From positions 124,001-188,000 of the forward strand of contig NZ_FNSC01000001.1 of NCBI RefSeq assembly GCF_900105355.1: a DNA stretch of 64,000 bases, in the 5' to 3' direction. Of the stretch, positions 1-64,000 are shown piece after piece. Source of the stretch: Pseudomonas anguilliseptica. Its GTDB lineage: Bacteria > Pseudomonadota > Gammaproteobacteria > Pseudomonadales > Pseudomonadaceae. The first letter of the stretch is position 1; each line of letters begins with the position of its first letter. Made by a program: the position numbers and the translations under genes. The notes under the pieces are model-generated. The model was not told the origin of the DNA. It made no database searches and worked only from the letters and a program-made list of their open reading frames with translations.

Positions 1-61
1 GTGTGCTTCACGACCTGCAAACTATTCATTCGTCCAATTACCGCCATGATGCCCTACCCTC

Positions 62-150
62 ATTACCAGGCCGGCATTCTAGCCGACTCGCCTGGTAATT
101 TCTCGGCCTACCGGCCATCGCCCTGCACCAGCCTGATGGCCGTGCAGGGC
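62..150. other. Tandem strong hairpins in non-coding DNA at the window edge
   Basis: Two near-perfect inverted repeats lie side by side. The first pairs 62-71 (ATTACCAGGC) with 90-99 and has an inner CGGC/GCCG stem at 72-75/82-85. The second pairs 120-128 (GCCCTGCAC) with 142-150. No convincing gene covers bases 1-360; bases 190-355 are AT-rich and may hold the promoter of the gene at 361. The hairpins could be terminators of a gene outside the window, although neither has a T-tract, or part of a structured RNA. I do not recognise a known RNA family. Confidence 0.5.
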
Positions 151-360
151 AATCCGACCGATGGAGCAAACCGCGAGGCACGGTTTCAGTAAGAAATATC
201 TATTCTTATTAAAACAATCACTTACTGACATACTCGCTAATTATTCGAACTATTCGCAGAATAATTTCACGGCATATCGCTACATCCGACCTTTATTTGC
301 CAAGCAATTGTCAAGTATTTCGAGTATCATGCGCGGCCAAATTAATTTTTAAATAGGTTA

Positions 361-549
361 ATGGCCGTCATGCGCGTAAAAGCATCCAACAGCAAACCCA
401 AGCCGGCTCCAGCCGTGGAAACCAGCGCTTCGATCGACGCACAGATCGAAGCCTTCCTGAAATCCGGCGGGGAAATTCAGCAAATTGCCAAAGGCGTCAG
501 CGGCCAGGTGTACGGCACCACCAAGCAGATCACCATAGGTAAAAAGTAA
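361..549 (+). CDS. Small SutA-like conserved protein, function unknown
   Basis: A 62-residue basic, soluble protein. Residues 1-25 are low-complexity (Lys, Pro, Ala, Ser) and look disordered. The central segment IEAFLKSGGEIQQIAKGV resembles the short motif (FLxxGGKVQxI) in the C-terminal part of the Pseudomonas transcription factor SutA, which binds RNA polymerase, but the acidic N-terminal half of SutA is absent. A short TAGG lies just before the ATG at 361; a second in-frame ATG at 370 has no better site. It stands alone ahead of the sulfatase gene. The SutA comparison is motif-level inference; any regulatory role is unproven. Confidence 0.6.
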   Translation: MAVMRVKASNSKPKPAPAVETSASIDAQIEAFLKSGGEIQQIAKGVSGQVYGTTKQITIGKK

Positions 550-777
550 CGTTTTCTGGCCATGCAGCGCTTTGCTCGCAATGACAAGGCGCTGGCCAGT
601 GCATAACTCCACCCAGTCCCTCGCTTCCTTCCTCAGCACAACATCAGTTGTTTTGCCCTTTTGCGCTCCGCCCACTGGCGCTTAACACAGCCTTGTTTCA
701 GAATCATGTCAGCCCGCATTTTGCGGCTGTTTCGGCATTGCCATTGCTGAACGATGGCAATCGCCCCAGGAGTACCC

Positions 778-3003
778 GTGCGCGTTACCTGCAATTGGCT
801 GCGACAGCCTTCCAGCACCCTGCTTGCCCTCGGTTTGTTAATATTCGCCCTGCCGTTGCTTAGCCGCTACACGCTGGGCTGGTCGCATGCTTATGGCTAT
901 CTGTCTGACCTGGCGATCGGCAGCTTACTGCTGGTAGTTCTGCACCAACGCTCCTGGCTGCTGAACATTGCTCTGCTGCTGACCTGGTGCGTCTTTACCT
1001 TGAGCACCGCCGAGTTGGTCAATGCGGTGGGGCGCATGCCAGAGCCGGCCGACCTGCAATACCTGGGCGATGCGCAGTTCGTCAGCCATTCGACCCAGGG
1101 CAGCGGCTTGAGCCAGCCACTACTGGCGTTGGCCATGGCCGTGCTGATGGCGCTATACCTGGGCCTGCGCAGCTTACAAACACCGCGCCGCGCCGAGCCG
1201 CTTGCACGCGCCTGGCTGCTGCTACCGCTGGCACTGTTTGCCCTGCATACAGCCGGCCAGCAATTCAAACCCAGCGAAGCTGACCAGTGGTTGCAGTTCA
1301 ACCTGCCGCACAAGCTGCTGGCGGAAAGTACCAATGGCGCCCAGCAACACCTGGCCGACTGGTTGGCGGGTGATGAACCGAGCAGCCCACCCGACATCAG
1401 CGGCCTGAATCAGCTCAACCTGCACGGTACGCCGCTGCTCAAGCAAGCCGGCAGCGCCCGCAACGTACTGATCATTACTCTGGAAGGCGTGACCGGCGCC
1501 TACCTGCAAGCCAGTCGCCAGGCCATTGCTAGCAGTTACGCGCAAGACCCGATGCCGCGTCTGAGCCAGTGGGCCGAGCGCGGCATGCTCACGACCGATT
1601 ACGTGCTGCACGGTCATCAGACCATCCGCGGCCTCTATGCGATGCTCTGCGGCGATTACAACAAACTCGACTCCGGCACCCCGAAAGGCGTCGAACTACT
1701 CAACAATCCAGCGCGCAGCGAGCAATGCCTGCCGGCACAACTGCGCGAGCGCGGCCTTAGCACGCATTTCCTGCAGGGGGCTGGGCTGCGCTTTATGGCC
1801 AAAGACCAGATCATGCCGCAGATGGGCTTCGACAAGACCCTGGGCCGCGACTGGTTCAAGAACAAGCCCTATATCGAGTTCCCCTGGGGCATGGACGACA
1901 AGGCCTACTTCGAGGGCGCGCTGGGTTACGTGCAACAGTTGCGCAAAAAGCGTCAGCCCTGGATGCTCACCCTGCTGACCGTGGGCACTCACCAGCCCTA
2001 CTCCGCCCCGCAGGACTACCTGGACCGCCATCCCAGCGCAAAACTGGCGGCGATTGCCTATCTGGACGATGCCGTTGCCGACTTCCTCGACGCGTTGAAA
2101 AAACAGGGCGTGATGAAAGACACCCTGGTGATCGTCACTTCGGATGAATCCCATGGTCTGGAGAACGTTCGCCTGGCTTCGGCCTGGGGCTTCAACCTGC
2201 TGTTGTCTCCCGAGCAGGCGCAACTGCCCGCCATCAAGCAAGGCGTGTATGGCCATGTCGACCTGACCGCCTCGGTGCTCGACTACTTTGCCTTCCCGGT
2301 ACCGAGCAATATCGCCGGCCTCTCATTGCTGCGCGATTACGCCACGGGCCGCAAGATCATCTCCTACACCAACGGCCTGCTGCGCCAGCATGACGGCAAC
2401 GGCACGCTGACCGAGTGTGACTTCCAGAATGTCTGCCGGCGCTACACCAGCCCTGGCTTTATTGCCGAGAGCGCACATTACCTGGGCCGTTTCAGCGGCA
2501 AACCGGCGCGGTTGATCAGCCAGCAAGCAGCCCTGCTTGACCAATCACTAAGCAACGGCGGCCAGGCCGAGCAACGCTACCAGTTCGCCAACCTGCAACC
2601 CATCAAACTCAAACCCAGTGTCAGTGATGACTGGGCAGACAATCTGGTGGGTGCGCAGTACCTGACTCTGGGGGCGAATACCCAAACCACCGTGACCCTG
2701 AAAATCCGCGCGCTGCGCTTGGATAAACAGGGCGCCACGCTGCAATTGAAAACCAAGGAATACGACCGCAACGTCGATCTGGCGATCCCGCAACTGCCGC
2801 TGCTGACCCGTAACAAGTCCGTCGAAGTCAGCTTCACCTTCGACAACCCGCAAGCGCGCAAGGCGTTCTCCTTCCACCTGCTGGGCCAGGGTCAGGGCGC
2901 TATCGAGATTGTCGACTTCAGCGTCAGCAGCACACCGTTGCAGAGCGAAGAAGAACTGCTGGCCGCGCAAGAGGGCCTCGACGAGGTCGCACCCACGCCA
3001 TAA
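778..3003 (+). CDS. LTA synthase family sulfatase (inner-membrane phosphoglycerol/phosphoethanolamine transferase-like)
   Basis: A 741-residue membrane enzyme of the alkaline-phosphatase/sulfatase superfamily. The N-terminal ~190 residues contain several hydrophobic membrane spans; a large periplasmic catalytic domain follows. Visible LtaS-like landmarks are the metal-binding Glu in NVLIITLEG (E236), a candidate nucleophile Thr in HQTIRG (T282) and the TSDESHG segment (D456, H459). The last ~170 residues look like a beta-rich extension. I chose GTG at 778 because AGGAG (768-772) sits 5 bases upstream; the ATG at 754 has no ribosome site. In Gram-negatives such enzymes modify periplasmic glucans or lipids; the exact substrate cannot be read from sequence. 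Confidence 0.85.
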   Translation: MRVTCNWLRQPSSTLLALGLLIFALPLLSRYTLGWSHAYGYLSDLAIGSLLLVVLHQRSWLLNIALLLTWCVFTLSTAELVNAVGRMPEPADLQYLGDAQFVSHSTQGSGLSQPLLALAMAVLMALYLGLRSLQTPRRAEPLARAWLLLPLALFALHTAGQQFKPSEADQWLQFNLPHKLLAESTNGAQQHLADWLAGDEPSSPPDISGLNQLNLHGTPLLKQAGSARNVLIITLEGVTGAYLQASRQAIASSYAQDPMPRLSQWAERGMLTTDYVLHGHQTIRGLYAMLCGDYNKLDSGTPKGVELLNNPARSEQCLPAQLRERGLSTHFLQGAGLRFMAKDQIMPQMGFDKTLGRDWFKNKPYIEFPWGMDDKAYFEGALGYVQQLRKKRQPWMLTLLTVGTHQPYSAPQDYLDRHPSAKLAAIAYLDDAVADFLDALKKQGVMKDTLVIVTSDESHGLENVRLASAWGFNLLLSPEQAQLPAIKQGVYGHVDLTASVLDYFAFPVPSNIAGLSLLRDYATGRKIISYTNGLLRQHDGNGTLTECDFQNVCRRYTSPGFIAESAHYLGRFSGKPARLISQQAALLDQSLSNGGQAEQRYQFANLQPIKLKPSVSDDWADNLVGAQYLTLGANTQTTVTLKIRALRLDKQGATLQLKTKEYDRNVDLAIPQLPLLTRNKSVEVSFTFDNPQARKAFSFHLLGQGQGAIEIVDFSVSSTPLQSEEELLAAQEGLDEVAPTP

Positions 3004-3027
3004 GACACTGACGCCATCCAGATGCAG

Positions 3028-3750
3028 TCAGTGCATGGCGTAGCGGCGCTCGATAAGCGTGTACTCGCCACTTTCCCGAATCGCTGCCAAGCCCTGATTA
3101 AAGCGTTCGCAATGGGCCTGCTGCCGACAACCTAGCTTGTAGTCGGTGGCCGCAAAAATCGGATACAGGGTCAGTGGCTGGGTCACATCGACCTGGGTGT
3201 ACACCTCGCGGTTGAAGTAACGCAGGATACGCATGTCATTCACCACTACATCCACTCGACCGCTGTAGAGCATGCGATTGCGGGCAATCTGAAACGCCTC
3301 CTCACGGTAGCGCGGATTGTTTTCGGCCATCGCCTGGTACTCACTACCGAGGAGAAAGCGCGCGCGCTGAAAGGCATTGACCGAGTAACTCACCAGGTCG
3401 CTGATGCGCTGAATATCCAGGTTTCGCGAGCGCAGGGCCACCGCGACATTCTGGTAGCGGATATAGGGTTCCGAATAAAAAATAGAACCGCCGCTGCGCT
3501 CATTGGTGGTCGCAATAACGTCGATCTGGCCCTTGCTCAGCATCAGATTCAAGCGCTCCATCGGCGCGTAGTACGCCACCGGTTCCAGCCCTCCGCGCTG
3601 CGCGGCAGTCATCACGATGTCGTACTCCAGGCCACGAGCCTCACTCTCGAAGATATAAGGTGGTTTGTGCGTACCAAAGCCGACGCGCAAGGCTTGCGCC
3701 GAGACGTTCAGGCTACACGACAGCAAACAACAGACCCACAACCACTTCAT
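3028..3750 (-). CDS. Periplasmic solute-binding protein (SBP_bac_3-like)
   Basis: A 240-residue protein with a clear signal peptide (hydrophobic run ending LNVSA, then QALRVGF). The rest resembles the small amino-acid-binding family 3 proteins often found without a transporter in Pseudomonas, with the typical start 'LRVGFGTHKPPY' and a C-terminal 'GEYTLIERRYA' segment. No permease or ATPase genes are adjacent, so it may be a sensor-type or orphan binding protein. The ATG at 3750 is preferred because it begins the signal peptide; the open frame extends 19 codons further upstream without a signal sequence. It converges with the sulfatase gene, 24 bases apart. Confidence 0.75.
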   Translation of the reverse strand: MKWLWVCCLLSCSLNVSAQALRVGFGTHKPPYIFESEARGLEYDIVMTAAQRGGLEPVAYYAPMERLNLMLSKGQIDVIATTNERSGGSIFYSEPYIRYQNVAVALRSRNLDIQRISDLVSYSVNAFQRARFLLGSEYQAMAENNPRYREEAFQIARNRMLYSGRVDVVVNDMRILRYFNREVYTQVDVTQPLTLYPIFAATDYKLGCRQQAHCERFNQGLAAIRESGEYTLIERRYAMH

Positions 3751-3841
3751 AGCGATACCCGAGTTAAACCAGTGCCCAGCATAGCCGGCTATGACCTGAC
3801 TCTGCATTGCCCTATCGCTGAGATCGATTAATCGGAGTTAG

Positions 3842-5033
3842 GGATCCTCTGAAGTAGCCATGCATTTCTGGCTGACGTCAGCCTCTGCTGATTTCGAAAG
3901 TGATAAATCGATCAAAAACGATCAGATTACCGGCTCATTTCTGTGTTTTTAGCCGCCGCGAGCACCTCGCGGCAGCCATTTCCAGCATTACGGGCGCACC
4001 TCTCCTGCATTCGTCAGTAAATGTCGGCGCGCCATCCACAGATTTGACAGCGCGAATAAAGTCACCAGTTGCGCCGTGTTTTTGACCAGGCCACGGAAGC
4101 GCGTCTTCACATAACCGAACTGACGCTTGATCACCCGAAACGGATGCTCGACCTTGGCTCGCACTTGGGCCTTGGCCTTCTCGATTTTGCGCTTGGCTTT
4201 GTACAGCGCGCTGCGCTTACCGAGTTTCTTGTAAGTGCTACGCCGTGCTGCAACCTGCCAGATCACTTGACGGCCCTCATGCTCGGGGCGCTTCTCGACA
4301 CCGGTATATCCGGCATCGGCCCCCACCATGTTTTCCTCGCCGTGCAGCAGCTTATCGACCTGGGTGACATCCGCCACGTTGGCGGCAGTACCCACCACGC
4401 TGTGCACCAAGCCAGACTCGTCATCCACCCCGATGTGCGCCTTCATGCCGAAGTAATACTGATTGCCTTTCTTGGTTGAGTGCATCTCAGGGTCACGCTT
4501 ACCGTTCTTGTTCTTGGTTGAACTCGGCGCGTTGATCAGCGTGGCATCGACGATGGTGCCTTGGCGCAGCGACAAACCACGGTCACCCAGGTAGCCATTG
4601 ATCACGGCCAGGATGCCGGCAGCCAGTTCGTGTGTTTCCAGCAAGCGGCGGAAGTTGAGGATGGTGGTTTCGTCAGGAATGCGCTCCAGAGTCAGCCCGG
4701 CAAACTGGCGTAGGATGGTGGTCTCGTACAGCGCCTCTTCCATCGCCGGATCGCTGTAACCGAACCAGTTTTGCATCAGATGCACTCGCAGCATCGCCAT
4801 CAGCGGATAGGACGGTCGGCCGCCTTCACCCTTTGGATAATGCGGCTCGATCAAAGCGATCAACCCTTTCCATGGCACTACCCGATCCATCTTGATCAGG
4901 AACAATTCTTTGCGGGTCTGCTTGCGCTTGCCGGCATACTCGGCGTCGGCGAAGGTCATCTGCTTCATCGGAAAACTCGGCGGGTGGAGTGCGGATATTT
5001 TGCCAAAATCAGGAAGTCTTTTTCAGACCATCC
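3842..5033 (-). mobile_element. IS5-family insertion sequence, complete
   Basis: A 1192-bp element with imperfect terminal inverted repeats: GGATCCTCTGAAGTAG at 3842 and, on the other strand from 5033, GGATGGTCTGAAAAAG (12 of 16 match). Both ends are flanked by TTAG (3838-3841 and 5034-5037), a 4-bp duplication of the YTAR type that IS5-group elements make. It carries one intact transposase gene. The matching duplication shows a simple insertion. Confidence 0.9.
3988..4968 (-). CDS. IS5-family transposase
   Basis: A 326-residue DDE transposase, normal length for the IS5 group. The N-terminal DUF772-type region has GGRPSYPLMAMLRVHLMQNW; the catalytic core shows the DATLINAPSSTKNK block, GADAGYTGVEKR (second Asp) and a C-terminal VEHPFRVIKRQFGYVKTRFRG block containing the Glu/Arg/Lys signature. 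The frame is intact, so the element may still move. It occupies most of the IS at 3842-5033. Confidence 0.93.
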   Translation of the reverse strand: MKQMTFADAEYAGKRKQTRKELFLIKMDRVVPWKGLIALIEPHYPKGEGGRPSYPLMAMLRVHLMQNWFGYSDPAMEEALYETTILRQFAGLTLERIPDETTILNFRRLLETHELAAGILAVINGYLGDRGLSLRQGTIVDATLINAPSSTKNKNGKRDPEMHSTKKGNQYYFGMKAHIGVDDESGLVHSVVGTAANVADVTQVDKLLHGEENMVGADAGYTGVEKRPEHEGRQVIWQVAARRSTYKKLGKRSALYKAKRKIEKAKAQVRAKVEHPFRVIKRQFGYVKTRFRGLVKNTAQLVTLFALSNLWMARRHLLTNAGEVRP

Positions 5034-5163
5034 TTAGCTCTCAGGCGTTATTGCACGTCGCCCTCCTAATTTCCGACCCGCCCAGGCCCGCTTAGGTTCG
5101 AACTTTCGCCAGTCAACCGTACTCAGCGAGCACGCCAGCCTGTTCGCCCGCGATAATATCGCC

Positions 5164-5457
5164 ATGAAGATAATCGGCTCAGTAAAACGCTTGAGCCTTT
5201 GCGCTGCCTTCGTTCTATCTGAGCAGAGCGCGGCCTACGCCTCCTGTAGTTCCGAAGAGGCGATAGCCAAGCCGGGCAACTCGTAGCCAAAGCCGCAGAG
5301 ATCAGCCAAAAAATCCTGCCCGTGCGGATCAGCTACGCGCAGAACTGAAGGAAATCTCACCCGAGACCTCCTCTGACCTGCTGGAAAACGCTTGCGCAGG
5401 TGACTACCAGCGCTTCAGGAGCCGGAACCAGGCGGAGGTGAGATGCAAGACCAGTAA
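5164..5457 (+). pseudogene. Decayed gene for a small exported protein (three frameshifts)
   Basis: Reading from ATG 5164 gives a signal-peptide-like start (MKIIGSVKRLSLCAAFVLS...YASCSSEEA) that hits a stop near 5280. The protein continues in the -1 frame near 5274 (GQLVAKAAEISQK), shifts again in an A-run near 5308-5313 (NPARADQLRAELKEISPE), and again near 5415 (QEPEPGGGEMQDQ) to a TAA at 5455. All three shifts are consistent with single-base deletions. The rebuilt product is about 97 residues, with Cys residues after the signal peptide. It resembles small periplasmic proteins of Pseudomonas of unknown role. The IS5 element lies 130 bases upstream and may have cut off its promoter. Confidence 0.6.
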
Positions 5458-5584
5458 AACTAGCAATCACCCGGTTTACTCGGTCGCTGCCCATCACCCG
5501 GATCGATAACAGAGGATTCGTCGCACCTTGGCCACTCCGGTCTAGACTTCAGCCACTCTGTTCAGCCTCTACCGGAGAATTCCC

Positions 5585-6565
5585 ATGCTTAAAGCCGAGT
5601 ATCAAACCCGCGGGCCCGCTCCTCAGGAAGTAATCGCCGCCGTTGCGCTGCAGCTACCTGAGCCTGGCGCCGGCCAAGTGCGTATCAAGGTACTGGCTGC
5701 GCCGATCAACCCATCCGATGTGCTTACCCTGACCGGCGAATACGGCATGCTGCCGCCGTTGCCAGCGATTGGCGGTAACGAAGGGGTTGGCCGGGTGGAA
5801 GCGCTGGGCGTCGAAGTCAGCAACCTGAAGATTGGCCAGATGGTGCTGTTGCCGGTGGGCTGCGGCACCTGGGTCAGCCATTTGAATGCGCCGGCCAATA
5901 AACTGATTCCCCTGCCGGAAGCCGATCCTCAGCAACTGGCCATGCTCACGGTCAACCCGCCGACCGCCTCTCTGATGCTCAGTCAATTCGTCGACCTCAA
6001 GCCCGGCGATTGGGTGATCCAGAACGCCGCCAACTCCGGCGTCGGCAGCTACCTGATCCAGCTGGCCAAGCTGCGCGGCTTCAAAACCATCAACGTGGTA
6101 CGCCGTGAGTCAGCAGTGGCCGGCGTTGAGGCAGAAGGCGGTGACGTGGTACTGGTCGATGGCCCGAACCTTGCCAAGCGAGTGCGCGCAGCCACTGGCG
6201 GTGCAAACGTGCGCCTGGGTATCGATGCCGTAGGCGGCGAGTCTACCGACCACCTGGCCGCCAGCCTGTGCGAAGGCGGTGTGCTGGTTAACTACGGCAT
6301 GATGAGCCGCCAGCCGTGTCAGGTATCGCCAGCGTCCTTTGTGTTTCGCGATGTCAGCCTGCGCGGCTTCTGGTTGGCCAAATGGTTCCAGAACGCCAGC
6401 CAGGCCGAGCAGATGAAGGTGTTTGGCGAGCTGGTGCAGCTGATCGCCAGCGGCAAGCTACACACTCGGGTCGCCGCCACCTATGACGTCAGCGAGATCA
6501 AGCAGGCCGTGGCGGCCGCCGCCAGTGGCGAGCGCGACGGCAAGATCTTGATCGTACCGAAGTAA
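5585..6565 (+). CDS. Zinc-independent MDR oxidoreductase (2-enoyl-thioester reductase / quinone reductase-like)
   Basis: A 326-residue medium-chain dehydrogenase/reductase. The N-terminal GroES-like domain (1-120) lacks the Cys and His zinc ligands of true alcohol dehydrogenases. The NADPH-binding fold follows, with the nucleotide loop NAANSGVGSYLIQLAK near residue 145, which is closer to the mitochondrial enoyl reductase (MECR/Etr1) and quinone reductase branches. General databases often call such proteins 'zinc-dependent alcohol dehydrogenase family', which is misleading here. GGAGAATTCCC precedes the ATG. It is a single gene; the substrate is unknown. Confidence 0.82.
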   Translation: MLKAEYQTRGPAPQEVIAAVALQLPEPGAGQVRIKVLAAPINPSDVLTLTGEYGMLPPLPAIGGNEGVGRVEALGVEVSNLKIGQMVLLPVGCGTWVSHLNAPANKLIPLPEADPQQLAMLTVNPPTASLMLSQFVDLKPGDWVIQNAANSGVGSYLIQLAKLRGFKTINVVRRESAVAGVEAEGGDVVLVDGPNLAKRVRAATGGANVRLGIDAVGGESTDHLAASLCEGGVLVNYGMMSRQPCQVSPASFVFRDVSLRGFWLAKWFQNASQAEQMKVFGELVQLIASGKLHTRVAATYDVSEIKQAVAAAASGERDGKILIVPK

Positions 6566-6572
6566 GGATTAA

Positions 6573-6608
6573 GCGGCAGACGGTGGAGAGCCCGCCGTCT
6601 TCAGCCGC
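6573..6608. terminator. Stem-loop between convergent genes
   Basis: GCGGC (6573-6577) plus AGACGG (6578-6583) pair with CCGTCT (6595-6600) and GCCGC (6604-6608). It lies between the oxidoreductase stop and the end of the minus-strand DUF1294 gene, whose last codons it overlaps. There is no T-tract, so termination is an inference from position. Confidence 0.4.
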
Positions 6609-7122
6609 CTGCAGATGTATTGCTCAGCCATAGCACCAGCCCCACCAGAGACAGGTGCAGCAGGACGATCAACCAGAACAGCAGCTGATAACTCAGCTTG
6701 CGGTTCTTGTGCCGAATCAGCCGCTGCGCCAGCAACCCGCCGGGCCAGCCGCCCAGCAACTCATACAGATGCAGGCGCGCCTGGGGCGTGCGCTGCTGGC
6801 CCTTGATGGCGAACTGTTTGTCGCGGTAGTAGGCGATAAAGCAGATCAGGCTCATCAGCCCGTAAACCAGCGCCAGTATGGCCAGCACATCAACCCCGAC
6901 CAGCAGTGGTTGAACCCGCTCGTGCCAGAGCTGCGCCACACCCTGCAGCAGCGGCGGGTAGTTGGCGTAATTGCTGACACTCAAGGCCAGATTGCTATGG
7001 GCGATGCTGCAAGGCTGATCACTGTAGAGCACCACACCGTCAGGCTGCACGCATTTGTACACCGCGCTCTGGGCCTGCGCGGCGATTAACCACGCAACAA
7101 CCCAGCAGACCCAGCGGCCCAC
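6601..7122 (-). CDS. DUF4124-DUF1294 fusion, small membrane protein
   Basis: A 173-residue protein. The N-terminus has a signal peptide and then a DUF4124 motif (VYKCVQPDGVVLYSDQPC) facing the periplasm. Hydrophobic spans near residues 73-98 and 148-167 enclose a DUF1294 domain (YYRDKQFAI...LHLYELLGGWPGGLLAQRLIRHK). The function of both domains is unknown. The start is GTG 7122, four bases after the helicase stop, so it is probably the second gene of a two-gene unit with the upstream helicase. Confidence 0.75.
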   Translation of the reverse strand: MGRWVCWVVAWLIAAQAQSAVYKCVQPDGVVLYSDQPCSIAHSNLALSVSNYANYPPLLQGVAQLWHERVQPLLVGVDVLAILALVYGLMSLICFIAYYRDKQFAIKGQQRTPQARLHLYELLGGWPGGLLAQRLIRHKNRKLSYQLLFWLIVLLHLSLVGLVLWLSNTSAGG

Positions 7123-7126
7123 GACG

Positions 7127-8476
7127 TTACTCGGCAGCTGGTGTACGGCGCTTCAGCGGGGCCAGGCCATCCTGGCTGACCAGTACCGACGCATCAGGTT
7201 TCGGCCGGTTGATGGTGTTGCGCTTCGGCGCCTTGGCGGCAGGCTTTTTCGTGGCGAGCTTCTTGCCGGTTTTCGGGTCGATCTTTTTCTTCTTCGGGCC
7301 AACCGCTTTACCGGACGCCTTGAGGTTTTTCGGGCCCTGGTAGATGCCCTTGAGGTCCTTGATATTGCGGCGTTCGAAACGCTGCTTGAGGTAGCGCTCG
7401 ATACTCGACATCAGCGCCCAGTCGTTGTGGCAGATCAGCGAGATCGCCAGACCTTCGGCGCCAGCACGGCCGGTACGACCGATACGGTGTACATATTCGT
7501 CGCCAGAGCGCGGCATATCGAAGTTGATCACCAGGTCCAGGCCATCGACATCCAGGCCACGGGCCGCCACATCGGTGGCCACCAGAATCTTCACCGCGCC
7601 TTGCTTGAGACGGTCGATGGCCAGCTTGCGATCCTTTTGGTCCTTCTCACCGTGCAACACAAAGGTCTTGAAGTCGTGGGCAACCAACTTGCCGTACAGG
7701 CGGTCGGCCTGGACGCGGGTATTGGTGAAGATGATCGCCTTGTCGTAGGTCTCGTTCTTCAGCAACCACTCGACCAGACGCTCTTTATGGTGGTTATGGT
7801 CAGCGGTGATGATCTGCTGGCGCGTGCCTTCGTTGAGCTGGCTGACGCGGTTGAGCTGCAGGTGCTCAGGCTCTTTCAGCACCTTGCCGATCACTTCACG
7901 CAGAGCGGCGCCGCCACTGGTGGCGGAGAACAGCAAGGTCTGGCGCTCGGCATTGCACAGTTCACCCAGGCGTTGCACGTCCTCGGCAAAGCCCATGTCG
8001 AGCATGCGGTCTGCTTCATCGAGCACCAGCACTTCGACTTCATCAAGCAGCAGGTTGCCGGCGTTGGCGTGTTCGATCAGGCGACCCGGCGTACCGATCA
8101 GGATGTCGACCTTGCGCAGCATGGCGGCCTGCACCTTGAAGTCTTCCCCACCGGTGATCAGCCCGCCCTTGAGGAAGGTGAACTGGGCAAAACGCTCGAC
8201 TTCTTTCAAGGTCTGCTGGGCCAGCTCACGGGTCGGCAACAGAATCATCGCGCGAACACTCATGCGTGGCTGGGAAGCACCATCGCCGAGCAAACGATTG
8301 AGCATTGGCAGCACAAAGGCTGCGGTCTTGCCGCTGCCGGTTTGCGCAATAACCCGCAAGTCTTTTCCTTGCAGCGCCAGCGGAATGGCCGCCATCTGCA
8401 CCGGGGTGGGCTCGACAAAGTTAAGCTCGGCCACGGCTTTGAGCAGGCGTTCATGCAGGGCGAATTGGGAAAACAC
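7127..8476 (-). CDS. DEAD-box ATP-dependent RNA helicase (RhlE/SrmB-like)
   Basis: A 449-residue RNA helicase. All core motifs are visible: Q motif (EPTPVQ), Walker A AQTGSGKT, PTRELAQQ, TPGRL, DEAD, SAT, TNTRVQADRL, ARGLDV and HRIGRTGRAG. The last ~70 residues are rich in Lys, Pro and Ala (KKKKIDPKTGKK), a basic tail that usually binds RNA. It probably remodels rRNA or mRNA in ribosome assembly or decay. GTG at 8476 is the start: GAGG lies 7 bases upstream and the protein begins FSQFALHERLL. The frame runs 9 codons further without support. Confidence 0.93.
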   Translation of the reverse strand: MFSQFALHERLLKAVAELNFVEPTPVQMAAIPLALQGKDLRVIAQTGSGKTAAFVLPMLNRLLGDGASQPRMSVRAMILLPTRELAQQTLKEVERFAQFTFLKGGLITGGEDFKVQAAMLRKVDILIGTPGRLIEHANAGNLLLDEVEVLVLDEADRMLDMGFAEDVQRLGELCNAERQTLLFSATSGGAALREVIGKVLKEPEHLQLNRVSQLNEGTRQQIITADHNHHKERLVEWLLKNETYDKAIIFTNTRVQADRLYGKLVAHDFKTFVLHGEKDQKDRKLAIDRLKQGAVKILVATDVAARGLDVDGLDLVINFDMPRSGDEYVHRIGRTGRAGAEGLAISLICHNDWALMSSIERYLKQRFERRNIKDLKGIYQGPKNLKASGKAVGPKKKKIDPKTGKKLATKKPAAKAPKRNTINRPKPDASVLVSQDGLAPLKRRTPAAE

Positions 8477-8690
8477 GGGTATACCTCGACAAAAAATCAG
8501 CAATACAGCGGCATAGATTACCGGTTCTGCCGGCTAAAAGCCCGAACGGCCTGGCCAACGGCGCCTGTAGCCTAGTTGGCGCCCTGCAACAGGACGCTGA
8601 AACGGTGCAGAGTGCGGCCTCCTGTCAGGCCACTACGCAAGCGCCGCGTCGCGCCGGTAGAATGCGCGCCGCCATTCAATTCCGGGTGGC

Positions 8691-8721
8691 ATGGGTTCCC
8701 TAACCCCATCCAGCAAAAAGG
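8691..8721 (+). promoter_or_regulatory. preQ1-I riboswitch ahead of yhhQ
   Basis: ATGGG (8691-8695) pairs with CCCAT (8705-8709) to form P1. The loop TTCCCTAAC holds the conserved TAACCCC block, and an A-rich tail (CAGCAAAAAGG) follows. Loop bases TTCC (8696-8699) can pair with AAGG (8718-8721), making the H-type pseudoknot of class I preQ1 aptamers. The arrangement closely resembles the Thermoanaerobacter tengcongensis aptamer (CUGGG...UAACCCCAG...A-rich...AAGG). AAGG is also the ribosome site of the ATG at 8729, so preQ1 binding should block translation of the transporter. A possible -10 (TAGAAT) is at 8658-8663. Confidence 0.82.
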
Positions 8722-8728
8722 TCCCGTC

Positions 8729-9412
8729 ATGCTTATTACCGCCCCGCAGCGCCTACGCAATGCGCTTATTGCACTGGTGTTGTTTCATATCCTGATCATC
8801 ATCGCCAGTAACTACCTGGTGCAGCTGCCGATCACCCTGCTCGGCTGGCACACCACCTGGGGCGCATTCAGCTTCCCGTTTATCTTCCTGGCCACCGACC
8901 TGACCGTACGCCTGCTCGGCAAACAGGCGGCGCGCCGGGTGATTGCCCGGGTAATGCTGCCGGCGCTACTGATTTCCTACATCGTTTCGGTGCTGTTTCA
9001 GGAAGCCAGCTTTCGCGGCTTCGGCGCCTTGCTGGAGTTCAACGAGTTCGTCCTGCGCATTTCTATCGCCAGCTTTCTGGCCTATGTGCTCGGGCAGTTC
9101 CTCGATATTCAAGTATTCGACCGCCTGCGCCAGCTGTCGCTATGGTGGGTAGCGCCAACAGTCTCGACCGTCCTTGGCAACCTGCTGGATACCTACGCGT
9201 TCTTCTCGGTGGCGTTCTGGAACAGCAGCAACCCGTTTATGGCCAAGCACTGGGTGGAAATCGCCACGGTCGATTACGGGGTCAAACTGGTCGTCAGCCT
9301 GCTGCTGTTCGTGCCACTCTACGGCATGTTGCTCAACGCCATTCTGCGCATATTGGCTGGACGCGATGGCCGTACTCCACCCGCCACACCGGCCAACTCT
9401 GGGCCACACTGA
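8729..9412 (+). CDS. yhhQ: Queuosine precursor (preQ0/preQ1) transporter YhhQ
   Basis: A 227-residue inner-membrane protein with about six hydrophobic spans, of the vitamin-transport-like (VUT_1) YhhQ family. These import 7-cyano- or 7-aminomethyl-7-deazaguanine for queuosine synthesis. Family landmarks are the motifs SNYLVQLPI, GAFSFPFIFLATDLTVRLLG, FNEFVLRISIASFLAY and DTYAFFSVAFW. The ATG at 8729 is chosen: AAGG is 7 bases upstream within the riboswitch, while the open frame's earlier 51 codons are hydrophilic and unlike the family. queA and tgt, which use the imported base, lie at 58-60 kb. Confidence 0.93.
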   Translation: MLITAPQRLRNALIALVLFHILIIIASNYLVQLPITLLGWHTTWGAFSFPFIFLATDLTVRLLGKQAARRVIARVMLPALLISYIVSVLFQEASFRGFGALLEFNEFVLRISIASFLAYVLGQFLDIQVFDRLRQLSLWWVAPTVSTVLGNLLDTYAFFSVAFWNSSNPFMAKHWVEIATVDYGVKLVVSLLLFVPLYGMLLNAILRILAGRDGRTPPATPANSGPH

Positions 9413-9471
9413 AGAGAGCGCAGCAAATGGCTGCGCGAGTTGTTTAACCCTCCCCCTCGTGGAGTACCGCC

Positions 9472-9876
9472 ATGTACCGTTCCTTGTTGCTAACCGTCAC
9501 CAGCTTGGCCCTGGCAGTTGCCTTGAACAGTGCCAGCGCCGCCCCAAAACACGACAAGCATGACAAGCACGGTGGCGATGGCGGTATACAGGTTGATCTG
9601 CGCGGCCCGAGCATCGATATCGGCCGAGTGCGCATCATTCTTGGTGACAATCGCGACCTGATCGGCCCAGCCCAATCTCTGCCGCCGGGCATCCGCAAGA
9701 ACCTGGCGCGCGGTAAGCCGCTGCCACCAGGCATTGCCAAGCGCTTCGACAATCGCCTGCTCAGCCAACTGCCGCGCTACGAAGGCTACGAATGGCAGCA
9801 GGTCGGCACCGACGTGGTGCTCGTCACCCTGGCTACGGGACTGATCTACGAGATTCTGCAGAACGTGCTGGACTGA
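9472..9876 (+). CDS. CigR/RcnB-like exported protein
   Basis: A 134-residue protein with a signal peptide (cleavage near NSASA|APKHD). A His/Lys/Asp-rich stretch (KHDKHDKHGGDGG) follows and could bind metal. The conserved module LPPGIRKNLARGKPLPPGIAKRF precedes GYEWQQVGTDVVLV and a hydrophobic C-terminus (LATGLIYEILQNVL). This order fits the anti-virulence regulator CigR / RcnB-like family; its molecular function is not settled. GGAG lies 7 bases before the ATG. The 160 bases that follow hold no feature I can support. Confidence 0.75.
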   Translation: MYRSLLLTVTSLALAVALNSASAAPKHDKHDKHGGDGGIQVDLRGPSIDIGRVRIILGDNRDLIGPAQSLPPGIRKNLARGKPLPPGIAKRFDNRLLSQLPRYEGYEWQQVGTDVVLVTLATGLIYEILQNVLD

Positions 9877-10035
9877 AGCTCGTCAGAAAACTTTTCCCTC
9901 TCTGCGTCCCTCGGGCGGGCGGCTCGCTGGTCGGCTCGACAAGCGGGGGATCGGCCTTGCGCCCTATCTGTTGGGGACGGTATTGCGATGTTCTCTCGCA
10001 GTCAGCTCCTACCGGAAAGCCTGGCGGATGTCTTG

Positions 10036-10932
10036 CTATAAACCTTGCCGCGCCTGCTTGATCAGCAGCCGCGCGCTGTCCCAGCCGACCAGCAGCACCG
10101 CCAGCCAGATCGGCAGATAGGTCAGCCATTGCGCGCTGTTGAACTGTTCGCCGAGAAACAGCAGCGCTACGAGAAACAGCAGCACCGGCTCGACATAACT
10201 GAGAATGCCGAACAGGCCCATTGGCAGCAGGCGACTGGCGGCCATCATCGCGGCAAACGCCAGCGAGCTGATGACCGCCAGCCCCGGCAGCAGCCACCAC
10301 AGCTGCGGCGCCTGGGCAAACAGCTGCGGCGGGCTCCATTGCAGCACCAGCCAGATCGCCACCGGTGCCATAAACAGCATCTCGAAGACAAAACCAGACA
10401 AGACATCCAGGCGCATCCAGCGGCGCAGCATGAAGTACGGCGGATAACCCAACACCGTGACCATCACCACCCAGGAAAACGCCTGGGTCAGCCACAACTC
10501 ATGGGTCACGCCGAGCAAGGCGCAGAACACTGCCAGGCGCTGCAACGGCCGCAGTCGCTCGCCATAGAACACCCGTCCGGCCAGCACCATCGCCAACGGC
10601 AGCAGGAAGTAGCCCAGCGACACTTCCAGCATGCGCCCGGCCAGTGGCGCCCAGACAAACAGCGCCCACTGAATACCCATCAGCAGCGCTGCCAGCGGCA
10701 GGCTGGCCAACAGTAACGGCTCACGCCGCACACGAGCGCAGGCGGCGAGCAGCACCGGCCATTGCCGCGACAGGGTAATCAGCAGCAACACCGCCGGCAT
10801 CGACCAGAGCACCCGCTGGGCAAACACCTGCAAACCATCGAGCGGTGCCAACAGCCGCACATAGCCGGGCACCACGGCAAACAACACCGAGGCAATAATC
10901 GACAGCGCCACACCGCGCCCAGACAGCTGCAT
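10036..10932 (-). CDS. rarD: EamA/DMT-family transporter RarD
   Basis: A 298-residue membrane protein of the drug/metabolite transporter superfamily with about ten hydrophobic spans and two EamA repeats. It starts GVALSIIASVLFAVVPGYVRLL and contains FAQRVLWSMP and LSYVEPVLLFLVALLFLGE, typical of RarD. The substrate is unknown. ATG 10932 is preferred: the preceding 39 codons of open frame are hydrophilic and Cys/Arg-rich, unlike the family, and GGGTGATGT lies just upstream. Confidence 0.85.
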   Translation of the reverse strand: MQLSGRGVALSIIASVLFAVVPGYVRLLAPLDGLQVFAQRVLWSMPAVLLLITLSRQWPVLLAACARVRREPLLLASLPLAALLMGIQWALFVWAPLAGRMLEVSLGYFLLPLAMVLAGRVFYGERLRPLQRLAVFCALLGVTHELWLTQAFSWVVMVTVLGYPPYFMLRRWMRLDVLSGFVFEMLFMAPVAIWLVLQWSPPQLFAQAPQLWWLLPGLAVISSLAFAAMMAASRLLPMGLFGILSYVEPVLLFLVALLFLGEQFNSAQWLTYLPIWLAVLLVGWDSARLLIKQARQGL

Positions 10933-11049
10933 CACATCACCCTGCTCAATCAAACCCCGACATCTTGCCTGGCTTGTAGTTAAGACCACAGCCATAAAGC
11001 GACACAGCCGGGAACTTAAACAGCCGTACAGCGAAAAAATGCAGCGCAT

Positions 11050-11081
11050 AAAAAAGCCCGCACTGCATCAGCAGAGCGGGC
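11050..11081 (-). terminator. Rho-independent terminator of azoR
   Basis: On the minus strand GCCCGC-T-CTGC, loop TGAT, GCAG-T-GCGGGC is followed by six T (11050-11055). The stem arms are 11056-11061 and 11076-11081, with the inner CTGC/GCAG helix. It lies 50 bases past the azoreductase stop and upstream of rarD. Confidence 0.88.
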
Positions 11082-11132
11082 AGAGACGTCCAGGAGCACC
11101 GGACGCCAGGAGAGCAGGATGCGGCGGGAGAA

Positions 11133-11732
11133 TCAGATGGCCTGGGCCAGTTGCGCCTTGGCCTGGTTCAGGCCTTTCTCGAGAAAGTCGCCGCCCAGGT
11201 TGAGGCCTTCGGCGTGGATAAAGCTGACATCGTGAATGCCGACAAAGGCCAGCGCCTGACGCAGGTAGGGTTCCTGATGATCCTGGGTACCGCCGGCATA
11301 AATGCCGCCACGGGCGGTCAGGACAAAGGCGCGCTTGCCACTGAGCAGGCCTTGCGGGCCGGTTTCGCTGTACTTGAAGGTCACACCCGCACGCAGCACA
11401 TGGTCGAGCCAGGCCTTCAGGGTGCTGGGGATGGCGAAGTTGTACATGGGCGCGGCCAGCACCAGCACATCGGCGGCCAGCAGCTCGTCGGTCAGCAGGT
11501 TGGACAGCGCCAGCGCAGCCTGCTCGGCTTCACTCTGCTGCCCGGCCGGGGTCATCCAGCCGCCCAGCAGATTGGCGTCGAGGTGCGGCACCTGATCAAC
11601 CGCGAGGTCACGCACCTTGATTTGGTCAGCCGGGTTGGCAGCCGACCAGTCGGCAATAAATTGTGCTGTCAGCTGACGAGAAACCGAACCTTGCTGACGG
11701 GCGCTGCTTTCAATTACCAGGACGTTTGCCAT
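11133..11732 (-). CDS. azoR: FMN-dependent NADH:quinone oxidoreductase / azoreductase
   Basis: A 199-residue flavodoxin-fold enzyme. It shows the FMN phosphate loop ESSARQQGSVSRQL at the N-terminus, the APMYNFAIPSTLKAWLDHVLRAGVTF segment that binds flavin, and TARGGIY near residue 140. It reduces quinones and azo dyes with NADH. ATG 11732 starts MANVLVIES; GGAG lies 8 bases upstream. A terminator follows at 11050-11081, so it is monocistronic. Confidence 0.93.
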   Translation of the reverse strand: MANVLVIESSARQQGSVSRQLTAQFIADWSAANPADQIKVRDLAVDQVPHLDANLLGGWMTPAGQQSEAEQAALALSNLLTDELLAADVLVLAAPMYNFAIPSTLKAWLDHVLRAGVTFKYSETGPQGLLSGKRAFVLTARGGIYAGGTQDHQEPYLRQALAFVGIHDVSFIHAEGLNLGGDFLEKGLNQAKAQLAQAI

Positions 11733-11888
11733 GTTGTCTGCTCCATCGAAGGGTTGTTGAACATCGATGGGCAAAGAACAGGAGTGCTAAATCCGATTAA
11801 AAAGCGCAAACAACTGCGTAAAACCATCTAATAATTTGATTTATAGCCAGCCCGCGCTTAGTCTCTGGGTTGTGTGGCCAAGTACTGA

Positions 11889-12203
11889 TTAACTGATTTC
11901 GCAGGTCAGTTTGACCCGCAGCTTGATAATGCTGCGGCTGAACTTCACCGCCAGGCTGTTGCTTTCACCGGCAGCCAGGCTGACCTTGCGGCTGCGCGGC
12001 GCTTCTGGGCCGTTGCGAAATACCGCCGTGCACTTGGCATCGCTGCGGCCATAGTTGTACAGCTGCAAGCCGCCCATGTTGTGGTCGATTTCCTGGGTGG
12101 TGGCCGAGACTTCAGCGCCATTGAGCTGTTTCTCCACCTCGATCGGGTAGGCCATTACAGTCAGCGGCAGGCAGGCCAGCAGTGCGCAACAGAGCTTTTT
12201 CAT
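11889..12203 (-). CDS. Small periplasmic protein, function unknown
   Basis: A 104-residue protein with a signal peptide (MKKLCCALLACLPLTVMA, then YPIEVEK). The mature part is beta-rich and carries a conserved-looking core (HNMGGLQLYNYG..DAKCTAVFRNGPEAPR) with Cys residues near 62 and 101 that could form a disulfide. I have seen similar short proteins in other pseudomonads but do not know a function. ATG 12203 is favoured because the signal peptide begins there. It is divergent from the LysR gene. Confidence 0.65.
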   Translation of the reverse strand: MKKLCCALLACLPLTVMAYPIEVEKQLNGAEVSATTQEIDHNMGGLQLYNYGRSDAKCTAVFRNGPEAPRSRKVSLAAGESNSLAVKFSRSIIKLRVKLTCEIS

Positions 12204-12291
12204 CAGGGCAGTCTCCGGCAAAAGACGGCCAGTTTAGGTTGATTGAGTCAGTATTTGCACCCTGGAACTTGAGCAAGCACAGGAACCGATT

Positions 12292-13218
12292 ATGAAAGCT
12301 CCCCGCGTAACCCTCGACCAATGGCGCACCCTGCAGGCAGTGGTCGACCATGGCGGCTTTGCTCAGGCCGCCGAGGTGCTGCACCGCTCACAATCCTCTG
12401 TCAGCTACACCGTGGCGCGTATGCAGGAGCAGCTGGGCGTACCGCTGCTGCGTATCGATGGACGCAAGGCGGTGCTCACCGAAGCCGGTGACGTGCTACT
12501 GCGCCGCTCGCGGCAACTGGTCAAACAGGCCAGTCAACTGGAGGACCTGGCCCACCATATGGAACAGGGCTGGGAGGCCGAAGTGCGCCTGGTGGTCGAT
12601 GCCGCCTACCCCAATGCCCGCCTGGTGCGCGCGCTGACCGCCTTTATGCCGCAAAGCCGTGGCTGTCGGGTACGTCTGCGCGAGGAAGTGCTGTCCGGCG
12701 TGGAAGAAGTGCTCAAGGATGGCATGGCTGACCTCGCCATCAGCGCGCTGAACATTCCCGGTTTTCTCGGTGCTGAAATGAGCACGGTGGAGTTTGTCGC
12801 CGTGGCCCACCCCGATCACCCGCTGCACCGCCTGCAGCGGGTCGTAACCTTCCAGGACCTGGAAGCCCAGATGCAGGTGGTGATCCGCGATTCTGGGCGC
12901 CAGCAGCCGCGCGACGTTGGCTGGCTCGGCGCCGAACAGCGCTGGACGGTCGGCAGCCTGGCCACCGCTGCCACCTTTGTCAGCAACGGCCTGGGCTTTG
13001 CCTGGTTGCCGCGCCACCTGATCGAACGCGAGCTCAAGGACGGCCAGCTCAAGCCCCTGCCGCTGGATCAAGGTGGCAGCCGCAACCCGCTGTTCTTCCT
13101 CTATTCAAACAAAGACAAGCCCCTGGGCCCGGCCACGCAGATTCTCGTCGAGCTGATCCAGCGCTTCGATGCCGCCCCTTTGAATGCAGCCTTTGCTGCG
13201 CCCCTGCCCAACGCCTGA
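12292..13218 (+). CDS. LysR-family transcriptional regulator
   Basis: A 308-residue regulator. The winged helix-turn-helix is at residues 8-66 (WRTLQAVVDHGGFAQAAEVLHRSQSSVSYTVARMQEQLG), followed by a linker helix and an effector-binding domain (90-295). AGGA lies 8 bases before the ATG. It sits 88 bases from a divergent periplasmic-protein gene, its most likely neighbour target, and upstream of the hydrolase on the same strand. The effector is unknown. Confidence 0.9.
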   Translation: MKAPRVTLDQWRTLQAVVDHGGFAQAAEVLHRSQSSVSYTVARMQEQLGVPLLRIDGRKAVLTEAGDVLLRRSRQLVKQASQLEDLAHHMEQGWEAEVRLVVDAAYPNARLVRALTAFMPQSRGCRVRLREEVLSGVEEVLKDGMADLAISALNIPGFLGAEMSTVEFVAVAHPDHPLHRLQRVVTFQDLEAQMQVVIRDSGRQQPRDVGWLGAEQRWTVGSLATAATFVSNGLGFAWLPRHLIERELKDGQLKPLPLDQGGSRNPLFFLYSNKDKPLGPATQILVELIQRFDAAPLNAAFAAPLPNA

Positions 13219-13248
13219 GAAGAACATGGGCCTGAGAGGAACCTGTAG

Positions 13249-14061
13249 ATGTCATTTTTTGATAACGACGACTGCCAGTTGCACTACGAGGAATACGGTC
13301 ACGGCGCGCCTGTGCTGTTGGTCCACGGCCTCGGTTCGAGTACACGTGACTGGGAATATCAGATCCCCGAACTGGCTCGCCATTACCGGGTAATTGCCCT
13401 CGATGTACGCGGCCACGGCCGTTCGGACAAACCCCGCGAGCGCTATAGCATCCAGGGTTTCGCCGAGGATGTGGCGGCGCTGATCGAGCATCTGCAACTG
13501 CCACAGGTGCATCTGGTGGGTATCTCCATGGGCGGCATGATCGGCTTCCAACTGGGCGTGGATCGCCCCGAATTGCTGAGAAGCCTGTGCATCGTCAACA
13601 GTGGCCCGGAAGTGAAGGCGAAAAGCCCGCGCGACTATATCGAGATCGCCAAACGCTGGAGCCTGTCGCGCCTGCTCAGCCTCGATACCATTGCCAAGGC
13701 CCTGGGCAAACTGCTGTTCCCCAAACCGGAGCAGGAAGAGCTGCGACAGAAAATCCTGCAACGCTGGCCGCAGAACGACAAGCGTGCTTACCTTGCCAGC
13801 CTGGATGCGATTATCGGCTGGGGGGTACGGGAACGCCTGAGCCGGATCGGCTGTCCGACCCTGGTGGTCACGGCCGACCGCGATTACACCCCGGTGGCGC
13901 AGAAGCAGGCGTATGTCGATGAACTGCCCAACGCACGCCTGCTGGTGATCGAAGATTCACGTCACGCCACACCGCTGGATCAACCCGAACAATTCAACAG
14001 CAGCCTGCTAGCCTTTCTTGCCGAAGTCGAACAGGCCGCTTCCACTGCCAAGCAACAATAA
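13249..14061 (+). CDS. Alpha/beta hydrolase
   Basis: A 270-residue alpha/beta-hydrolase fold protein. The oxyanion strand HGLGSS is near residue 25, the nucleophile elbow GISMGG has Ser near 91-92, the acid is probably the Asp in TADRDYTP, and the His is in DSRHATPLD near 245. The pattern resembles 3-oxoadipate enol-lactonase-like and esterase families, but no aromatic-degradation genes are nearby, so a specific reaction is not assigned. AGAGGA precedes the ATG; ppiA follows 11 bases later, probably in one transcript. Confidence 0.85.
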
Positions 14062-14072
14062 GGACTACCCGC

Positions 14073-14627
14073 ATGTTCAAGACCCTAACCCTCGCCGCCT
14101 GCTCCATCCTGTTTGCCGGCAGCCTGCTGGCCGCAGAAAACCCGAAAGTGCTGCTGACTACCAGCCTCGGCGACATCGAGATCGAACTGAATGCCGAAAA
14201 AGCGCCGATCAGCACCGCCAACTTCCTCGCCTACGTCGACAGCGGCTACTACGCCGGCACCCAGTTCCACCGGGTGATTCCAGGCTTTATGGTGCAGGGC
14301 GGCGGCTTCGATGCCGACATGCAGCAGAAGGACACCCAGGCGCCGATCAAGAACGAAGCCGACAACGGTCTGCACAACGTGCGCGGCACCCTGGCTATGG
14401 CCCGTACCCAGGTACGCGACTCCGCCACCAGCCAGTTCTTTATCAACCACAAGGACAACGCCTTCCTCGACCACGGCTCGCGTGACTTCGGTTACGCCGT
14501 ATTCGGTAAGGTGGTGAAGGGCATGGACGTGGTCGACAAGATCGCCCAGGTGCCGACCGCCAACCGTGGCGGTCATCAGAACGTGCCGCGTGAACCGGTG
14601 CTGATCACCGAAGCCAAGCGTCTCTGA
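14073..14627 (+). CDS. ppiA: Periplasmic cyclophilin-type peptidyl-prolyl isomerase
   Basis: A 184-residue protein with a signal peptide ending near SLLAAE and a full cyclophilin domain: [13 protein letters not shown] (catalytic Arg), [21 protein letters not shown] and [14 protein letters not shown]. It catalyses cis-trans isomerisation of Xaa-Pro bonds, here in the periplasm. AAGGA lies 8 bases before the ATG. It probably shares a transcript with the hydrolase just upstream. Confidence 0.93.
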
Positions 14628-14635
14628 TTGCACCC

Positions 14636-14661
14636 CGCGGGGTGGGCCTGCTCACCCCGCG
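14636..14661 (+). terminator. Hairpin after ppiA
   Basis: CGCGGGGTG (14636-14644) pairs with CACCCCGCG (14653-14661), loop GGCCTGCT. A T-richer stretch (CTCTTTTTC) comes about 10 bases later, so it is a plausible but not classic terminator. Confidence 0.5.
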
Positions 14662-14749
14662 CGCTTTACCCTCTTTTTCTGCGCAACACCCACCCCGGCA
14701 AACTCGTTAGAATCGGGCGCTATTCCCTGATCTAGGCAGGATGCCTGAC

Positions 14750-16582
14750 ATGCTGTTCCGCCGCTTCGAACACCTGATCGATGTCTTTAAAGCCAGCCCG
14801 GATGTCGAGCCACCGGCCGGTATGCTGGCGTTTTGTGCCTACTATTTGCGCCAGGTCTGGCCGTTGATGATCGCCGTGCTGGTAGTCGGCTTTGTTGCGG
14901 CCTTGATCGAAGTCGCGCTGTTCAGCTTCCTCGGTCAGCTGATCGATATGACGCAGACCACCTCAAGTGGCGAGTTCTTCGAGCAGCACCAGCACACGCT
15001 GCTGTGGATGCTGCTGGTGGCGCTGGTCATCCGCCCGCTGGTATTCGGCCTGCACAACCTGCTGACGCATCAGACCATCAACCCCGGCCTGACCAATCTG
15101 ATCCGCTGGCAGAACCACCGTTATGTGCTCAAGCAGAGCCTGAGCTTCTTCCAGAACGATTTCGCCGGGCGCATCGCCCAACGCATCATGCAGACGGGTC
15201 CCTCGCTGCGTGATTCAGCGATGCAGGTGGTCGATGCGCTCTGGCATGTGCTGGTGTACGCCGCCAGCGCGCTGTACCTGTTTGCCGCCGCCGACCTGCG
15301 CCTGATTGCCCCGCTGCTGCTGTGGATCGTCGGTTACTGCGCGGCGCTCTGGTACTTCGTGCCGCGCATCAAGCAGCGCTCAGCGGCGGCCTCGGCGGCG
15401 CGTTCGAAAGTCATGGGCCGGGTGGTCGACGGCTACAGCAACGTCACCACCCTCAAGCTGTTCGCCCACACCCAGGTCGAGGAACACTACGCCCGCGAAG
15501 CCATACAAGAACTGCTCGGCAAGGTGCGTTTGCAGTCGCGCATCATCACCACCCTGGATTTCCTGATCACCTGCCTTAACGGCATGCTGATCGTCGGCAC
15601 CGGCGCGCTGGCGCTGTGGCTGTGGGATCAGCAACTGATCAGCACCGGCGACATCGCTCTGGCGCTGGGCCTGGTGATTCGCATCAACGGTATGGCCGAA
15701 TGGATCATGTGGGTGGTCAACGGCATCTTCGAAAACGTCGGCACCGTGCAGGACGGCATGAAAACCATTGTCCAGCCGCGCCAGGTGCTCGACCAGACCG
15801 CGGCCAAACCCCTGCAAGTCAGCCAGGGCGCCGTGCAGTTCGACAACATCCACTTTCACTACGGTAAGCGCAACGGGGTGATCGCTGGCCTCAGCCTGGC
15901 CGTGGCACCCGGCGAAAAAATCGGCCTGATCGGCCCTTCCGGCGCGGGCAAATCAACCCTGGCAAATCTGCTGCTACGCCTCTACGACCTTGAGAGCGGG
16001 CGCATCCTGATCGACGGTCAGAACATCGCCGAGGTGGCCCAGGAAAGCCTGCGCGCGCAGATCGGCATGGTCACCCAGGACACCTCGTTGCTGCACCGAT
16101 CGATCCGCGACAACCTGCTCTACGGCAAACCCGAGGCCAGTGAAGACGAGCTGCTCGACGCCGTACGCAAGGCCCGCGCCGACAGCTTTATCCCGCTACT
16201 GGACGACGGCATGGGCGGCCATGGATTCGACGCGCAGATTGGCGAACGCGGGGTCAAACTCTCCGGCGGTCAGCGCCAGCGTATCGCCATCGCCCGCGTG
16301 CTGCTCAAGGACGCACCGATTCTGGTGCTGGACGAAGCCACCTCGGCGCTGGATTCGGAAATCGAAGCGGCCATTCAGGAAAGCCTGGATACCCTGATGC
16401 AGGGCAAAACGGTGATCGCCATCGCCCATCGCCTGTCGACCATTGCGCGCATGGACCGCCTGGTGGTGATCGACCAAGGGCGCATCGTCGAAACCGGTAG
16501 CCACAGTGAGCTGATCGCCGCCGGTGGTCTCTATGCGCGGCTTTGGCAGCATCAGACCGGAGGTTTTGTCGGCGTCGATTAA
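14750..16582 (+). CDS. ABC exporter, fused membrane and ATPase domains
   Basis: A 610-residue half-transporter. The N-terminal ~330 residues hold a six-helix exporter membrane domain. The ATPase has Walker A GPSGAGKST (about 395), signature LSGGQRQRIAIARVLL (about 503), Walker B ILVLDEATSALD (about 523) and the switch His in IAHRLST (about 558). It probably works as a homodimer; the substrate is unknown. ATG 14750 is preferred over 14741: AGG ends 9 bases upstream of it, but directly abuts the earlier ATG. A TAGAAT -10 lies near 14708. Confidence 0.9.
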   Translation: MLFRRFEHLIDVFKASPDVEPPAGMLAFCAYYLRQVWPLMIAVLVVGFVAALIEVALFSFLGQLIDMTQTTSSGEFFEQHQHTLLWMLLVALVIRPLVFGLHNLLTHQTINPGLTNLIRWQNHRYVLKQSLSFFQNDFAGRIAQRIMQTGPSLRDSAMQVVDALWHVLVYAASALYLFAAADLRLIAPLLLWIVGYCAALWYFVPRIKQRSAAASAARSKVMGRVVDGYSNVTTLKLFAHTQVEEHYAREAIQELLGKVRLQSRIITTLDFLITCLNGMLIVGTGALALWLWDQQLISTGDIALALGLVIRINGMAEWIMWVVNGIFENVGTVQDGMKTIVQPRQVLDQTAAKPLQVSQGAVQFDNIHFHYGKRNGVIAGLSLAVAPGEKIGLIGPSGAGKSTLANLLLRLYDLESGRILIDGQNIAEVAQESLRAQIGMVTQDTSLLHRSIRDNLLYGKPEASEDELLDAVRKARADSFIPLLDDGMGGHGFDAQIGERGVKLSGGQRQRIAIARVLLKDAPILVLDEATSALDSEIEAAIQESLDTLMQGKTVIAIAHRLSTIARMDRLVVIDQGRIVETGSHSELIAAGGLYARLWQHQTGGFVGVD

Positions 16583-16612
16583 CGTCCGATCTAAGGGCTG
16601 GATTGGCGAAGC

Positions 16613-17353
16613 TCAGTTGCGCGCATGGGCCATCTGAAACTTCGCCACGCCTTCCAGCCTGGCCAGCTCATCGGCCATATCGCTGATCCGCGCACTCTTC
16701 TGCCCATCCACCGCCACGGCGACAAAGCGCCACTCCAGCTGGCCCTGCTCAAAACTCACGGTGAACGAGCCGCCGGCAATCACATAGCCACGCTCGCGGG
16801 CGATTTCACGCAAACGCGCCTCATGCGGGCGGACAAATCCGGGGGCGAAACGCAGCACAATGGCCAGTGCCGGACGCGATGGCAGCCGCGCCTCCAGCTT
16901 GGCGCCCCACATCATCAGCCCGGCAGAAATCAGGCTAAGCAGCACCGCCGCGCCATAGAAGCCGACGCCCACCAGCACGCCAATCGCCGAAGACGCCCAG
17001 ATCGACGCCGCCGTGGTCAGGCCGCTGATGCTCATGCCGTCCTTCATAATCAGCCCGGCACCAAGAAAACCGATGCCGGTGACCACCCCCTGAATCACCC
17101 GTGTCGGGTCGACACTGGAGAGAGAGTGATCGCCCAGCCAGTGCTGCGGGTACACGCACAACACCGTCAGCGCACAGGAGGCCATACAGACCATGCCATA
17201 AGTACGCATGCCCGCCGCGCGGCCATGGTAGGAGCGCTCATAACCGACCAGCAGACCAAGCAGCAGCGCGCCGAGCATATTCAGAAACAGGGTCAGATTG
17301 ACCGCCACACCCGGCAGCAGCCAGAACTTATCGACCAGGGCAAATGCACTCAC
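16613..17353 (-). CDS. MgtC/SapB family membrane protein
   Basis: A 246-residue protein. The N-terminal half has about five hydrophobic spans with the family motifs LLGLLVGYERSYHGRAAGMRTY and TRVIQGVVTGIGFLGAGLIMK. The C-terminal ~80 residues form a soluble ACT-like domain. MgtC proteins support growth at low magnesium and inside host cells and modulate the F-ATPase in some species. The start is GTG 17353, with GAGG 6 bases upstream. It is a single gene between a convergent ABC exporter and an acyltransferase gene. Confidence 0.88.
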   Translation of the reverse strand: MSAFALVDKFWLLPGVAVNLTLFLNMLGALLLGLLVGYERSYHGRAAGMRTYGMVCMASCALTVLCVYPQHWLGDHSLSSVDPTRVIQGVVTGIGFLGAGLIMKDGMSISGLTTAASIWASSAIGVLVGVGFYGAAVLLSLISAGLMMWGAKLEARLPSRPALAIVLRFAPGFVRPHEARLREIARERGYVIAGGSFTVSFEQGQLEWRFVAVAVDGQKSARISDMADELARLEGVAKFQMAHARN

Positions 17354-17425
17354 AACACACCTCGCGCAGCAGCGGACCTGCTCTGAGCGTAGTTGCCGCC
17401 CCGCTAAACTGCGCGAGCGGGCACG

Positions 17426-18532
17426 CTATTGGCGGTACGGCAGCAGCTCGCGGGCCTGTTCGGCGTAGCCACGCACGCCGTGCTGTTCTTCGGCGAGAAA
17501 GTTCGCCACGGCCGCACGCAGGCCGGGGTGGCAGAGGTAGTGCCAGGAGTGGGTGATGTCCGGCTCAAAGCCGCGGATCAGCTTGTGTTCGCCCTGGGCA
17601 CCGGCGTCGAAGCGTTGCAGGCCATTGGCGATGGCAAAGTCCATGCATTGGTAGAAACAGGTTTCGAAATGCAACCGGTCAAACTCCGCCAGACAACCCC
17701 AGTAGCGGCCATACAGGCTGTCGCCGCCGACCAGGCTAAAGGCCATGGCCACTGGTCTACCGGCCTGATGGGCGAGCACCACGCGGATCATCTCCGGCAT
17801 GCGCTCGGCCAACAGGCTGAAGAAAGCGCGCGTCAGATAGGGTGACTGGCCGCGCACACGGTAGGTGTTGGCGTAACACAGGTAGACGAAATCCCACTCC
17901 AGCTCACCGAGCTGGTGGCCCTCACGCCAGTCAAACGCGATGCCCTGCCCCGCCACCTGCTCACGCTCCTTGCGCATCTGTTTGCGCTTGCGTGAGCTAA
18001 GCGCATCGAGAAAATCCTGAAAATCCCGGTAGCCGCGATTGCGCCAGTGAAACTGACAACCCAGACGCTGCAACCAGCCATCACGATCCTGCAGCAGGGT
18101 GTTTTCGGCCTCGGTGGTGAAGTTGATATGCAGGCTCGACAGCCCCTCCTGCTCCAGGCTGGCGCTTAGCTGATCAAGCAATTGCCCGGCCGCCTGCGGC
18201 GGGCCCGTCACAGGCGAGAAGGGAATCGCACCGAGCAGCTTGGGGTAGTAGTCGATGCCCGCACGGTGGCAGGCATCCGCCCAGCCATGATCGAACACGT
18301 ATTCGCCATAGGAATGGCTTTTCACATAGCTCGGCATGGCTGCCAGCAGTTGGCCTTGTTCACCGAGTAGAACTGTATGAGCCGGCTGCCAGCCACTGCG
18401 CCCCCACACACTGCCGCTGTCTTCCAGTGTCGAGAGAAAGGCGTGGCGCAAGAAAGGCTGCGCATCAGTCAGCAGCGCATCCCACTGACTGGCGGCAATT
18501 TCATGAATGGAGTTAAGGCAGGTAGGCAACAT
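17426..18532 (-). CDS. FemAB/GNAT-like protein (DUF482 family)
   Basis: A 368-residue cytosolic protein of the peptidogalycan-biosynthesis/GNAT-like family (PF04339). Landmarks are FLRHAFLSTLEDSGSVWGRSGWQP at the N-terminus, SSLHINFTTEAE, RNRGYRDFQDFLDALSSRKRKQMRKERE, and YGRYWGCLAEFDRLHFETCFYQ..YAI-type C-terminal motifs with AGAQGEHKLIRGFEP. The fold suggests acyl transfer, but no substrate is known. ATG 18532 has only a weak ribosome site. Confidence 0.8.
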   Translation of the reverse strand: MLPTCLNSIHEIAASQWDALLTDAQPFLRHAFLSTLEDSGSVWGRSGWQPAHTVLLGEQGQLLAAMPSYVKSHSYGEYVFDHGWADACHRAGIDYYPKLLGAIPFSPVTGPPQAAGQLLDQLSASLEQEGLSSLHINFTTEAENTLLQDRDGWLQRLGCQFHWRNRGYRDFQDFLDALSSRKRKQMRKEREQVAGQGIAFDWREGHQLGELEWDFVYLCYANTYRVRGQSPYLTRAFFSLLAERMPEMIRVVLAHQAGRPVAMAFSLVGGDSLYGRYWGCLAEFDRLHFETCFYQCMDFAIANGLQRFDAGAQGEHKLIRGFEPDITHSWHYLCHPGLRAAVANFLAEEQHGVRGYAEQARELLPYRQ

Positions 18533-18614
18533 CGACAGCTCGGCGATTCGGGCAAGGCTGCACTATAGCGCCAAGCCCAGCGCCAGACACCTTGCCTGGC
18601 GCGCCATGGCAGTT

Positions 18615-19532
18615 TCAGCGCATGGCCTTGTAGGCAACCATATACGGCAGCTTCTTGCTGGCCATCTTGCCCATTTCCTTGCGGCCGACGGAGGAATAGC
18701 CGCCCAGCTCAGCCGCCTTGAAGCCGCTGTCACCCACCGTGCTGTCGGCCTTCAGGGCGACCATCAGCTTGGCCGCGGCAGCAATCGCGTCGCGGTAGTC
18801 GCCCTTGTCGCGCAGGTCGTACTCGCTCAGGTTAAGCTGACCACGCAGCCAGTTGCCCCAGTAAAACTCAAGAAACTCCGGGGCCACTTCGCCCGAACGG
18901 GGTTTGTCATAGGCCACCTCACGGGTGAAATACACCAACGCGCGGTAAGGATCATCTGCCAGGCTGCCCAGGCCAAGTTGCGCTGGAATCTGCTCCGGGG
19001 TAATCACCTGACCTTGGCCATCCTTGAGCCAGACCTTGCGTGCAACCTGCATGCGCTGCCAGAAACTGACCAGATCCGCGCTGTCGCTGCCGATGTCGGT
19101 CACCTTGACCCACATCGGCAGCGTTGCGCCGCCTTCAGGCTGCTCCCACAGCGTGGTAAAGGTGTGGTGTCCATCGGTCAGATACAGCCGGCCTTCAGGG
19201 CCGACCACCACGGTTTTCATTTCACTGCTGCGTGAAGCCACTGCGCCCTGACAGCTGAAGCTGTCCGGCTGATGCAGGTTGGCGCCCTTTGGCACCTTGC
19301 TGCTTTCTCCCTGACCATTGGCCTCGCAGTACTCATCGAAGAGCTTGTTCGGCTCTTTGGCAAAGCGCCCGAGCTTGTAATAGATCTGGTCATACCCCAC
19401 CACCGCCTGGCTCGGGTGCAACTGCTCAAGACGTACCTGCAACAACTCGCCAGGCTTAGCCGCGCGGTAATCCTCAGCCACGGCCGCAGCGCTCAAACCC
19501 GCCATCAGTAACAACACAGCACAAACGCGCAT
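18615..19532 (-). CDS. Exported ParB-like (ParBc_2) protein
   Basis: A 305-residue protein with a signal peptide (VLLLMAGLSAAAVAED). The mature part fits the ParB-like nuclease-fold family ParBc_2: LLQVRLEQLHPSQAVVGYDQIYYKLG and the signature LYLTDGHHTFTTLWE. Unlike chromosomal ParB it has no helix-turn-helix and is exported, so a role in DNA partition is unlikely; the function is unknown. GGGGAAGGA precedes the ATG. The porin gene lies upstream on the same strand, but a terminator at 19559-19583 separates them. Confidence 0.8.
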   Translation of the reverse strand: MRVCAVLLLMAGLSAAAVAEDYRAAKPGELLQVRLEQLHPSQAVVGYDQIYYKLGRFAKEPNKLFDEYCEANGQGESSKVPKGANLHQPDSFSCQGAVASRSSEMKTVVVGPEGRLYLTDGHHTFTTLWEQPEGGATLPMWVKVTDIGSDSADLVSFWQRMQVARKVWLKDGQGQVITPEQIPAQLGLGSLADDPYRALVYFTREVAYDKPRSGEVAPEFLEFYWGNWLRGQLNLSEYDLRDKGDYRDAIAAAAKLMVALKADSTVGDSGFKAAELGGYSSVGRKEMGKMASKKLPYMVAYKAMR

Positions 19533-19558
19533 CGGTCCTTCCCCAGATAAAAATTGCG

Positions 19559-19583
19559 AAAAAAGCCCCGCACTAGGCGGGGC
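19559..19583 (-). terminator. Rho-independent terminator of the porin gene
   Basis: On the minus strand GCCCCGC-CTAGT-GCGGGGC (arms 19577-19583 and 19565-19571) runs into six T (19559-19564). It is 34 bases past the porin stop codon. Confidence 0.9.
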
Positions 19584-19616
19584 TTAAAGATAGGAGCAGC
19601 GGTTAAGCGGTGTTAC

Positions 19617-20933
19617 TTAGAATACGTACTGCAGGCGACCGATGATGGCTTTGCCGTCGTCTTGCACGTTTTCACCACCCACTTGCGAGTTGGTGTTGAG
19701 GTTATCTACTTCGTAGTCAACATAGTTCAGGCTCATGCGTACAGCCGGAGTAGCAAAGTAGTTCACACCGACCACCATGGCATTGGCAGTGAATTCATCG
19801 CTCAGATCATCAGCGACCACGCCAACCACACCGCCCATCATCTGAGCAGGAATGGCACTTTCGTCAGCATCAACAGTGTTGCTTTCGTAGCGTGCAAATA
19901 CTTCAAAAGTACCCTTCATATCGGTTGGCTTGTCCCACTTGCCGGCACCGGCTTTGTAGTTACGAGCGCCACCAATCATGTAAGACACCTGAGCGGAGTA
20001 ACCGCTAGCATCCACGTCGGCATCAAGCCCACCAGCAGTCTCGCCGGAAACCTGACGCTGAAAGTATTCAGCAGCAGCGCGGAACGAACCGAACTGAGCA
20101 CCGGCTTCCAACACCCACTCAGAGTCTTTGTCGGTATCGGCGGTAGAACCAAAGGCTATGCGCGCGTCCTCATCACTGCGGATGCCCATGCGAGTACGCA
20201 CGTTGGCAGTGTTATCGTCCGGGCTGCTGCTGTGGTAGTTAGCACCCAGGTGGATCACATCGGTGCCATCCAGGTATGGTGCCCAATTGGCGCGCAGGGT
20301 GTAGCCGTACAGCTCGTCGTTGTCGTCGCTCTCATACTGATCGTAGTGGGCAACCTGAGCCATCAGGCCGTAGTTGTCGCCGGCGTGCATAACGTTGACA
20401 CCGAACTTGGCATCTTCGTCGCCATTGAGGAAGTCATACATAAACGGACGTTCGATGGCAGTGATCCAGGACGAACTGGTGGTGCCTTCCAGGCCGTAGT
20501 CGACACCGAACTGGCCAACGGTCACGTCGGCAAAACCCAGGCCGCTGTAGGTGATATAGGCACGATCGAAGTCGGTGCCCTCATCTTCGTCATAGCTGAC
20601 ACGCAGGCCATAGCCCCAGTCCTTGTAGGCAACGCCTTCAAAACCGACTTCACCGCGACGGATAAAGGTGTTGAAGGTGTCATCGAACGGATCGTTCTGC
20701 GTACCGGCCATCAGACCGTCAAAGTTGGTGGCATCCCACTGCAGCTTGCCGCCGAGTTTGAAGCTGAACTCTTTGTCAGTGGTAGCGACTTCCAGGCCAC
20801 CCTTGGTTTTGATCACGATATCGGCGCCGTCAGTGGTGACGGTACCGGCGAAAGCCTGGGCGGAAACGGCCAGGGCCAGAGCGCTGGTAGCGAAGCCGGC
20901 CATTACTCCACGAAAGCTGTGCTTACGGATCAT
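19617..20933 (-). CDS. Outer-membrane porin, OprO/OprP type
   Basis: A 438-residue porin with a signal peptide (ALALAVSAQAFA) and the Porin_O_P layout: an N-terminal strand FKLGGKLQWDATNFDG, repeated amphipathic strands rich in Asp, Gly, Tyr, and a C-terminal aromatic residue (RLQYVF) needed for membrane insertion. OprO/OprP are phosphate/polyphosphate channels, but phosphate selectivity depends on a lysine cluster I cannot confirm. AGAGGAA precedes the ATG. I see no full PhoB box upstream, so phosphate control is not supported. Confidence 0.88.
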   Translation of the reverse strand: MIRKHSFRGVMAGFATSALALAVSAQAFAGTVTTDGADIVIKTKGGLEVATTDKEFSFKLGGKLQWDATNFDGLMAGTQNDPFDDTFNTFIRRGEVGFEGVAYKDWGYGLRVSYDEDEGTDFDRAYITYSGLGFADVTVGQFGVDYGLEGTTSSSWITAIERPFMYDFLNGDEDAKFGVNVMHAGDNYGLMAQVAHYDQYESDDNDELYGYTLRANWAPYLDGTDVIHLGANYHSSSPDDNTANVRTRMGIRSDEDARIAFGSTADTDKDSEWVLEAGAQFGSFRAAAEYFQRQVSGETAGGLDADVDASGYSAQVSYMIGGARNYKAGAGKWDKPTDMKGTFEVFARYESNTVDADESAIPAQMMGGVVGVVADDLSDEFTANAMVVGVNYFATPAVRMSLNYVDYEVDNLNTNSQVGGENVQDDGKAIIGRLQYVF

Positions 20934-21124
20934 CGAAGATTCCTCTAAATGGACTTTTAAGTGTTGAAAACACCCGAGCGCTGGGGCTCGTTCGTGCTGG
21001 AGGGAATCTTGGCGGCGGGATATTTCACGGCAGTTGCTGATATATAAATATTTGATTACAGCGGAACTTTTTACTTCCTTTGCCTATAAGCAGTGAGAAC
21101 TGCTCTAGACCGGCCTTTGCCAAC

Positions 21125-21152
21125 GGCCCGCACGCCCTTGCAGCGGCGGGCC
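21125..21152 (-). terminator. Hairpin at the end of the hvf operon
   Basis: GGCCCGC (21125-21131) pairs with GCGGGCC (21146-21152), about 10 bases past the DoxX stop. The T-tract is poor, so its activity as a terminator is inferred from position. Confidence 0.45.
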
Positions 21153-21161
21153 AGGTTTAAC

Positions 21162-21761
21162 TCAAGATTGTTTGCGTAATGCCTTGCCCAGCCAGTAATC
21201 CAGGCTTAGCCAACGCCCGGCGCCGCTGAAAAACAGCGCCACCAGCATTACCAGGTAGGTGGCGGCAAACTCGATGCCGTTGTTCAGCACCACCAGCTTG
21301 CCGCTGCTGGTCAGCCAATCGTAATTACCATGCTCCTTGAGCAGCTCACGGGCCCGCGCAATTTTCTCTACCGAGTCCATGACCCGTTCATTGGCAAACG
21401 GCGCGCTGGCATCGGCAATCGCCTGCCAACCGTAGGGCAGGTGTACGGCGAAGATCGCCACCAGCATGGTGACAATCAACGGAATACTGACCCAGCGCAC
21501 CGCCAGGCCAAACAACAGCAGCAGCGCCCCGCCCACCTCGGTCAGCGCCGCCGCCCAGGCCAGCAGCTCGGGGGATGGCAGGCCCAGGCCCCAATCCGGG
21601 TTGCCGAACCAGGCGGCGGTTGCGTCGATGTCCGCCAGCTTGTGCATGCCGGCCATCCAGAACACGGGCACCAGGTACAGACGCAGCAATAACGGCCCGA
21701 GAAAATCCAGGCGACGGGTAGCATCCAGGGCATCCTGGAGACGATTGAAAAAGCTCAGCAT
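21162..21761 (-). CDS. DoxX-family membrane protein of the hvf operon
   Basis: A 199-residue DoxX protein with four hydrophobic spans (LLRLYLVPVFWMAGMHKL; AWAAALTEVGGALLLLFGLAV; IPLIVTMLVAIFAVHL; YLVMLVALFFSGAGRW). DoxX proteins are frequent partners of HvfABC (bufferin) loci and are thought to handle redox chemistry or membrane steps; the precise role is unknown. GGAG lies 7 bases before the ATG. It is the last gene of the operon, 45 bases after hvfC. Confidence 0.85.
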   Translation of the reverse strand: MLSFFNRLQDALDATRRLDFLGPLLLRLYLVPVFWMAGMHKLADIDATAAWFGNPDWGLGLPSPELLAWAAALTEVGGALLLLFGLAVRWVSIPLIVTMLVAIFAVHLPYGWQAIADASAPFANERVMDSVEKIARARELLKEHGNYDWLTSSGKLVVLNNGIEFAATYLVMLVALFFSGAGRWLSLDYWLGKALRKQS

Positions 21762-21806
21762 GGGATATCTCCACAGGTCGGCACTGTCGGTGCCGGGGTC
21801 AGTTAA

Positions 21807-22514
21807 TTAATCGCTTGGGGGTTGCCATATACCTTGGCGCTGCCAGTCCGCCAGCAGGCTCTGGGCATTGCTGAAGTAGTGTTTGTCCGCGGCTAAGCCC
21901 TGGCTCTGAGCCAGGTCGTACAGGGCCGAATTGGCTTCTGCTCCTGCTTGCAGGCGCGCCGCCAACTGATAGGCAAAGGGGCTGAGTTGCATAAAGCGCA
22001 CCTTGTCCTGCACATCTCGCCAGACCAACAGGCAGGTTGGCTCACCAGGCGGCGTGGCAGGTTGAAAATCAGCACCAATGCGCTGCACCGGCCACTGATA
22101 CGCTAGCGGCCAGACCAGTGGCGACCAGCCCTGCGCAGGCAGCTCGGCCTCACTGACATCCAGCGCCAGCTCAACCCATTCGTAATGCGCCAGTTCGAGG
22201 ATAAACGGCGGATCGCCAGCCTCGGCGACATAGCCCTGCTGCAACCAGGCGAGAAACTCCTGGCTGATCTGCAAGAAATACGGCGTGCGCGCCTGATGCT
22301 CAGCGATAAAGCTGCGCAACAAACGCTGCCACCGACTGGCCTCGATCAGCCGGTGCAGCACCGGAAAGGCGCCGCTGATAAAGCCTTCGATATTGTTGAA
22401 GAACAACGCTTCGTAGATCGCCATCCGCTCGGCCGTAACGCCCTCAAGCAGCGGCTGCTCTACCGGCTGGCGAATACGCGCGGCAAACGCGCGTTGCGCG
22501 TCAACGCCACTCAT
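21807..22514 (-). CDS. hvfC: HvfC/BufC-type RiPP maturation partner (DUF2063)
   Basis: A 235-residue protein of the DUF2063 family, often mislabelled 'putative DNA-binding'. The N-terminal helical domain (RAFAARIRQPVEQPLLEGVTAERMAIYEALFFNNIEGFISGAFPVLHRLI) is typical. Family members partner the DUF692 oxidase HvfB and bring it the precursor peptide. Its ATG overlaps the hvfB stop (ATGA at 22511-22514), so the two are translationally coupled. Confidence 0.88.
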   Translation of the reverse strand: MSGVDAQRAFAARIRQPVEQPLLEGVTAERMAIYEALFFNNIEGFISGAFPVLHRLIEASRWQRLLRSFIAEHQARTPYFLQISQEFLAWLQQGYVAEAGDPPFILELAHYEWVELALDVSEAELPAQGWSPLVWPLAYQWPVQRIGADFQPATPPGEPTCLLVWRDVQDKVRFMQLSPFAYQLAARLQAGAEANSALYDLAQSQGLAADKHYFSNAQSLLADWQRQGIWQPPSD

Positions 22515-23353
22515 GTTCCGTAACTCCGCACAGGAGCCGCAGCCGCTTGCAGCTGGCGAATCTTCGCCACCTCGGCATACAGATCGGCAATCGGAGGGAA
22601 GTTGAAATCGCGCTCCAGCAAGGTCGGGCGCACGCCATGCACGGCGTAGGCCTGTTCCAGCAGCGCCCAGACCGGATCAATCACGGGCGCGCCGTGGGTG
22701 TCGATCTTCAGATCACTGGCCTCATCGTAATGCCCGGCCACATGCAGATAGGCGATGCGCGCACTGGGCATGCTGGCGATATACGCCTGCGCATCGAAGT
22801 TGAAATTGATGCTGTTGACGAAGACGTTGTTCACATCCAGCAACAGCTGGCAGTCAGCTCGCTCCAACACCGCGCAGACAAACGCCGCTTCATCCAGCTC
22901 GCCCGGCAGCTGTGCATAGGCCGACACATTCTCGATGATCAACGGCCGCTCCAGCACGTCCTGCACGATGCGCACCCGTTCGGCAATGCGCAGCACCGAT
23001 TCCTCGGAAAATGGCAGCGGCATCAGGTCATATAACTGGCCATGGTCAGCGCAGGCCGACAGATGCTCGCTGTAACCGCGCACCGCATGCAGGTCGAGAA
23101 AGCCCTTGATGGCCTTGAGCAGTTCGATATCCAGCGGCGCAAAGCCACCGAGATTGAGGGACAGGCCATGGCAGAGCAGCGGCAGGCGCTCGCTCAGGGC
23201 ACGCAACTGCTTGCCCAGGCGCCCGCCCACGCCGATCCAGTTCTCCGGTGCCACTTCGAGGAAATCCACCTCGCCTGCGCTGCAGTCCTGCAGCGCGCCA
23301 AGCAGGCCGCGACGCAAACCCAGCCCGGCACCGTTAACGAAATCTACCTGCAT
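22511..23353 (-). CDS. hvfB: HvfB/BufB-type multinuclear iron oxidase (DUF692)
   Basis: A 280-residue TIM-barrel enzyme of the MNIO (DUF692) family. Candidate iron ligands sit in LCHGLSLNLGG, YSEHLSAC, IENVSAY, LLLDVNNVFVNSINF, YLHVAGH and IDTHGAPV. Characterised relatives in the same gene arrangement convert cysteines of the precursor into copper-binding oxazolone/thioamide groups, using iron and oxygen. hvfA lies 20 bases upstream and hvfC overlaps its end. Confidence 0.9.
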   Translation of the reverse strand: MQVDFVNGAGLGLRRGLLGALQDCSAGEVDFLEVAPENWIGVGGRLGKQLRALSERLPLLCHGLSLNLGGFAPLDIELLKAIKGFLDLHAVRGYSEHLSACADHGQLYDLMPLPFSEESVLRIAERVRIVQDVLERPLIIENVSAYAQLPGELDEAAFVCAVLERADCQLLLDVNNVFVNSINFNFDAQAYIASMPSARIAYLHVAGHYDEASDLKIDTHGAPVIDPVWALLEQAYAVHGVRPTLLERDFNFPPIADLYAEVAKIRQLQAAAAPVRSYGT

Positions 23354-23373
23354 ATCCTGCCCCTGATTCTCAG

Positions 23374-23670
23374 TTATTCGGCTTTGTCAGCGCCGCACTT
23401 GCCTTCACCGCACTTACCTTCGCCATCAGCCTTGGCTTCGCCACCGCATTTACCCTCGCCACACTTGCCTTCGCCTTCGGCTTTCTTCATTTCGCCACCG
23501 CATTTGCCTTCACCGCAGCTGCCTTCAGCGGTTTTCTCAACCGCAGCCAGGCTGTAGCCGCTGCTCAGTTCCTGCGCGGCAAACGGGTTGCTCGCGGCCT
23601 GCACGCTCAATGCAGCGCTGCTCAGCAGTACCGCGCCCAGGGATGCAACAACAGTGTTCAGATGGTTCAT
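23374..23670 (-). CDS. hvfA: HvfA/bufferin-type RiPP precursor, Cys-rich
   Basis: A 98-residue precursor. It has a signal peptide (NTVVASLGAVLLSSAALSVQA), a spacer (NPFAAQELSSGYSLAA) and a C-terminal core with one EGSCG and five EGKCG motifs arranged in three pairs, giving six Cys. In this family the EGKCG cysteines are oxidised by HvfB and the secreted product binds copper. ATG 23670 begins the signal peptide, with GGAG 7 bases upstream; the open frame extends 18 codons further without support. First gene of hvfABC-doxX. Confidence 0.9.
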   Translation of the reverse strand: MNHLNTVVASLGAVLLSSAALSVQAASNPFAAQELSSGYSLAAVEKTAEGSCGEGKCGGEMKKAEGEGKCGEGKCGGEAKADGEGKCGEGKCGADKAE

Positions 23671-23698
23671 GACAACGCTCCAATAATCGTTAACAGTG

Positions 23699-23714
23699 GT
23701 AGCCGATTGGCTAC
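23699..23714 (-). promoter_or_regulatory. Short palindrome in the hvfA 5' leader
   Basis: GTAGCC-GATT-GGCTAC, a perfect 6-bp stem with a 4-base loop, lies between the predicted promoter and the hvfA ribosome site. It could be an RNA hairpin or a protein operator; the sequence does not decide which. Confidence 0.4.
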
Positions 23715-23726
23715 CTCGGCCCAATA

Positions 23727-23752
23727 GACGGAGTCGATCAGCAACTGTTACA
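23727..23752 (-). promoter_or_regulatory. ECF-sigma-like promoter of hvfA
   Basis: On the minus strand TGTAAC (23752-23747) and CGTC (23730-23727) are separated by 16 bases, matching the common -35/-10 pattern of extracytoplasmic-function sigma factors. The -10 is 57 bases upstream of the hvfA ATG. ECF control of hvf/bufferin operons is known in other bacteria; the sigma factor itself is not in this window. Confidence 0.5.
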
Positions 23753-23918
23753 CCTCATGGAAAAATATTTCATAGGCAGCTGCAGCCCACGCTCGAAGAC
23801 GTTGCAGTCCCTATGCCGATAAACGTCTTTAATCCGCGAAGATTTTTGCCGCCGGCCAACTGATCCGGCACACTACGCCCCCCGAGCAAATGCTCGTTTT
23901 AAAGCCTGCAGACTCCGT

Positions 23919-26402
23919 ATGACCCGATCTCCGCTTCGCCGTCTCGTTTTTGGCACCCTGCGCCGCGTGCTGTACCTCTGGGTGCGCTCGGAAACCATCA
24001 ACCAGTCCGCCTTTACCCTCAAGCTCGACCGCAGCAAGCCGGTGTTCTACGTGCTGCAACAGCCGTCGCTGAGTGACCTGGCGGTGGTCGATACGGAGTG
24101 CCGCAAGGCCGGCCTGCCGCGCCCGGTGCTGCCGGTGGCCGTGGGTGAGCTGCTGGAGCCTGCCGCCTTCTTCTACCTGACGCCTGAGCCCGACTGGCTC
24201 GGCCGGCAGGACAAACGCGGCATCTCGCCGACCCTGCAACGCCTGGTCAGCGCGTTGAGCCAGCATGCGGTGGACGATGCGCAAATCATTCCGGTCAGCG
24301 TGTTCTGGGGCCAGTCGCCCGACCGTGAAACCAGCCCGTGGAAGCTGCTGTTCGCAGACAGCTGGGCGGTCACCGGGCGACTGCGCCGGCTGGTGAGCAT
24401 TCTGATTCTCGGCCGCAAGACCCGCGTGCAGTTCTCCACGCCGATTCATCTGCGCGAGCTGGTCGAGCAGGACAAAGGCCACGAGCGCACCCTGCGCATG
24501 GTTCAGCGCATCCTGCGCGTGCACTTCCGCAACCAGAAGGCCGCGGTCATCGGCCCGGACGTGTCGCACCGGCGCAACCTGGTCAAGGGGCTGGTGTATG
24601 GCCCGCAGGTGCGTCAGTCGATCATCGAAGAAGCCGAACGCGAGAACATCAGCCTGGAGAAGGCCGAAAGCCAGGCCCTACGCTATGGCAACGAGATCGC
24701 CTCGGACTACACCTACACCGCCATCCGCTTCCTCGAACTGGTGCTGAGCTGGTTCTGGAACAAGATCTACGACGGCATCAAGGTCAATCATATCGAGGGC
24801 GTGCAGGAAGTCGCCCAGGGCCATGAGGTGATCTATGTGCCCTGTCACCGCAGCCATATCGACTACCTGCTGCTGTCCTACCTGTTGTTCCGCAACGGCC
24901 TGACGCCGCCGCATATCGCCGCTGGCATCAACCTCAACATGCCGGTGATCGGCGGTCTGCTGCGCCGTGGTGGTGCGTTCTTTATGCGCCGCACCTTCAA
25001 GGGCAACCCGCTGTACACCGCAGTGTTCAACGAATACCTGCATACCCTGTTCAGCAAGGGCTTCCCGGTCGAATACTTCGTTGAAGGCGGACGTTCGCGT
25101 ACCGGGCGTATGCTGCAACCGAAAACCGGCATGCTAGCCATCACCATGCGCAGTTTCCTGCGCAGCAATCGCCTGCCAGTGGTGTTTGTGCCGGTGTATA
25201 TCGGCTACGAGCGCGTGCTGGAAGGCCGCACTTACCTGGGCGAGCTGCGCGGCGCGAGCAAGAAAAAGGAGTCGATCTTCGACATCTTCAAGGTCATCGG
25301 TGCGCTCAAGCAGCGCTTTGGTCATGTCTGGGTCAACTTCGGTGAGCCGATCAAGCTGGCAGAATTCCTCGACAACGAGCAGCCGAACTGGCGCGAACAG
25401 GATTACGGCACCCAGTACCGCCCGACCTGGCTCAATGAAGCCACCAACAACCTCGGCGACCGCGTGGCCCAGCACCTCAACGAGGCGGCAGCGATCAACC
25501 CGGTCAATCTGGTGGCCCTGGCGCTGCTCTCCACCAGCAAGCTGGCGCTGGACGAACGCGCCCTGTCGCGTGTGCTCGACCTGTATCTAGCCCTACTGCG
25601 CAGCGTGCCCTACTCGCCGCACACCACCCTGCCGGACGGCAACGGCCAGGCGCTGATCGAATACGTGCAGAAGATGGATCTGCTCGCCGAACAGAAGGAC
25701 GCCCTCGGCAAGATCCTCTATCTGGACGAGCAAAACGCCGTTCTGATGACCTACTACCGCAACAACGTGCTGCACATCTTTGCCCTGCCGGCGTTGCTGG
25801 CGAGCTTCTTCCAGAGCAGCGCCCGGATGAGCCGCGAGCAGATCCTGCGCTTTACCCGCGCGCTCTACCCCTACCTGCAAGCCGAACTGTTTATCCGCTG
25901 GAACCTGGATGAGCTGGGCGGTGTGGTTGATCAATGGCTAGCCGCCTTCGTTGAACAGGGCCTGCTCAAGCTCGATGGCGACATGTACGTGCGTCCGGTG
26001 CCCAGCTCGCGCGAGTTCGTTCTGCTCACCCTGCTGGCCCGCGCCATTGTGCAAACCCTGCAGCGCTTCTATATGGCCACCGCCCTGCTGCTGAATGCCG
26101 GACAGAACGCCATCAGCGCCGAAGAATTGGAAGACCTCTGCACCGTGATGGCCCAGCGCCTGTCGATTCTGCATGGCCTCAACGCCCCGGAGTTCTTCGA
26201 CAAGAGCCTATTCCGCCACTTTATCCAGAGCCTGCTCGACCAGGGCGTGCTGCGTCAGGACGAAGCCGGCAAGCTCAGCCACCACCCGCTGCTCAGCGAA
26301 CTGGCTGAAGGTGCCGCCAAGCGCGTGCTGCCGGCAGAAATTCGCCTGTCGATTCGCCAAGTGGCCATGGATCGCAACGAGGATGTCGCCGAGCCGGTGT
26401 AA
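23919..26402 (+). CDS. plsB: Glycerol-3-phosphate 1-O-acyltransferase
   Basis: An 827-residue inner-membrane enzyme that acylates sn-glycerol-3-phosphate at position 1, the first step of phospholipid synthesis. The acyltransferase block is at about 305-470: PCHRSHIDY (the HX4D motif, His near 310), [25 protein letters not shown] and [15 protein letters not shown], in family order. The length matches E. coli PlsB (about 807). I see no clear ribosome site before ATG 23919. It is divergent from hvfA, 248 bases apart. Confidence 0.95.
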
Positions 26403-26423
26403 ACCGGCACGGTCACTGCGTTA

Positions 26424-26509
26424 TGAGCGAAGCCAACGAAAACGCCGCGCGGCCGTCTCGCGCGGCGTTTCATCAAGCCAATCAAGCCCGCGCCGAGGCC
26501 GAAGCACTG
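26424..26509 (+). other. Short open frame cut by the IS66 end (possible gene remnant)
   Basis: ATG 26424 opens a frame (MSEANENAARPSRAAFHQ...) that stays open until it meets a TAA made by the first bases of the IS66 repeat (GTAAGCG at 26510). It overlaps the plsB hairpin, has no clear ribosome site, and I cannot match it to a family. It could be the truncated start of an interrupted gene or chance. Confidence 0.25.
26442..26470 (+). terminator. Hairpin after plsB
   Basis: AACGCCGCGCG (26442-26452) pairs with CGCGCGGCGTT (26460-26470), an 11-bp stem 40 bases past the plsB stop, followed by TCATC. Strong stem but weak T-tract. Confidence 0.6.
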
Positions 26510-26554
26510 TAAGCGCCCCATAGACCCCACCTCCCTCTGGAGAGGTTTTGCGTT

Positions 26555-28111
26555 TTACAGTGGCGTCGTTGGTTGGCAGTTCCAAGGCAGCAGCGCTTCG
26601 TAGGCTTCAACGCTGTTGGCCAGCGGCAGGCGTTCGAGGACATGGCGCAACCAGGCGTAGGGCTCCTGGCCATTGGTCTTGGCGGTTTCCACCAGGCTGT
26701 AGAGTTGGGCGCTGGCGGTCGCGCCTTTCGGCGTGTCGCTGAACAGCCAGTTCTTGCGACCTATGACGAAGGGCCGGATCGCGCGCTCGGCAGCGTTGTT
26801 ATCGATCGGCAGGTGGCCAGCCTCGATGTAGCGTTCGAGTCGGCTCCAGTTGCTCGCCAGGTAGTTCACTGCTTTGCCCAGGGCATTCTGCGCCGTGACC
26901 TGCGGCTGGGTTTTCTCCAGCCAGGTCTTGAGCTGATCGAGGAGCGGTAGGCTGTGCTGCTGGCGGCCCCGGTAGCGCTGTTCATCGCTGGCATCCTTAA
27001 GTTCGCGCTCGATGCCGTAGAGCTTGTTGATCATCCCCAACGCGATGTCGGCACGCCCGGTTTTGCCCTTCGGTTGCACCTTTTGCGCTTCGACGAACTT
27101 GCGCCGCGCATGCGCCCAGCAGGCCAGGCGCTCAACACCTTGTTGTGCGGCCACGGCGTTGTAGCCGGCGTAATCGTCGGTCATCAGGTAGCCGCGATAA
27201 CCGTCGAGCAGGCGCAGCGGCACCTCCTGCGCGCGGCTGGTTGTGTAGTCGAAGAGGATCACCGGTTTGCCAGGCGGGCCACCGGTCTGCACCCACATCC
27301 AGGAGTGGCTGCTCGGATCGCGCCCAGGCTCCTTGAGCACCTGCACGCGGGTTTCATCGCAGTGGATCACCGGACTGTCCAGCAGCCTGTCGCGCATCAG
27401 GTTGAGCAACGGTTGTAGCAGTTCGCCGCACTGGATCACCCAGCGCGCCAGGGTCTGCCGGGGGATGTCGATGCCATGGCGACTGAGCATCTTTTCGAAG
27501 CGATACAGTGGGATGCCGTCGGCGTATTTGCTGGTCAGCAGCATCGCCAGCACGCTCGGGCTGGCCAGGCTTTTCTCGATCAGTTGGGCCGGCTTGTCAG
27601 CGGTGACCGGCGCGCTTTCGCAGGCCTTGCAGGCATAGGTCTTGCGAATGTGGCGGATCACCTGAACCTGCATCGGGATGATTTCCAGCTGCTCGCTGGT
27701 TTCTTCGCCGATGGCCTGCTTGCGGCAACCGCATTCGCAGGTCAGTTCGTGTTCGGGCAGTTCGTGGATGACCTCGACACGCGGTAGTTCGGCCGGTAAC
27801 GGCTTGCGCTTGCCGCGGCGCTTGGTCGGCGCAACGACTTCTTCCTCGACCTCAGCGGCCGGAGCTTCAGCCGCCGCTTCGGCCAGGCTTTCCGCTTCGT
27901 TGAACATCTCTAGCTGCGGTGAATCCGGGTCGCTGCTCTGCTCGGATTTACGGCCGAACAGGCGCTGGATCAACAGCGCGTTTTGTTCGCGCAGGCGCTC
28001 GATCTGCCCATCCTTGTCCTTGGCCAATTCCTGCGCCGACGACAACACCTCAGCGAGCAATTGCTTGAGCGCGGCGGGGTCATCAGGAAGGGTTTCGGGC
28101 ACAGAAATCAT
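26555..28111 (-). CDS. tnpC: IS66 transposase TnpC
   Basis: A 518-residue IS66 transposase. The N-terminal coiled segment ([40 protein letters not shown]) is followed by a zinc-finger-like CECGCRK motif, then the DDE core: [10 protein letters not shown] (Asp), DDYAGYNAV, and [24 protein letters not shown] near the C-terminus. The frame is intact and of normal length. Confidence 0.93.
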
Positions 28112-28129
28112 GCCGTGGATTATACCGGC

Positions 28130-28489
28130 TCAGGTGACGAACCTAGGGGTCAAAACCTGGTGCGGCCGGTTGCGCCACAGGTCGATACCGTCCAACAACC
28201 AGTTCAACTCCTGGGCCGTCAGCACGATCGCATCTTCGCCAGGTTCCGGATGCGACTTGAAGCGTTCAGCCTCCAATCGCTTGAGCCACAGGCAAAAGCC
28301 GTTGCGCTCCCAATACAAAATCTTCACCCGGCTGCGCGCGCGGTTGAGGAAGACGAACAGCACCGGGTCGAACACCGCCACCTTGATATCCAGCTCGACC
28401 AGGGCGGCCAGGCCATCGATGGATTTTCGGAAATCCACCGGCTTGGGGTATAGATAGACTTTTTCGACTTTGGCGTCGGGGCGCATCAT
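28130..28489 (-). CDS. tnpB: IS66 accessory protein TnpB
   Basis: A 119-residue IS66 Orf2 protein with the family pattern VYLYPKPVDFRKSIDGLAALVE and DPVLFVFLNRARSRVKILYWERNGFCLWLKRLE. The start is uncertain: the open frame reaches 28525, but family proteins begin close to the Pro-Val-Asp-Arg block, so ATG 28489 (or 28486) is preferred. tnpC starts 19 bases after its stop. Its role in transposition is not well defined. Confidence 0.88.
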   Translation of the reverse strand: MMRPDAKVEKVYLYPKPVDFRKSIDGLAALVELDIKVAVFDPVLFVFLNRARSRVKILYWERNGFCLWLKRLEAERFKSHPEPGEDAIVLTAQELNWLLDGIDLWRNRPHQVLTPRFVT

Positions 28490-28572
28490 GACGGCTGGCT
28501 CCAGAAAGAAATTGGAGCTCAGCATTGGCTGGCCTGCGGATCATTTGTAGATGAGGTTTATGGAGCGCTTAC

Positions 28573-29022
28573 GATCAAACCAGCATCAGCTTCCTCAGTC
28601 CGGAGCAGATCACCCGCCTGCAGCGCTTTCTGCTGCTTGGCCAATACCTGAACAGCAAGCAGAGCGAACTGCTCAGCTGGAACAGCGCCCTGGCGGAGGC
28701 CAGCCAGGAGCCGGCAAACACCCGGCGGGTTACCAACATCGGCACCTTCCGCGCTTACGTCGAACACTACCTGCGTCAACACCCAGGCATCCACCAGGAG
28801 ATGACCCAGCTGGTCAGGCAAATGAACCCGACCGCAGACGGCCTACCGCTGGAACTCTACTGCTTCACCAACACCATCGCCTGGGCACGCTATGAAGCCA
28901 TTCAGTCGGATATCTTCGACCATCTGCGGGCGATACTTCCCGAGTTCGGCTTGCGGGTGTTCCAGCACCCCAGCGGGGCGGATATGCGCGAACTGAAACA
29001 TAGCTTGCTGCCTGGCGCTTAG
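28573..29022 (+). pseudogene. 3' remnant of a mechanosensitive channel gene (MscS/YbdG-type)
   Basis: From the IS66 end the + frame reads AYDQTSISFLSPEQITRLQRF... to a stop at 29020-29022, 149 codons. It matches the C-terminal cytoplasmic part of YbdG-like MscS channels: ANTRRVTNIGTFRAYVEHYL, MNPTADGLPLELYCFTNT, YEAIQSDIFDHLRAILPEFGLRVFQHPSG. The membrane and pore parts are missing, and no matching 5' half is found on the other side of the IS66. The gene is therefore truncated, not merely interrupted. Confidence 0.8.
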
Positions 29023-29035
29023 CCCTGATGCCGCA

Positions 29036-29066
29036 GCGGGCGGCCTAAGCACCTGACGCCGCCCGC
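29036..29066 (+). terminator. Hairpin after the channel remnant
   Basis: GCGGGCGGC (29036-29044) pairs with GCCGCCCGC (29058-29066), 13 bases past the stop. No T-run follows, only AATT. Confidence 0.5.
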
Positions 29067-29191
29067 AATTCAAACGCACACCTACGAGCTTTTACGCAAA
29101 ATTAATCGTCAAACAACGCCAGCGACGCACTCAAGCACCAATTTTCTAGCATTGCTTGCCAGCTTTTACCTCAAAGATTAGGGTTGGCGCT

Positions 29192-29269
29192 ATGAATACC
29201 CATCACACCCTTATCCTGCTGCGCCAACACGCCAACCTCTGCCTGGTGAGCCAGCGACTGCGTGGCTGA
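29192..29269 (+). CDS. Possible leader peptide of leuA
   Basis: A 25-codon frame (MNTHHTLILLRQHANLCLV...) with AGGG 8 bases upstream, ending 81 bases before leuA. It has six Leu, one Ile and one Val codons, a third of the peptide. Position and composition fit a branched-chain attenuation leader; the Leu codons are not all clustered, so this is inference. Confidence 0.45.
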   Translation: MNTHHTLILLRQHANLCLVSQRLRG

Positions 29270-29285
29270 TTGTTCAAGCCCACGC
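29249..29285 (+). promoter_or_regulatory. Candidate attenuator hairpins upstream of leuA
   Basis: AGCCA (29249-29253) can pair with TGGCT (29263-29267). Alternatively GCGTGGCT (29260-29267) can pair with AG-C-CCACGC (29277-29285), which is followed by a pyrimidine/T-rich stretch (TGTTTTCTCAGTTTTT). The two pairings share bases 29263-29267 and exclude each other, and both overlap the end of the small leader frame. Confidence 0.4.
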
Positions 29286-29350
29286 CCTGCCCTGTTTTCT
29301 CAGTTTTTACCCGGTTCGCCGCTTGCAACCGCGCCACAAGGATCAACACC

Positions 29351-31021
29351 ATGACCATGCTCAAAGACCCGTCGAAGAAATACCGTCCATTCACCCCGAT
29401 CCGCATTCCGGATCGTACCTGGCCGGACAAGATCATCGACCAGGCGCCGATCTGGCTGTCCACCGACCTGCGCGACGGCAACCAGTCGCTGATCGAGCCG
29501 ATGGATGCCGAGAAGAAGATGCGCTTCTTCAAGTGCCTGCTGGCCGTGGGCCTGAAGGAAATCGAAGTGGGCTTTCCGTCCGCCTCGCAAACCGATTTCG
29601 ACTTCGTCCGCGAGCTGATCGAAGGCGGCCATATCCCGGATGACGTGACCATTCAGGTGCTGACCCAGGCCCGCGACGACCTGATCGAACGCACCTTCGA
29701 GTCGCTCAAAGGCGCGAAGAAAGCCATCGTCCACTACTACAACGCCTGCGCGCCGAGCTTCCGCAAGATCGTCTTCAACCAGGACAAGGCCGGCGTCAAA
29801 GCCATCGCCGTGGCCGCTGGCACCACCATCAAACGCCTGGCCGATGCCGCGCCGGAAACCCAGTGGAGCTTCGAGTATTCGCCGGAAGTGTTCAGCAGCA
29901 CCGAAATCGATTTTGCCGTCGAGGTGTGCAACGCGGTGATCGGCGTGTTCCAGCCGACTCCGGCGAACAAGCTGATCCTCAACCTGCCCGCCACCATCGA
30001 GTGCGCCACGCCGAACAACTACGCCGACCAGATCGAGTGGTTCGGCCGCCATGTCGACCGCCGCGACAGCGTGCTAATCAGCGTGCACACCCACAATGAC
30101 CGTGGCACCGGCGTCGCCGCTTCGGAGCTGGCCGTGATGGCCGGTGCCGACCGCGTCGAAGGCTGCCTGTTCGGCAACGGCGAACGCACCGGCAACGTCT
30201 GCCTGGTGACCCTGGCGCTGAACCTCTACACCCAGGGCGTCGACCCGCAGTTGGACTTTTCCGACATCGACGCCGTGCGCAAGGTGGTTGAGGACTGCAA
30301 CCAGATTCCCGTGCACCCGCGTCATCCGTACGTGGGTGACCTGGTGCACACCGCCTTCTCCGGCTCGCACCAGGATGCCATCCGCAAGGGCTTCGCCCAG
30401 CAGAAGCAAGATGCCCTCTGGGAAGTGCCGTACCTGCCGATCGACCCGGCCGATATCGGCCGCGATTACGAGGCGGTGATCCGCGTCAACAGCCAGTCCG
30501 GCAAGGGCGGCATCACCTTCCTGCTGGAGCAGGAATACGGAATCAACCTGCCGCGTCGTATGCAGATCGAGTTCAGCCAGGTGGTGCAGAAGGAAACCGA
30601 CCGCCTCGGCCTGGAAATGACTGCTGCGCAAATTTACCAGCTGCTCGAAACCGAGTACCTGCACGCCACTGCGCCCTACGCCCTGAAAGGCCATCGCCTG
30701 CAGGAAGAAAACGGCACCAGCGCGGTCGATGTGGAAGTCGTCAATGCTGGCGAAACCCAACACTGGCGCGGTATCGGCAAAGGCCCGCTGGAAGCCCTGG
30801 TTGCCGGCCTGCCGGTGGCCGTGGAGATCATGGACTACAGCGAGCACGCCATTGGCGCCGGCACCAACGCCAAGGCGGTGGCCTATATCGAGCTGCGCGT
30901 TACCGGCGGCCGTGCCCTGCATGGTGTTGGCATCGATGAAAACCTCACCACCGCGAGCTTCCGTGCGCTATTCAGTGCGCTGAACCGAGCCATTGGTCAG
31001 GCAGCCGAACAAGCTGCCTGA
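29351..31021 (+). CDS. leuA: 2-isopropylmalate synthase
   Basis: A 556-residue enzyme that condenses acetyl-CoA with 2-oxoisovalerate, the committed step of leucine synthesis. The TIM barrel carries the metal/substrate motif [10 protein letters not shown] near residue 45 and [39 protein letters not shown] near 245-285. A C-terminal LeuA regulatory domain (about 440-556) gives leucine feedback. The long (LeuA2-type) form is usual in Pseudomonas. ATG 29351 begins [16 protein letters not shown] lies 8 bases upstream. The open frame before it spans leader sequence. Confidence 0.96.
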
Positions 31022-31031
31022 TCACTGTGCA

Positions 31032-31053
31032 AGCCGTCAGGTAGCTGACGGCT
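31032..31053. terminator. Stem-loop between leuA and the convergent dehydrogenase
   Basis: AGCCGTCAG-GTAG-CTGACGGCT, a perfect 9-bp stem, lies 11 bases after the leuA stop and overlaps the last codons of the convergent gene. No T-run; a bidirectional terminator is plausible. Confidence 0.5.
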
Positions 31054-32101
31054 CGTTCGCCAGGTAGTGCGCGGTGGCCTGCAAGGCCTGGCTGATATCA
31101 GGCCAGTGCAGTTGATGGCGCTGCACCAGGGCCTGGGTCGCGGCAGTATCAAAGCGAGTAGTCAGGATAAAATCCAGCGACTCGGCATCGGTATGCAACA
31201 GGCGTGGCACACCCGGAATTTTCAGCAATACCCGCAGCAGTGGTATCGGCAGATGCCGGCTCGGCGCCTGCACACTCAAGGTGCGGGCCAATTGCTTTAG
31301 CATGCCCTGCAGGTTTGGCGTCGCGGCATCCAACGCGAGAATCTCCTGCCCGACCTGTTGCTCATCAAATGCGGCGGCCGCTATCAGCTCGACCAGAAAA
31401 TCCACGCTGACCAGTGGCAGCCAGTGCGCACTTGAGCCCGGAATCGCCCCTAACCGCCCACCCGCCAGATTGCCAATCAGCCCAGCCAACGGCTGCGCCG
31501 GCAGAATATGCCCGCTACGGCTATGGCCGCACACAGTGGCCGGATGCACCACCGTCAGTGGCGCCTGCAACTCAGCCATACGCGCGTGCACGCGAAAATG
31601 CGCCTCCAGCTTACTGCCCTCGTACGCCCCGGTACGTTGATAGACCTTGTCCCAATCAGTGCGCTCGGGCTGCTGCAGATCAATGCCGATGCTCTGTAGA
31701 TGCCCATGATTGGCCAGCATAAAGCCGCCCACCATCAGCAGACGACTGCCTTGCTGCGCCGCCAGCTCAGCCACTGCCAACGCGCCCTCGACATTGACCT
31801 GGCGCGCCTGTTCCGCAGCCAGCCCCCAGGCAAACTGCGCGCCCAAGTGGAACACCACGGCAGCCTGACGCACCTGCTCACGAGCAGCCGCATCCAGCCC
31901 CAGGTCGGCGCGCCCCAAGTCACCGGCTACTGCCGTCAGCAGCTCACCACGGCCTCCCAATTGCTCAATTTGCGCACGCAAGGCCGGCAAGGCTTGCGGC
32001 TGGCGCATCAGCAGCGTCGCCGAGTGGCCCTGACGAGTCAGTAGCGCCAGCAGATGCTGACCGATAAAGCCGCTGCCGCCGGTTACCAAACAATGTTTGT
32101 A
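31037..32101 (-). pseudogene. Short-chain dehydrogenase/epimerase gene cut by IS110 after codon 4
   Basis: A 354-codon body of an extended SDR with the Rossmann motif CLVTGGSGFIGQHL, an active-site-like YEGSK (Tyr-x-x-x-Lys variant of YxxxK) and VDFLVELIAAAAF. The protein lacks its start: codons ATG-AAT-GCT-GTA are found at 33484-33473, on the far side of the IS110-family element, and join in frame to TAC-AAA-CAT at 32101. A GTG inside the IS (32146) could give a hybrid product with 15 foreign residues, but its ribosome site is poor. Resembles 3-beta-hydroxysteroid dehydrogenase/epimerase types; substrate unknown. Confidence 0.82.
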
Positions 32102-32115
32102 TATGGACTCTCCCC

Positions 32116-32362
32116 ACAAGTAGTGAGCAAAGCTTTGCTTTTGCACCTGTCGTCAGCGCGGTTGCATTCGTATATCCGGCCTGTTTTGGGCTCACCGCCC
32201 TGGCCACTCTGTAGTTCGCGCAGCGGGGGCCAAGCGTTCAATCGATCACGCGGATCATGATTGTTATCGGCCTTATTCCGCTGCAGGACTCGCCTGTTCC
32301 GACAGTGCTGCTGCTCACCACAACCACAAGAAAACCATCTCTCCCTTCTGATTACCCCGCCG
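32116..32362 (-). ncRNA. Predicted bridge RNA (seekRNA) region of the IS110-family element
   Basis: The non-coding part downstream of the transposase in an IS1111-group element is where the guide (bridge) RNA is encoded. It begins beside a GCCCGCC-TGAC-GGCGGG type hairpin (32355-32371 region, overlapping the transposase end) and contains several pairable segments. The string GCATTC (32164-32169) also occurs in the target at 33477-33482, a weak hint at a target guide. The RNA's ends and guides are not determined here. Confidence 0.5.
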
Positions 32363-33406
32363 TCAGGCGGGCTTTAGGCTTTGCCAGTTACCACTGAAAC
32401 GCCGCTCATGGCACCACACGGCCCAGCAAATCCTGACCAACTTGTTGGCCAGGGCTACAGCCGCTTTGTTGTGGCCGATACGGGCTGCCGTCTCGACGGC
32501 CCAGCGTTGCAATTGGGTCAGTTTTTCCGGTGAGCGAGCCTGACAGCGCTGTGCTGCCAGCAAGGCCGCTCGCGAGCCGTGGATTAACAAGGTGCGCACA
32601 TAGACGTTGCCCTGTCGGCTGATGTGACCCAACTTGCGCCGGTCGCCGCTACTGAATTCGCGTGGTGTCAGGCCCAGCCAGGCGCTGAGTTGACGACCAC
32701 TGGCAAAGCGCTCGGGCTTGCCGACTGCGTTTTTCAGGGCGCTGGCGGTCAGCAGGCCAATACCGCTGACTTCATCGAGTTTGCGCACCACTTCATCGTC
32801 GGCGTGCCAGCGTTTGAGTTGCTGCTCACACTCGGCCACGCACTGTTCGTGCAGGTTGATTTCCGCAAGGACGATATGCAGTTGATGGCTCAAGGGGGCG
32901 ACTTCTGGGCGCTCAACCAACTCGTGGGCCGCACGGATAAACGCGGCGGTGGCGACCGGGGCTTCGATACCCGCTTCGCGCAGGATGCCGCGCAGCAGGT
33001 TGATCCGCTGGGTACGGCTTTTCTTCCAGGTTTCGCGCAGCCCGTGCAGTTGCTGCACCTGTTGTTGCTCATGGGTTTTCACCGGCACCGGATAGATATC
33101 CTTGCAGCGCGCGGCCTCCAGCATCGCATCACAGTCATTACGGTCGGTTTTGTTGCGGCGTCGATACGGGCGTACATAGCGCGGGTGGATCAGCTTTATC
33201 GAATGGCCCAGTGCCTGTGCCACGCGCCCCCAGTAATGGGCCGTGCCGCAAGCCTCCATCACCCACTCGACCGGCTCAGTTTGCTCCTGTATATATCGCC
33301 TGAACGCCTCTCGGTTCAGCCGCTTGCGCTGCACCACCTGGCCGGAACGGACACTCTCGGCAACTTGGTAAACGGACTTGGCCAGATCAACCGCAATTCG
33401 TTTCAT
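32363..33406 (-). CDS. IS110-family transposase (DEDD recombinase)
   Basis: A 347-residue transposase. The RuvC-like N-terminal DEDD part shows Asp in IAVDLAKSVYQV, Glu in WVMEACGTAHYWGR and the KTDRNDCDAM block. The C-terminal Transposase_20 part has EVSGIGLLTASALKNAVG, then GDRRKLGHISRQGNVYVRTLLIHGSRAAL, whose Ser is the conserved catalytic serine. The frame is intact. Such enzymes work with a bridge RNA that selects donor and target. Confidence 0.94.
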   Translation of the reverse strand: MKRIAVDLAKSVYQVAESVRSGQVVQRKRLNREAFRRYIQEQTEPVEWVMEACGTAHYWGRVAQALGHSIKLIHPRYVRPYRRRNKTDRNDCDAMLEAARCKDIYPVPVKTHEQQQVQQLHGLRETWKKSRTQRINLLRGILREAGIEAPVATAAFIRAAHELVERPEVAPLSHQLHIVLAEINLHEQCVAECEQQLKRWHADDEVVRKLDEVSGIGLLTASALKNAVGKPERFASGRQLSAWLGLTPREFSSGDRRKLGHISRQGNVYVRTLLIHGSRAALLAAQRCQARSPEKLTQLQRWAVETAARIGHNKAAVALANKLVRICWAVWCHERRFSGNWQSLKPA

Positions 33407-33472
33407 CGCGCCTCTCCCTTTGTTCAGTCACCGCGGTTCTGGGTATAGAACTGTGGCGCGGGGAGAGTCCAT

Positions 33473-33484
33473 TACAGCATTCAT
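33473..33484 (-). pseudogene. First four codons of the split dehydrogenase gene
   Basis: ATG AAT GCT GTA on the minus strand directly abuts the IS110-family end. GGTGGA lies about 6 bases upstream as a ribosome site. Joined to 32101 it gives MNAVYKHCLVTGGSGF, a normal SDR start. The native promoter must lie in the 76-base gap to the divergent MerR gene. Confidence 0.75.
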
Positions 33485-33560
33485 GATCAATCCACCCGAA
33501 CCATTAGTGACCCGAGCAGGCTAAACTATCGAGCACACTCTACAGTCAAGAGGGGTTTCC

Positions 33561-33932
33561 ATGCGCATTGGCGAACTGGAAAAACACAGCGGTGCCAGCC
33601 GGCATACCCTGCGCTACTACGAGAGCCTGGGGCTGATCAGCGCAGTGCGCCGCGATAACAATTATCGCGAATACAGCCAGCAAACGCTCAGCGACCTGGG
33701 GTTTATCCAGCAGGCGCAGGGCATGGGCTTTTCCCTCGGCGAGATTGGCGAAATCCTCCAGGCCCGCCGCGAGCAGCAACTGGACTGCGCCCAGGGCGCG
33801 CTATTGGTGGCGAAGAAGCTCGCCGAAGTGGAGAAGAAAATCAGCGATCTACAGCAACTGCGCGATTTTCTGTGCAGCGAGAAGCAACGCCTGGAGGCCA
33901 GCGCCGCCGCTCAGCTCGCGCTTGGCCAATAG
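33561..33932 (+). CDS. MerR-family transcriptional regulator
   Basis: A 123-residue regulator: an N-terminal MerR helix-turn-helix (MRIGELEKHSGASRHTLRYYESLGLI), the second wing/helix (YREYSQQTLSDLGFIQQAQGMGFSLGEIGEIL) and a dimerising coiled coil (AKKLAEVEKKISDLQQLRDFL). Only one Cys is near the metal-loop region (LDCAQG), so metal sensing is doubtful. It was divergent from the dehydrogenase gene before the IS insertion, and that gene is its likely target. Confidence 0.9.
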   Translation: MRIGELEKHSGASRHTLRYYESLGLISAVRRDNNYREYSQQTLSDLGFIQQAQGMGFSLGEIGEILQARREQQLDCAQGALLVAKKLAEVEKKISDLQQLRDFLCSEKQRLEASAAAQLALGQ

Positions 33933-34017
33933 TCGGTTTGGCTAAGCGCATGGTTTTCAACGGCCGGCCAGGCCCTCATCTAGACTTAGGTAGCCCACCG
34001 CTTTGGAAGCAACTCCG

Positions 34018-34776
34018 ATGCTTGCAACCACCTGGCTAACCCGCCTCTCCTTACTCGCCCTGCTACTAGTCGGCAGCGGCTCCTGCCTGGCCGCCATCGT
34101 GGTGATGGCCTTCGGCGAGAAGATCCCGCCGTTCTGCTTTCCAGAGAGCGACAGCGGTATCGAACTGGAAGTCATAGGCGAAGCCCTGGGTTTTCGCGGG
34201 CACAGACTCGAACCCCGTTATTTCCCCTTGGCCCGGGTACCCCTGGCCTTCCGTCGCGGTGAGGTGGACGCCGCCATGACCGACCTGGGCCAGGACCTCA
34301 GCGAGGCCGGCGCCCACTACGGCAACCCGGCGGTGATCTATAACAACGTCTTCGTCAGCCTGAAAAGCCGCCACCTCAGCATCAACAAGCCCGAGGATCT
34401 CAAGGGCCTTAGCGTGGTGGCCTTCCAGGGCGCGGCCCAGCGCTATCCCGAGTGGCTGGCCGCAAGCCAGAAAGATGGCCTGTATTTCGAACAGAACAAT
34501 CAGGAACTGCAGGTCCTGGGCCTGAACAAGGGCCGCTACGACCTGGTGCTCAGCGACCGCAGCATCTACCGCTATTTCGAATTGCTGCTCGAACGCACCA
34601 GCCTGTTCAAGGCCAAGAGCACCGAGATGCACCAATTTATCGAGGAAGACCCGCAGAACTACCGCCCCGTGTTCCGCGACCCGCAGATCCGCGACGACTT
34701 CAACGCCGGCCTCGAACAGCTCAAGGCCAGCGGCCGCTACCAGGCGATCTACGACAACTATCTAAAGCAGGAATAG
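34018..34776 (+). CDS. Periplasmic solute-binding protein (SBP_bac_3-like)
   Basis: A 252-residue protein with a signal peptide (SLLALLLVGSGSCLA) and a family-3 binding fold: IPPFCFPESDSGIELEVIGEALGFRG, FRRGEVDAAMTDLG, LKGLSVVAFQGAAQRYPEW and a C-terminal SGRYQAIYDNYLKQ. No transporter genes are adjacent. ATG 34018 with GGAA about 9 bases upstream is preferred over the upstream TTG at 34003. It is related in type, not closely, to the protein at 3028-3750. Confidence 0.78.
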   Translation: MLATTWLTRLSLLALLLVGSGSCLAAIVVMAFGEKIPPFCFPESDSGIELEVIGEALGFRGHRLEPRYFPLARVPLAFRRGEVDAAMTDLGQDLSEAGAHYGNPAVIYNNVFVSLKSRHLSINKPEDLKGLSVVAFQGAAQRYPEWLAASQKDGLYFEQNNQELQVLGLNKGRYDLVLSDRSIYRYFELLLERTSLFKAKSTEMHQFIEEDPQNYRPVFRDPQIRDDFNAGLEQLKASGRYQAIYDNYLKQE

Positions 34777-34783
34777 CCGCGCC

Positions 34784-35569
34784 TTAGTCCGCTAGGGTAA
34801 AAGCATCCGCATCCCGATAGGCCGGGAAACGCTCGCGATAGGCCGCCAACTCTGCGGCCTTGAGCCTGATGCGAAACACCCCGTCCGCCGCGCCAGGCTG
34901 CAGCAGCGCCTCGCCCTGAAAGTCCAGCACCTGACTGTCGCCGCTATAGGCGTGGCCCTTGCCGTCCTGGCCGACGCGATTGACCGCCGCCACATAGCAC
35001 AGGTTCTCGATCGCCCGCGCCGGCAGCAGGCGGCTCCAGTGATTGCGCCGTGCCGCTGGCCAGTTGGCGGTATACAGCAGCAGGTCGGTGGCGTACGGAT
35101 CACGGCTCCACACCGGGAAACGCAGGTCGTAGCAGATCAACGGACGCACCTGCCAACCCTTGAGTTCCAACAGCACCTGCTGCGTGCCGGCACTGTAATG
35201 CTTGTGCTCGTCAGCCATGCGGAACAGATGGCGCTTGTCATAATGCGCCAGGCTGCCATCCGGCCGCGCCCACAGCAGGCGATTGCGGTAGCTGCCGTCG
35301 TCGGTCTGGATGATCAGGCTGCCGCAGATCACCGAGCCGATACGCTCGGCCTGCTCCAGCAGCCAGACGGTGGTCGGCCCATCCTCAGGTTCGGCCAGCA
35401 CCGACGAGTGCATGGAGAAACCGGTGCTGAACATTTCCGGCAGGATCACCAGATCGGCGGCGCGCGCCTCGACCAGCAGATCGGCAAAGTGCGCACGGTT
35501 GGCGACCGGGTCCTGCCAGGCCAGTTCGGTCTGGATCAACGCCAGTTCGAGATCGGGCTTATGGCTCAT
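34784..35569 (-). CDS. Omega-amidase, nitrilase superfamily (YafV-like)
   Basis: A 261-residue carbon-nitrogen hydrolase. The catalytic triad is visible: Glu in LPEMFSTGFS (about 44), Lys in HYDKRHLF (about 110) and Cys in RPLICYDLRFPVWSR (about 145). Family members hydrolyse 2-oxoglutaramate and 2-oxosuccinamate. The neighbouring aminotransferase can make these from glutamine, so the pair would drive transamination forward. GGAG precedes the ATG; the gene lies 37 bases downstream of the aminotransferase and is probably co-transcribed. Confidence 0.9.
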   Translation of the reverse strand: MSHKPDLELALIQTELAWQDPVANRAHFADLLVEARAADLVILPEMFSTGFSMHSSVLAEPEDGPTTVWLLEQAERIGSVICGSLIIQTDDGSYRNRLLWARPDGSLAHYDKRHLFRMADEHKHYSAGTQQVLLELKGWQVRPLICYDLRFPVWSRDPYATDLLLYTANWPAARRNHWSRLLPARAIENLCYVAAVNRVGQDGKGHAYSGDSQVLDFQGEALLQPGAADGVFRIRLKAAELAAYRERFPAYRDADAFTLAD

Positions 35570-35605
35570 CGCAACTCCTCAAACCATTAGGGGCACGCTG
35601 CCAGG

Positions 35606-36754
35606 TTACACCGCGCAGAGTTTGTCGGCGGCCTGGCGCAGGGTTTCCTCGCGCTTGGCGAAACAGAAGCGCACCAGGCGCAGATCCTTGGGCGGCTGTT
35701 GATAGAACACCGATACCGGAATGACGGCCACGCCATGCTCGCGGGTCAGCCATTCGGCCATGGCAACATCGTCGAGGTCGCTGCGGATCGCCGAATAGTC
35801 GACCAACTGGAAATAGGTGCCAGTGGTGCGGGTAAAGGCAAAGCGTGAGCCGGCCAGCAGGTCGCAGAACAGATCGCGCTTGGCCTGGTAGAAGGCCGGC
35901 AGCTCGACCACATGCTCGGGATGCGCGGCCATATAGTCGGCCAGCGCCCACTGCAGCGGCGTCACGCCGCAGAAACTGACGTACTGGTGAACCTTGCGCA
36001 GCTCGGCACTCAGGGCTGATGGCGCTACCACATAGCCGGTCTTCCAGCCAGTGACGTGGTAGGTCTTGCCGAACGAGCTGACCACGAAGGCGCGCTGATA
36101 CAGCTCCTCGTGAGCTAGCACGCTGGCGTGCTTGACCCCATCGAACACCAGATGCTCGTAGACCTCATCGCTGATCAGGTAGATATCGCGCTCGCGGATC
36201 AGCGCCGCCAGCTGGTCCAGTTCGGCTCGTGAAATCAGCGCGCCGCTGGGGTTGTGCGGGCTGTTAAGGATAATCAAACGAGTGCGCGAGCTCAGCGCAT
36301 CGCCCAGGCGCTGCCAGTCGATGGCGAAATCCGGCAGCGCCAGCGGCACATGCACACAGCGCCCACCGGCCAGCTGCACCGAAGGCTCGTAGCTGTCGTA
36401 GCTGGGGTCGAAGACTATGACTTCATCGCCCGGCTGGATCAGCGCCTGGATAGCGCAGAAGATGCCCTGAGTGGCCCCGGGCACTATGGTGACTTCGCTA
36501 TCTGCACTGACCTCGCGGCCGTAGCAACGCGCCACCTTGGCCGCCACCTGTTCGCGCAGGGCCGGCAGGCCGGTCATCGGCGCGTACTGATTATGCCCGG
36601 CGGCAATATGCCGCCCGACCGCCTCACGCAGCGTCTGCGGGCCATCGAAGTCGGGGAAGCCCTGGGACAGGTTGAGCGCACCGGTTTCCCCGGCGAGCTG
36701 CGACATGCGGGTAAAGATGGTGGTGCCGACATTCGGCAGTTTGCTGATAATCAT
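35606..36754 (-). CDS. PLP-dependent aminotransferase (YbdL/MtnE-like)
   Basis: A 382-residue fold-type I aminotransferase. Landmarks are LNLSQGFPDFDGP, the Tyr in YAPMTGLPALREQVA, NSPHNPSGALIS (Asn), DEVYEHLVF (Asp-x-x-Tyr) and the PLP lysine in SSFGKTYHVTGWKTGY. It groups with methionine aminotransferase YbdL and kynurenine/glutamine transaminases. With the omega-amidase next door it probably recycles 4-methylthio-2-oxobutanoate to methionine using glutamine. ATG 36754 (MIISKLPNVG) is chosen over an upstream frame extension of 28 codons. Confidence 0.9.
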   Translation of the reverse strand: MIISKLPNVGTTIFTRMSQLAGETGALNLSQGFPDFDGPQTLREAVGRHIAAGHNQYAPMTGLPALREQVAAKVARCYGREVSADSEVTIVPGATQGIFCAIQALIQPGDEVIVFDPSYDSYEPSVQLAGGRCVHVPLALPDFAIDWQRLGDALSSRTRLIILNSPHNPSGALISRAELDQLAALIRERDIYLISDEVYEHLVFDGVKHASVLAHEELYQRAFVVSSFGKTYHVTGWKTGYVVAPSALSAELRKVHQYVSFCGVTPLQWALADYMAAHPEHVVELPAFYQAKRDLFCDLLAGSRFAFTRTTGTYFQLVDYSAIRSDLDDVAMAEWLTREHGVAVIPVSVFYQQPPKDLRLVRFCFAKREETLRQAADKLCAV

Positions 36755-36830
36755 CGAGGCAATATTCCTGGGCCAGCGCCGGTCTTGAACGCTATTGACA
36801 CGGCAGAATAGCCGATCGCCCAGAGACGCA

Positions 36831-36852
36831 AAAGGCACCCGAAGGTGCCTTT
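36831..36852 (-). terminator. Rho-independent terminator of der
   Basis: AAAGGCACC-CGAA-GGTGCCTTT; on the minus strand the loop is the stable TTCG tetraloop and the stem ends in T. It lies 22 bases after the der stop, ending the long core transcript. Confidence 0.88.
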
Positions 36853-36873
36853 ATAGAGCGTTCAGACCCAAGC

Positions 36874-38346
36874 CTAGCGCTTGTCTTTGCGCTTCTTCTC
36901 GGCCTTCTTGTGGTGGCTCATCAGGCGGCGCTTCTTGTTCACCTGGCGATCGGTGAGGGTGTTCTTGTTGCCCTCATACGGGTTCTCGCCACCCTTGAAC
37001 TCGATACGGATCGGCGTACCGACCAGCTTGAGCACGCGGCGGTAGGTGTTTTCCAGGTAGCGGATATAGGACTTGGGCACCGCTTCGACTTGGTTGCCGT
37101 GGATCACGATCAGCGGCGGGTTGGCGCCACCCAGGTGGGCATAACGCAGCTTGATCCGGCGACCGCTGACCATGGGTGGCGCGTGATCGCTCACTGCATC
37201 TTCGAGGATCTGGGTCAGGCGGTTGGTCGGCCAGCGGGTAATCGCCGACTTGAACGAGGCCTGCACCGACTTGTACAGGTTGCCCACGCCGGTGCCGTGC
37301 AGCGCCGAGATAAAGTGGATATCGGCGAAGTCGACGAAGAACAACCGGCGTTGCAGCTCGGTCTTCACGTAGTCGCGTTCGCTGGGCTCCATGCCGTCCC
37401 ATTTGTTCAGGGCGATCACCAGGGCGCGGCCGCTTTCCAGAACAAAGCCAAGCAGGTTGAGGTCGTGGTCCACCACCCCTTCGCGGGCATCCATGACGAA
37501 CACCACGACGTTGGAGTCCTGGATCGCCTGCAGGGTTTTCACCACCGAGAACTTTTCCACCGCCTCGAAGATCTTGCCGCGGCGACGTACGCCAGCGGTG
37601 TCGATCAGGGTGTACTTCTCGTCATCACGCTCGAAGGGGATATAGATGCTGTCGCGGGTGGTACCGGCCTGGTCATAGACGATAACCCGCTCTTCGCCGA
37701 GCATGCGGTTAACCAGGGTCGACTTGCCGACGTTGGGCCGGCCGATGATGGCCAGCTTGATGCCGTCCTTTTCGCTCGGGCCGGGAATGCGCTTGGCTTC
37801 CTGACCTTCGAGAACGACTTCCTCTTCCTCACCCTCCTCCGGCTCGGTGGCATCCTTGGGGAAGGAGCCCAGCACGGCTTCGAGCATCTGGGTGATGCCG
37901 CGGCCATGGGCACCGGCAATCGGCAGGGACTCGCCCATGCCCATGCTGGCGAACTCGGCGCGGGCCAGGTCGGCGTCGATGTTGTCGACCTTGTTGATAA
38001 CCAGGAAGCTGCGCTTGTTACGGCGACGCAGGTGCTCACCGATCATCTGATCGGAAGCAGACAGGCCGGCGCGCGCATCCACCAGAAACAGCACGGCATC
38101 GGCTTCTTCGATGGCCTGCAGCGACTGCTCGGCCATCTTCGCGTCGATGCCTTCCTCGTCACCGGAAATACCACCGGTGTCGATGACGATATAGGTTCGC
38201 CCCTGCCACTTGGCCTCGCCGTACTGGCGATCACGGGTCAGACCAGACAGGTCGCCGACAATCGCGTCACGGGACTTGGTCAAGCGGTTAAACAGGGTGG
38301 ACTTGCCGACGTTCGGGCGGCCCACCAGGGCAATTACGGGAACCAT
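36874..38346 (-). CDS. der: Ribosome-assembly GTPase Der (EngA)
   Basis: A 490-residue protein with two tandem GTPase domains and a KH-like C-terminal domain. G1 motifs [12 protein letters not shown] (about 8) and [12 protein letters not shown] (about 200), DTGG and DTAG (G3), NKVD and NKWD (G4) are all present. An acidic linker ([12 protein letters not shown]) joins the domains and the C-terminus is strongly basic. It is needed for 50S subunit maturation. ATG 38346 has GGAG 6 bases upstream. Last gene of the bamB cluster. Confidence 0.97.
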
Positions 38347-38475
38347 TAGGCTCTCCACTTCGTTATTTCAGAAAATACAAAAGCCGCTGCAGGAGCAGCG
38401 GCCGGAATTCATTGCGCTGGCCAGTGCTGCACAACCCTAGGTGCTGTGCAGCATAGCCAAAGCGTCAGCGAGCGA

Positions 38476-39618
38476 TCACTTGATGGTCAGAGCCACCAGC
38501 TTGCCGCCGTTGCCGTAGGCATACAGCCAATCACCCACGACCAGCGGGCGGGCACGCAGGCCATCGCTGTCGATACGCGTGCGGCCGACAAAACGACCAT
38601 CTACCTGGCTGACCAGGTGCAGGTAGCCCTCCAGGTCACCGAACGCGATATAGCTGGAGAACACTTCCGGCGCCGACAACTGGCGACGAGCCAGAGCATC
38701 ATTGCTCCACAGTGCAGAAGCCGAACGCTCGTCGATACCTTCAACGGTACCGCTGGCCAGGCTTACGTAAACACTGCCGTAACCCTGGGCAACACCGACC
38801 GAGCTGGACGCTTCACGCTGCCAGAGGATACGACCGCTTTCCAGATCCAGCGCGGCAACACGGCCCTGGTAGCTGACGGCGTATAGGGTACCCGCCGAAA
38901 GCAGCAGACCGCCGTCGATATCGACCACGCGATCCAGCTCCGAGCGACCTTGCGGAACGGCTACGCGCTGCTCCCAGACCGGAATACCGCGCTGAGCGTC
39001 CAGCGCAATCACCTTACCGGTGGACAGGCCGGCAATCGCCAGACGATTGGTCAGTACCGGGCTGCCAGTGCCGCGCAGGGTCAGTACCGCCGGAGTGTTC
39101 TCGAAGATCCAGCGCTGCTCGCCGGTGTTCATGTCCAGAGCAATCAGGCGGTCATCCTGAGTCTGTACCAGCACCACGTCGCCGTTCAGCGCAGGCGGCG
39201 CCAGCACTTCACTGGTCACGCGGGCGCGCCACTTTTCTTCACCACTTGCGGTATCGAGAGCGATAATCTCGCCTTTCAGCGTGCCCACTACAACCAGGCC
39301 ATAGCCTGCACCGACTGCGCCGGACACTGGAAGCTCCAGGTCAGCCTTCCAGATCACCTTGCCGGTCATGCGGTCCATGGCCACAACCAGGCCTTCGACG
39401 TCGGCGGCATAGATCTGCTCGCCATCAATCGCCGGTACCAGCATGTTGAAGGACTCGCCCTGGCCATCGCCAATAGAACGACTCCATTCTTTCTGCAGGC
39501 TAACCTCTTCCTCAAACTTGGGCAGATCGGCCGGCGGCAGTTCCTTCTTGCTATTGCTGCTGCAACCTACAGCCAGAACGGCCAGGGCCAGCAGTGCGGC
39601 ATTCTTCCAGCGCATCAC
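38476..39618 (-). CDS. bamB: Outer-membrane assembly lipoprotein BamB
   Basis: A 380-residue lipoprotein (LALAVLAVGC lipobox) with an eight-bladed PQQ-type beta-propeller; repeat signatures such as GKVIWKADL, GEEKWRARV, GEQRWIFEN, PVWEQRV, GRILWQRE are visible. It is a subunit of the BAM complex that folds outer-membrane proteins. The start is ambiguous: GTG 39618 is 9 bases from AAGGGG, ATG 39615 is 12. Either overlaps or abuts the yfgM stop (39620-39622). Confidence 0.95.
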   Translation of the reverse strand: MMRWKNAALLALAVLAVGCSSNSKKELPPADLPKFEEEVSLQKEWSRSIGDGQGESFNMLVPAIDGEQIYAADVEGLVVAMDRMTGKVIWKADLELPVSGAVGAGYGLVVVGTLKGEIIALDTASGEEKWRARVTSEVLAPPALNGDVVLVQTQDDRLIALDMNTGEQRWIFENTPAVLTLRGTGSPVLTNRLAIAGLSTGKVIALDAQRGIPVWEQRVAVPQGRSELDRVVDIDGGLLLSAGTLYAVSYQGRVAALDLESGRILWQREASSSVGVAQGYGSVYVSLASGTVEGIDERSASALWSNDALARRQLSAPEVFSSYIAFGDLEGYLHLVSQVDGRFVGRTRIDSDGLRARPLVVGDWLYAYGNGGKLVALTIK

Positions 39619-39619
39619 G

Positions 39620-40264
39620 TCACGCATCCCCTTTTGCCAGATCATCCAGCTTCATTTGCAGACCACCGACAGCGGCATCTTCAGACAGCGCAGCCTTGGC
39701 TTTTTTGTAGGCGGCGTGTGCATCGTCGGCACGGCCGAGTTGCACCAGCAGGTCACCTTTGAGTTCTTCACGGCTGGCGGCAAAGGCCGGCGCAACCTTG
39801 GCATCCAACAGTTTCAGGGCATCTTCGGCCTTGTCCTGCGCAGCCAGCACGCGCGCCAGACGCTGACGGGCCAACTCAGCCAAACTGTCGTCGGCCGGTT
39901 TGTCGACAATCGCCTGCAGCTCGCTGACAGCGTCGTCCAGCTTGCCAGCCTCTACCGCAACTTTGGCCACAAACAGACTGCCGTACTGAGCGTAATGGGT
40001 ACCGGCGTAATCCTTTTTCAGCGTATTGGCCAACTCAGCGACCTTGCTGGCGTCAGGCTTGCCGCTCGGATCAAGCGCAGCTTCGAGCAACTGCTGATAC
40101 ACCAGCGAAGCACCCTGGGACTGATTAGCCTGATACTTCTGCCAGCCCTGCCAGCCGAACACCACCACCAACGCCAGCGCAACACCGGTCAGCAATGGCA
40201 TGCCATTACGCTGCCACCAGTCCTTGATTACCGCCAGCTCTTCATCATCAGTACGCGAAACCAC
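39620..40264 (-). CDS. yfgM: YfgM-family tetratricopeptide membrane protein
   Basis: A 214-residue protein: a short cytosolic N-terminus (SRTDDEELAVIKDWWQRNG), one membrane span (LLTGVALALVVVFGW) and periplasmic TPR-like helices. YfgM associates with the SecYEG translocon and periplasmic chaperones. The start is GTG 40264, with AGGAG 7 bases upstream; the open frame continues 30 codons further with no support. It sits between hisS and bamB, as in many gammaproteobacteria. Confidence 0.9.
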   Translation of the reverse strand: MVSRTDDEELAVIKDWWQRNGMPLLTGVALALVVVFGWQGWQKYQANQSQGASLVYQQLLEAALDPSGKPDASKVAELANTLKKDYAGTHYAQYGSLFVAKVAVEAGKLDDAVSELQAIVDKPADDSLAELARQRLARVLAAQDKAEDALKLLDAKVAPAFAASREELKGDLLVQLGRADDAHAAYKKAKAALSEDAAVGGLQMKLDDLAKGDA

Positions 40265-40301
40265 CCCAACACTCCTATTCGCTAAATCACTCAACAGGCG
40301 C

Positions 40302-41591
40302 TCAGGCCTGATCGGCGCAGGTCGCCAGATGGTCGGCCAATGCCGACCAAGCAATACTTTGTTGTTCGCCCTGACCGCGCAGCGGCTTGCAACCTACCAC
40401 TTGCTGGGCCAATTCGTCTTCACCCAAGATCAAGGCGAACAGCGCGCCACTCTTGTCGGCCTTCTTGAACTGACTCTTGAAGCTACCCGCCCCGGCATTC
40501 ACCTGCAGACGCAGGTTTGGCAGCTGGTCACGCAGACGCTCGCTTAAAGCCAGCGCCGCCAGTTCAGCAGGCTCGCCAAAGGCGCATAGGTAAACGTCGA
40601 CCGTACGGGCGATTTCAGCAGGTACTTTACCTAGAGTTTCGAGCAACAGCACCAAACGTTCGATGCCCATGGCAAAACCTACGCCTGGCGCCGGCTTACC
40701 GCCCATCTGCTCGACCAGACCGTCGTAACGGCCACCGGCGCAGACAGTACCCTGGGAGCCGAGTTGGTCGGTTACCCACTCGAATACCGTTTTGCTGTAG
40801 TAATCCAGGCCGCGCACCAGCTTGGGATTGATCACGTACGGCACGCCGGCGGCATCCAGGCGTGCTTTGAGCCCCTCGAAATGCACGCGCGAATCTTCAT
40901 CCAGGTAATCCGCCAGTTTCGGTGCATTGACCAGCAGGGCCTGAGTTTCCGGCACTTTGCTGTCAAGAACGCGCAGCGGATTGCTGCTCATGCGTCGGCG
41001 GCTGTCTTCGTCCAGCTGATCGGCGTGTGCAGTCAAAAACTCAACCAGCGCATCACGGTAAACGGCACGCGCGGCGCTGGTGCCCAGGCTGTTGAGTTCA
41101 AGCTTGACCGCATCGCGAATACCCAGCAGGCCCCACAGACGCCAGGTCAGCACGATCAACTCGGCATCGATATCCGGGCCGTCGATATTGAATGCTTCCA
41201 CGCCAATCTGGTGGAACTGACGATAACGGCCTTTCTGTGGACGCTCGTGACGGAACATCGGGCCGATGTACCAGAGTTTCTGTGGTTGCCCACCACCCAC
41301 CAGGCCATGCTCAAGCACAGCGCGCACGCAGGCGGCAGTCCCTTCAGGACGCAGGGTCAGGGAGTCGCCGTTGCGGTCGTCGAAGGTGTACATCTCTTTT
41401 TCAACGATATCGGTGACTTCACCAATAGAGCGCTTGAACAGCTCGGTGAACTCGACAATCGGCATACGAATCTGCCGATAGCCGTAACCGTCCAACAGAC
41501 TGGCGACGGTACCTTCAAAATAACGCCAAAGCGGAGTCTGCTCGGGCAGGATATCGTTCATGCCACGAATGGCTTGCAGGGACTTGCTCAA
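40302..41591 (-). CDS. hisS: Histidyl-tRNA synthetase
   Basis: A 429-residue class II synthetase. Motif 2 region [24 protein letters not shown], the His-specific block [45 protein letters not shown] (motif 3) and a C-terminal anticodon-binding domain are present. The start is TTG 41591 with AAGGA about 6 bases upstream. It lies in the ispG-hisS-yfgM-bamB-der run. Confidence 0.96.
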
Positions 41592-41609
41592 TTCAATTCC
41601 TTAACAGTA

Positions 41610-42719
41610 TTAGCTGCGCGCAATCAGAGCGGCGTCAGCAGCGACCTTGTCAGCCGCTTTCTGGCGGATCAGCTTTTCCAACTCATCGACCAGGTTGTCA
41701 TTGCCCAGCTTGAGCGCCGGCTTGCCATCGATATAGATCAGGTTGGGCGAACCACCAGTCAGGCCGATATGGGCCTCTTTGGCTTCGCCAGGGCCGTTGA
41801 CCACGCAGCCGATCACCGCTACATCCAGAGGCACCAACAGGTCTTCGACACGCTGTTCCAGCTCGTTCATGGTTTTCACCACATCGAAGTTCTGCCGCGA
41901 GCAGCTCGGACATGCAATAAAGTTGATACCACGCGAACGCAAGCGCAGGGATTTGAGGATATCGAAACCGACCTTGATCTCTTCCACCGGGTCAGCGGCA
42001 AGGGAGATGCGAATGGTGTCGCCAATGCCTTCAGCCAGCAGCATGCCCAGCCCGACTGCCGATTTCACAGTACCCGAACGCAGGCCACCCGCCTCGGTAA
42101 TACCTAGGTGCAGTGGCTGCTCGATCTGCTTGGCAAGCAGACGATAGGCTTCGACGGCCATAAACACGTCGGAGGCTTTTACGCTAACTTTGAAGTCTGG
42201 GAAATTCAGACGATCCAGGTGCTCAACGTGTCGTAGCGCGGATTCGACTAGCGCCGCCGGGGTCGGCTCGCCATATTTCTTCTGCAAATCCTTTTCCAGC
42301 GAACCGGCATTTACCCCGATACGAATCGGAATACCTTTGTCACGCGCAGCTTCAACCACCGCGCGCACACGGTCTTCGCGACCAATATTGCCTGGGTTGA
42401 TACGCAGGCAGTCGACGCCAAGCTCGGCTACGCGCAAGGCAATCTGGTAGTCAAAGTGAATATCGGCCACCAGCGGCACACGCACCTGCTGTTTGATCTT
42501 GCCGAAGGCTTCGGCTGCATCCATATCCGGCACGGAAACCCGCACGATATCGGCGCCGGCATCTTCCAGGCGACGAATCTGCGCCACGGTGGCAGCTACA
42601 TCATTGGTATCGCTGTTGGTCATGCTCTGCACGGCAATGGGAGCATCCCCCCCCACCGGCACGGAGCCAACCCAGATTTTGCGTGAAATACGGCGCTTGA
42701 TCGGTGATTCGCAATGCAT
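41610..42719 (-). CDS. ispG: 4-hydroxy-3-methylbut-2-en-1-yl diphosphate synthase (IspG/GcpE)
   Basis: A 369-residue [4Fe-4S] enzyme of the MEP isoprenoid pathway. The TIM barrel carries [11 protein letters not shown] and LRINPGNIG. The cluster-binding C-terminus has [10 protein letters not shown] and [24 protein letters not shown] (three Cys and the following Glu). ATG 42719 has GGTGGG 7 bases upstream, one base after the rodZ stop. Its Fe-S cluster links it to the isc operon upstream. Confidence 0.96.
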
Positions 42720-42720
42720 G

Positions 42721-43731
42721 TTACTGCCCACCCAACTTCAGACGTGCGGTCTCACCGGAAATAAAGGGCGCAACATCGACTGGATTGCCATTCAGGCTGA
42801 CCTGCACGCCACGGGCATAACCCAGACGCAGCTCCAGCGGACCCTTACCGACCAGTTGCAGGCTATCGCCTTTACGCTTGAGAGCGCTGAACAACACCTT
42901 GCCATTGGCATCGGTCAGTTGTGTCCAGCAATCGGCAGTGAAATTGAGGCTGACAACAGCTTCGCCTGCGGCAGCTTGTACCGGCGCACTCTCAGCTGGT
43001 ATAGCAGGGACGGCCTCGGCAGCAGCGGGCTCAACAGTGACCGGCACGGCGGCCGCAACCGGTGCACTGGCAGTTGCGCCAAGTGCTGATGGCAGCTCAG
43101 ATTGCGAGGCCAAGGCTGTGACCTCGCTAGCGGCAGCATTTGGAACAGCCGCAGCCCCCTCAGACAGCAGCGGCAACGCGGCTTCCGCATCCAACTGGGC
43201 AGCTTCCACCGCCTGATCTTCCGGCTCATCGAGCGGATGGATCTGCGTAGTGCCGTCAGCGCCGTCCACCTCGACGTGCTCAAGGCTGGTTGAAGCCAGA
43301 TCTTCGGCACGACGCTCGGCCTGCTCCTGCCACCAGAAGAAGCTCAGGCCGGCCAGGGCCAGCAACAGAACAAAACTGACCATGCGCAAAATGCGCTGCG
43401 AGTAGCTCACAGGCTCCTCGATACGCCCCAGGCTATGCACGCTGCTGCCGGCAGCATCGCTGCCAGTGAACTGATCAAACTCCAGCACCAGGCGGTTCTG
43501 ATCAACCTCCAGCAACTTGGCGTACGCCCGTACATAGCCTCGGGCAAAGGTGTGCTCAGACAGCTTGTCGAAAGCACCTTGCTCAACCTGACTCAAACGC
43601 TGCGGGGTCAGATTTAACTGCGCAGCAACCTCGGCAATGGTCCAACCGCGGCTCTCACGAGCCTTGCGCAAAGTCTCACCCGGATTAATGCGGGGAACTG
43701 CTAGCATTTCTGGATGCGCCGCTTTCATCAT
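42721..43731 (-). CDS. rodZ: Cell-shape protein RodZ
   Basis: A 336-residue bitopic protein: a Cro/CI-type helix-turn-helix ([34 protein letters not shown], about 19-52), a basic juxtamembrane region, one membrane span ([18 protein letters not shown]), an Ala/Pro-rich periplasmic linker and a C-terminal DUF4115 domain ([18 protein letters not shown]). It links MreB to the elongation machinery. Its start overlaps the pilF stop (ATGATGA at 43731), so the two are coupled. Confidence 0.92.
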
Positions 43732-44486
43732 TGCTCCGACAGGTATTGCTGATATTCCGGCGTGCCCGGATAAAGTCGCTTCAACTGCAAGCCAAGGCTC
43801 GCGGCATTGTCGCGCTCCTCGAAAATCTTCGCCAAACGCACCCCCAAGAGCAGGCTGCGAGCATCTGGCTGGGCCAACGCCATATAACTTTCGTAATAGC
43901 CGCGTGCGGGAACGTACTGCTTATCCTCATAGGACAGCTGTGCCATTTCAATCAAGGCGCGAGGCCGCCGACTATTCAACCGTAGCGAACGCTCAAAGTA
44001 GGCCTTAGCCTGCTCACGTTGCTTGAGTTGCAATGAGGTCAATCCGAGGTTTTCAAACACCCGTGAACGCTCCGGGTAAAGAGTGTCCTGAGCAGCCTGG
44101 GTATAGTGCTTGAGCGCTTCCGGATAACGCTGCTGTTCGAACAGAAAACTGCCGTAGTTATTCAACAAACGAGCATCGTCACTGCGTTGCGATAGAGCTT
44201 TGCGGTAGTGATCGTCAGCCAGCTTGGGTTCCATTTCAATCTGGAACACCAAGGCCAAAGCCGCATGCGCATCAGCGTCTGAAGAGTCGAGTTCCAGAGC
44301 TTTTTTCAACGGTATTTTGGCGCGCTCGGTTTCGCCTTGCTGCAGATAGCCAATACCCAGCTGGACATAAGCATCGCGCGCTTCGTCGCGGCCCTTTCCG
44401 GTTTTCATCGGATCAACATTACCGGTTGTAACGCAGCCGGCTAACAGACTGGCGGCCAACAGCAATAAAGCGGGACGCAAGGTCAT
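43728..44486 (-). CDS. pilF: Type IV pilus biogenesis/stability lipoprotein PilF (PilW)
   Basis: A 252-residue lipoprotein (LLLAASLLAGC lipobox) with about six TPR motifs (AYVQLGIGYLQQGETERAKIPLKKALELD and following). It is the pilotin that brings the secretin PilQ to the outer membrane. It lies 13 bases after rlmN and overlaps rodZ by 4 bases. Confidence 0.93.
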   Translation of the reverse strand: MTLRPALLLLAASLLAGCVTTGNVDPMKTGKGRDEARDAYVQLGIGYLQQGETERAKIPLKKALELDSSDADAHAALALVFQIEMEPKLADDHYRKALSQRSDDARLLNNYGSFLFEQQRYPEALKHYTQAAQDTLYPERSRVFENLGLTSLQLKQREQAKAYFERSLRLNSRRPRALIEMAQLSYEDKQYVPARGYYESYMALAQPDARSLLLGVRLAKIFEERDNAASLGLQLKRLYPGTPEYQQYLSEQ

Positions 44487-44499
44487 GGGTGTCCTCCCC

Positions 44500-45648
44500 T
44501 CAGGTTCGATTGGCGGCGGAACTCGGCACTTCGGCCTCGCTACTCAATTCACGCACAGCAATATAGCGTTCACTACGGCGGGTGCGGTCCATAACCTGGC
44601 CAACCAACTGGCCACAAGCCGCATCAATGTCCTCACCACGGGTGGTGCGCACGGTTACATTGTGCCCGGCTTTGTGCAGCAGGTCCTGGAAACGGCGAAT
44701 GGCATTGTTGCTCGGTCGCTCGTAGCCGGAGTGGGGGAAGGGATTAAACGGAATCAGGTTGATCTTGCAAGGCACATCTTTAAGAAGTGCGATCATCTCC
44801 TCAGCGTGCTCGGTCTTATCGTTTACATCCTTGAGCAGGGTGTACTCGATTGTCAGCACGCGTTTCTCGCCGAGGCGCGAGACATAACGCTTGCACGCCG
44901 CCAGCAGCATTTCCAGCGGGTACTTCTTGTTGATCGGCACAAGCTGATTGCGCAGTGCATCGTTTGGCGCATGCAGTGACAGCGCCAGAGACACATCGAT
45001 CACTTCGCCGAGTTTGTCGATCATCGGCACTACGCCCGAGGTTGACAGCGTCACCTTGCGTTTGGAAATGCCATAACCGAGGTCGTCCATCATGATTTTC
45101 ATGGCGGCGACGACGTTGTCGAAGTTCAGTAGCGGCTCACCCATACCCATCATCACTACGTTGGTGATAGCACGGTCGATCTTCGCCGGCACGCTGCCGA
45201 ACGACTTGTTGGCGATCCACACCTGGCCGATCACTTCGGCGGCGCTCAGATCGCTGTTAAAACCTTGCTTGCCAGTCGAGCAGAAACTGCAATCCAGTGC
45301 ACAGCCGGCCTGCGACGACACACACAAGGTGCCTCGCGTGCCCTGGGGGATATACACGGTTTCTACGCAACTGCCTGACGCCACTCGCACAACCCACTTG
45401 CGCGTGCCATCAGTAGAAATATCTTCGCTGACCACTTCCGGGCCGCGGATTTCAGCACAGGCCTTGAGCTTTTCGCGCAAGACCTTGCTGACGTTACTCA
45501 TGGCATCAAAATCATCGATGCCAAAGTGGTGAATCCATTTCATCATCTGCCCGGCACGGAAACGCTTTTCCCCGATGCTTTCGAAGAATTGCTCCATTTC
45601 TGCCAAGGTCAGACCCAGCAGATTGATTTTACCGGTAGCTTCAGTCAT
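44500..45648 (-). CDS. rlmN: Dual-specificity RNA methyltransferase RlmN
   Basis: A 382-residue radical-SAM enzyme that methylates C2 of A2503 in 23S rRNA and A37 in some tRNAs. The cluster motif is [28 protein letters not shown] and the second catalytic Cys near the C-terminus ([13 protein letters not shown]) are visible. ATG 45648 has GAGGG 7 bases upstream; the frame extends 14 codons further without support. Confidence 0.96.
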
Positions 45649-45671
45649 GGCTTCACCCTCACCCGATTCGC

Positions 45672-46103
45672 TTAGCGAATACGTGCGCAAACTTCGGTGG
45701 CAGCGAAGAAGTAAGCGATTTCGCGGGCAGCGGAAGCTTCCGAGTCGGAACCGTGAACAGCGTTTTCGTCGATGGAAACGGCGAAATCAGCACGAATGGT
45801 GCCGGCAGCTGCTTCTTTAGGATTGGTAGCGCCCATCAGCTCGCGGTTAGCCAGAACAGCGTTTTCGCCTTCCAGAACCTGAACGATAACCGGACCGGAG
45901 GTCATGAAAGCAACCAGGTCCTTGAAGAAGCCGCGCTCGCTATGCTCAGCGTAGAAGCCAGCAGCTTCGCGCTCGGACAGTTGAACCATTTTCGAAGCAA
46001 CGACACGCAGGCCGGCCTTTTCGAAACGAGTGGTGATCTCGCCAACAACGTTTTTAGCAACGGCATCAGGCTTGATGATGGAGAAAGTGCGTTGAACAGC
46101 CAT
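45672..46103 (-). CDS. ndk: Nucleoside diphosphate kinase
   Basis: A 143-residue enzyme, standard length, balancing nucleoside triphosphate pools. The active-site histidine lies in NAVHGSDS near residue 117, and the N-terminal [13 protein letters not shown] motif is intact. ATG 46103 has GGAG 6 bases upstream. A terminator separates it from iscX, so it probably has its own promoter. Confidence 0.97.
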
Positions 46104-46132
46104 GTGAAACTCCAGAAACAATGATTAAAGCG

Positions 46133-46163
46133 AAAAATTAAACCCGCGAATTATACGCGGGTT
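46133..46163 (-). terminator. Rho-independent terminator of the isc operon
   Basis: On the minus strand AACCCGCG-TATAATT-CGCGGGTT (arms 46163-46156 and 46148-46141) is followed by TAATTTTT. It is 35 bases past the iscX stop. Confidence 0.85.
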
Positions 46164-46197
46164 CCGGTTAAATGCGTAGGCCAGGCCAAAAGGCCAG

Positions 46198-46398
46198 TTA
46201 ATCCGCCTCGTCGATCCAGGCTGCCTGAATGGCTTCAAGCACCTTCTCGCCGCCGCGCTGAGGATCATCGCTGAACTCCGGCAACGCCAGAATCCACTTA
46301 TGCAGATCGACAAACTTTACGTAACGAGGGTCTACCTCAGGCTTTGATTCCGCCAACTGAATGGCGATTTCCAGAACATCAACCCACTTCAGACTCAT
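46198..46398 (-). CDS. iscX: Fe-S assembly regulator IscX
   Basis: A 66-residue acidic protein with the family pattern LKWVDVLEIAIQLAE...VDPRYVKFVDLHKWILALPEF. It binds IscS and iron and tunes cluster assembly. AAGGAG precedes the ATG; it is the last gene of the isc operon, 14 bases after fdx. Confidence 0.95.
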   Translation of the reverse strand: MSLKWVDVLEIAIQLAESKPEVDPRYVKFVDLHKWILALPEFSDDPQRGGEKVLEAIQAAWIDEAD

Positions 46399-46412
46399 AA
46401 CAACTCCTTGAA

Positions 46413-46754
46413 TCAGTGCGGCGCTTCGGCGGCGTGGTTGAGCGAGTACCTGGGTATTTCCACAGTCAGGTCTTCATCACCGACAACCGCCTGACAGGAC
46501 AACCGCGACTGAGCCTCAAGCCCCCAAGCCTTGTCGAGCATGTCCTCTTCCAGCTCATCGGCCTCAGCCAGCGAATCAAAACCTTCACGAATGATGCAGT
46601 GACAGGTCGTGCAGGCGCATACACCGCCACAGGCGCTTTCGATCTCGATATGGTGCTCGTGCGCCACTTCAAGCACCGACGTGCCTGGCGCGACGTCGAC
46701 CACCAGCCCTTCCGGACACAGCACCGCGTGAGGCAGAAAAATGATCTGCGGCAT
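46413..46754 (-). CDS. fdx: ISC [2Fe-2S] ferredoxin
   Basis: A 113-residue adrenodoxin-type ferredoxin. Cluster Cys lie in CGGVCACTTC (Cys-x5-Cys-x2-Cys pattern) and in RLSCQAVV. It donates electrons for cluster formation on IscU. It starts 2 bases after the hscA stop, with AGGA 7 bases upstream of the ATG. Confidence 0.95.
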   Translation of the reverse strand: MPQIIFLPHAVLCPEGLVVDVAPGTSVLEVAHEHHIEIESACGGVCACTTCHCIIREGFDSLAEADELEEDMLDKAWGLEAQSRLSCQAVVGDEDLTVEIPRYSLNHAAEAPH

Positions 46755-46756
46755 GC

Positions 46757-48622
46757 TTATTCCTCAATCTCATCAAGACTACGGCCCGCCAGTGCGGCCT
46801 TGACCGTGGCATCCAGACGACGCGCGGCAAAAGCGTCAGTCACCTGGGTCAAACGTTTGGTTTGCTGCTCGATCGCCAAGCCATCAGTGCCGGTCATCAA
46901 GTCACGCAACTGGTCTATCTGTGCATCGATCGCCAGGCGCTCATCGGCATCCAGCAAGCGCTCGCCATCAGCCAGCAACGCGGCCTCAACAGCTTCCAGC
47001 AGACGCCGGGCATCGACCTGCTGCTCGCGCAGTACGCGGGCAACTTTGTCATCGCCAGCGTTCTTGAAGGAATCCTGCAGCATGCGGGCGATTTCGCCAT
47101 CCGTCAGCCCATAGGACGGCTTGACTTGGATACTCGCCTCGACCCCCGAAGCCAGCTCACGCGCAGCGACGCTAAGCAGACCGTCAGCATCAACCTGGAA
47201 GGTCACGCGAATCTTCGCCGCACCCGCCACCATCGGTGGAATGCCACGCAATTCGAAGCGTGCCAGCGAGCGGCAATCACTGATCAGCTCACGCTCACCC
47301 TGCAGAACATGAACCATCATGGCCGCCTGGCCATCTTTATAAGTGGTGAAGTCCTGAGCACGAGCAACCGGGACCGTGGTATTGCGCGGAATCACCTTCT
47401 CCATCAGACCGCCCATGGTTTCCAGACCGAGCGACAGCGGAATCACATCCAGCAGCAGCAACTCCTCGCCATCGCCGCGCTTGTTACCGGCCAGAGCATC
47501 GGCCTGAATCGCCGCCCCAATAGCGACCACCTGATCGGGATCTATATAGGTCAGCGGCTCACGAGCAAACAATTCGGCAACCGCCTGGCGCACACGCGGC
47601 ACACGGGTAGAACCACCAACCATAACCACGGCTTCAACTTCAGCCAGCTCAATACCGGCATCACGCACCGCACGGCGACAGGCCTTGAGGCTGCGCGCCA
47701 GCATGGGCTCGATCAGCGCATCGAACTGCTCACGACTCAACTGCCCTGCCCAGCTGGCATAGCTGAGACTTGCCGAAGCGCTGTCGGTCAGCGCCTCTTT
47801 AGCGGCACACGCGGCCTCCAGCAACAGGCGCTGCTGTGTCGGATCGAGATCAGAGGAAATCCCAGCCTGCTCAACTATCCAGCCGGCAATGGCGTGGTCG
47901 AAGTCATCACCGCCCAGAGCGCTGTCGCCGCCGGTCGCCAGCACTTCAAAGACACCGCCAGTCAGGCGCAGTACGGAAATATCGAAGGTACCGCCACCCA
48001 GATCATAAATAGCAACCACACCCTCGGCATGCTGATCCAGGCCATAGGCGACAGCTGCAGCAGTCGGCTCGTTGAGCAAGCGAAGCACATTCAGCCCGGC
48101 CAGACGCGCGGCGTCCTTGGTGGCCTGTCGCTGCGAATCATCGAAATAGGCTGGCACTGTGATCACCGCCCCCACCAGCTCACCACCGAGGGTCGCTTCA
48201 GCGCGCTGACGCAGCACCTTGAGAATATCCGCCGAGACTTCAACCGGGCTTTTCGGCCCCTGCACGGTCTCGATAAACGGCATATGCGACTCACCGCCGA
48301 CAAAGCGATACGGCAGCTGCTCCCCGAGCTGCTTCACGTCCGCCAGGCCGCGCCCCATCAGACGCTTGACCGACAGCACAGTATTCAATGGATCGCCCGA
48401 CGCTGCCGCTTTGGCAACTTCGCCCACTTCAACCCGGTCAGCGTGATAGCGCACGGCGGACGGCAGAATGACCTGCCCGACAGCATCGGCCAGCGGCTCG
48501 GAAAGACCGCTACGCACGGCAGCGACCAGCGAATTGGTAGTACCCAGATCAATCCCCACCGCCAGTCGACGCTGGTGTGGCTGGGGGCTTTGTCCGGGCT
48601 CAGCGATCTGCAGTAAGGCCAT
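46757..48622 (-). CDS. hscA: Fe-S cluster chaperone HscA (Hsp70 family)
   Basis: A 621-residue Hsp70: the ATPase starts [14 protein letters not shown], then [47 protein letters not shown]; a substrate-binding domain follows. With HscB it releases clusters from IscU by binding its LPPVK motif, which is present in the IscU here. It lies between hscB and fdx. Confidence 0.96.
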
Positions 48623-48670
48623 GATTAATCAGTGCTTAGGTATCAGGAGCGCCATGCAGGCACCCCAGCG

Positions 48671-49192
48671 TTAATCGTCGAGGCGCTCTTCCAGCTGGCG
48701 AACCTCGTGAGAGAGCTTGTCGAGAAACTGCATGCGACGCATCAGGCGCTCGGCCTCTTCGCGCCGCGAGGCATCATCCCAACAAACGGCAAAACTGTCG
48801 TTGAGCTCATCCTGAGCCACTTTCAAACGCCGCTTGAACTGCGCCACACCAGCCAGGTCGACACTGTCGTACAGATCCTCCAGCTCTTCGCGCAGCTGCA
48901 TCTGCTGTAGCAGGAAATCCGGATCCTGCACCGCCACCTCAAGCGGTAGCTCAGGGCCGCGCAGTTCCAGCAGATAACGCGCTCGCCGCGACGCGCTCTT
49001 GAGTGTGCTGTAAGCCTCATTGAGGCTAGCGGACCGCTCCAAAGCCAGGCGCTGCTCGCGCTCGGAAGCATCAGCAAAGCGGTCCGGATGGACATTGCGC
49101 GCCAGCTCGCGATAACGCACGGCTAGCTGATCAAGATCCAGGCGGAAGCCTGGCTGCAGGTCAAACAAAGCAAAGTGACAAGGACTGCCCAC
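48671..49192 (-). CDS. hscB: Co-chaperone HscB (J-domain)
   Basis: A 173-residue protein: N-terminal J domain with the HPD motif ([13 protein letters not shown]) and a C-terminal three-helix domain that binds IscU. The start is GTG 49192, five bases after GAGG; the longer open frame (to 49228) runs into iscA and is not supported. Family length agrees with 173. Confidence 0.93.
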
Positions 49193-49199
49193 ACGCGCC

Positions 49200-49523
49200 T
49201 CAGATATTGAAGCTTTCGCCGCAGCCACATTCGCCGCGCACGTTCGGGTTGTTGAACTTGAAGCCTTCGTTCAACCCTTCTTTGACGAAGTCGAGCTCGG
49301 TGCCATCGAGGTAGACCAAGCTCTTGGGATCAATGATCACCTTGACGCCATGGTTCTCGAACACCTGATCTTCGCTGGCAGCCTCATCGACGAACTCCAG
49401 CACATAGGCCAAGCCGGAGCAGCCCGTGGTGCGCACACCCAGACGAATACCTTCGCCCTTGCCGCGCCCCTCAAGAGAGCGACGCACGTGCTGAGCGGCA
49501 GCTTCGGTCATGCTGATAGCCAT
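49200..49523 (-). CDS. iscA: A-type Fe-S carrier IscA
   Basis: A 107-residue carrier with the three conserved Cys: TTGCSGLAY and ECGCGESF at the C-terminus. ATG 49523 ([10 protein letters not shown]) has GGAGG 6 bases upstream. It passes clusters to target enzymes. Confidence 0.95.
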
Positions 49524-49534
49524 CGACAACCTCC

Positions 49535-49921
49535 TTAAAGCAAGCCTTTCTTCTGCTTGTAATCGCGCACAGCGGCCTTGATGGCGTCTTCGGCGAGTAC
49601 CGAGCAGTGAATTTTCACCGGTGGCAGAGCCAACTCCTCGGCCAGCTGGGTGTTCTTGATGGTTTCGGCTTCATCCAGGGTCTTACCCTTCATCCACTCA
49701 GTAGCAAGGGAACTCGAGGCGATTGCCGAACCGCAGCCGTAGGTCTTGAACTTGGCATCTTCAATCACGCCCTGCTCGTTGACCTTGATCTGCAGGCGCA
49801 TCACATCGCCGCAAGCCGGTGCGCCGACCATGCCGGTACCAACGTCCGGGTCTTCCGCATCCATCTTGCCGACGTTGCGCGGGTTTTCGTAATGATCAAT
49901 GACCTTTTCACTGTAAGCCAT
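49535..49921 (-). CDS. iscU: Fe-S scaffold IscU
   Basis: A 128-residue scaffold. Cluster ligands are in [20 protein letters not shown] and [12 protein letters not shown]; the HscA-binding motif LPPVK precedes the last Cys. The Asp next to Cys37 (CGD) needed for turnover is present. AAGGA precedes the ATG. Confidence 0.97.
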
Positions 49922-49968
49922 GCTGGTATTCCTTCCTCATCAGAGAGTCGCTCTTGCTCGGCGACTAC

Positions 49969-51183
49969 TTAGTGCGCCGCCCACTCGATCTTGGAGATGT
50001 CGACACCGTCTTTGTACATATCCCACAGCGGCGACAATTCGCGCAGCTTGGTGACCGCCTCGCAAACCTTCTGCGCGGCGTAATCGACCTCTTCATCAGT
50101 GGTGAAACGGCCGAAGGTAAAACGGATGGAACTGTGTGCCAGCTCGTCATTGCGACCCAGGGCGCGCAATACGTAGGACGGCTCTAGCGAAGCCGAGGTG
50201 CAGGCCGAACCGGACGAAACCGCCAGGTCCTTGAGCGCCATGATCAGCGACTCGCCCTCAACGTAGTTGAAGCTGAGATTAAGGTTGTGCGGTACACGAG
50301 CGGTCATGCTGCCATTGATGTACAGCTCTTCCAGGCCATCGACCTGCTTGAAGAAACGCTCACGCAAGGCCAGGATGCGCTGGTTTTCCTGGGCCATTTC
50401 TTCCTTGGCAATACGGAACGCTTCACCCATACCGACGCACTGGTGAGTCGCCAGGGTCCCGGAACGCATACCGCGCTCATGGCCACCACCATGGATCTGG
50501 GCTTCCAGACGCACACGCGGCTTGCGACGCACAAACAGCGCACCAACACCTTTCGGGCCATAGGTTTTGTGTGCGGAGAAGGACATCAGATCGACCTTGA
50601 GCGACTCCAGATCGATCGCCACTTTGCCGGCGGACTGCGCCGCATCAACATGCAGGAACACGCCGCGCGAGCGGGTCAGCTCGCCGATTGCCGCGATGTC
50701 GTTGATGGTGCCGATTTCATTGTTCACGTGCATGACCGACACCAGGATGGTGTCCTCACGCAGCACCGCCTCAATCATGGCCGGGGTAATCAAGCCATCT
50801 TCACCAGGCTCGATATAGGTCACTTCGAAGCCTTCGCGCTCAAGCTGGCGCATGGTATCCAGCACGGCTTTGTGCTCGATCTTCGAGGTGATCAGGTGCT
50901 TGCCCTTGCTCTTGTAGAAGTCGGCGATGCCTTTGATTGCCAGATTGTTGGACTCGGTCGCACCGGAGGTCCAGACAATCTCACGCGGGTCGGCATTGAC
51001 CAGCTCAGCCACTTGGCGGCGAGCATTCTCAACGGCTTCTTCGGCCTTCCAGCCAAACACGTGGGAGCGTGACGCCGGGTTGCCGAAGTTACCGTCGACC
51101 AGCAGGCATTCGCTCATTTTTTGCGCAACACGCGGATCAACCGGCGTGGTGGCGGAATAATCGAGGTAAATCGGCAACTTCAT
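49969..51183 (-). CDS. iscS: Cysteine desulfurase IscS
   Basis: A 404-residue PLP enzyme that supplies sulfur for Fe-S clusters and tRNA thiolation. The PLP lysine is in [16 protein letters not shown] and the catalytic Cys in [24 protein letters not shown] 51183 has GGAG 7 bases upstream; the extra codon upstream is TTG. Confidence 0.97.
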
Positions 51184-51231
51184 CAACTTTCTCCTAATCA
51201 GGTATCAGGCCAGCTAGCCAGCGCCTTGCGC

Positions 51232-51723
51232 TCAATCGACGGCGGACGTTTCGATCTTATCCAGGTACGGCGCCCTGCCATTGCAGCGGCGCTGATCCTG
51301 GCGCTGGGCAACTTCCTGCACTTCACGACGGGTCACCAAGTCAGCGAGACTGATGCCACTTAGAAATTCGTGTATCTGCTGGCTGAGGTCACACCACAAG
51401 TGGTGGGTCAGGCAGGTATCACCTGCATGGCAATCGCCCTGCCCCTGGCAGCGAGTAGCATCGACCGACTCATTGACCGCATCGATCACCTCAGCCACCT
51501 GAATGCCCTGCATATCACGCGACAGCTGGTAACCGCCGCCAGGCCCACGCACGCTGGACACCAGGTTGCCACGACGCAACTTGGCAAATAGCTGCTCCAG
51601 GTAGGAAAGGGAAATACCCTGCCGCCCGGAGATATCAGCCAAAGACACCGGCCCACGCTGAGCGTGCAACGCCAGATCAAGCATGGCGGTGACGGCGTAA
51701 CGGCCTTTGGTGGTTAATCGCAT
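51232..51723 (-). CDS. iscR: Fe-S-sensing regulator IscR
   Basis: A 163-residue Rrf2-family regulator. The helix-turn-helix is at about 10-55 ([28 protein letters not shown]). The cluster ligands are the three Cys and His of [19 protein letters not shown] near residues 92-107. It represses its own operon when it carries a [2Fe-2S] cluster; a matching operator lies just upstream. Confidence 0.97.
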
Positions 51724-51762
51724 AAGGGTTTACCGCGTGATCGCAATATGCCGAGAGTATGC

Positions 51763-51787
51763 AATTCCCGAGCATTTAAGTCAACTA
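51763..51787 (-). promoter_or_regulatory. iscR promoter with IscR type-1 site
   Basis: On the minus strand TAGTTGACTTAAATGCTC continues GGGAATT, closely matching the 25-bp type-1 IscR motif of the E. coli iscR promoter (ATAGTTGAC...CTCGGGAAT). The same bases form the -35 TTGACT; a -10 CATACT follows after 17 bases (51756-51761 region). Binding here would shut off transcription. Confidence 0.82.
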
Positions 51788-51825
51788 CAAGACCTAGTGC
51801 CTTAGTCGGGATTAGCCAGGCCGGA

Positions 51826-51854
51826 GGGCGCGCAGCATAGCAAAATGCGCGCCC
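51826..51854 (-). terminator. Hairpin between cysE and iscR
   Basis: GGGCGCGCA (51826-51834) pairs with TGCGCGCCC (51846-51854) directly after the cysE stop. There is no T-run, so strength is uncertain. Confidence 0.5.
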
Positions 51855-51862
51855 CCGCACCA

Positions 51863-52639
51863 TCAAGCCGCAGGCTTGTCTGCGTCTTTGACCACGCCAG
51901 CGAAGTCCTCGTCACGCAGCTGCGGCAAATCCTTGGCGCAGTAGTCACTGCCCAAGGACTTGAGCGCGCCGCACATGCCTTCCAGGCGCCCATCCACCGC
52001 ATGCAGGTGATCAAGCAGCTGACCAATGGCACGCGCCACCGGGTCCGGCATGTCCTGACTCACACCATAGGCATCGAAACCAAGTTTCTCGGCAATCGCC
52101 TGACGTTTGGCCTCCTGCTCATCGTCGGTTTTGACAATGATCCGCCCAGGAATGCCGACCGCAGTAGCACCCGCCGGCACTTCTTTGGTCACCACAGCAT
52201 TGGAGCCGATCTTCGCGCCTGCGCCGACCGTGAACGGCCCCAACACCTTGGCCCCAGCACCCACCACCACACCATCTTCCAGTGTTGGATGGCGCTTGCC
52301 CTTGTTCCAGCTGGTGCCACCCAGAGTCACACCCTGATAAAGGGTGACGTCATTGCCGATCTCGGCGGTTTCACCGATGACGATGCCCATACCGTGGTCG
52401 ATAAAGAAGCGCCGACCGATCTTCGCGCCCGGATGGATTTCGATGCCGGTCATCCAGCGCCCAAAGTTCGACACCACGCGCGCCAGCCACTTCCAGCCAC
52501 CACCCCACAGCGCATGCGCCACGCGATGCAGCCAGACCGCATGCAACCCCGGATAGCAAGTGACCACCTCAAAGGCATTACGCGCCGCCGGGTCGCGATG
52601 AAATACGCTCTGGATATCCTCTTGCATGCGCTCAAACAT
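51863..52639 (-). CDS. cysE: Serine O-acetyltransferase
   Basis: A 258-residue enzyme making O-acetylserine for cysteine synthesis. The N-terminal helical domain is followed by a left-handed beta-helix of hexapeptide repeats ([34 protein letters not shown], with the catalytic Asp-His pair). ATG 52639 has GGAG 7 bases upstream. Its product pathway supplies the cysteine that IscS uses. Confidence 0.95.
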
Positions 52640-53402
52640 CTGCCTTCTCCTGCCTAGGGTGCTCGCCACGCGCCGCCTTGATGGTTTCCGTCAAGATACC
52701 GCGCAAGATATTCATTTCCAGCTTGCTCACTGCGCTACGCCCATACAAGCGACGCAGGCGACTCATCAGATGCCGCGGCTTGGCAGGATCAAGAAACCTG
52801 ATCTCAACCAGCGCCTGCTCAAGGTGACGATAAAACGATTCCAACTCATCCGCAGCAACCGGCTCTTCATCCGGACCGACGACCGCAGACTGCTTGACCG
52901 GCCGCCCCTCAGTTGCCAGCCAGACCATACGCACTTCGTAAGCCAGCACCTGCACCGCCGCTGCCAGATTCAACGAGCTGAACGCCGGATCGGAGGGAAT
53001 ATGCACATGATAGTGACAGCGCTGCAGCTCCTCATTGGTCAGGCCGGCATACTCGCGCCCAAACACCAAGGCAACCTGCGCACCTTGCTGCGCCTGCTCA
53101 CACGCCGCCACACCACACTCACGCGGCTCGAGCATCGGCCAGGGAATATGCCGATCCCGCGCACTGGTGCCCATTACCAGACGACAACCGACCAGCGCCT
53201 CCTCAAGCGTGGCCACCACCTGCGCCGCATCGAGAATATCAGTAGCACCAGAGGCCCTGGCCACCGCGTCTTCGCTCGGAAAATCCCGCGGATCAACCAG
53301 CACCAACTGCGACAACCCCATGTTTTTCATGGCCCGCGCCGCGCCACCGATATTGCCCGGATGACTGGTACCGACCAACACAACGCGAATATTTTCCAGC
53401 AA
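52632..53402 (-). CDS. trmJ: tRNA (cytidine/uridine-2'-O-)-methyltransferase TrmJ
   Basis: A 256-residue SPOUT methyltransferase modifying position 32 of tRNAs. Motifs [19 protein letters not shown] near the N-terminus, [26 protein letters not shown] and [22 protein letters not shown] are typical. The start appears to be TTG 53402, since the family begins at LENIRVVLV and no ATG is upstream in frame nearby. It overlaps cysE by 8 bases. Confidence 0.93.
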
Positions 53403-53484
53403 CGCAAACGCTCACAGACAAGGCTTAGAGGGGCAAATCTTACAGAAGCCACCCGCCTTGCGCCACGCAAGGCGCAGGTTGCAC

Positions 53485-53512
53485 TTCAACCGCCGGGCTT
53501 TTCTGCTAGAAT
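53485..53512 (+). promoter_or_regulatory. Candidate promoter of suhB
   Basis: TTCAAC (53485-53490), 16-base spacer, TAGAAT (53507-53512), 34 bases before the suhB ATG. The -10 is good and the -35 weak. Confidence 0.45.
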
Positions 53513-53546
53513 GGCCGGCTTTCTTTAACGACCCAGGTGAACATCC

Positions 53547-54362
53547 ATGCAGCCCATGCTGAATATCGCGCTGCGCGCAGCCCGTAGCGCCGGCGAAATG
53601 ATCTTCCGCTCGACCGAACGCTTGGACGTCATCTCGGTCGACGAGAAAGAAGCCAAGGACTATGTGACTGAAATTGATCGCTCTGCCGAGCAGCTGATCA
53701 TTCAGGCCCTGCGCAAAGCTTTCCCGAACCACGGCATCCTCGGCGAGGAAAGCGGCCTGAGCGAAGGCAGCGGCGACGGCGCCGATTACCTGTGGATCAT
53801 CGATCCACTGGACGGCACCACCAACTTCATCCGCGGCATCCCGCATTACGCCGTCAGCATCGCCTGCAAATACCGTGGCCGCCTTGAGCACGCCGTAATT
53901 ATCGACCCGGTACGCCAGGAAGAATTCACTGCCAGCCGCGGCCGTGGCGCTGCCCTTAACGGCCGCCGCCTGCGCGTCGGCAATCGCAAGAGCCTGGAAG
54001 GCGCGCTGCTCGGAACCGGCTTCCCGTTCCGCGACAGCCAGATGGAAAACCTGGAAAACTACATCGGCATGTTCCGCAGCCTGGTCGGCCAAACTGCTGG
54101 CGTACGCCGCGCAGGCGCAGCGAGCCTGGACCTGGCCTATGTAGCAGCCGGCCGCTTTGATGCCTTCTGGGAATTCGGCCTGTCCGAGTGGGACATGGCC
54201 GCCGGTGCACTGCTGATCCAAGAAGCAGGCGGCCTGGTCAGCGACTTCAGCGGCGGCCACGACTTCCTGGAAAAGGGCCAGATCGTTGCCGGCAACACCA
54301 AGTGCTTCAAAGCCGTGCTCACGGCCATTCAGCCGCACCTGTCAGCCTCCCTGAAGCGCTGA
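53547..54362 (+). CDS. suhB: Inositol-1-monophosphatase SuhB
   Basis: A 271-residue Mg-dependent phosphatase. Metal ligands are in GEESG (about 68), WIIDPLDGTTNFIRG (about 84-98) and EWDMAAGALLI (Asp about 215). In Pseudomonas and E. coli SuhB also joins rRNA antitermination complexes and affects virulence genes. AGGTG lies 7 bases before the ATG. It is divergent from trmJ. Confidence 0.95.
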   Translation: MQPMLNIALRAARSAGEMIFRSTERLDVISVDEKEAKDYVTEIDRSAEQLIIQALRKAFPNHGILGEESGLSEGSGDGADYLWIIDPLDGTTNFIRGIPHYAVSIACKYRGRLEHAVIIDPVRQEEFTASRGRGAALNGRRLRVGNRKSLEGALLGTGFPFRDSQMENLENYIGMFRSLVGQTAGVRRAGAASLDLAYVAAGRFDAFWEFGLSEWDMAAGALLIQEAGGLVSDFSGGHDFLEKGQIVAGNTKCFKAVLTAIQPHLSASLKR

Positions 54363-54380
54363 TCAAGCCGCAATAAAAAA

Positions 54381-54402
54381 GCGCCCCACGGGGCGCTTTT
54401 TT
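54381..54402. terminator. Bidirectional rho-independent terminator
   Basis: GCGCCCC-AC-GGGGCGC (arms 54381-54387 and 54390-54396) has six A before and six T after, so it can stop both suhB and the convergent glycine-zipper gene. Confidence 0.92.
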
Positions 54403-54423
54403 GTATCCACTGAAATCTTTCGA

Positions 54424-54960
54424 TCAGTTGGCCTGATCGACCAACACCAGCTGACCGTCCTTGACCGGAATCTGCCGGCCCGGATCACTGGCCATACGCA
54501 CCTGACTCACTTTGCCATCCAGCTCATATTTGACGTCATAGCCCACCAGCTTCTCACTGGTATCAGTTACCGTGCTGCAACGGGTTTCGGTAGTGGTATA
54601 GGTATCACGACCCTGCAAATGCTCTTGCGCCTTGTTGCCGGCATAACCGCCGCCAACCGCACCGGCGACTGTCGCCAGCTTCTTACCGTTGCCGCCACCC
54701 ACCTGATTACCCAGCAAACCACCCACCACCGCACCAATCGCGGTACCGGCTATCTGGTGCTCATCCTTAACCGGCGCCTGGCGGGTGACCGCCACATCCT
54801 TGCAGACCTCACGCGGGGGTTTGATGGTTTCCTTGACCAGCTTAACTGCGAGCACTTCAGCATATTCCGGCGCACTGACGATGCTGTAAGTGGCCACCGC
54901 CCCGCCTGCCGTCACACCCACCGCACCCAGTACCGCGCCCATCAACATTGACTTATTCAT
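54424..54960 (-). CDS. Glycine-zipper 2TM domain protein
   Basis: A 178-residue envelope protein. It has a hydrophobic N-terminal segment (signal or anchor, GAVLGAVGVTAGGAVATYS) and a glycine-zipper domain at about 72-105 (AGTAIGAVVGGLLGNQVGGGNGKKLATVAGAVGGGYAGN), as in the Rickettsia 17-kDa antigen family; then a small beta-rich tail with ETRCSTV. Probably outer-membrane associated; the role is unknown. AAGGAGG precedes the ATG. Confidence 0.85.
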   Translation of the reverse strand: MNKSMLMGAVLGAVGVTAGGAVATYSIVSAPEYAEVLAVKLVKETIKPPREVCKDVAVTRQAPVKDEHQIAGTAIGAVVGGLLGNQVGGGNGKKLATVAGAVGGGYAGNKAQEHLQGRDTYTTTETRCSTVTDTSEKLVGYDVKYELDGKVSQVRMASDPGRQIPVKDGQLVLVDQAN

Positions 54961-55021
54961 ACATACCTCCTTGAAGCCGCCGCTTGGCGCTTAACGCACC
55001 TTACACCCAGCCTTGGAGCAT

Positions 55022-55055
55022 AAAAAAACCGGGCAAGTTCAACACCGGCCCGGTT
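55022..55055 (-). terminator. Rho-independent terminator of secF
   Basis: On the minus strand AACCGGGC (55055-55048) pairs with GCCCGGTT (55034-55027), followed by a run of T (55022-55028 on the other strand is A). It ends the queA-tgt-yajC-secDF transcript. Confidence 0.88.
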
Positions 55056-55086
55056 CATTCAGCTGTTTGCGACAAGACGCACAGAT

Positions 55087-55992
55087 TCAGGGGCGCTCAT
55101 CGAGCTCTTCTTCCACCACTGGCGGAATCAGGTCATCGACCGTCAGATCGAGCCACACCAGCACCACGTTGGCGATATAGACCGACGAGTAAGTACCCGC
55201 GCTCACACCGACAAACAGCGCGACCGAGAAGGCAAATAGGTTGTCACCCGCAAACAGCAGCAGCGCGGCAATCGCCATCAAGGTAGAAATGGACGTTGCC
55301 AGAGTACGCAGCAGGGTCTGAGTGGTGGAGATGTTGATGTTCTCGATCAACGTCGCCTTGCGCAGCACGCGGAAGTTCTCCCGCACCCGATCGAATACCA
55401 CGATGGTATCGTTCAGCGAGTAGCCGATGATCGCCAGCAGCGCCGCCAGCACGGTCAGGTCGAAAGTGATCTGGAAGAACGACAGGACACCGAGCGTGAC
55501 AATCACGTCGTGGATCAGCGAAACAATCGCCCCCGCGCCGAACTTCCACTGAAAGCGGAAGGCCAGGTAAAGCATCACCCCAGCCAGCGCCAGCAACAGA
55601 CCCAGCCCGCCCTGATCGCGCAGCTCTTCACCTACCTGCGGGCCGACGAATTCGACCTTTTTCACTTCAAGCTGCTCGCCAGCCTGACGCAGCGCCGCGG
55701 CCACTTTATTACCCAATTCCGGGTCATTACCCTGCATGCGCACCACCACATCGGTGGTAGCACCAAAGCTCTGCACCACGGCGTCGGCATAACCAGCGCC
55801 GGCCAACTGCTCACGGATGTTGCCGAGATCTGCAGGCTGCTCATAGCTCAGCTCGATCTGCGTACCGCCAGTAAAATCCAGACCCAGATTCAGCCCCTTG
55901 GTAAACAGGCTAACCAGTGCCAGCAACGTCAGCACCAGGGTGAAGGCGAACGCAATATTGCGCACCCCCATGAAGTTGATCGTACGATTCAT
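55087..55992 (-). CDS. secF: Protein translocase subunit SecF
   Basis: A 301-residue protein with six membrane spans and one periplasmic loop. Typical sequences are GLNLGLDFTGGTQIEL (N-terminal) and IGYSLNDTIVVFDRVRENFR (TM4-5). With SecD it uses the proton gradient to pull exported proteins across the membrane. ATG 55992 has GGGG 5 bases upstream; the codon before is GTG. Confidence 0.96.
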   Translation of the reverse strand: MNRTINFMGVRNIAFAFTLVLTLLALVSLFTKGLNLGLDFTGGTQIELSYEQPADLGNIREQLAGAGYADAVVQSFGATTDVVVRMQGNDPELGNKVAAALRQAGEQLEVKKVEFVGPQVGEELRDQGGLGLLLALAGVMLYLAFRFQWKFGAGAIVSLIHDVIVTLGVLSFFQITFDLTVLAALLAIIGYSLNDTIVVFDRVRENFRVLRKATLIENINISTTQTLLRTLATSISTLMAIAALLLFAGDNLFAFSVALFVGVSAGTYSSVYIANVVLVWLDLTVDDLIPPVVEEELDERP

Positions 55993-56001
55993 CACAGCCC
56001 C

Positions 56002-57870
56002 TTAAATCCACAACTTCTTGAAGTCACGCCCGCCGCACGTCAGGTTGACCATGCAGCGCGTCACCAGAATGGCGGTAAACATCGAGGTGAGAATACCCAG
56101 CGACAGCGTCACGGCGAAGCCCTTGACCGGCCCGGTGCCCATGGCGAACAGGATGCCACCGACCAGCAGCGTGGTCAGGTTGGCATCAACAATCGCCGAG
56201 TAGGCCCGATCAAAACCCTCATGGATGGCCCGCTGGATCGACATGCCATTGGCAATCTCTTCGCGAATACGCGAGAAAATCAGCACGTTGGCGTCCACCG
56301 CCATACCCATGGTCAGCACGATACCGGCGATACCTGGCAAGGTCAGGGTGGCACTGAGCAGCGACATCAGTGCCAGCAGCAGCACCATGTTCAGACCCAG
56401 AGCAACGGTCGCCAGCACACCGAAGAAGCGGTAGATAGCGATAATAAACAGCGACACAAACAGCATCGCCCACAGCGACGCATTGACGCCCTTGGCAATG
56501 TTGTCAGCACCCAGACTTGGACCGATGGTGCGCTCTTCGGCGAAGTACATCGGCGCTGCCAGACCACCAGCGCGCAGCAGCAGAGCCAATTCGGACGACT
56601 CACCCTGACCATCCAGGCCGGTGATGCGGAACTGACTGCCCAGTGGCGACTGAATAGTGGCCAGGCTGATGATCTTCTTCTCTTCGACGAAGGTCTGCAG
56701 CTCGACCTCTTTCTCGACACCATCAACCACCTGGCGCACGTAGCGGGTTACCGGCTTCTGCTCAATAAAGATCACCGCCATGCTGCGACCAACGTTGTTA
56801 CGGGTCGCGCGGTTCATCAGATCGCCGCCACGGCCATCCAGGCGGATATTGACCTGCGGACTGCCGTTCTCATCGAAACTGGCCTGAGCATCGGTGACCT
56901 GGTCACCGGTGATGATCAGATCACGCTCCAACTGCGCTGGCGGACGACCTTCCTGGCGGAACTCGAAACTCTCGGTCGCAGCCCTGGCAGCGTCCGGCTC
57001 AGCAGCCAGACGGAATTCCAGGTTGGCGGTCTTGCCGAGAATACGCTTGGCTTCTGCGGTGTCCTGCACGCCTGGCAGCTCAACCACGATACGGTTGGCA
57101 CCCTGACGCTGAACCAGCGGCTCAGCCACACCCAGCTCGTTGACCCGGTTACGCACGGTGGTCAAGTTCTGCTTGATCGAGTACTCACGAATCTCAACCA
57201 GCTTGGCCTGAGTCAGCGCCAGACGCAGTACCTGCTGCTCACTGCGCTGCACGGTGGTCATATCAAAATCGTTGAAGTCTTTGCGAATCAGCTGCTGAGC
57301 CTTCTCCAGCGTTGCCTCATCGGCAAAACCCAGCTGAATAGCACCATTGAGCTCAGGCAGACTGCGATAACGCACGCGCTCTTTGCGCAGCAGGCTCTTG
57401 ACCTCGCCCTCGTAAACCTTGCGACGCGCATCCAGGGCCTTGTCCATGTCCACTTCCATCAGGAAGTGCACACCACCAGACAAGTCCAGGCCCAGCTTCA
57501 TCGGGCTGCCGCCCAGGTTACGCAGCCAGTCTGGTGTGGTTTGCGCCAGGTTGAGGGCTACTACGAATTCATCGCTCAATGCTTTGCGCACCAGCTCTTT
57601 GGCCGGCAGCTGGTCTTCAGCATGGTTCAAACGCAGCAAGCCGGCACGCCCCTGATTGGCCAGGCTGACGGCTTTTACGCTGATACCGGCCGCTTCCAGA
57701 GTACGACTGGCGCGATCCAGGTCAGCCTGCTCGACGCGCATGGCGGAGCTGCTGCCACTGATCTGGATCGCCGGATCATCCGGGTACAGATTGGGCAGAG
57801 AATAAAGAGCGCCGATTGCCAGCACAGCCAGAGTCAGCAGGTATTTCCAGACAGGGAATTTGTTGAGCAT
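56002..57870 (-). CDS. secD: Protein translocase subunit SecD
   Basis: A 622-residue protein: one N-terminal span, a large periplasmic domain with LGLDLSGGVHFLMEVD, and a C-terminal five-helix bundle with IAGIVLTMGMAVDANVLIFSRIREE. It is the partner of SecF, 9 bases upstream of it. Confidence 0.97.
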   Translation of the reverse strand: MLNKFPVWKYLLTLAVLAIGALYSLPNLYPDDPAIQISGSSSAMRVEQADLDRASRTLEAAGISVKAVSLANQGRAGLLRLNHAEDQLPAKELVRKALSDEFVVALNLAQTTPDWLRNLGGSPMKLGLDLSGGVHFLMEVDMDKALDARRKVYEGEVKSLLRKERVRYRSLPELNGAIQLGFADEATLEKAQQLIRKDFNDFDMTTVQRSEQQVLRLALTQAKLVEIREYSIKQNLTTVRNRVNELGVAEPLVQRQGANRIVVELPGVQDTAEAKRILGKTANLEFRLAAEPDAARAATESFEFRQEGRPPAQLERDLIITGDQVTDAQASFDENGSPQVNIRLDGRGGDLMNRATRNNVGRSMAVIFIEQKPVTRYVRQVVDGVEKEVELQTFVEEKKIISLATIQSPLGSQFRITGLDGQGESSELALLLRAGGLAAPMYFAEERTIGPSLGADNIAKGVNASLWAMLFVSLFIIAIYRFFGVLATVALGLNMVLLLALMSLLSATLTLPGIAGIVLTMGMAVDANVLIFSRIREEIANGMSIQRAIHEGFDRAYSAIVDANLTTLLVGGILFAMGTGPVKGFAVTLSLGILTSMFTAILVTRCMVNLTCGGRDFKKLWI

Positions 57871-57932
57871 GACGCCGCCCGTTATGACGCGGGGCGCATG
57901 AAGCGCCCCGTCGAATGGTAAAGGTGTGTTGC

Positions 57933-58268
57933 TTAGATCGCTTTCAGCGTGCCCTTGGGCAGCGAAGCGGCAATCGCCACTTTCTGAATCTTCAGCTCGA
58001 CGGTGTCGGACACTTCGATAACCACGAAGTCATCGGAAACCTTCGACACCTTGCCAGCGATACCGCCGCTGGTTACCACTTCATCACCCTTCTGCAGGCC
58101 ACCGATCAGGTTCTTGTGCTCCTTGGCACGTTTGGCCTGCGGACGCCAGATCATCAGATAGAAGATGACCAGAAAGCCAACCAGAAACACCCACTCAAAA
58201 CCACTACCAGCAGGACCGGCAGCCGGTGCGGCGCCTTCAGCGAAAGCAGCGGGGATAAAAAAGCTCAT
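57933..58268 (-). CDS. yajC: Sec translocon accessory protein YajC
   Basis: A 111-residue protein with one membrane span (FEWVFLVGFLVIFYLMIWRPQAKR) and a small cytosolic domain (GLQKGDEVVTSGGIAGKVSKV). It associates with SecDF. ATG 58268 has GGAG 6 bases upstream. Confidence 0.96.
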   Translation of the reverse strand: MSFFIPAAFAEGAAPAAGPAGSGFEWVFLVGFLVIFYLMIWRPQAKRAKEHKNLIGGLQKGDEVVTSGGIAGKVSKVSDDFVVIEVSDTVELKIQKVAIAASLPKGTLKAI

Positions 58269-58307
58269 GTAACACTCCTGTTGCAAGGGTCTTTAAAAAG
58301 TTGGGAA

Positions 58308-60487
<2,180 letters not shown>

Positions 60488-60557
60488 GGTCGGAGGGGGT
60501 CGTCTAGCAGGGCGGCAAAGCTTACCGGAAATCGTGCATGCTGACCACGCAAGTGCA

Positions 60558-60586
60558 TTGACCAACCCCAACACCATCCCTATACT
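60558..60586 (+). promoter_or_regulatory. Promoter of tRNA-Leu
   Basis: TTGACC (60558-60563), exactly 17 bases, TATACT (60581-60586), 13 bases before the tRNA start. A near-consensus sigma-70 promoter. Confidence 0.8.
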
Positions 60587-60599
60587 GCGCCGCCATTGT

Positions 60600-60684
60600 G
60601 CCCCGGTGGCGGAACCGGTAGACGCGGCGGATTCAAAATCCGTTTTCGAAAGAAGTGGGAGTTCGAGTCTCCCCCGGGGCACCA
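60600..60684 (+). tRNA. tRNA-Leu (anticodon CAA)
   Basis: An 85-base class II tRNA. The acceptor GCCCCGG (60600-60606) pairs with CCGGGGC (60674-60680), followed by encoded ACCA. The anticodon loop TTCAAAA has CAA at 60634-60636. A long variable arm precedes GTTCGAGTC, the T-loop. Its 3' end is a common integration site for islands; an integrase lies 1.4 kb downstream. Confidence 0.96.
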
Positions 60685-60733
60685 TTTACATATTCCCCCA
60701 TGTTTCCAGATGCGTCTGAACATGGAGGGAAAC

Positions 60734-60748
60734 CACAAGAAAGCCCGC
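60734..60748 (+). terminator. Left arm of the terminator split by IS630 (right arm 61940-61954)
   Basis: CACAAGAAAGCCCGC (60734-60748) is the perfect 15-base complement of GCGGGCTTTCTTGTG (61940-61954). Without the IS630 element and one TA copy the two form a stem with a CTAGT loop and a T-rich 3' arm, a typical tRNA-operon terminator. Confidence 0.8.
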
Positions 60749-60751
60749 CTA

Positions 60752-61935
60752 GTGGCCTGTCTGGTTAATCCAATAACTCATTCCGAATTACAGCCAGCTT
60801 TGCTCGATGCACGGAGCTGATAATCGACTCAGCCGTTTTGCTCCAGCGGAACGGCTTAGCCGAATGTTCGTTATGAGCCTCAATGAAGCGACGTATCGCC
60901 GCTCTCAGGTCAGCCACGCTGCTGAAGGCATCACGATAAAGCGCCCGTCTTTCCAGTTGCGCAAACCAGCCCTCCACGGCGTTCAGCCACGAGGCGCTGG
61001 TCGGTGTGAAGTGCAGCTTGAAACGGGGATGCTTCTCCAGCCATTCCCTGACGGCAGCGGTCTTGTGAGTCGAGCTGTTGTCCAGAATTACATGCAGGTC
61101 CAGCTCGGCGGGGGTGCTGCGGTCGATCTGTCGAAGGAACTCCAAAAACTCCTTGGCCCTGTGCCGCTGGGTGATACGGCCGATGACCTTACCCGTCAGG
61201 ATGTCAAAGGCTGCGTACAGACTGGCCGTACCGTGGCGCTTATAGTCATGCGTCCGCCGCTCAATCTGCCCGGGCTTGAGCGGCAGCATGGGCTGTGTGC
61301 GGTCCAGCGCCTGGATCTGTGTTTTTTCGTCAACAGATAGCACCAGGGCGTTGTCGGGCGGATTCAAATAGAGCCCGACGACATCGACCACTTTGTCTGC
61401 AAAGTGCGGGTCGTTACTGATCTTGAAGGTTTTCAACCGGTGCGGCTTGAGGTCGGCAGCAGCCCACACCTGTGCGACCTGCCAGATGCTGACCCCAGCG
61501 TACTTGGCCATCAACCGTAGGCTCCAGTGGGTAGCTTCGCGCGGTACTCGCTGGGTCGTCAGCGTCAGGATTTCCTTGATCTTCGCTTCGTTGAGCTTGC
61601 GAGGCGCTCCACTGCGCCGCAGGTCACTCAGCCCCTCCAGACCGGTCTCCTGGTAGCGTTTACGCCATTTGAAGACCACTGGCGCAGAGACTTGCAGCTG
61701 CTCGCTGATCTCCTTGGGCGTGAGACCGTTGGCCAGCAGCAACAGAATTCTGGCCCGCTGGCCGATGCTCTGAGGCAGCGATCCCATGCGTAACCAGCCT
61801 TGCAGCATGTCGGCATCACTGGGACTCAAGAAGAATGGGGCTGCTGGCCGGGCCATATGGGAGCTCAATTCATGACGATAGAGCGCGCAGTATACTGGCC
61901 CGGCATTGGATTAACGAATTTTACAGACAGTTCAC
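60752..61935 (-). mobile_element. IS630-family insertion sequence
   Basis: 1184 bp flanked by TA on both sides (60750-60751, 61936-61937), the target duplicated by IS630/Tc1-type elements. Ends are related: GTGGCCTGTCTG at the left and GTGAACTGTCTG read inward from the right, each followed by TTAATCCAAT after a short gap. It carries one transposase gene. Confidence 0.88.
60765..61868 (-). CDS. IS630-family transposase
   Basis: A 367-residue transposase. The N-terminal helix-turn-helix region has LANGLTPKEISEQLQVSAPVVFKWRKRY; the DDE core shows LSVDEKTQIQAL (Asp), HVILDNSSTHKTAAVREWL (Asp) and FTPTSASWLNAVEGWFAQLERR (Glu). The frame is intact. Confidence 0.94.
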   Translation of the reverse strand: MSSHMARPAAPFFLSPSDADMLQGWLRMGSLPQSIGQRARILLLLANGLTPKEISEQLQVSAPVVFKWRKRYQETGLEGLSDLRRSGAPRKLNEAKIKEILTLTTQRVPREATHWSLRLMAKYAGVSIWQVAQVWAAADLKPHRLKTFKISNDPHFADKVVDVVGLYLNPPDNALVLSVDEKTQIQALDRTQPMLPLKPGQIERRTHDYKRHGTASLYAAFDILTGKVIGRITQRHRAKEFLEFLRQIDRSTPAELDLHVILDNSSTHKTAAVREWLEKHPRFKLHFTPTSASWLNAVEGWFAQLERRALYRDAFSSVADLRAAIRRFIEAHNEHSAKPFRWSKTAESIISSVHRAKLAVIRNELLD

Positions 61936-62045
61936 TAGTGCGGGCTTTCTTGTGTCTGCATATCCACACACGCTCACGTATAGCGTTGCCCACCTTGTAT
62001 GCCAGCTTGTATGCTTCCAAAGACCCCTAACTTTGGCATACAAGC

Positions 62046-63362
62046 ATGAAGCGATCAGAAATCAAGAAGCGCCCACTTTCGGATACCGCACTCATAAATC
62101 TTGAGCCAGAGCAAAAGGTCTATCGCGAGCTAGACGGCAACGGCCTGTACCTTCGAGTAAAACCCAACGGCTCAAAATCCTGGGAACTCCGATTTAAGTC
62201 CCCCAGTGACCAAAAATGGTCATGGCTTGGCTTGGGAGGCTATCCCGAAGTGAGTGGCAAGCTTGCACGTGAAAAAGCTAGCGCCCTCAGAAAGATGATT
62301 GCCGATGGCATAGACCCGTTGCTTCAAAAGCAATCTGCGAAGGCATTAGCTGAACAGGCAAAAACACGCACCTTCTCAGTCGCAGCAGCAGGTTGGCTTC
62401 AGACGAAGGAAGAAAAAGGACTTGCCGACTCAAGCCTAAACAAAATCCGCACCTATCTAGAGAAAGACATTCTTCCAGCCCTAGGCCATAAGCAACTGGA
62501 CGAAATTACTCGAATCGACTGCGCAGCATTGCAGGCCAGCCTTGAGGCCCGAGGGGCTCATAACGTCGCAAAAAAATGCCGCCACTGGATTAATCAGATT
62601 TTTGGTCGTGCCATAGCCCTTGGCTTGACAGCAAACGACCCCGCCAGCCGGCTTGCAGACATAGCTGCCACCGCGCCGAAAACTCAACAACACCCTCACT
62701 TGCTTGAGCCTGAACTACCTGACTTTCTACGCGCGCTGAAACTAACCACCAGCAGAATGCCAGCAAAGACCGCTGCATGGCTGTGCCTCTGGACAGCCTC
62801 CCGCCCAGGCATGGTACGCCTCGCCAAGTGGTCTCAAATTGATTTCACTACAGCTACATGGACACTTTCAGCTGCAGAAATGAAGATGCGCAGGGATCAT
62901 GTTGTGCCGCTACCTAGACAGGCGATAGAGGCCTTAATAGCACTACACCAGATTACGGGACGCAGTCGGTGGGTATTTCCAGGGGTTGGCCCAAAGAACC
63001 CGACTATAAGTGAAAACACAATTAACAGCGTGTTCCGCAAAATTGGCTACAAAGATCGTTTAGTCGGCCACGGGACTCGCCATACCGCCAGCACTTTGCT
63101 ACGCGAACACGGATGGCCAAAAGATCATGTAGAAGCACAGCTTGCCCACAAAGAAGAAGGTATTGCTGGCATATACAATCAAGCAGCCTATCTCCCTCAA
63201 CGCAGAGTCATGATGCAGTGGTACTGCGATTACCTAGACAGCCTAGCAACCGGAATGTCTAACGATCAACAAACAGAATTCGACCGCAAAGTAGTTACGT
63301 TAGAGAATACGAAACTAGAACTCATAAAAATCGCACAACCCAACAAAAACCATAGAACTTGA
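62046..63362 (+). CDS. P4-type tyrosine integrase of a genomic island
   Basis: A 438-residue integrase. The N-terminal DUF4102 arm-binding domain (LRVKPNGSKSWELRF...LGLGGYPEVSGKLAREKASALRKMIADGIDPL) is followed by a SAM-like core-binding domain and the catalytic domain: R253 (TASRPGMVRLAKW), H342-x-x-R345 (HGTRHTAST), H368 (LAHK) and nucleophile Y377 (IAGIYNQ). It reads away from tRNA-Leu, the expected target. Codon use is AT-richer than the core genes. The last ~60 residues extend past the usual end. Confidence 0.94.
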   Translation: MKRSEIKKRPLSDTALINLEPEQKVYRELDGNGLYLRVKPNGSKSWELRFKSPSDQKWSWLGLGGYPEVSGKLAREKASALRKMIADGIDPLLQKQSAKALAEQAKTRTFSVAAAGWLQTKEEKGLADSSLNKIRTYLEKDILPALGHKQLDEITRIDCAALQASLEARGAHNVAKKCRHWINQIFGRAIALGLTANDPASRLADIAATAPKTQQHPHLLEPELPDFLRALKLTTSRMPAKTAAWLCLWTASRPGMVRLAKWSQIDFTTATWTLSAAEMKMRRDHVVPLPRQAIEALIALHQITGRSRWVFPGVGPKNPTISENTINSVFRKIGYKDRLVGHGTRHTASTLLREHGWPKDHVEAQLAHKEEGIAGIYNQAAYLPQRRVMMQWYCDYLDSLATGMSNDQQTEFDRKVVTLENTKLELIKIAQPNKNHRT

Positions 63363-63399
63363 GATACCAAGCGACCTCCCTTTCCCTGGTATCTCAAGT
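63357..63399. terminator. Long inverted repeat between convergent island genes
   Basis: ACTTGAGATACCA (63357-63369) and TGGTATCTCAAGT (63387-63399) are perfect 13-base complements with a 17-base loop; the first arm contains the integrase stop codon. It is probably a bidirectional terminator, although no long T-run follows. Confidence 0.6.
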
Positions 63400-63424
63400 A
63401 TAAATCAGTACTAGACAAATACCC

Positions 63425-63793
63425 TCACTCTTCAAGCTTACCCGAAAATACAAAAATCTCAGGAAAGCCTTTACAACTATCGCGAAGACACTCCAACCCC
63501 TCCCCATCAGCAGCCCGAACATATACCAAAGTTTTTCCTGACTTCATTCTGAGGGTAAGCTTTCCACCTTCTCGCTCAGAATCCATCACTACTGAATGCG
63601 TGACAATTTTTCGACCATCGTTATTATTTATAATCTCTTGGTACTGTGTTGTATCTCCGCCCACCAACAGCATCGCATCACGACTTCCAAACCTATCATG
63701 AAGATAGGCACCATCAAAATTCTCACTACATCCGCTCAATGCGACCGCTGTAACAACAAAAACACTATTCACTAAATAATTCATTATCCACAT
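63425..63793 (-). CDS. Small island lipoprotein, function unknown
   Basis: A 122-residue protein with a lipoprotein signal (NSVFVVTAVALSGC). The mature part is about 104 residues, acidic-polar, with two Cys near the end (GLECLRDSCKGFPE) that may form a disulfide. I do not recognise it. AAGGA lies 8 bases before ATG 63793; ATG 63784 is also possible. AT-rich codon use agrees with the island. The 165 bases beyond 63835 to the window end show nothing I can support. Confidence 0.6.
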   Translation of the reverse strand: MWIMNYLVNSVFVVTAVALSGCSENFDGAYLHDRFGSRDAMLLVGGDTTQYQEIINNNDGRKIVTHSVVMDSEREGGKLTLRMKSGKTLVYVRAADGEGLECLRDSCKGFPEIFVFSGKLEE

Positions 63794-64000
63794 ATCCTTT
63801 TCCTTATAATGAAACGAGCCTTCCTGATCAGGCAACCTATACCAAATTCAACGCCCAGCAAAAAATCTCTTTCCCATGCACTCCCAATACAGCGCCCGAA
63901 AATGCACTAGCGTGAAGACCGACAAGCACTGCTAGTTGGTGACGCCCCTGCCTCTCAAGCCAGCTCATCAGAAACCAAGTTGGGACTAACGCGGTTGTCG

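Follow-up and report, generated by a model that had tools for sequence, protein, structure and literature searches.

Known captophorin systems

Captophorins number more than 20,000 in RefSeq (PMC13097082), and copper binding has been reported for fontiphorin, gonophorin and oxazolin (PMC13097082, PMC13419390). The authors of that count leave it to further studies to link captophorins to a specific molecular function. Oxazolin of non-typeable Haemophilus influenzae is made by hvfABCX, i.e. four proteins with a precursor that contains three paired EGKCG repeats and six cysteines (PMC13419390). Its oxazolone/thioamide assignment has been replaced by 5-thiooxazole, which was demonstrated for fontiphorin and gonophorin (PMC13097082), and the group that described oxazolin made the same reassignment (PMC13419390). 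The fontiphorin genes of Fontimonas thermophila (fonABC) specify EGKCG repeats, an MNIO with Arg-Arg and Asp249-Phe250, and a PME1 partner (PMC13097082). In Neisseria, the gonophorin/rpoE operon (NMB2140-2145) combines DoxX with three more genes of this set, an ECF sigma factor and a ZAS anti-sigma (PMC13097082, PMC2893595). Bufferins 1 and 2 also combine an exported cysteine-containing precursor with an MNIO, a DUF2063 protein and often DoxX (PMC12452194, PMC3511200).

In H. influenzae, RpoE2 (HrsE), which is accompanied by a small ZAS-related anti-sigma, controls periplasmic msrAB together with a doxX/COG3220/DUF2063 cluster, and this homologous cluster is induced by HOCl (PMC7907618). Meningococcal sigma-E controls an hvf-type cluster and msrA/msrB through the -10 element CGTCTAAH (PMC2893595). 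Caulobacter buf1 is also under an ECF sigma (PMC3511200).

Operon organization and gene families

The window analysed here is a 64,000-nt stretch of Pseudomonas anguilliseptica DNA, in which hvfA-hvfB-hvfC-hvfX is a single compact operon on the minus strand (21162-23670). The hvfA gene (23374-23670, with its ATG at 23670) encodes a precursor peptide of 98 aa, and is followed after 20 nt by hvfB (22511-23353), which encodes an MNIO (DUF692) maturase of 280 aa. The hvfC gene (21807-22514; DUF2063/PME1 partner, 235 aa) overlaps hvfB by 4 nt within a shared ATGA, and hvfX (21162-21761; DoxX-family membrane protein, 199 aa) lies 45 nt farther on. The initial annotation had described one tight minus-strand unit with DUF692, DUF2063 and DoxX genes and an ATGA overlap between hvfB and hvfC; the intergenic distances, family matches and ORF coordinates bear this out.

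HvfB scores 407.5 bits against NCBIfam NF003818 (cut-off 360), HvfC 277.4 bits against NF050145 (cut-off 142) and HvfX 228.4 bits against NF050144 (cut-off 80); the corresponding Pfam families are PF05114, PF09836 + PF22106 and PF07681. HvfB has the PDB relative 3BWW (E 1.8e-65), and HvfC has 3DEE (E 6.1e-13). Arg14-Arg15, Asn175, Asp218/His220 and Asp249-Phe250 of HvfB are invariant in all eight aligned HvfBs; these are the residues named in PMC13097082 and PMC13419390, matched here through their motif context. Conservation of the operon in relatives makes a chance occurrence implausible. Judged from its genes and families, the operon is one further member of the well-described HvfA/oxazolin/captophorin family.

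The HvfA precursor and its predicted modification

HvfA contains one EGSCG and five EGKCG motifs, the six that had been read from the sequence initially, with cysteines at residues 52, 57, 70, 75, 87 and 92. The motifs form three pairs spaced 17-18 residues apart in a core of residues 49-93 (23392-23526, minus strand), delimited by sequence reading and comparison with relatives. Residues 1-25 (23596-23670, minus strand) appear by eye to be a Sec signal peptide, i.e. a hydrophobic stretch followed by VQA-A, and HvfA is thus likely to be exported. The precursor matches the HvfA-family domain NF050137 (62.2 bits, above the cut-off of 19.5) and has no match in a Pfam search. Unlike H. influenzae oxazolin, it falls short of the HvfA equivalog NF050188 (58.1 bits, below the cut-off of 95). 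Also in contrast to H. influenzae, the motif series opens with EGSCG or EGACG in all 25 HvfA-type loci read in the genus; no mention of the EGSCG motif was found in the literature. A putatively exported precursor with repeated EGKCG, next to an HvfB-type MNIO that adjoins a PME1 (DUF2063) partner, points to an HvfA/oxazolin-type captophorin. The cluster differs from that of fontiphorin, which has seven sites and no DoxX gene (PMC13097082).

The initial annotation had assigned the peptide to the bufferin type. This label does not hold in the strict sense of a BufA1/DUF2282 or BufA2 precursor: HvfA has no DUF2282 or BufA2 match in NCBIfam or Pfam, and HvfB scores 247.8 bits against the BufB maturase model NF050167, below 310. 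Bufferin systems have another precursor family and another MNIO subfamily, a different type of anti-sigma (NrsF) and a different -10 element (CGAA), and bufferin-type clusters are present at other loci of the same genome. HvfB does not belong with the methanobactin maturases either (38 bits against 325 for the MbnB model TIGR04159).

Oxazolone/thioamide groups had also been proposed as the product; the mass change of -4 Da per cysteine stands, while the product has been reassigned to 5-thiooxazole in EGKCG relatives. The families and the literature fit a mechanism in which the MNIO and its DUF2063 partner act on EGKCG cysteines in a copper-binding peptide that is exported. We consider a pathway probable in which (i) HvfC would present HvfA to the iron enzyme HvfB; (ii) HvfB would oxidize up to six HvfA cysteines to 5-thiooxazoles, with -4 Da each; (iii) HvfA would travel via Sec to the periplasm; and (iv) the thiols of the modified peptide would bind Cu(I) there, with HvfX as a probable accessory membrane protein. 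The three paired repeats, from which binding of several copper ions per molecule had been suggested, are present but usual for HvfA-type peptides (PMC12452194, PMC13419390); several coppers per molecule may be possible, in line with the families and literature.

A conserved ECF-type promoter upstream of hvfA

A predicted ECF-sigma-type promoter, TGTAAC-N16-CGTCTA, lies upstream of hvfA (23725-23752, minus strand), and transcription would start there. Its -35 element TGTAAC (23747-23752) and its -10 element CGTCTA (23725-23730), 16 nt past the -35, are conserved in relatives. The -10 corresponds to that of neisserial sigma-E, whereas the -35 differs (GTMAGBWTT in Neisseria). Position 23752, where the initially annotated locus ended, is the first base of the -35 element.

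The form TGTAA(C/T)-N16-N(G/A)TC occurs 73-84 nt before the start codon in 23/25 HvfA-type loci (this locus counted), and the remaining two have ACTCTA as -10. Over 15 non-redundant sequences, the mean majority-base fraction is 0.99 for the -35, 0.93 for the -10, 0.55 for the spacer and 0.59 elsewhere, so that the ECF hexamers are the most sharply conserved elements upstream of hvfA. The pattern GTAA(C/G)-N15-17-NGTC, searched within 250 nt upstream, is present in 13/15 Pseudomonas/Halopseudomonas loci and 2/44 others (p 2.5e-9, by a Fisher test that ignores relatedness of the genomes), and the two outside matches (L214 and L267) lie farther upstream. These loci are the 59 of 80 (15/16 Pseudomonas/Halopseudomonas, 44/64 others) for which a hydrophobicity rule set the precursor start.

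The linked sigma factor and a probable second target

An ECF sigma gene is located at 88.2 kb (G000:C1), 59 kb from hvfA, and is overlapped by the gene of a 77-aa zinc-type (ZAS) anti-sigma, C4-X25-H-X3-C-X2-C. A small ZAS anti-sigma thus adjoins the sigma, as for RpoE2 and neisserial sigma-E. This sigma is found in 28/28 genomes with an NPFA leader in the precursor, against 200/370 others; in 20 of the 28 it lies no more than 6 kb from hvfA. It is absent, as is the promoter, from all four checked genomes with a short precursor lacking that leader. That it also occurs in 200 sampled genomes which do not belong to this class implies that it has further work. Sigma and anti-sigma occur in the flank of 12/16 Pseudomonas/Halopseudomonas loci versus 0/64 others (named genomes; flanks read to 6 kb, some of the 64 contigs ending inside the flank, so that this absence is partial). 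One locus (L179) has the sigma, anti-sigma, hvfABCX and porin genes in one row. The sigma adjoins hvf in many relatives, in contrast to its distant position here, and the sigma/anti-sigma pair comes first in Pseudomonas but last in Neisseria. The likeness to RpoE2 and neisserial sigma-E is drawn from gene content, promoter and ZAS type. A partial scan of 18 sigma-like loci, covering 300 nt upstream of a single ORF per locus, showed no convincing autoregulatory site; the wrong ORF was covered in L074 and L085, and the one loose match (L085) does not concern the sigma gene.

When one mismatch is allowed, the genome has just two sites, before hvfA (no mismatch) and before exported msrB (one mismatch). 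The latter precedes an exported msrB-msrA operon for methionine-sulfoxide repair. It lies 56-57 nt upstream of orthologous msrB in 6/6 relatives, which were chosen because they display it. Among the sites inspected, the msrB-type site was identified in 7/25 genomes and an msrA-type site in 5/25 (24 relatives and this genome). There is no genome-wide excess (13 sites with at most two mismatches versus 39 for the reversed control), so that the case for a regulon stands on conservation and gene identity. No bufferin-type cluster coincides with a promoter site detected in the genome, and the other exact pattern matches (L067-L070) gave no convincing target. As in the RpoE2 and neisserial sigma-E regulons, an hvf-type cluster and msr genes thus appear to share an ECF-type promoter.

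Inducer and function

The conserved promoter, the shared msr site, the linked sigma and the published Haemophilus and Neisseria analogues together make membership in an envelope oxidant-stress regulon most likely for the operon. We consider it probable that the 88.2-kb sigma, held by its ZAS anti-sigma, reads the captophorin operon together with msrB-msrA against envelope oxidants. The overlapping anti-sigma would restrain this sigma, the most likely reader, which would also drive exported msrB-msrA and perhaps a second msrA; the peptide would then be made in response to envelope oxidants such as hypochlorite. This suggests that the operon is switched on with protein-repair genes under oxidant stress, not by copper alone. 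The copper-only reading implied by the initial annotation and by the bufferin model is modified in that oxidant stress is the likely inducer, to judge from the ECF promoter together with the paired sigma and anti-sigma, neither of which that annotation mentions.

A plain copper buffer, induced by copper itself and serving copper tolerance only, seems unlikely. 5-Thiooxazole peptides do bind copper, and related clusters are induced by copper and gold as well as oxidants (PMC13097082); the Caulobacter buf clusters answer sigma-F (GTAACC-N16-CGAA) under heavy-metal stress (PMC3511200). However, the sharpest conservation upstream of hvfA is in the ECF hexamers, the second promoter of this kind serves methionine-sulfoxide repair, and the genome has separate bufferin-type clusters away from these promoters. 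NrsF, the sigma-F partner, has no match in the genome, and an NrsF-controlled sigma as in Caulobacter was rejected.

It is somewhat less probable still that the peptide is an oxidant sink, with HvfA thiooxazole thiols consuming periplasmic hypochlorite or chloramines and copper being secondary. Likely co-regulation with exported MsrBA and the HOCl response of the homologous H. influenzae cluster would agree with this, but copper binding is reported for the relatives, and six thiols per peptide give a small capacity. Equally doubtful is a real promoter read by another ECF sigma (SigX, AlgU or another in the genome): 15 Sigma70_r4_2 matches exceed the cut-off, some of them not sigma factors, and Bacillus subtilis SigX reads TGTAAC/CGWC (PMC12153292), but hvfA linkage (examined for the 88.2-kb-type sigma alone) and the ZAS type shared with Neisseria and Haemophilus favour the 88.2-kb sigma. 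SigX was set aside as reader, its Pseudomonas consensus being undefined (PMC7641640) and the literature consulted giving no usable one.

For the probable regulon of captophorin and exported methionine-sulfoxide reductases, a wider proposal is evenly balanced: Neisseria, Haemophilus and a Pseudomonas/Halopseudomonas branch would share it as a small conserved unit of envelope oxidant defence, controlled by an ECF sigma with a ZAS anti-sigma, in which the peptide holds Cu(I) freed from oxidized proteins during oxidant attack and MsrBA repairs the damage. No description of a sigma-anti-sigma-hvf-msr link in Pseudomonas was found in open-access PMC literature. The conserved pairing of hvf and exported msrBA in environmental Pseudomonas makes it testable, with harmless strains, whether such peptides answer copper, oxidants or oxidant-released copper.

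Minor features of the locus

A second conserved block, CGAGG-NN-GCCA, lies in the early leader (23708-23718, minus strand). An RNA hairpin was rejected for it: individual sequences fold, but no pair is left in a consensus fold computed from 21 distinct leaders. NCBIfam models exist for all four hvf proteins. A scan of 20700-24200 gave no sigma-70 promoter; a single weak site resembling a terminator lies at 20990-20975, after hvfX and before the porin start. The likely ribosome binding site of hvfA, read by eye, is TTGGAG (23678-23683, minus strand), with GGAG invariant in 21/21 leaders.

The hvf operon and its products

The genome around the window (C1:124001-188000) comprises 5.2 Mb, and the closest named relatives found are Pseudomonas, with an HvfB in P. 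peli that is 93% identical. The initial annotation had proposed a four-gene operon, and all four genes (hvfA-hvfB-hvfC-hvfX, window 21162-23670, minus strand) were found where it had placed them, with the hvfC start codon lying within the 3' end of hvfB (ATGA). All four proteins are named by NCBIfam and three of them (HvfB, HvfC and HvfX) by Pfam, which misses the precursor peptide HvfA. Solved structures match the maturase HvfB (3BWW, E 1.8e-65) and its partner HvfC (3DEE, E 6.1e-13), and sequence search found no solved structural relative of HvfX. Several residues described as important in the literature are invariant across eight aligned HvfBs: (i) the reported substrate contacts Arg14/Arg15 and Phe250; (ii) the proposed base Asp249, and Asn175; and (iii) the Asp-x-His pair Asp218/His220, which, judging from its DTHG context, probably corresponds to Asp242/His244 of H. 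influenzae HvfB.

An OprO/OprP-family porin gene (PF07396, window 19617-20933) directly follows hvfX. Three relatives (L179, L180 and L183) have a similar porin in that position, and none was seen in a fourth (L178). After plsB, the window also contains a 518-aa ORF (26555-28111) that resembles an IS66-type transposase; a near-identical stretch lies near the SigX-like gene in L093.

The cluster is that described in the literature as oxazolin, Buf_EGKCG or captophorin (PMC13097082, PMC12452194, PMC13419390, PMC12538549). HvfA has 98 aa, and its motif region (residues 49-93) holds the pairs EGSCG-EGKCG, EGKCG-EGKCG and EGKCG-EGKCG at a spacing of 17-18 residues. A double-EGKCG repeat of 17 residues is one of two described forms (PMC12452194), and H. 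influenzae HvfA carries three motif pairs with six modified Cys (PMC13419390). The oxazolone/thioamide groups originally expected here must be corrected, because the product chemistry is now revised to 5-thiooxazole (PMC13097082, PMC13419390). By analogy with the family, HvfA would be exported by Sec, carry 5-thiooxazoles and bind Cu(I). Its first Cys, in the motif without Lys, may well be modified too, because the Fontimonas thermophila maturation pair FonBC accepted Ala, Arg or Thr at the variable position of EG-x-CG in vitro (PMC13097082).

Precursor types in Pseudomonas

HvfA matches (E 1e-6) occur in 164 of the 398 genomes of the genus sample. Among the best 30 loci of this list, 25 encode HvfA-type precursors with the leader NPFA...QEL..GY.L and five encode precursors fused to EF-hand domains. 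HvfA-type precursors, including that of the window, contain seven (2 loci), six (16), five (3) or four (4) motifs. Across these 25 loci (L036-L059 and L061), the first motif, whose variable position is HvfA residue 51, is EGSCG in 22, EGACG in three and EGKCG in none, whereas it is EGKCG in all five EF-hand-type precursors and in the three Halopseudomonas-like precursors of Halopseudomonas and P. neustonica (L201-L203). A third kind, found in G045, G364, G077 and G025 (L268-L271), is short, with EGKCG repeats, no EF-hand and the leader EPL..GYQLA in place of NPFA.

At one further locus (L273, G270:C54:14600-17600) an hvfA-type promoter is present and the short precursor match has an in-frame stop, so the gene is probably broken. 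In-frame TGA codons also interrupt the MNIO homologue matches in two relatives (G090:C1:259182-260003 and G017:C1:2163267-2164079), which are either broken genes or sequencing errors.

A conserved promoter upstream of hvfA

Alignment of upstream DNA reveals TGTAAC-N16-CGTCTA at 73-84 nt ahead of the hvfA start codon (window 23747-23752 and 23725-23730). The pattern matches in 23 of 25 HvfA-type loci, the other two (L039 and L040) having ACTCTA at -10, and is also present in G291, which was read later. Computed on 15 sequences less than 90% alike, conservation is 0.99 (-35) and 0.93 (-10) in the hexamers, 0.55 in the spacer and 0.59 elsewhere. The promoter is missing from the five EF-hand loci and from the four short precursor loci lacking the NPFA leader. 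A scan of window 20700-24200 found no sigma-70 promoter. In form this is an ECF-type promoter, judged by its likeness to those of B. subtilis SigX (TGTAAC/CGWC; PMC12153292), neisserial sigma-E (GTMAGBWTT/CGTCTAAH, 12-13 nt between; PMC2893595) and Caulobacter sigma-F (GTAACC-N16-CGAA; PMC3511200). A second conserved block, CGAGG-NN-GCCA (window 23708-23718), lies just after the -10 element in most loci; it gave no consensus RNA fold and is absent from msrB leaders.

When two mismatches were allowed, TGTAAC-N16-CGTCTATT matched 13 sites in this genome, fewer than the 39 of a reversed control, so site numbers alone prove nothing. All 13 were inspected individually. The top site, without mismatch, is hvfA; the sole one-mismatch site lies 56 nt ahead of msrB in an msrB-msrA pair (L107) whose two products have export-like N-termini; and one two-mismatch site lies ahead of an msrA (L108). 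None of the 13 sites belongs to the genome's other msrB (C1:4688441). Ten sites were fetched from relatives, chosen for likeness or for standing out: six (L169-L174) lie 56-57 nt ahead of orthologous msrB and four (L175-L177 and L185) ahead of msrA. At least seven of 25 genomes have the msrB-type site and at least five the msrA-type. The L107 pair (G000:C2:145500-156500) lies on a separate 206-kb contig and adjoins an IS-like transposase gene. In four relatives (G109, G258, G154 and G069), hvfA and the msrB-type site share a contig and lie 23-34 kb apart.

The linked sigma factor and its putative role

The genome has 18 Sigma70_r4_2 matches, 15 above cut-off, some of which are not sigma factors. 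One ECF sigma gene, L089 3199-3813 at C1:88.2 kb, overlaps an ORF of 77 aa that encodes the motif C4-X25-H-X3-C-X2-C, the zinc-type anti-sigma (ZAS) motif, given as C/H-X23-26-H-X3-C-X2-C (PMC7907618). All 28 genomes read whose precursor has an NPFA leader (the 25 first read plus G194, G280 and G291, in a class of at least 28) contain a homologue of this sigma (E 1e-40), versus 200 of the other 370; G045, G364, G077 and G025 lack one. Within the 28, the distance of the sigma gene from hvfA is at most 6 kb in 20 genomes and 31-59 kb in three (59 kb here), and in five it is on another contig. In L179 the order is ketoacyl-synthase-like gene, sigma, anti-sigma, hvfA, hvfB, hvfC (where the automatic ORF pick took the opposite strand), hvfX and porin. 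Because the window retains the hvfX-porin end and the 88.2-kb sigma adjoins a ketoacyl-synthase-like gene, it looks as if this lineage has split the unit.

Among the best 80 of at least 574 relatives from named genomes, sigma and anti-sigma homologues flank 12 of 16 Pseudomonas/Halopseudomonas loci versus none of 64 others (Microbulbifer, Xanthomonadaceae, Methylophaga, Shewanella and more), some flanks being cut; the promoter pattern occurs in 13 of 15 versus 2 of 44 loci with a called precursor start. EGKCG operons thus exist in sigma-linked and sigma-free forms.

In H. influenzae, RpoE2 controls msrAB together with a doxX/periplasmic/COG3220/DUF2063 cluster, whose induction by hypochlorite, seen in wild-type cells, is lost in an rpoE2 mutant (PMC7907618); from its gene set, we identify this cluster as probably hvf. 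In the meningococcus, sigma-E has NMB2140-2145 and msrA/msrB as targets, and the genome search described there gave no others (PMC2893595). The Pseudomonas arrangement shares its predicted targets and its anti-sigma type with both, and the -10 element with the neisserial one. It is likely the Pseudomonas counterpart of this published setting, of which we found no report in Pseudomonas among open-access PMC papers. This context suggests that oxidants induce the hvf operon. Most likely, oxidants such as hypochlorite would oxidise the ZAS anti-sigma and so release the sigma, which would raise the copper-holding peptide and methionine-sulfoxide repair together, perhaps because damaged proteins release copper.

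Other MNIO clusters

The genome contains two more MNIO clusters, both of bufferin type. In one (L004, G000:C1:1488000-1497500) the precursor belongs to BufA2 (NF050166, 96 bits against a cut-off of 60); the other (L005, G000:C1:3488500-3498500) combines a BufB-type MNIO (351.6 against a cut-off of 310) with a DoxX-like gene, and its precursor scores under cut-off.
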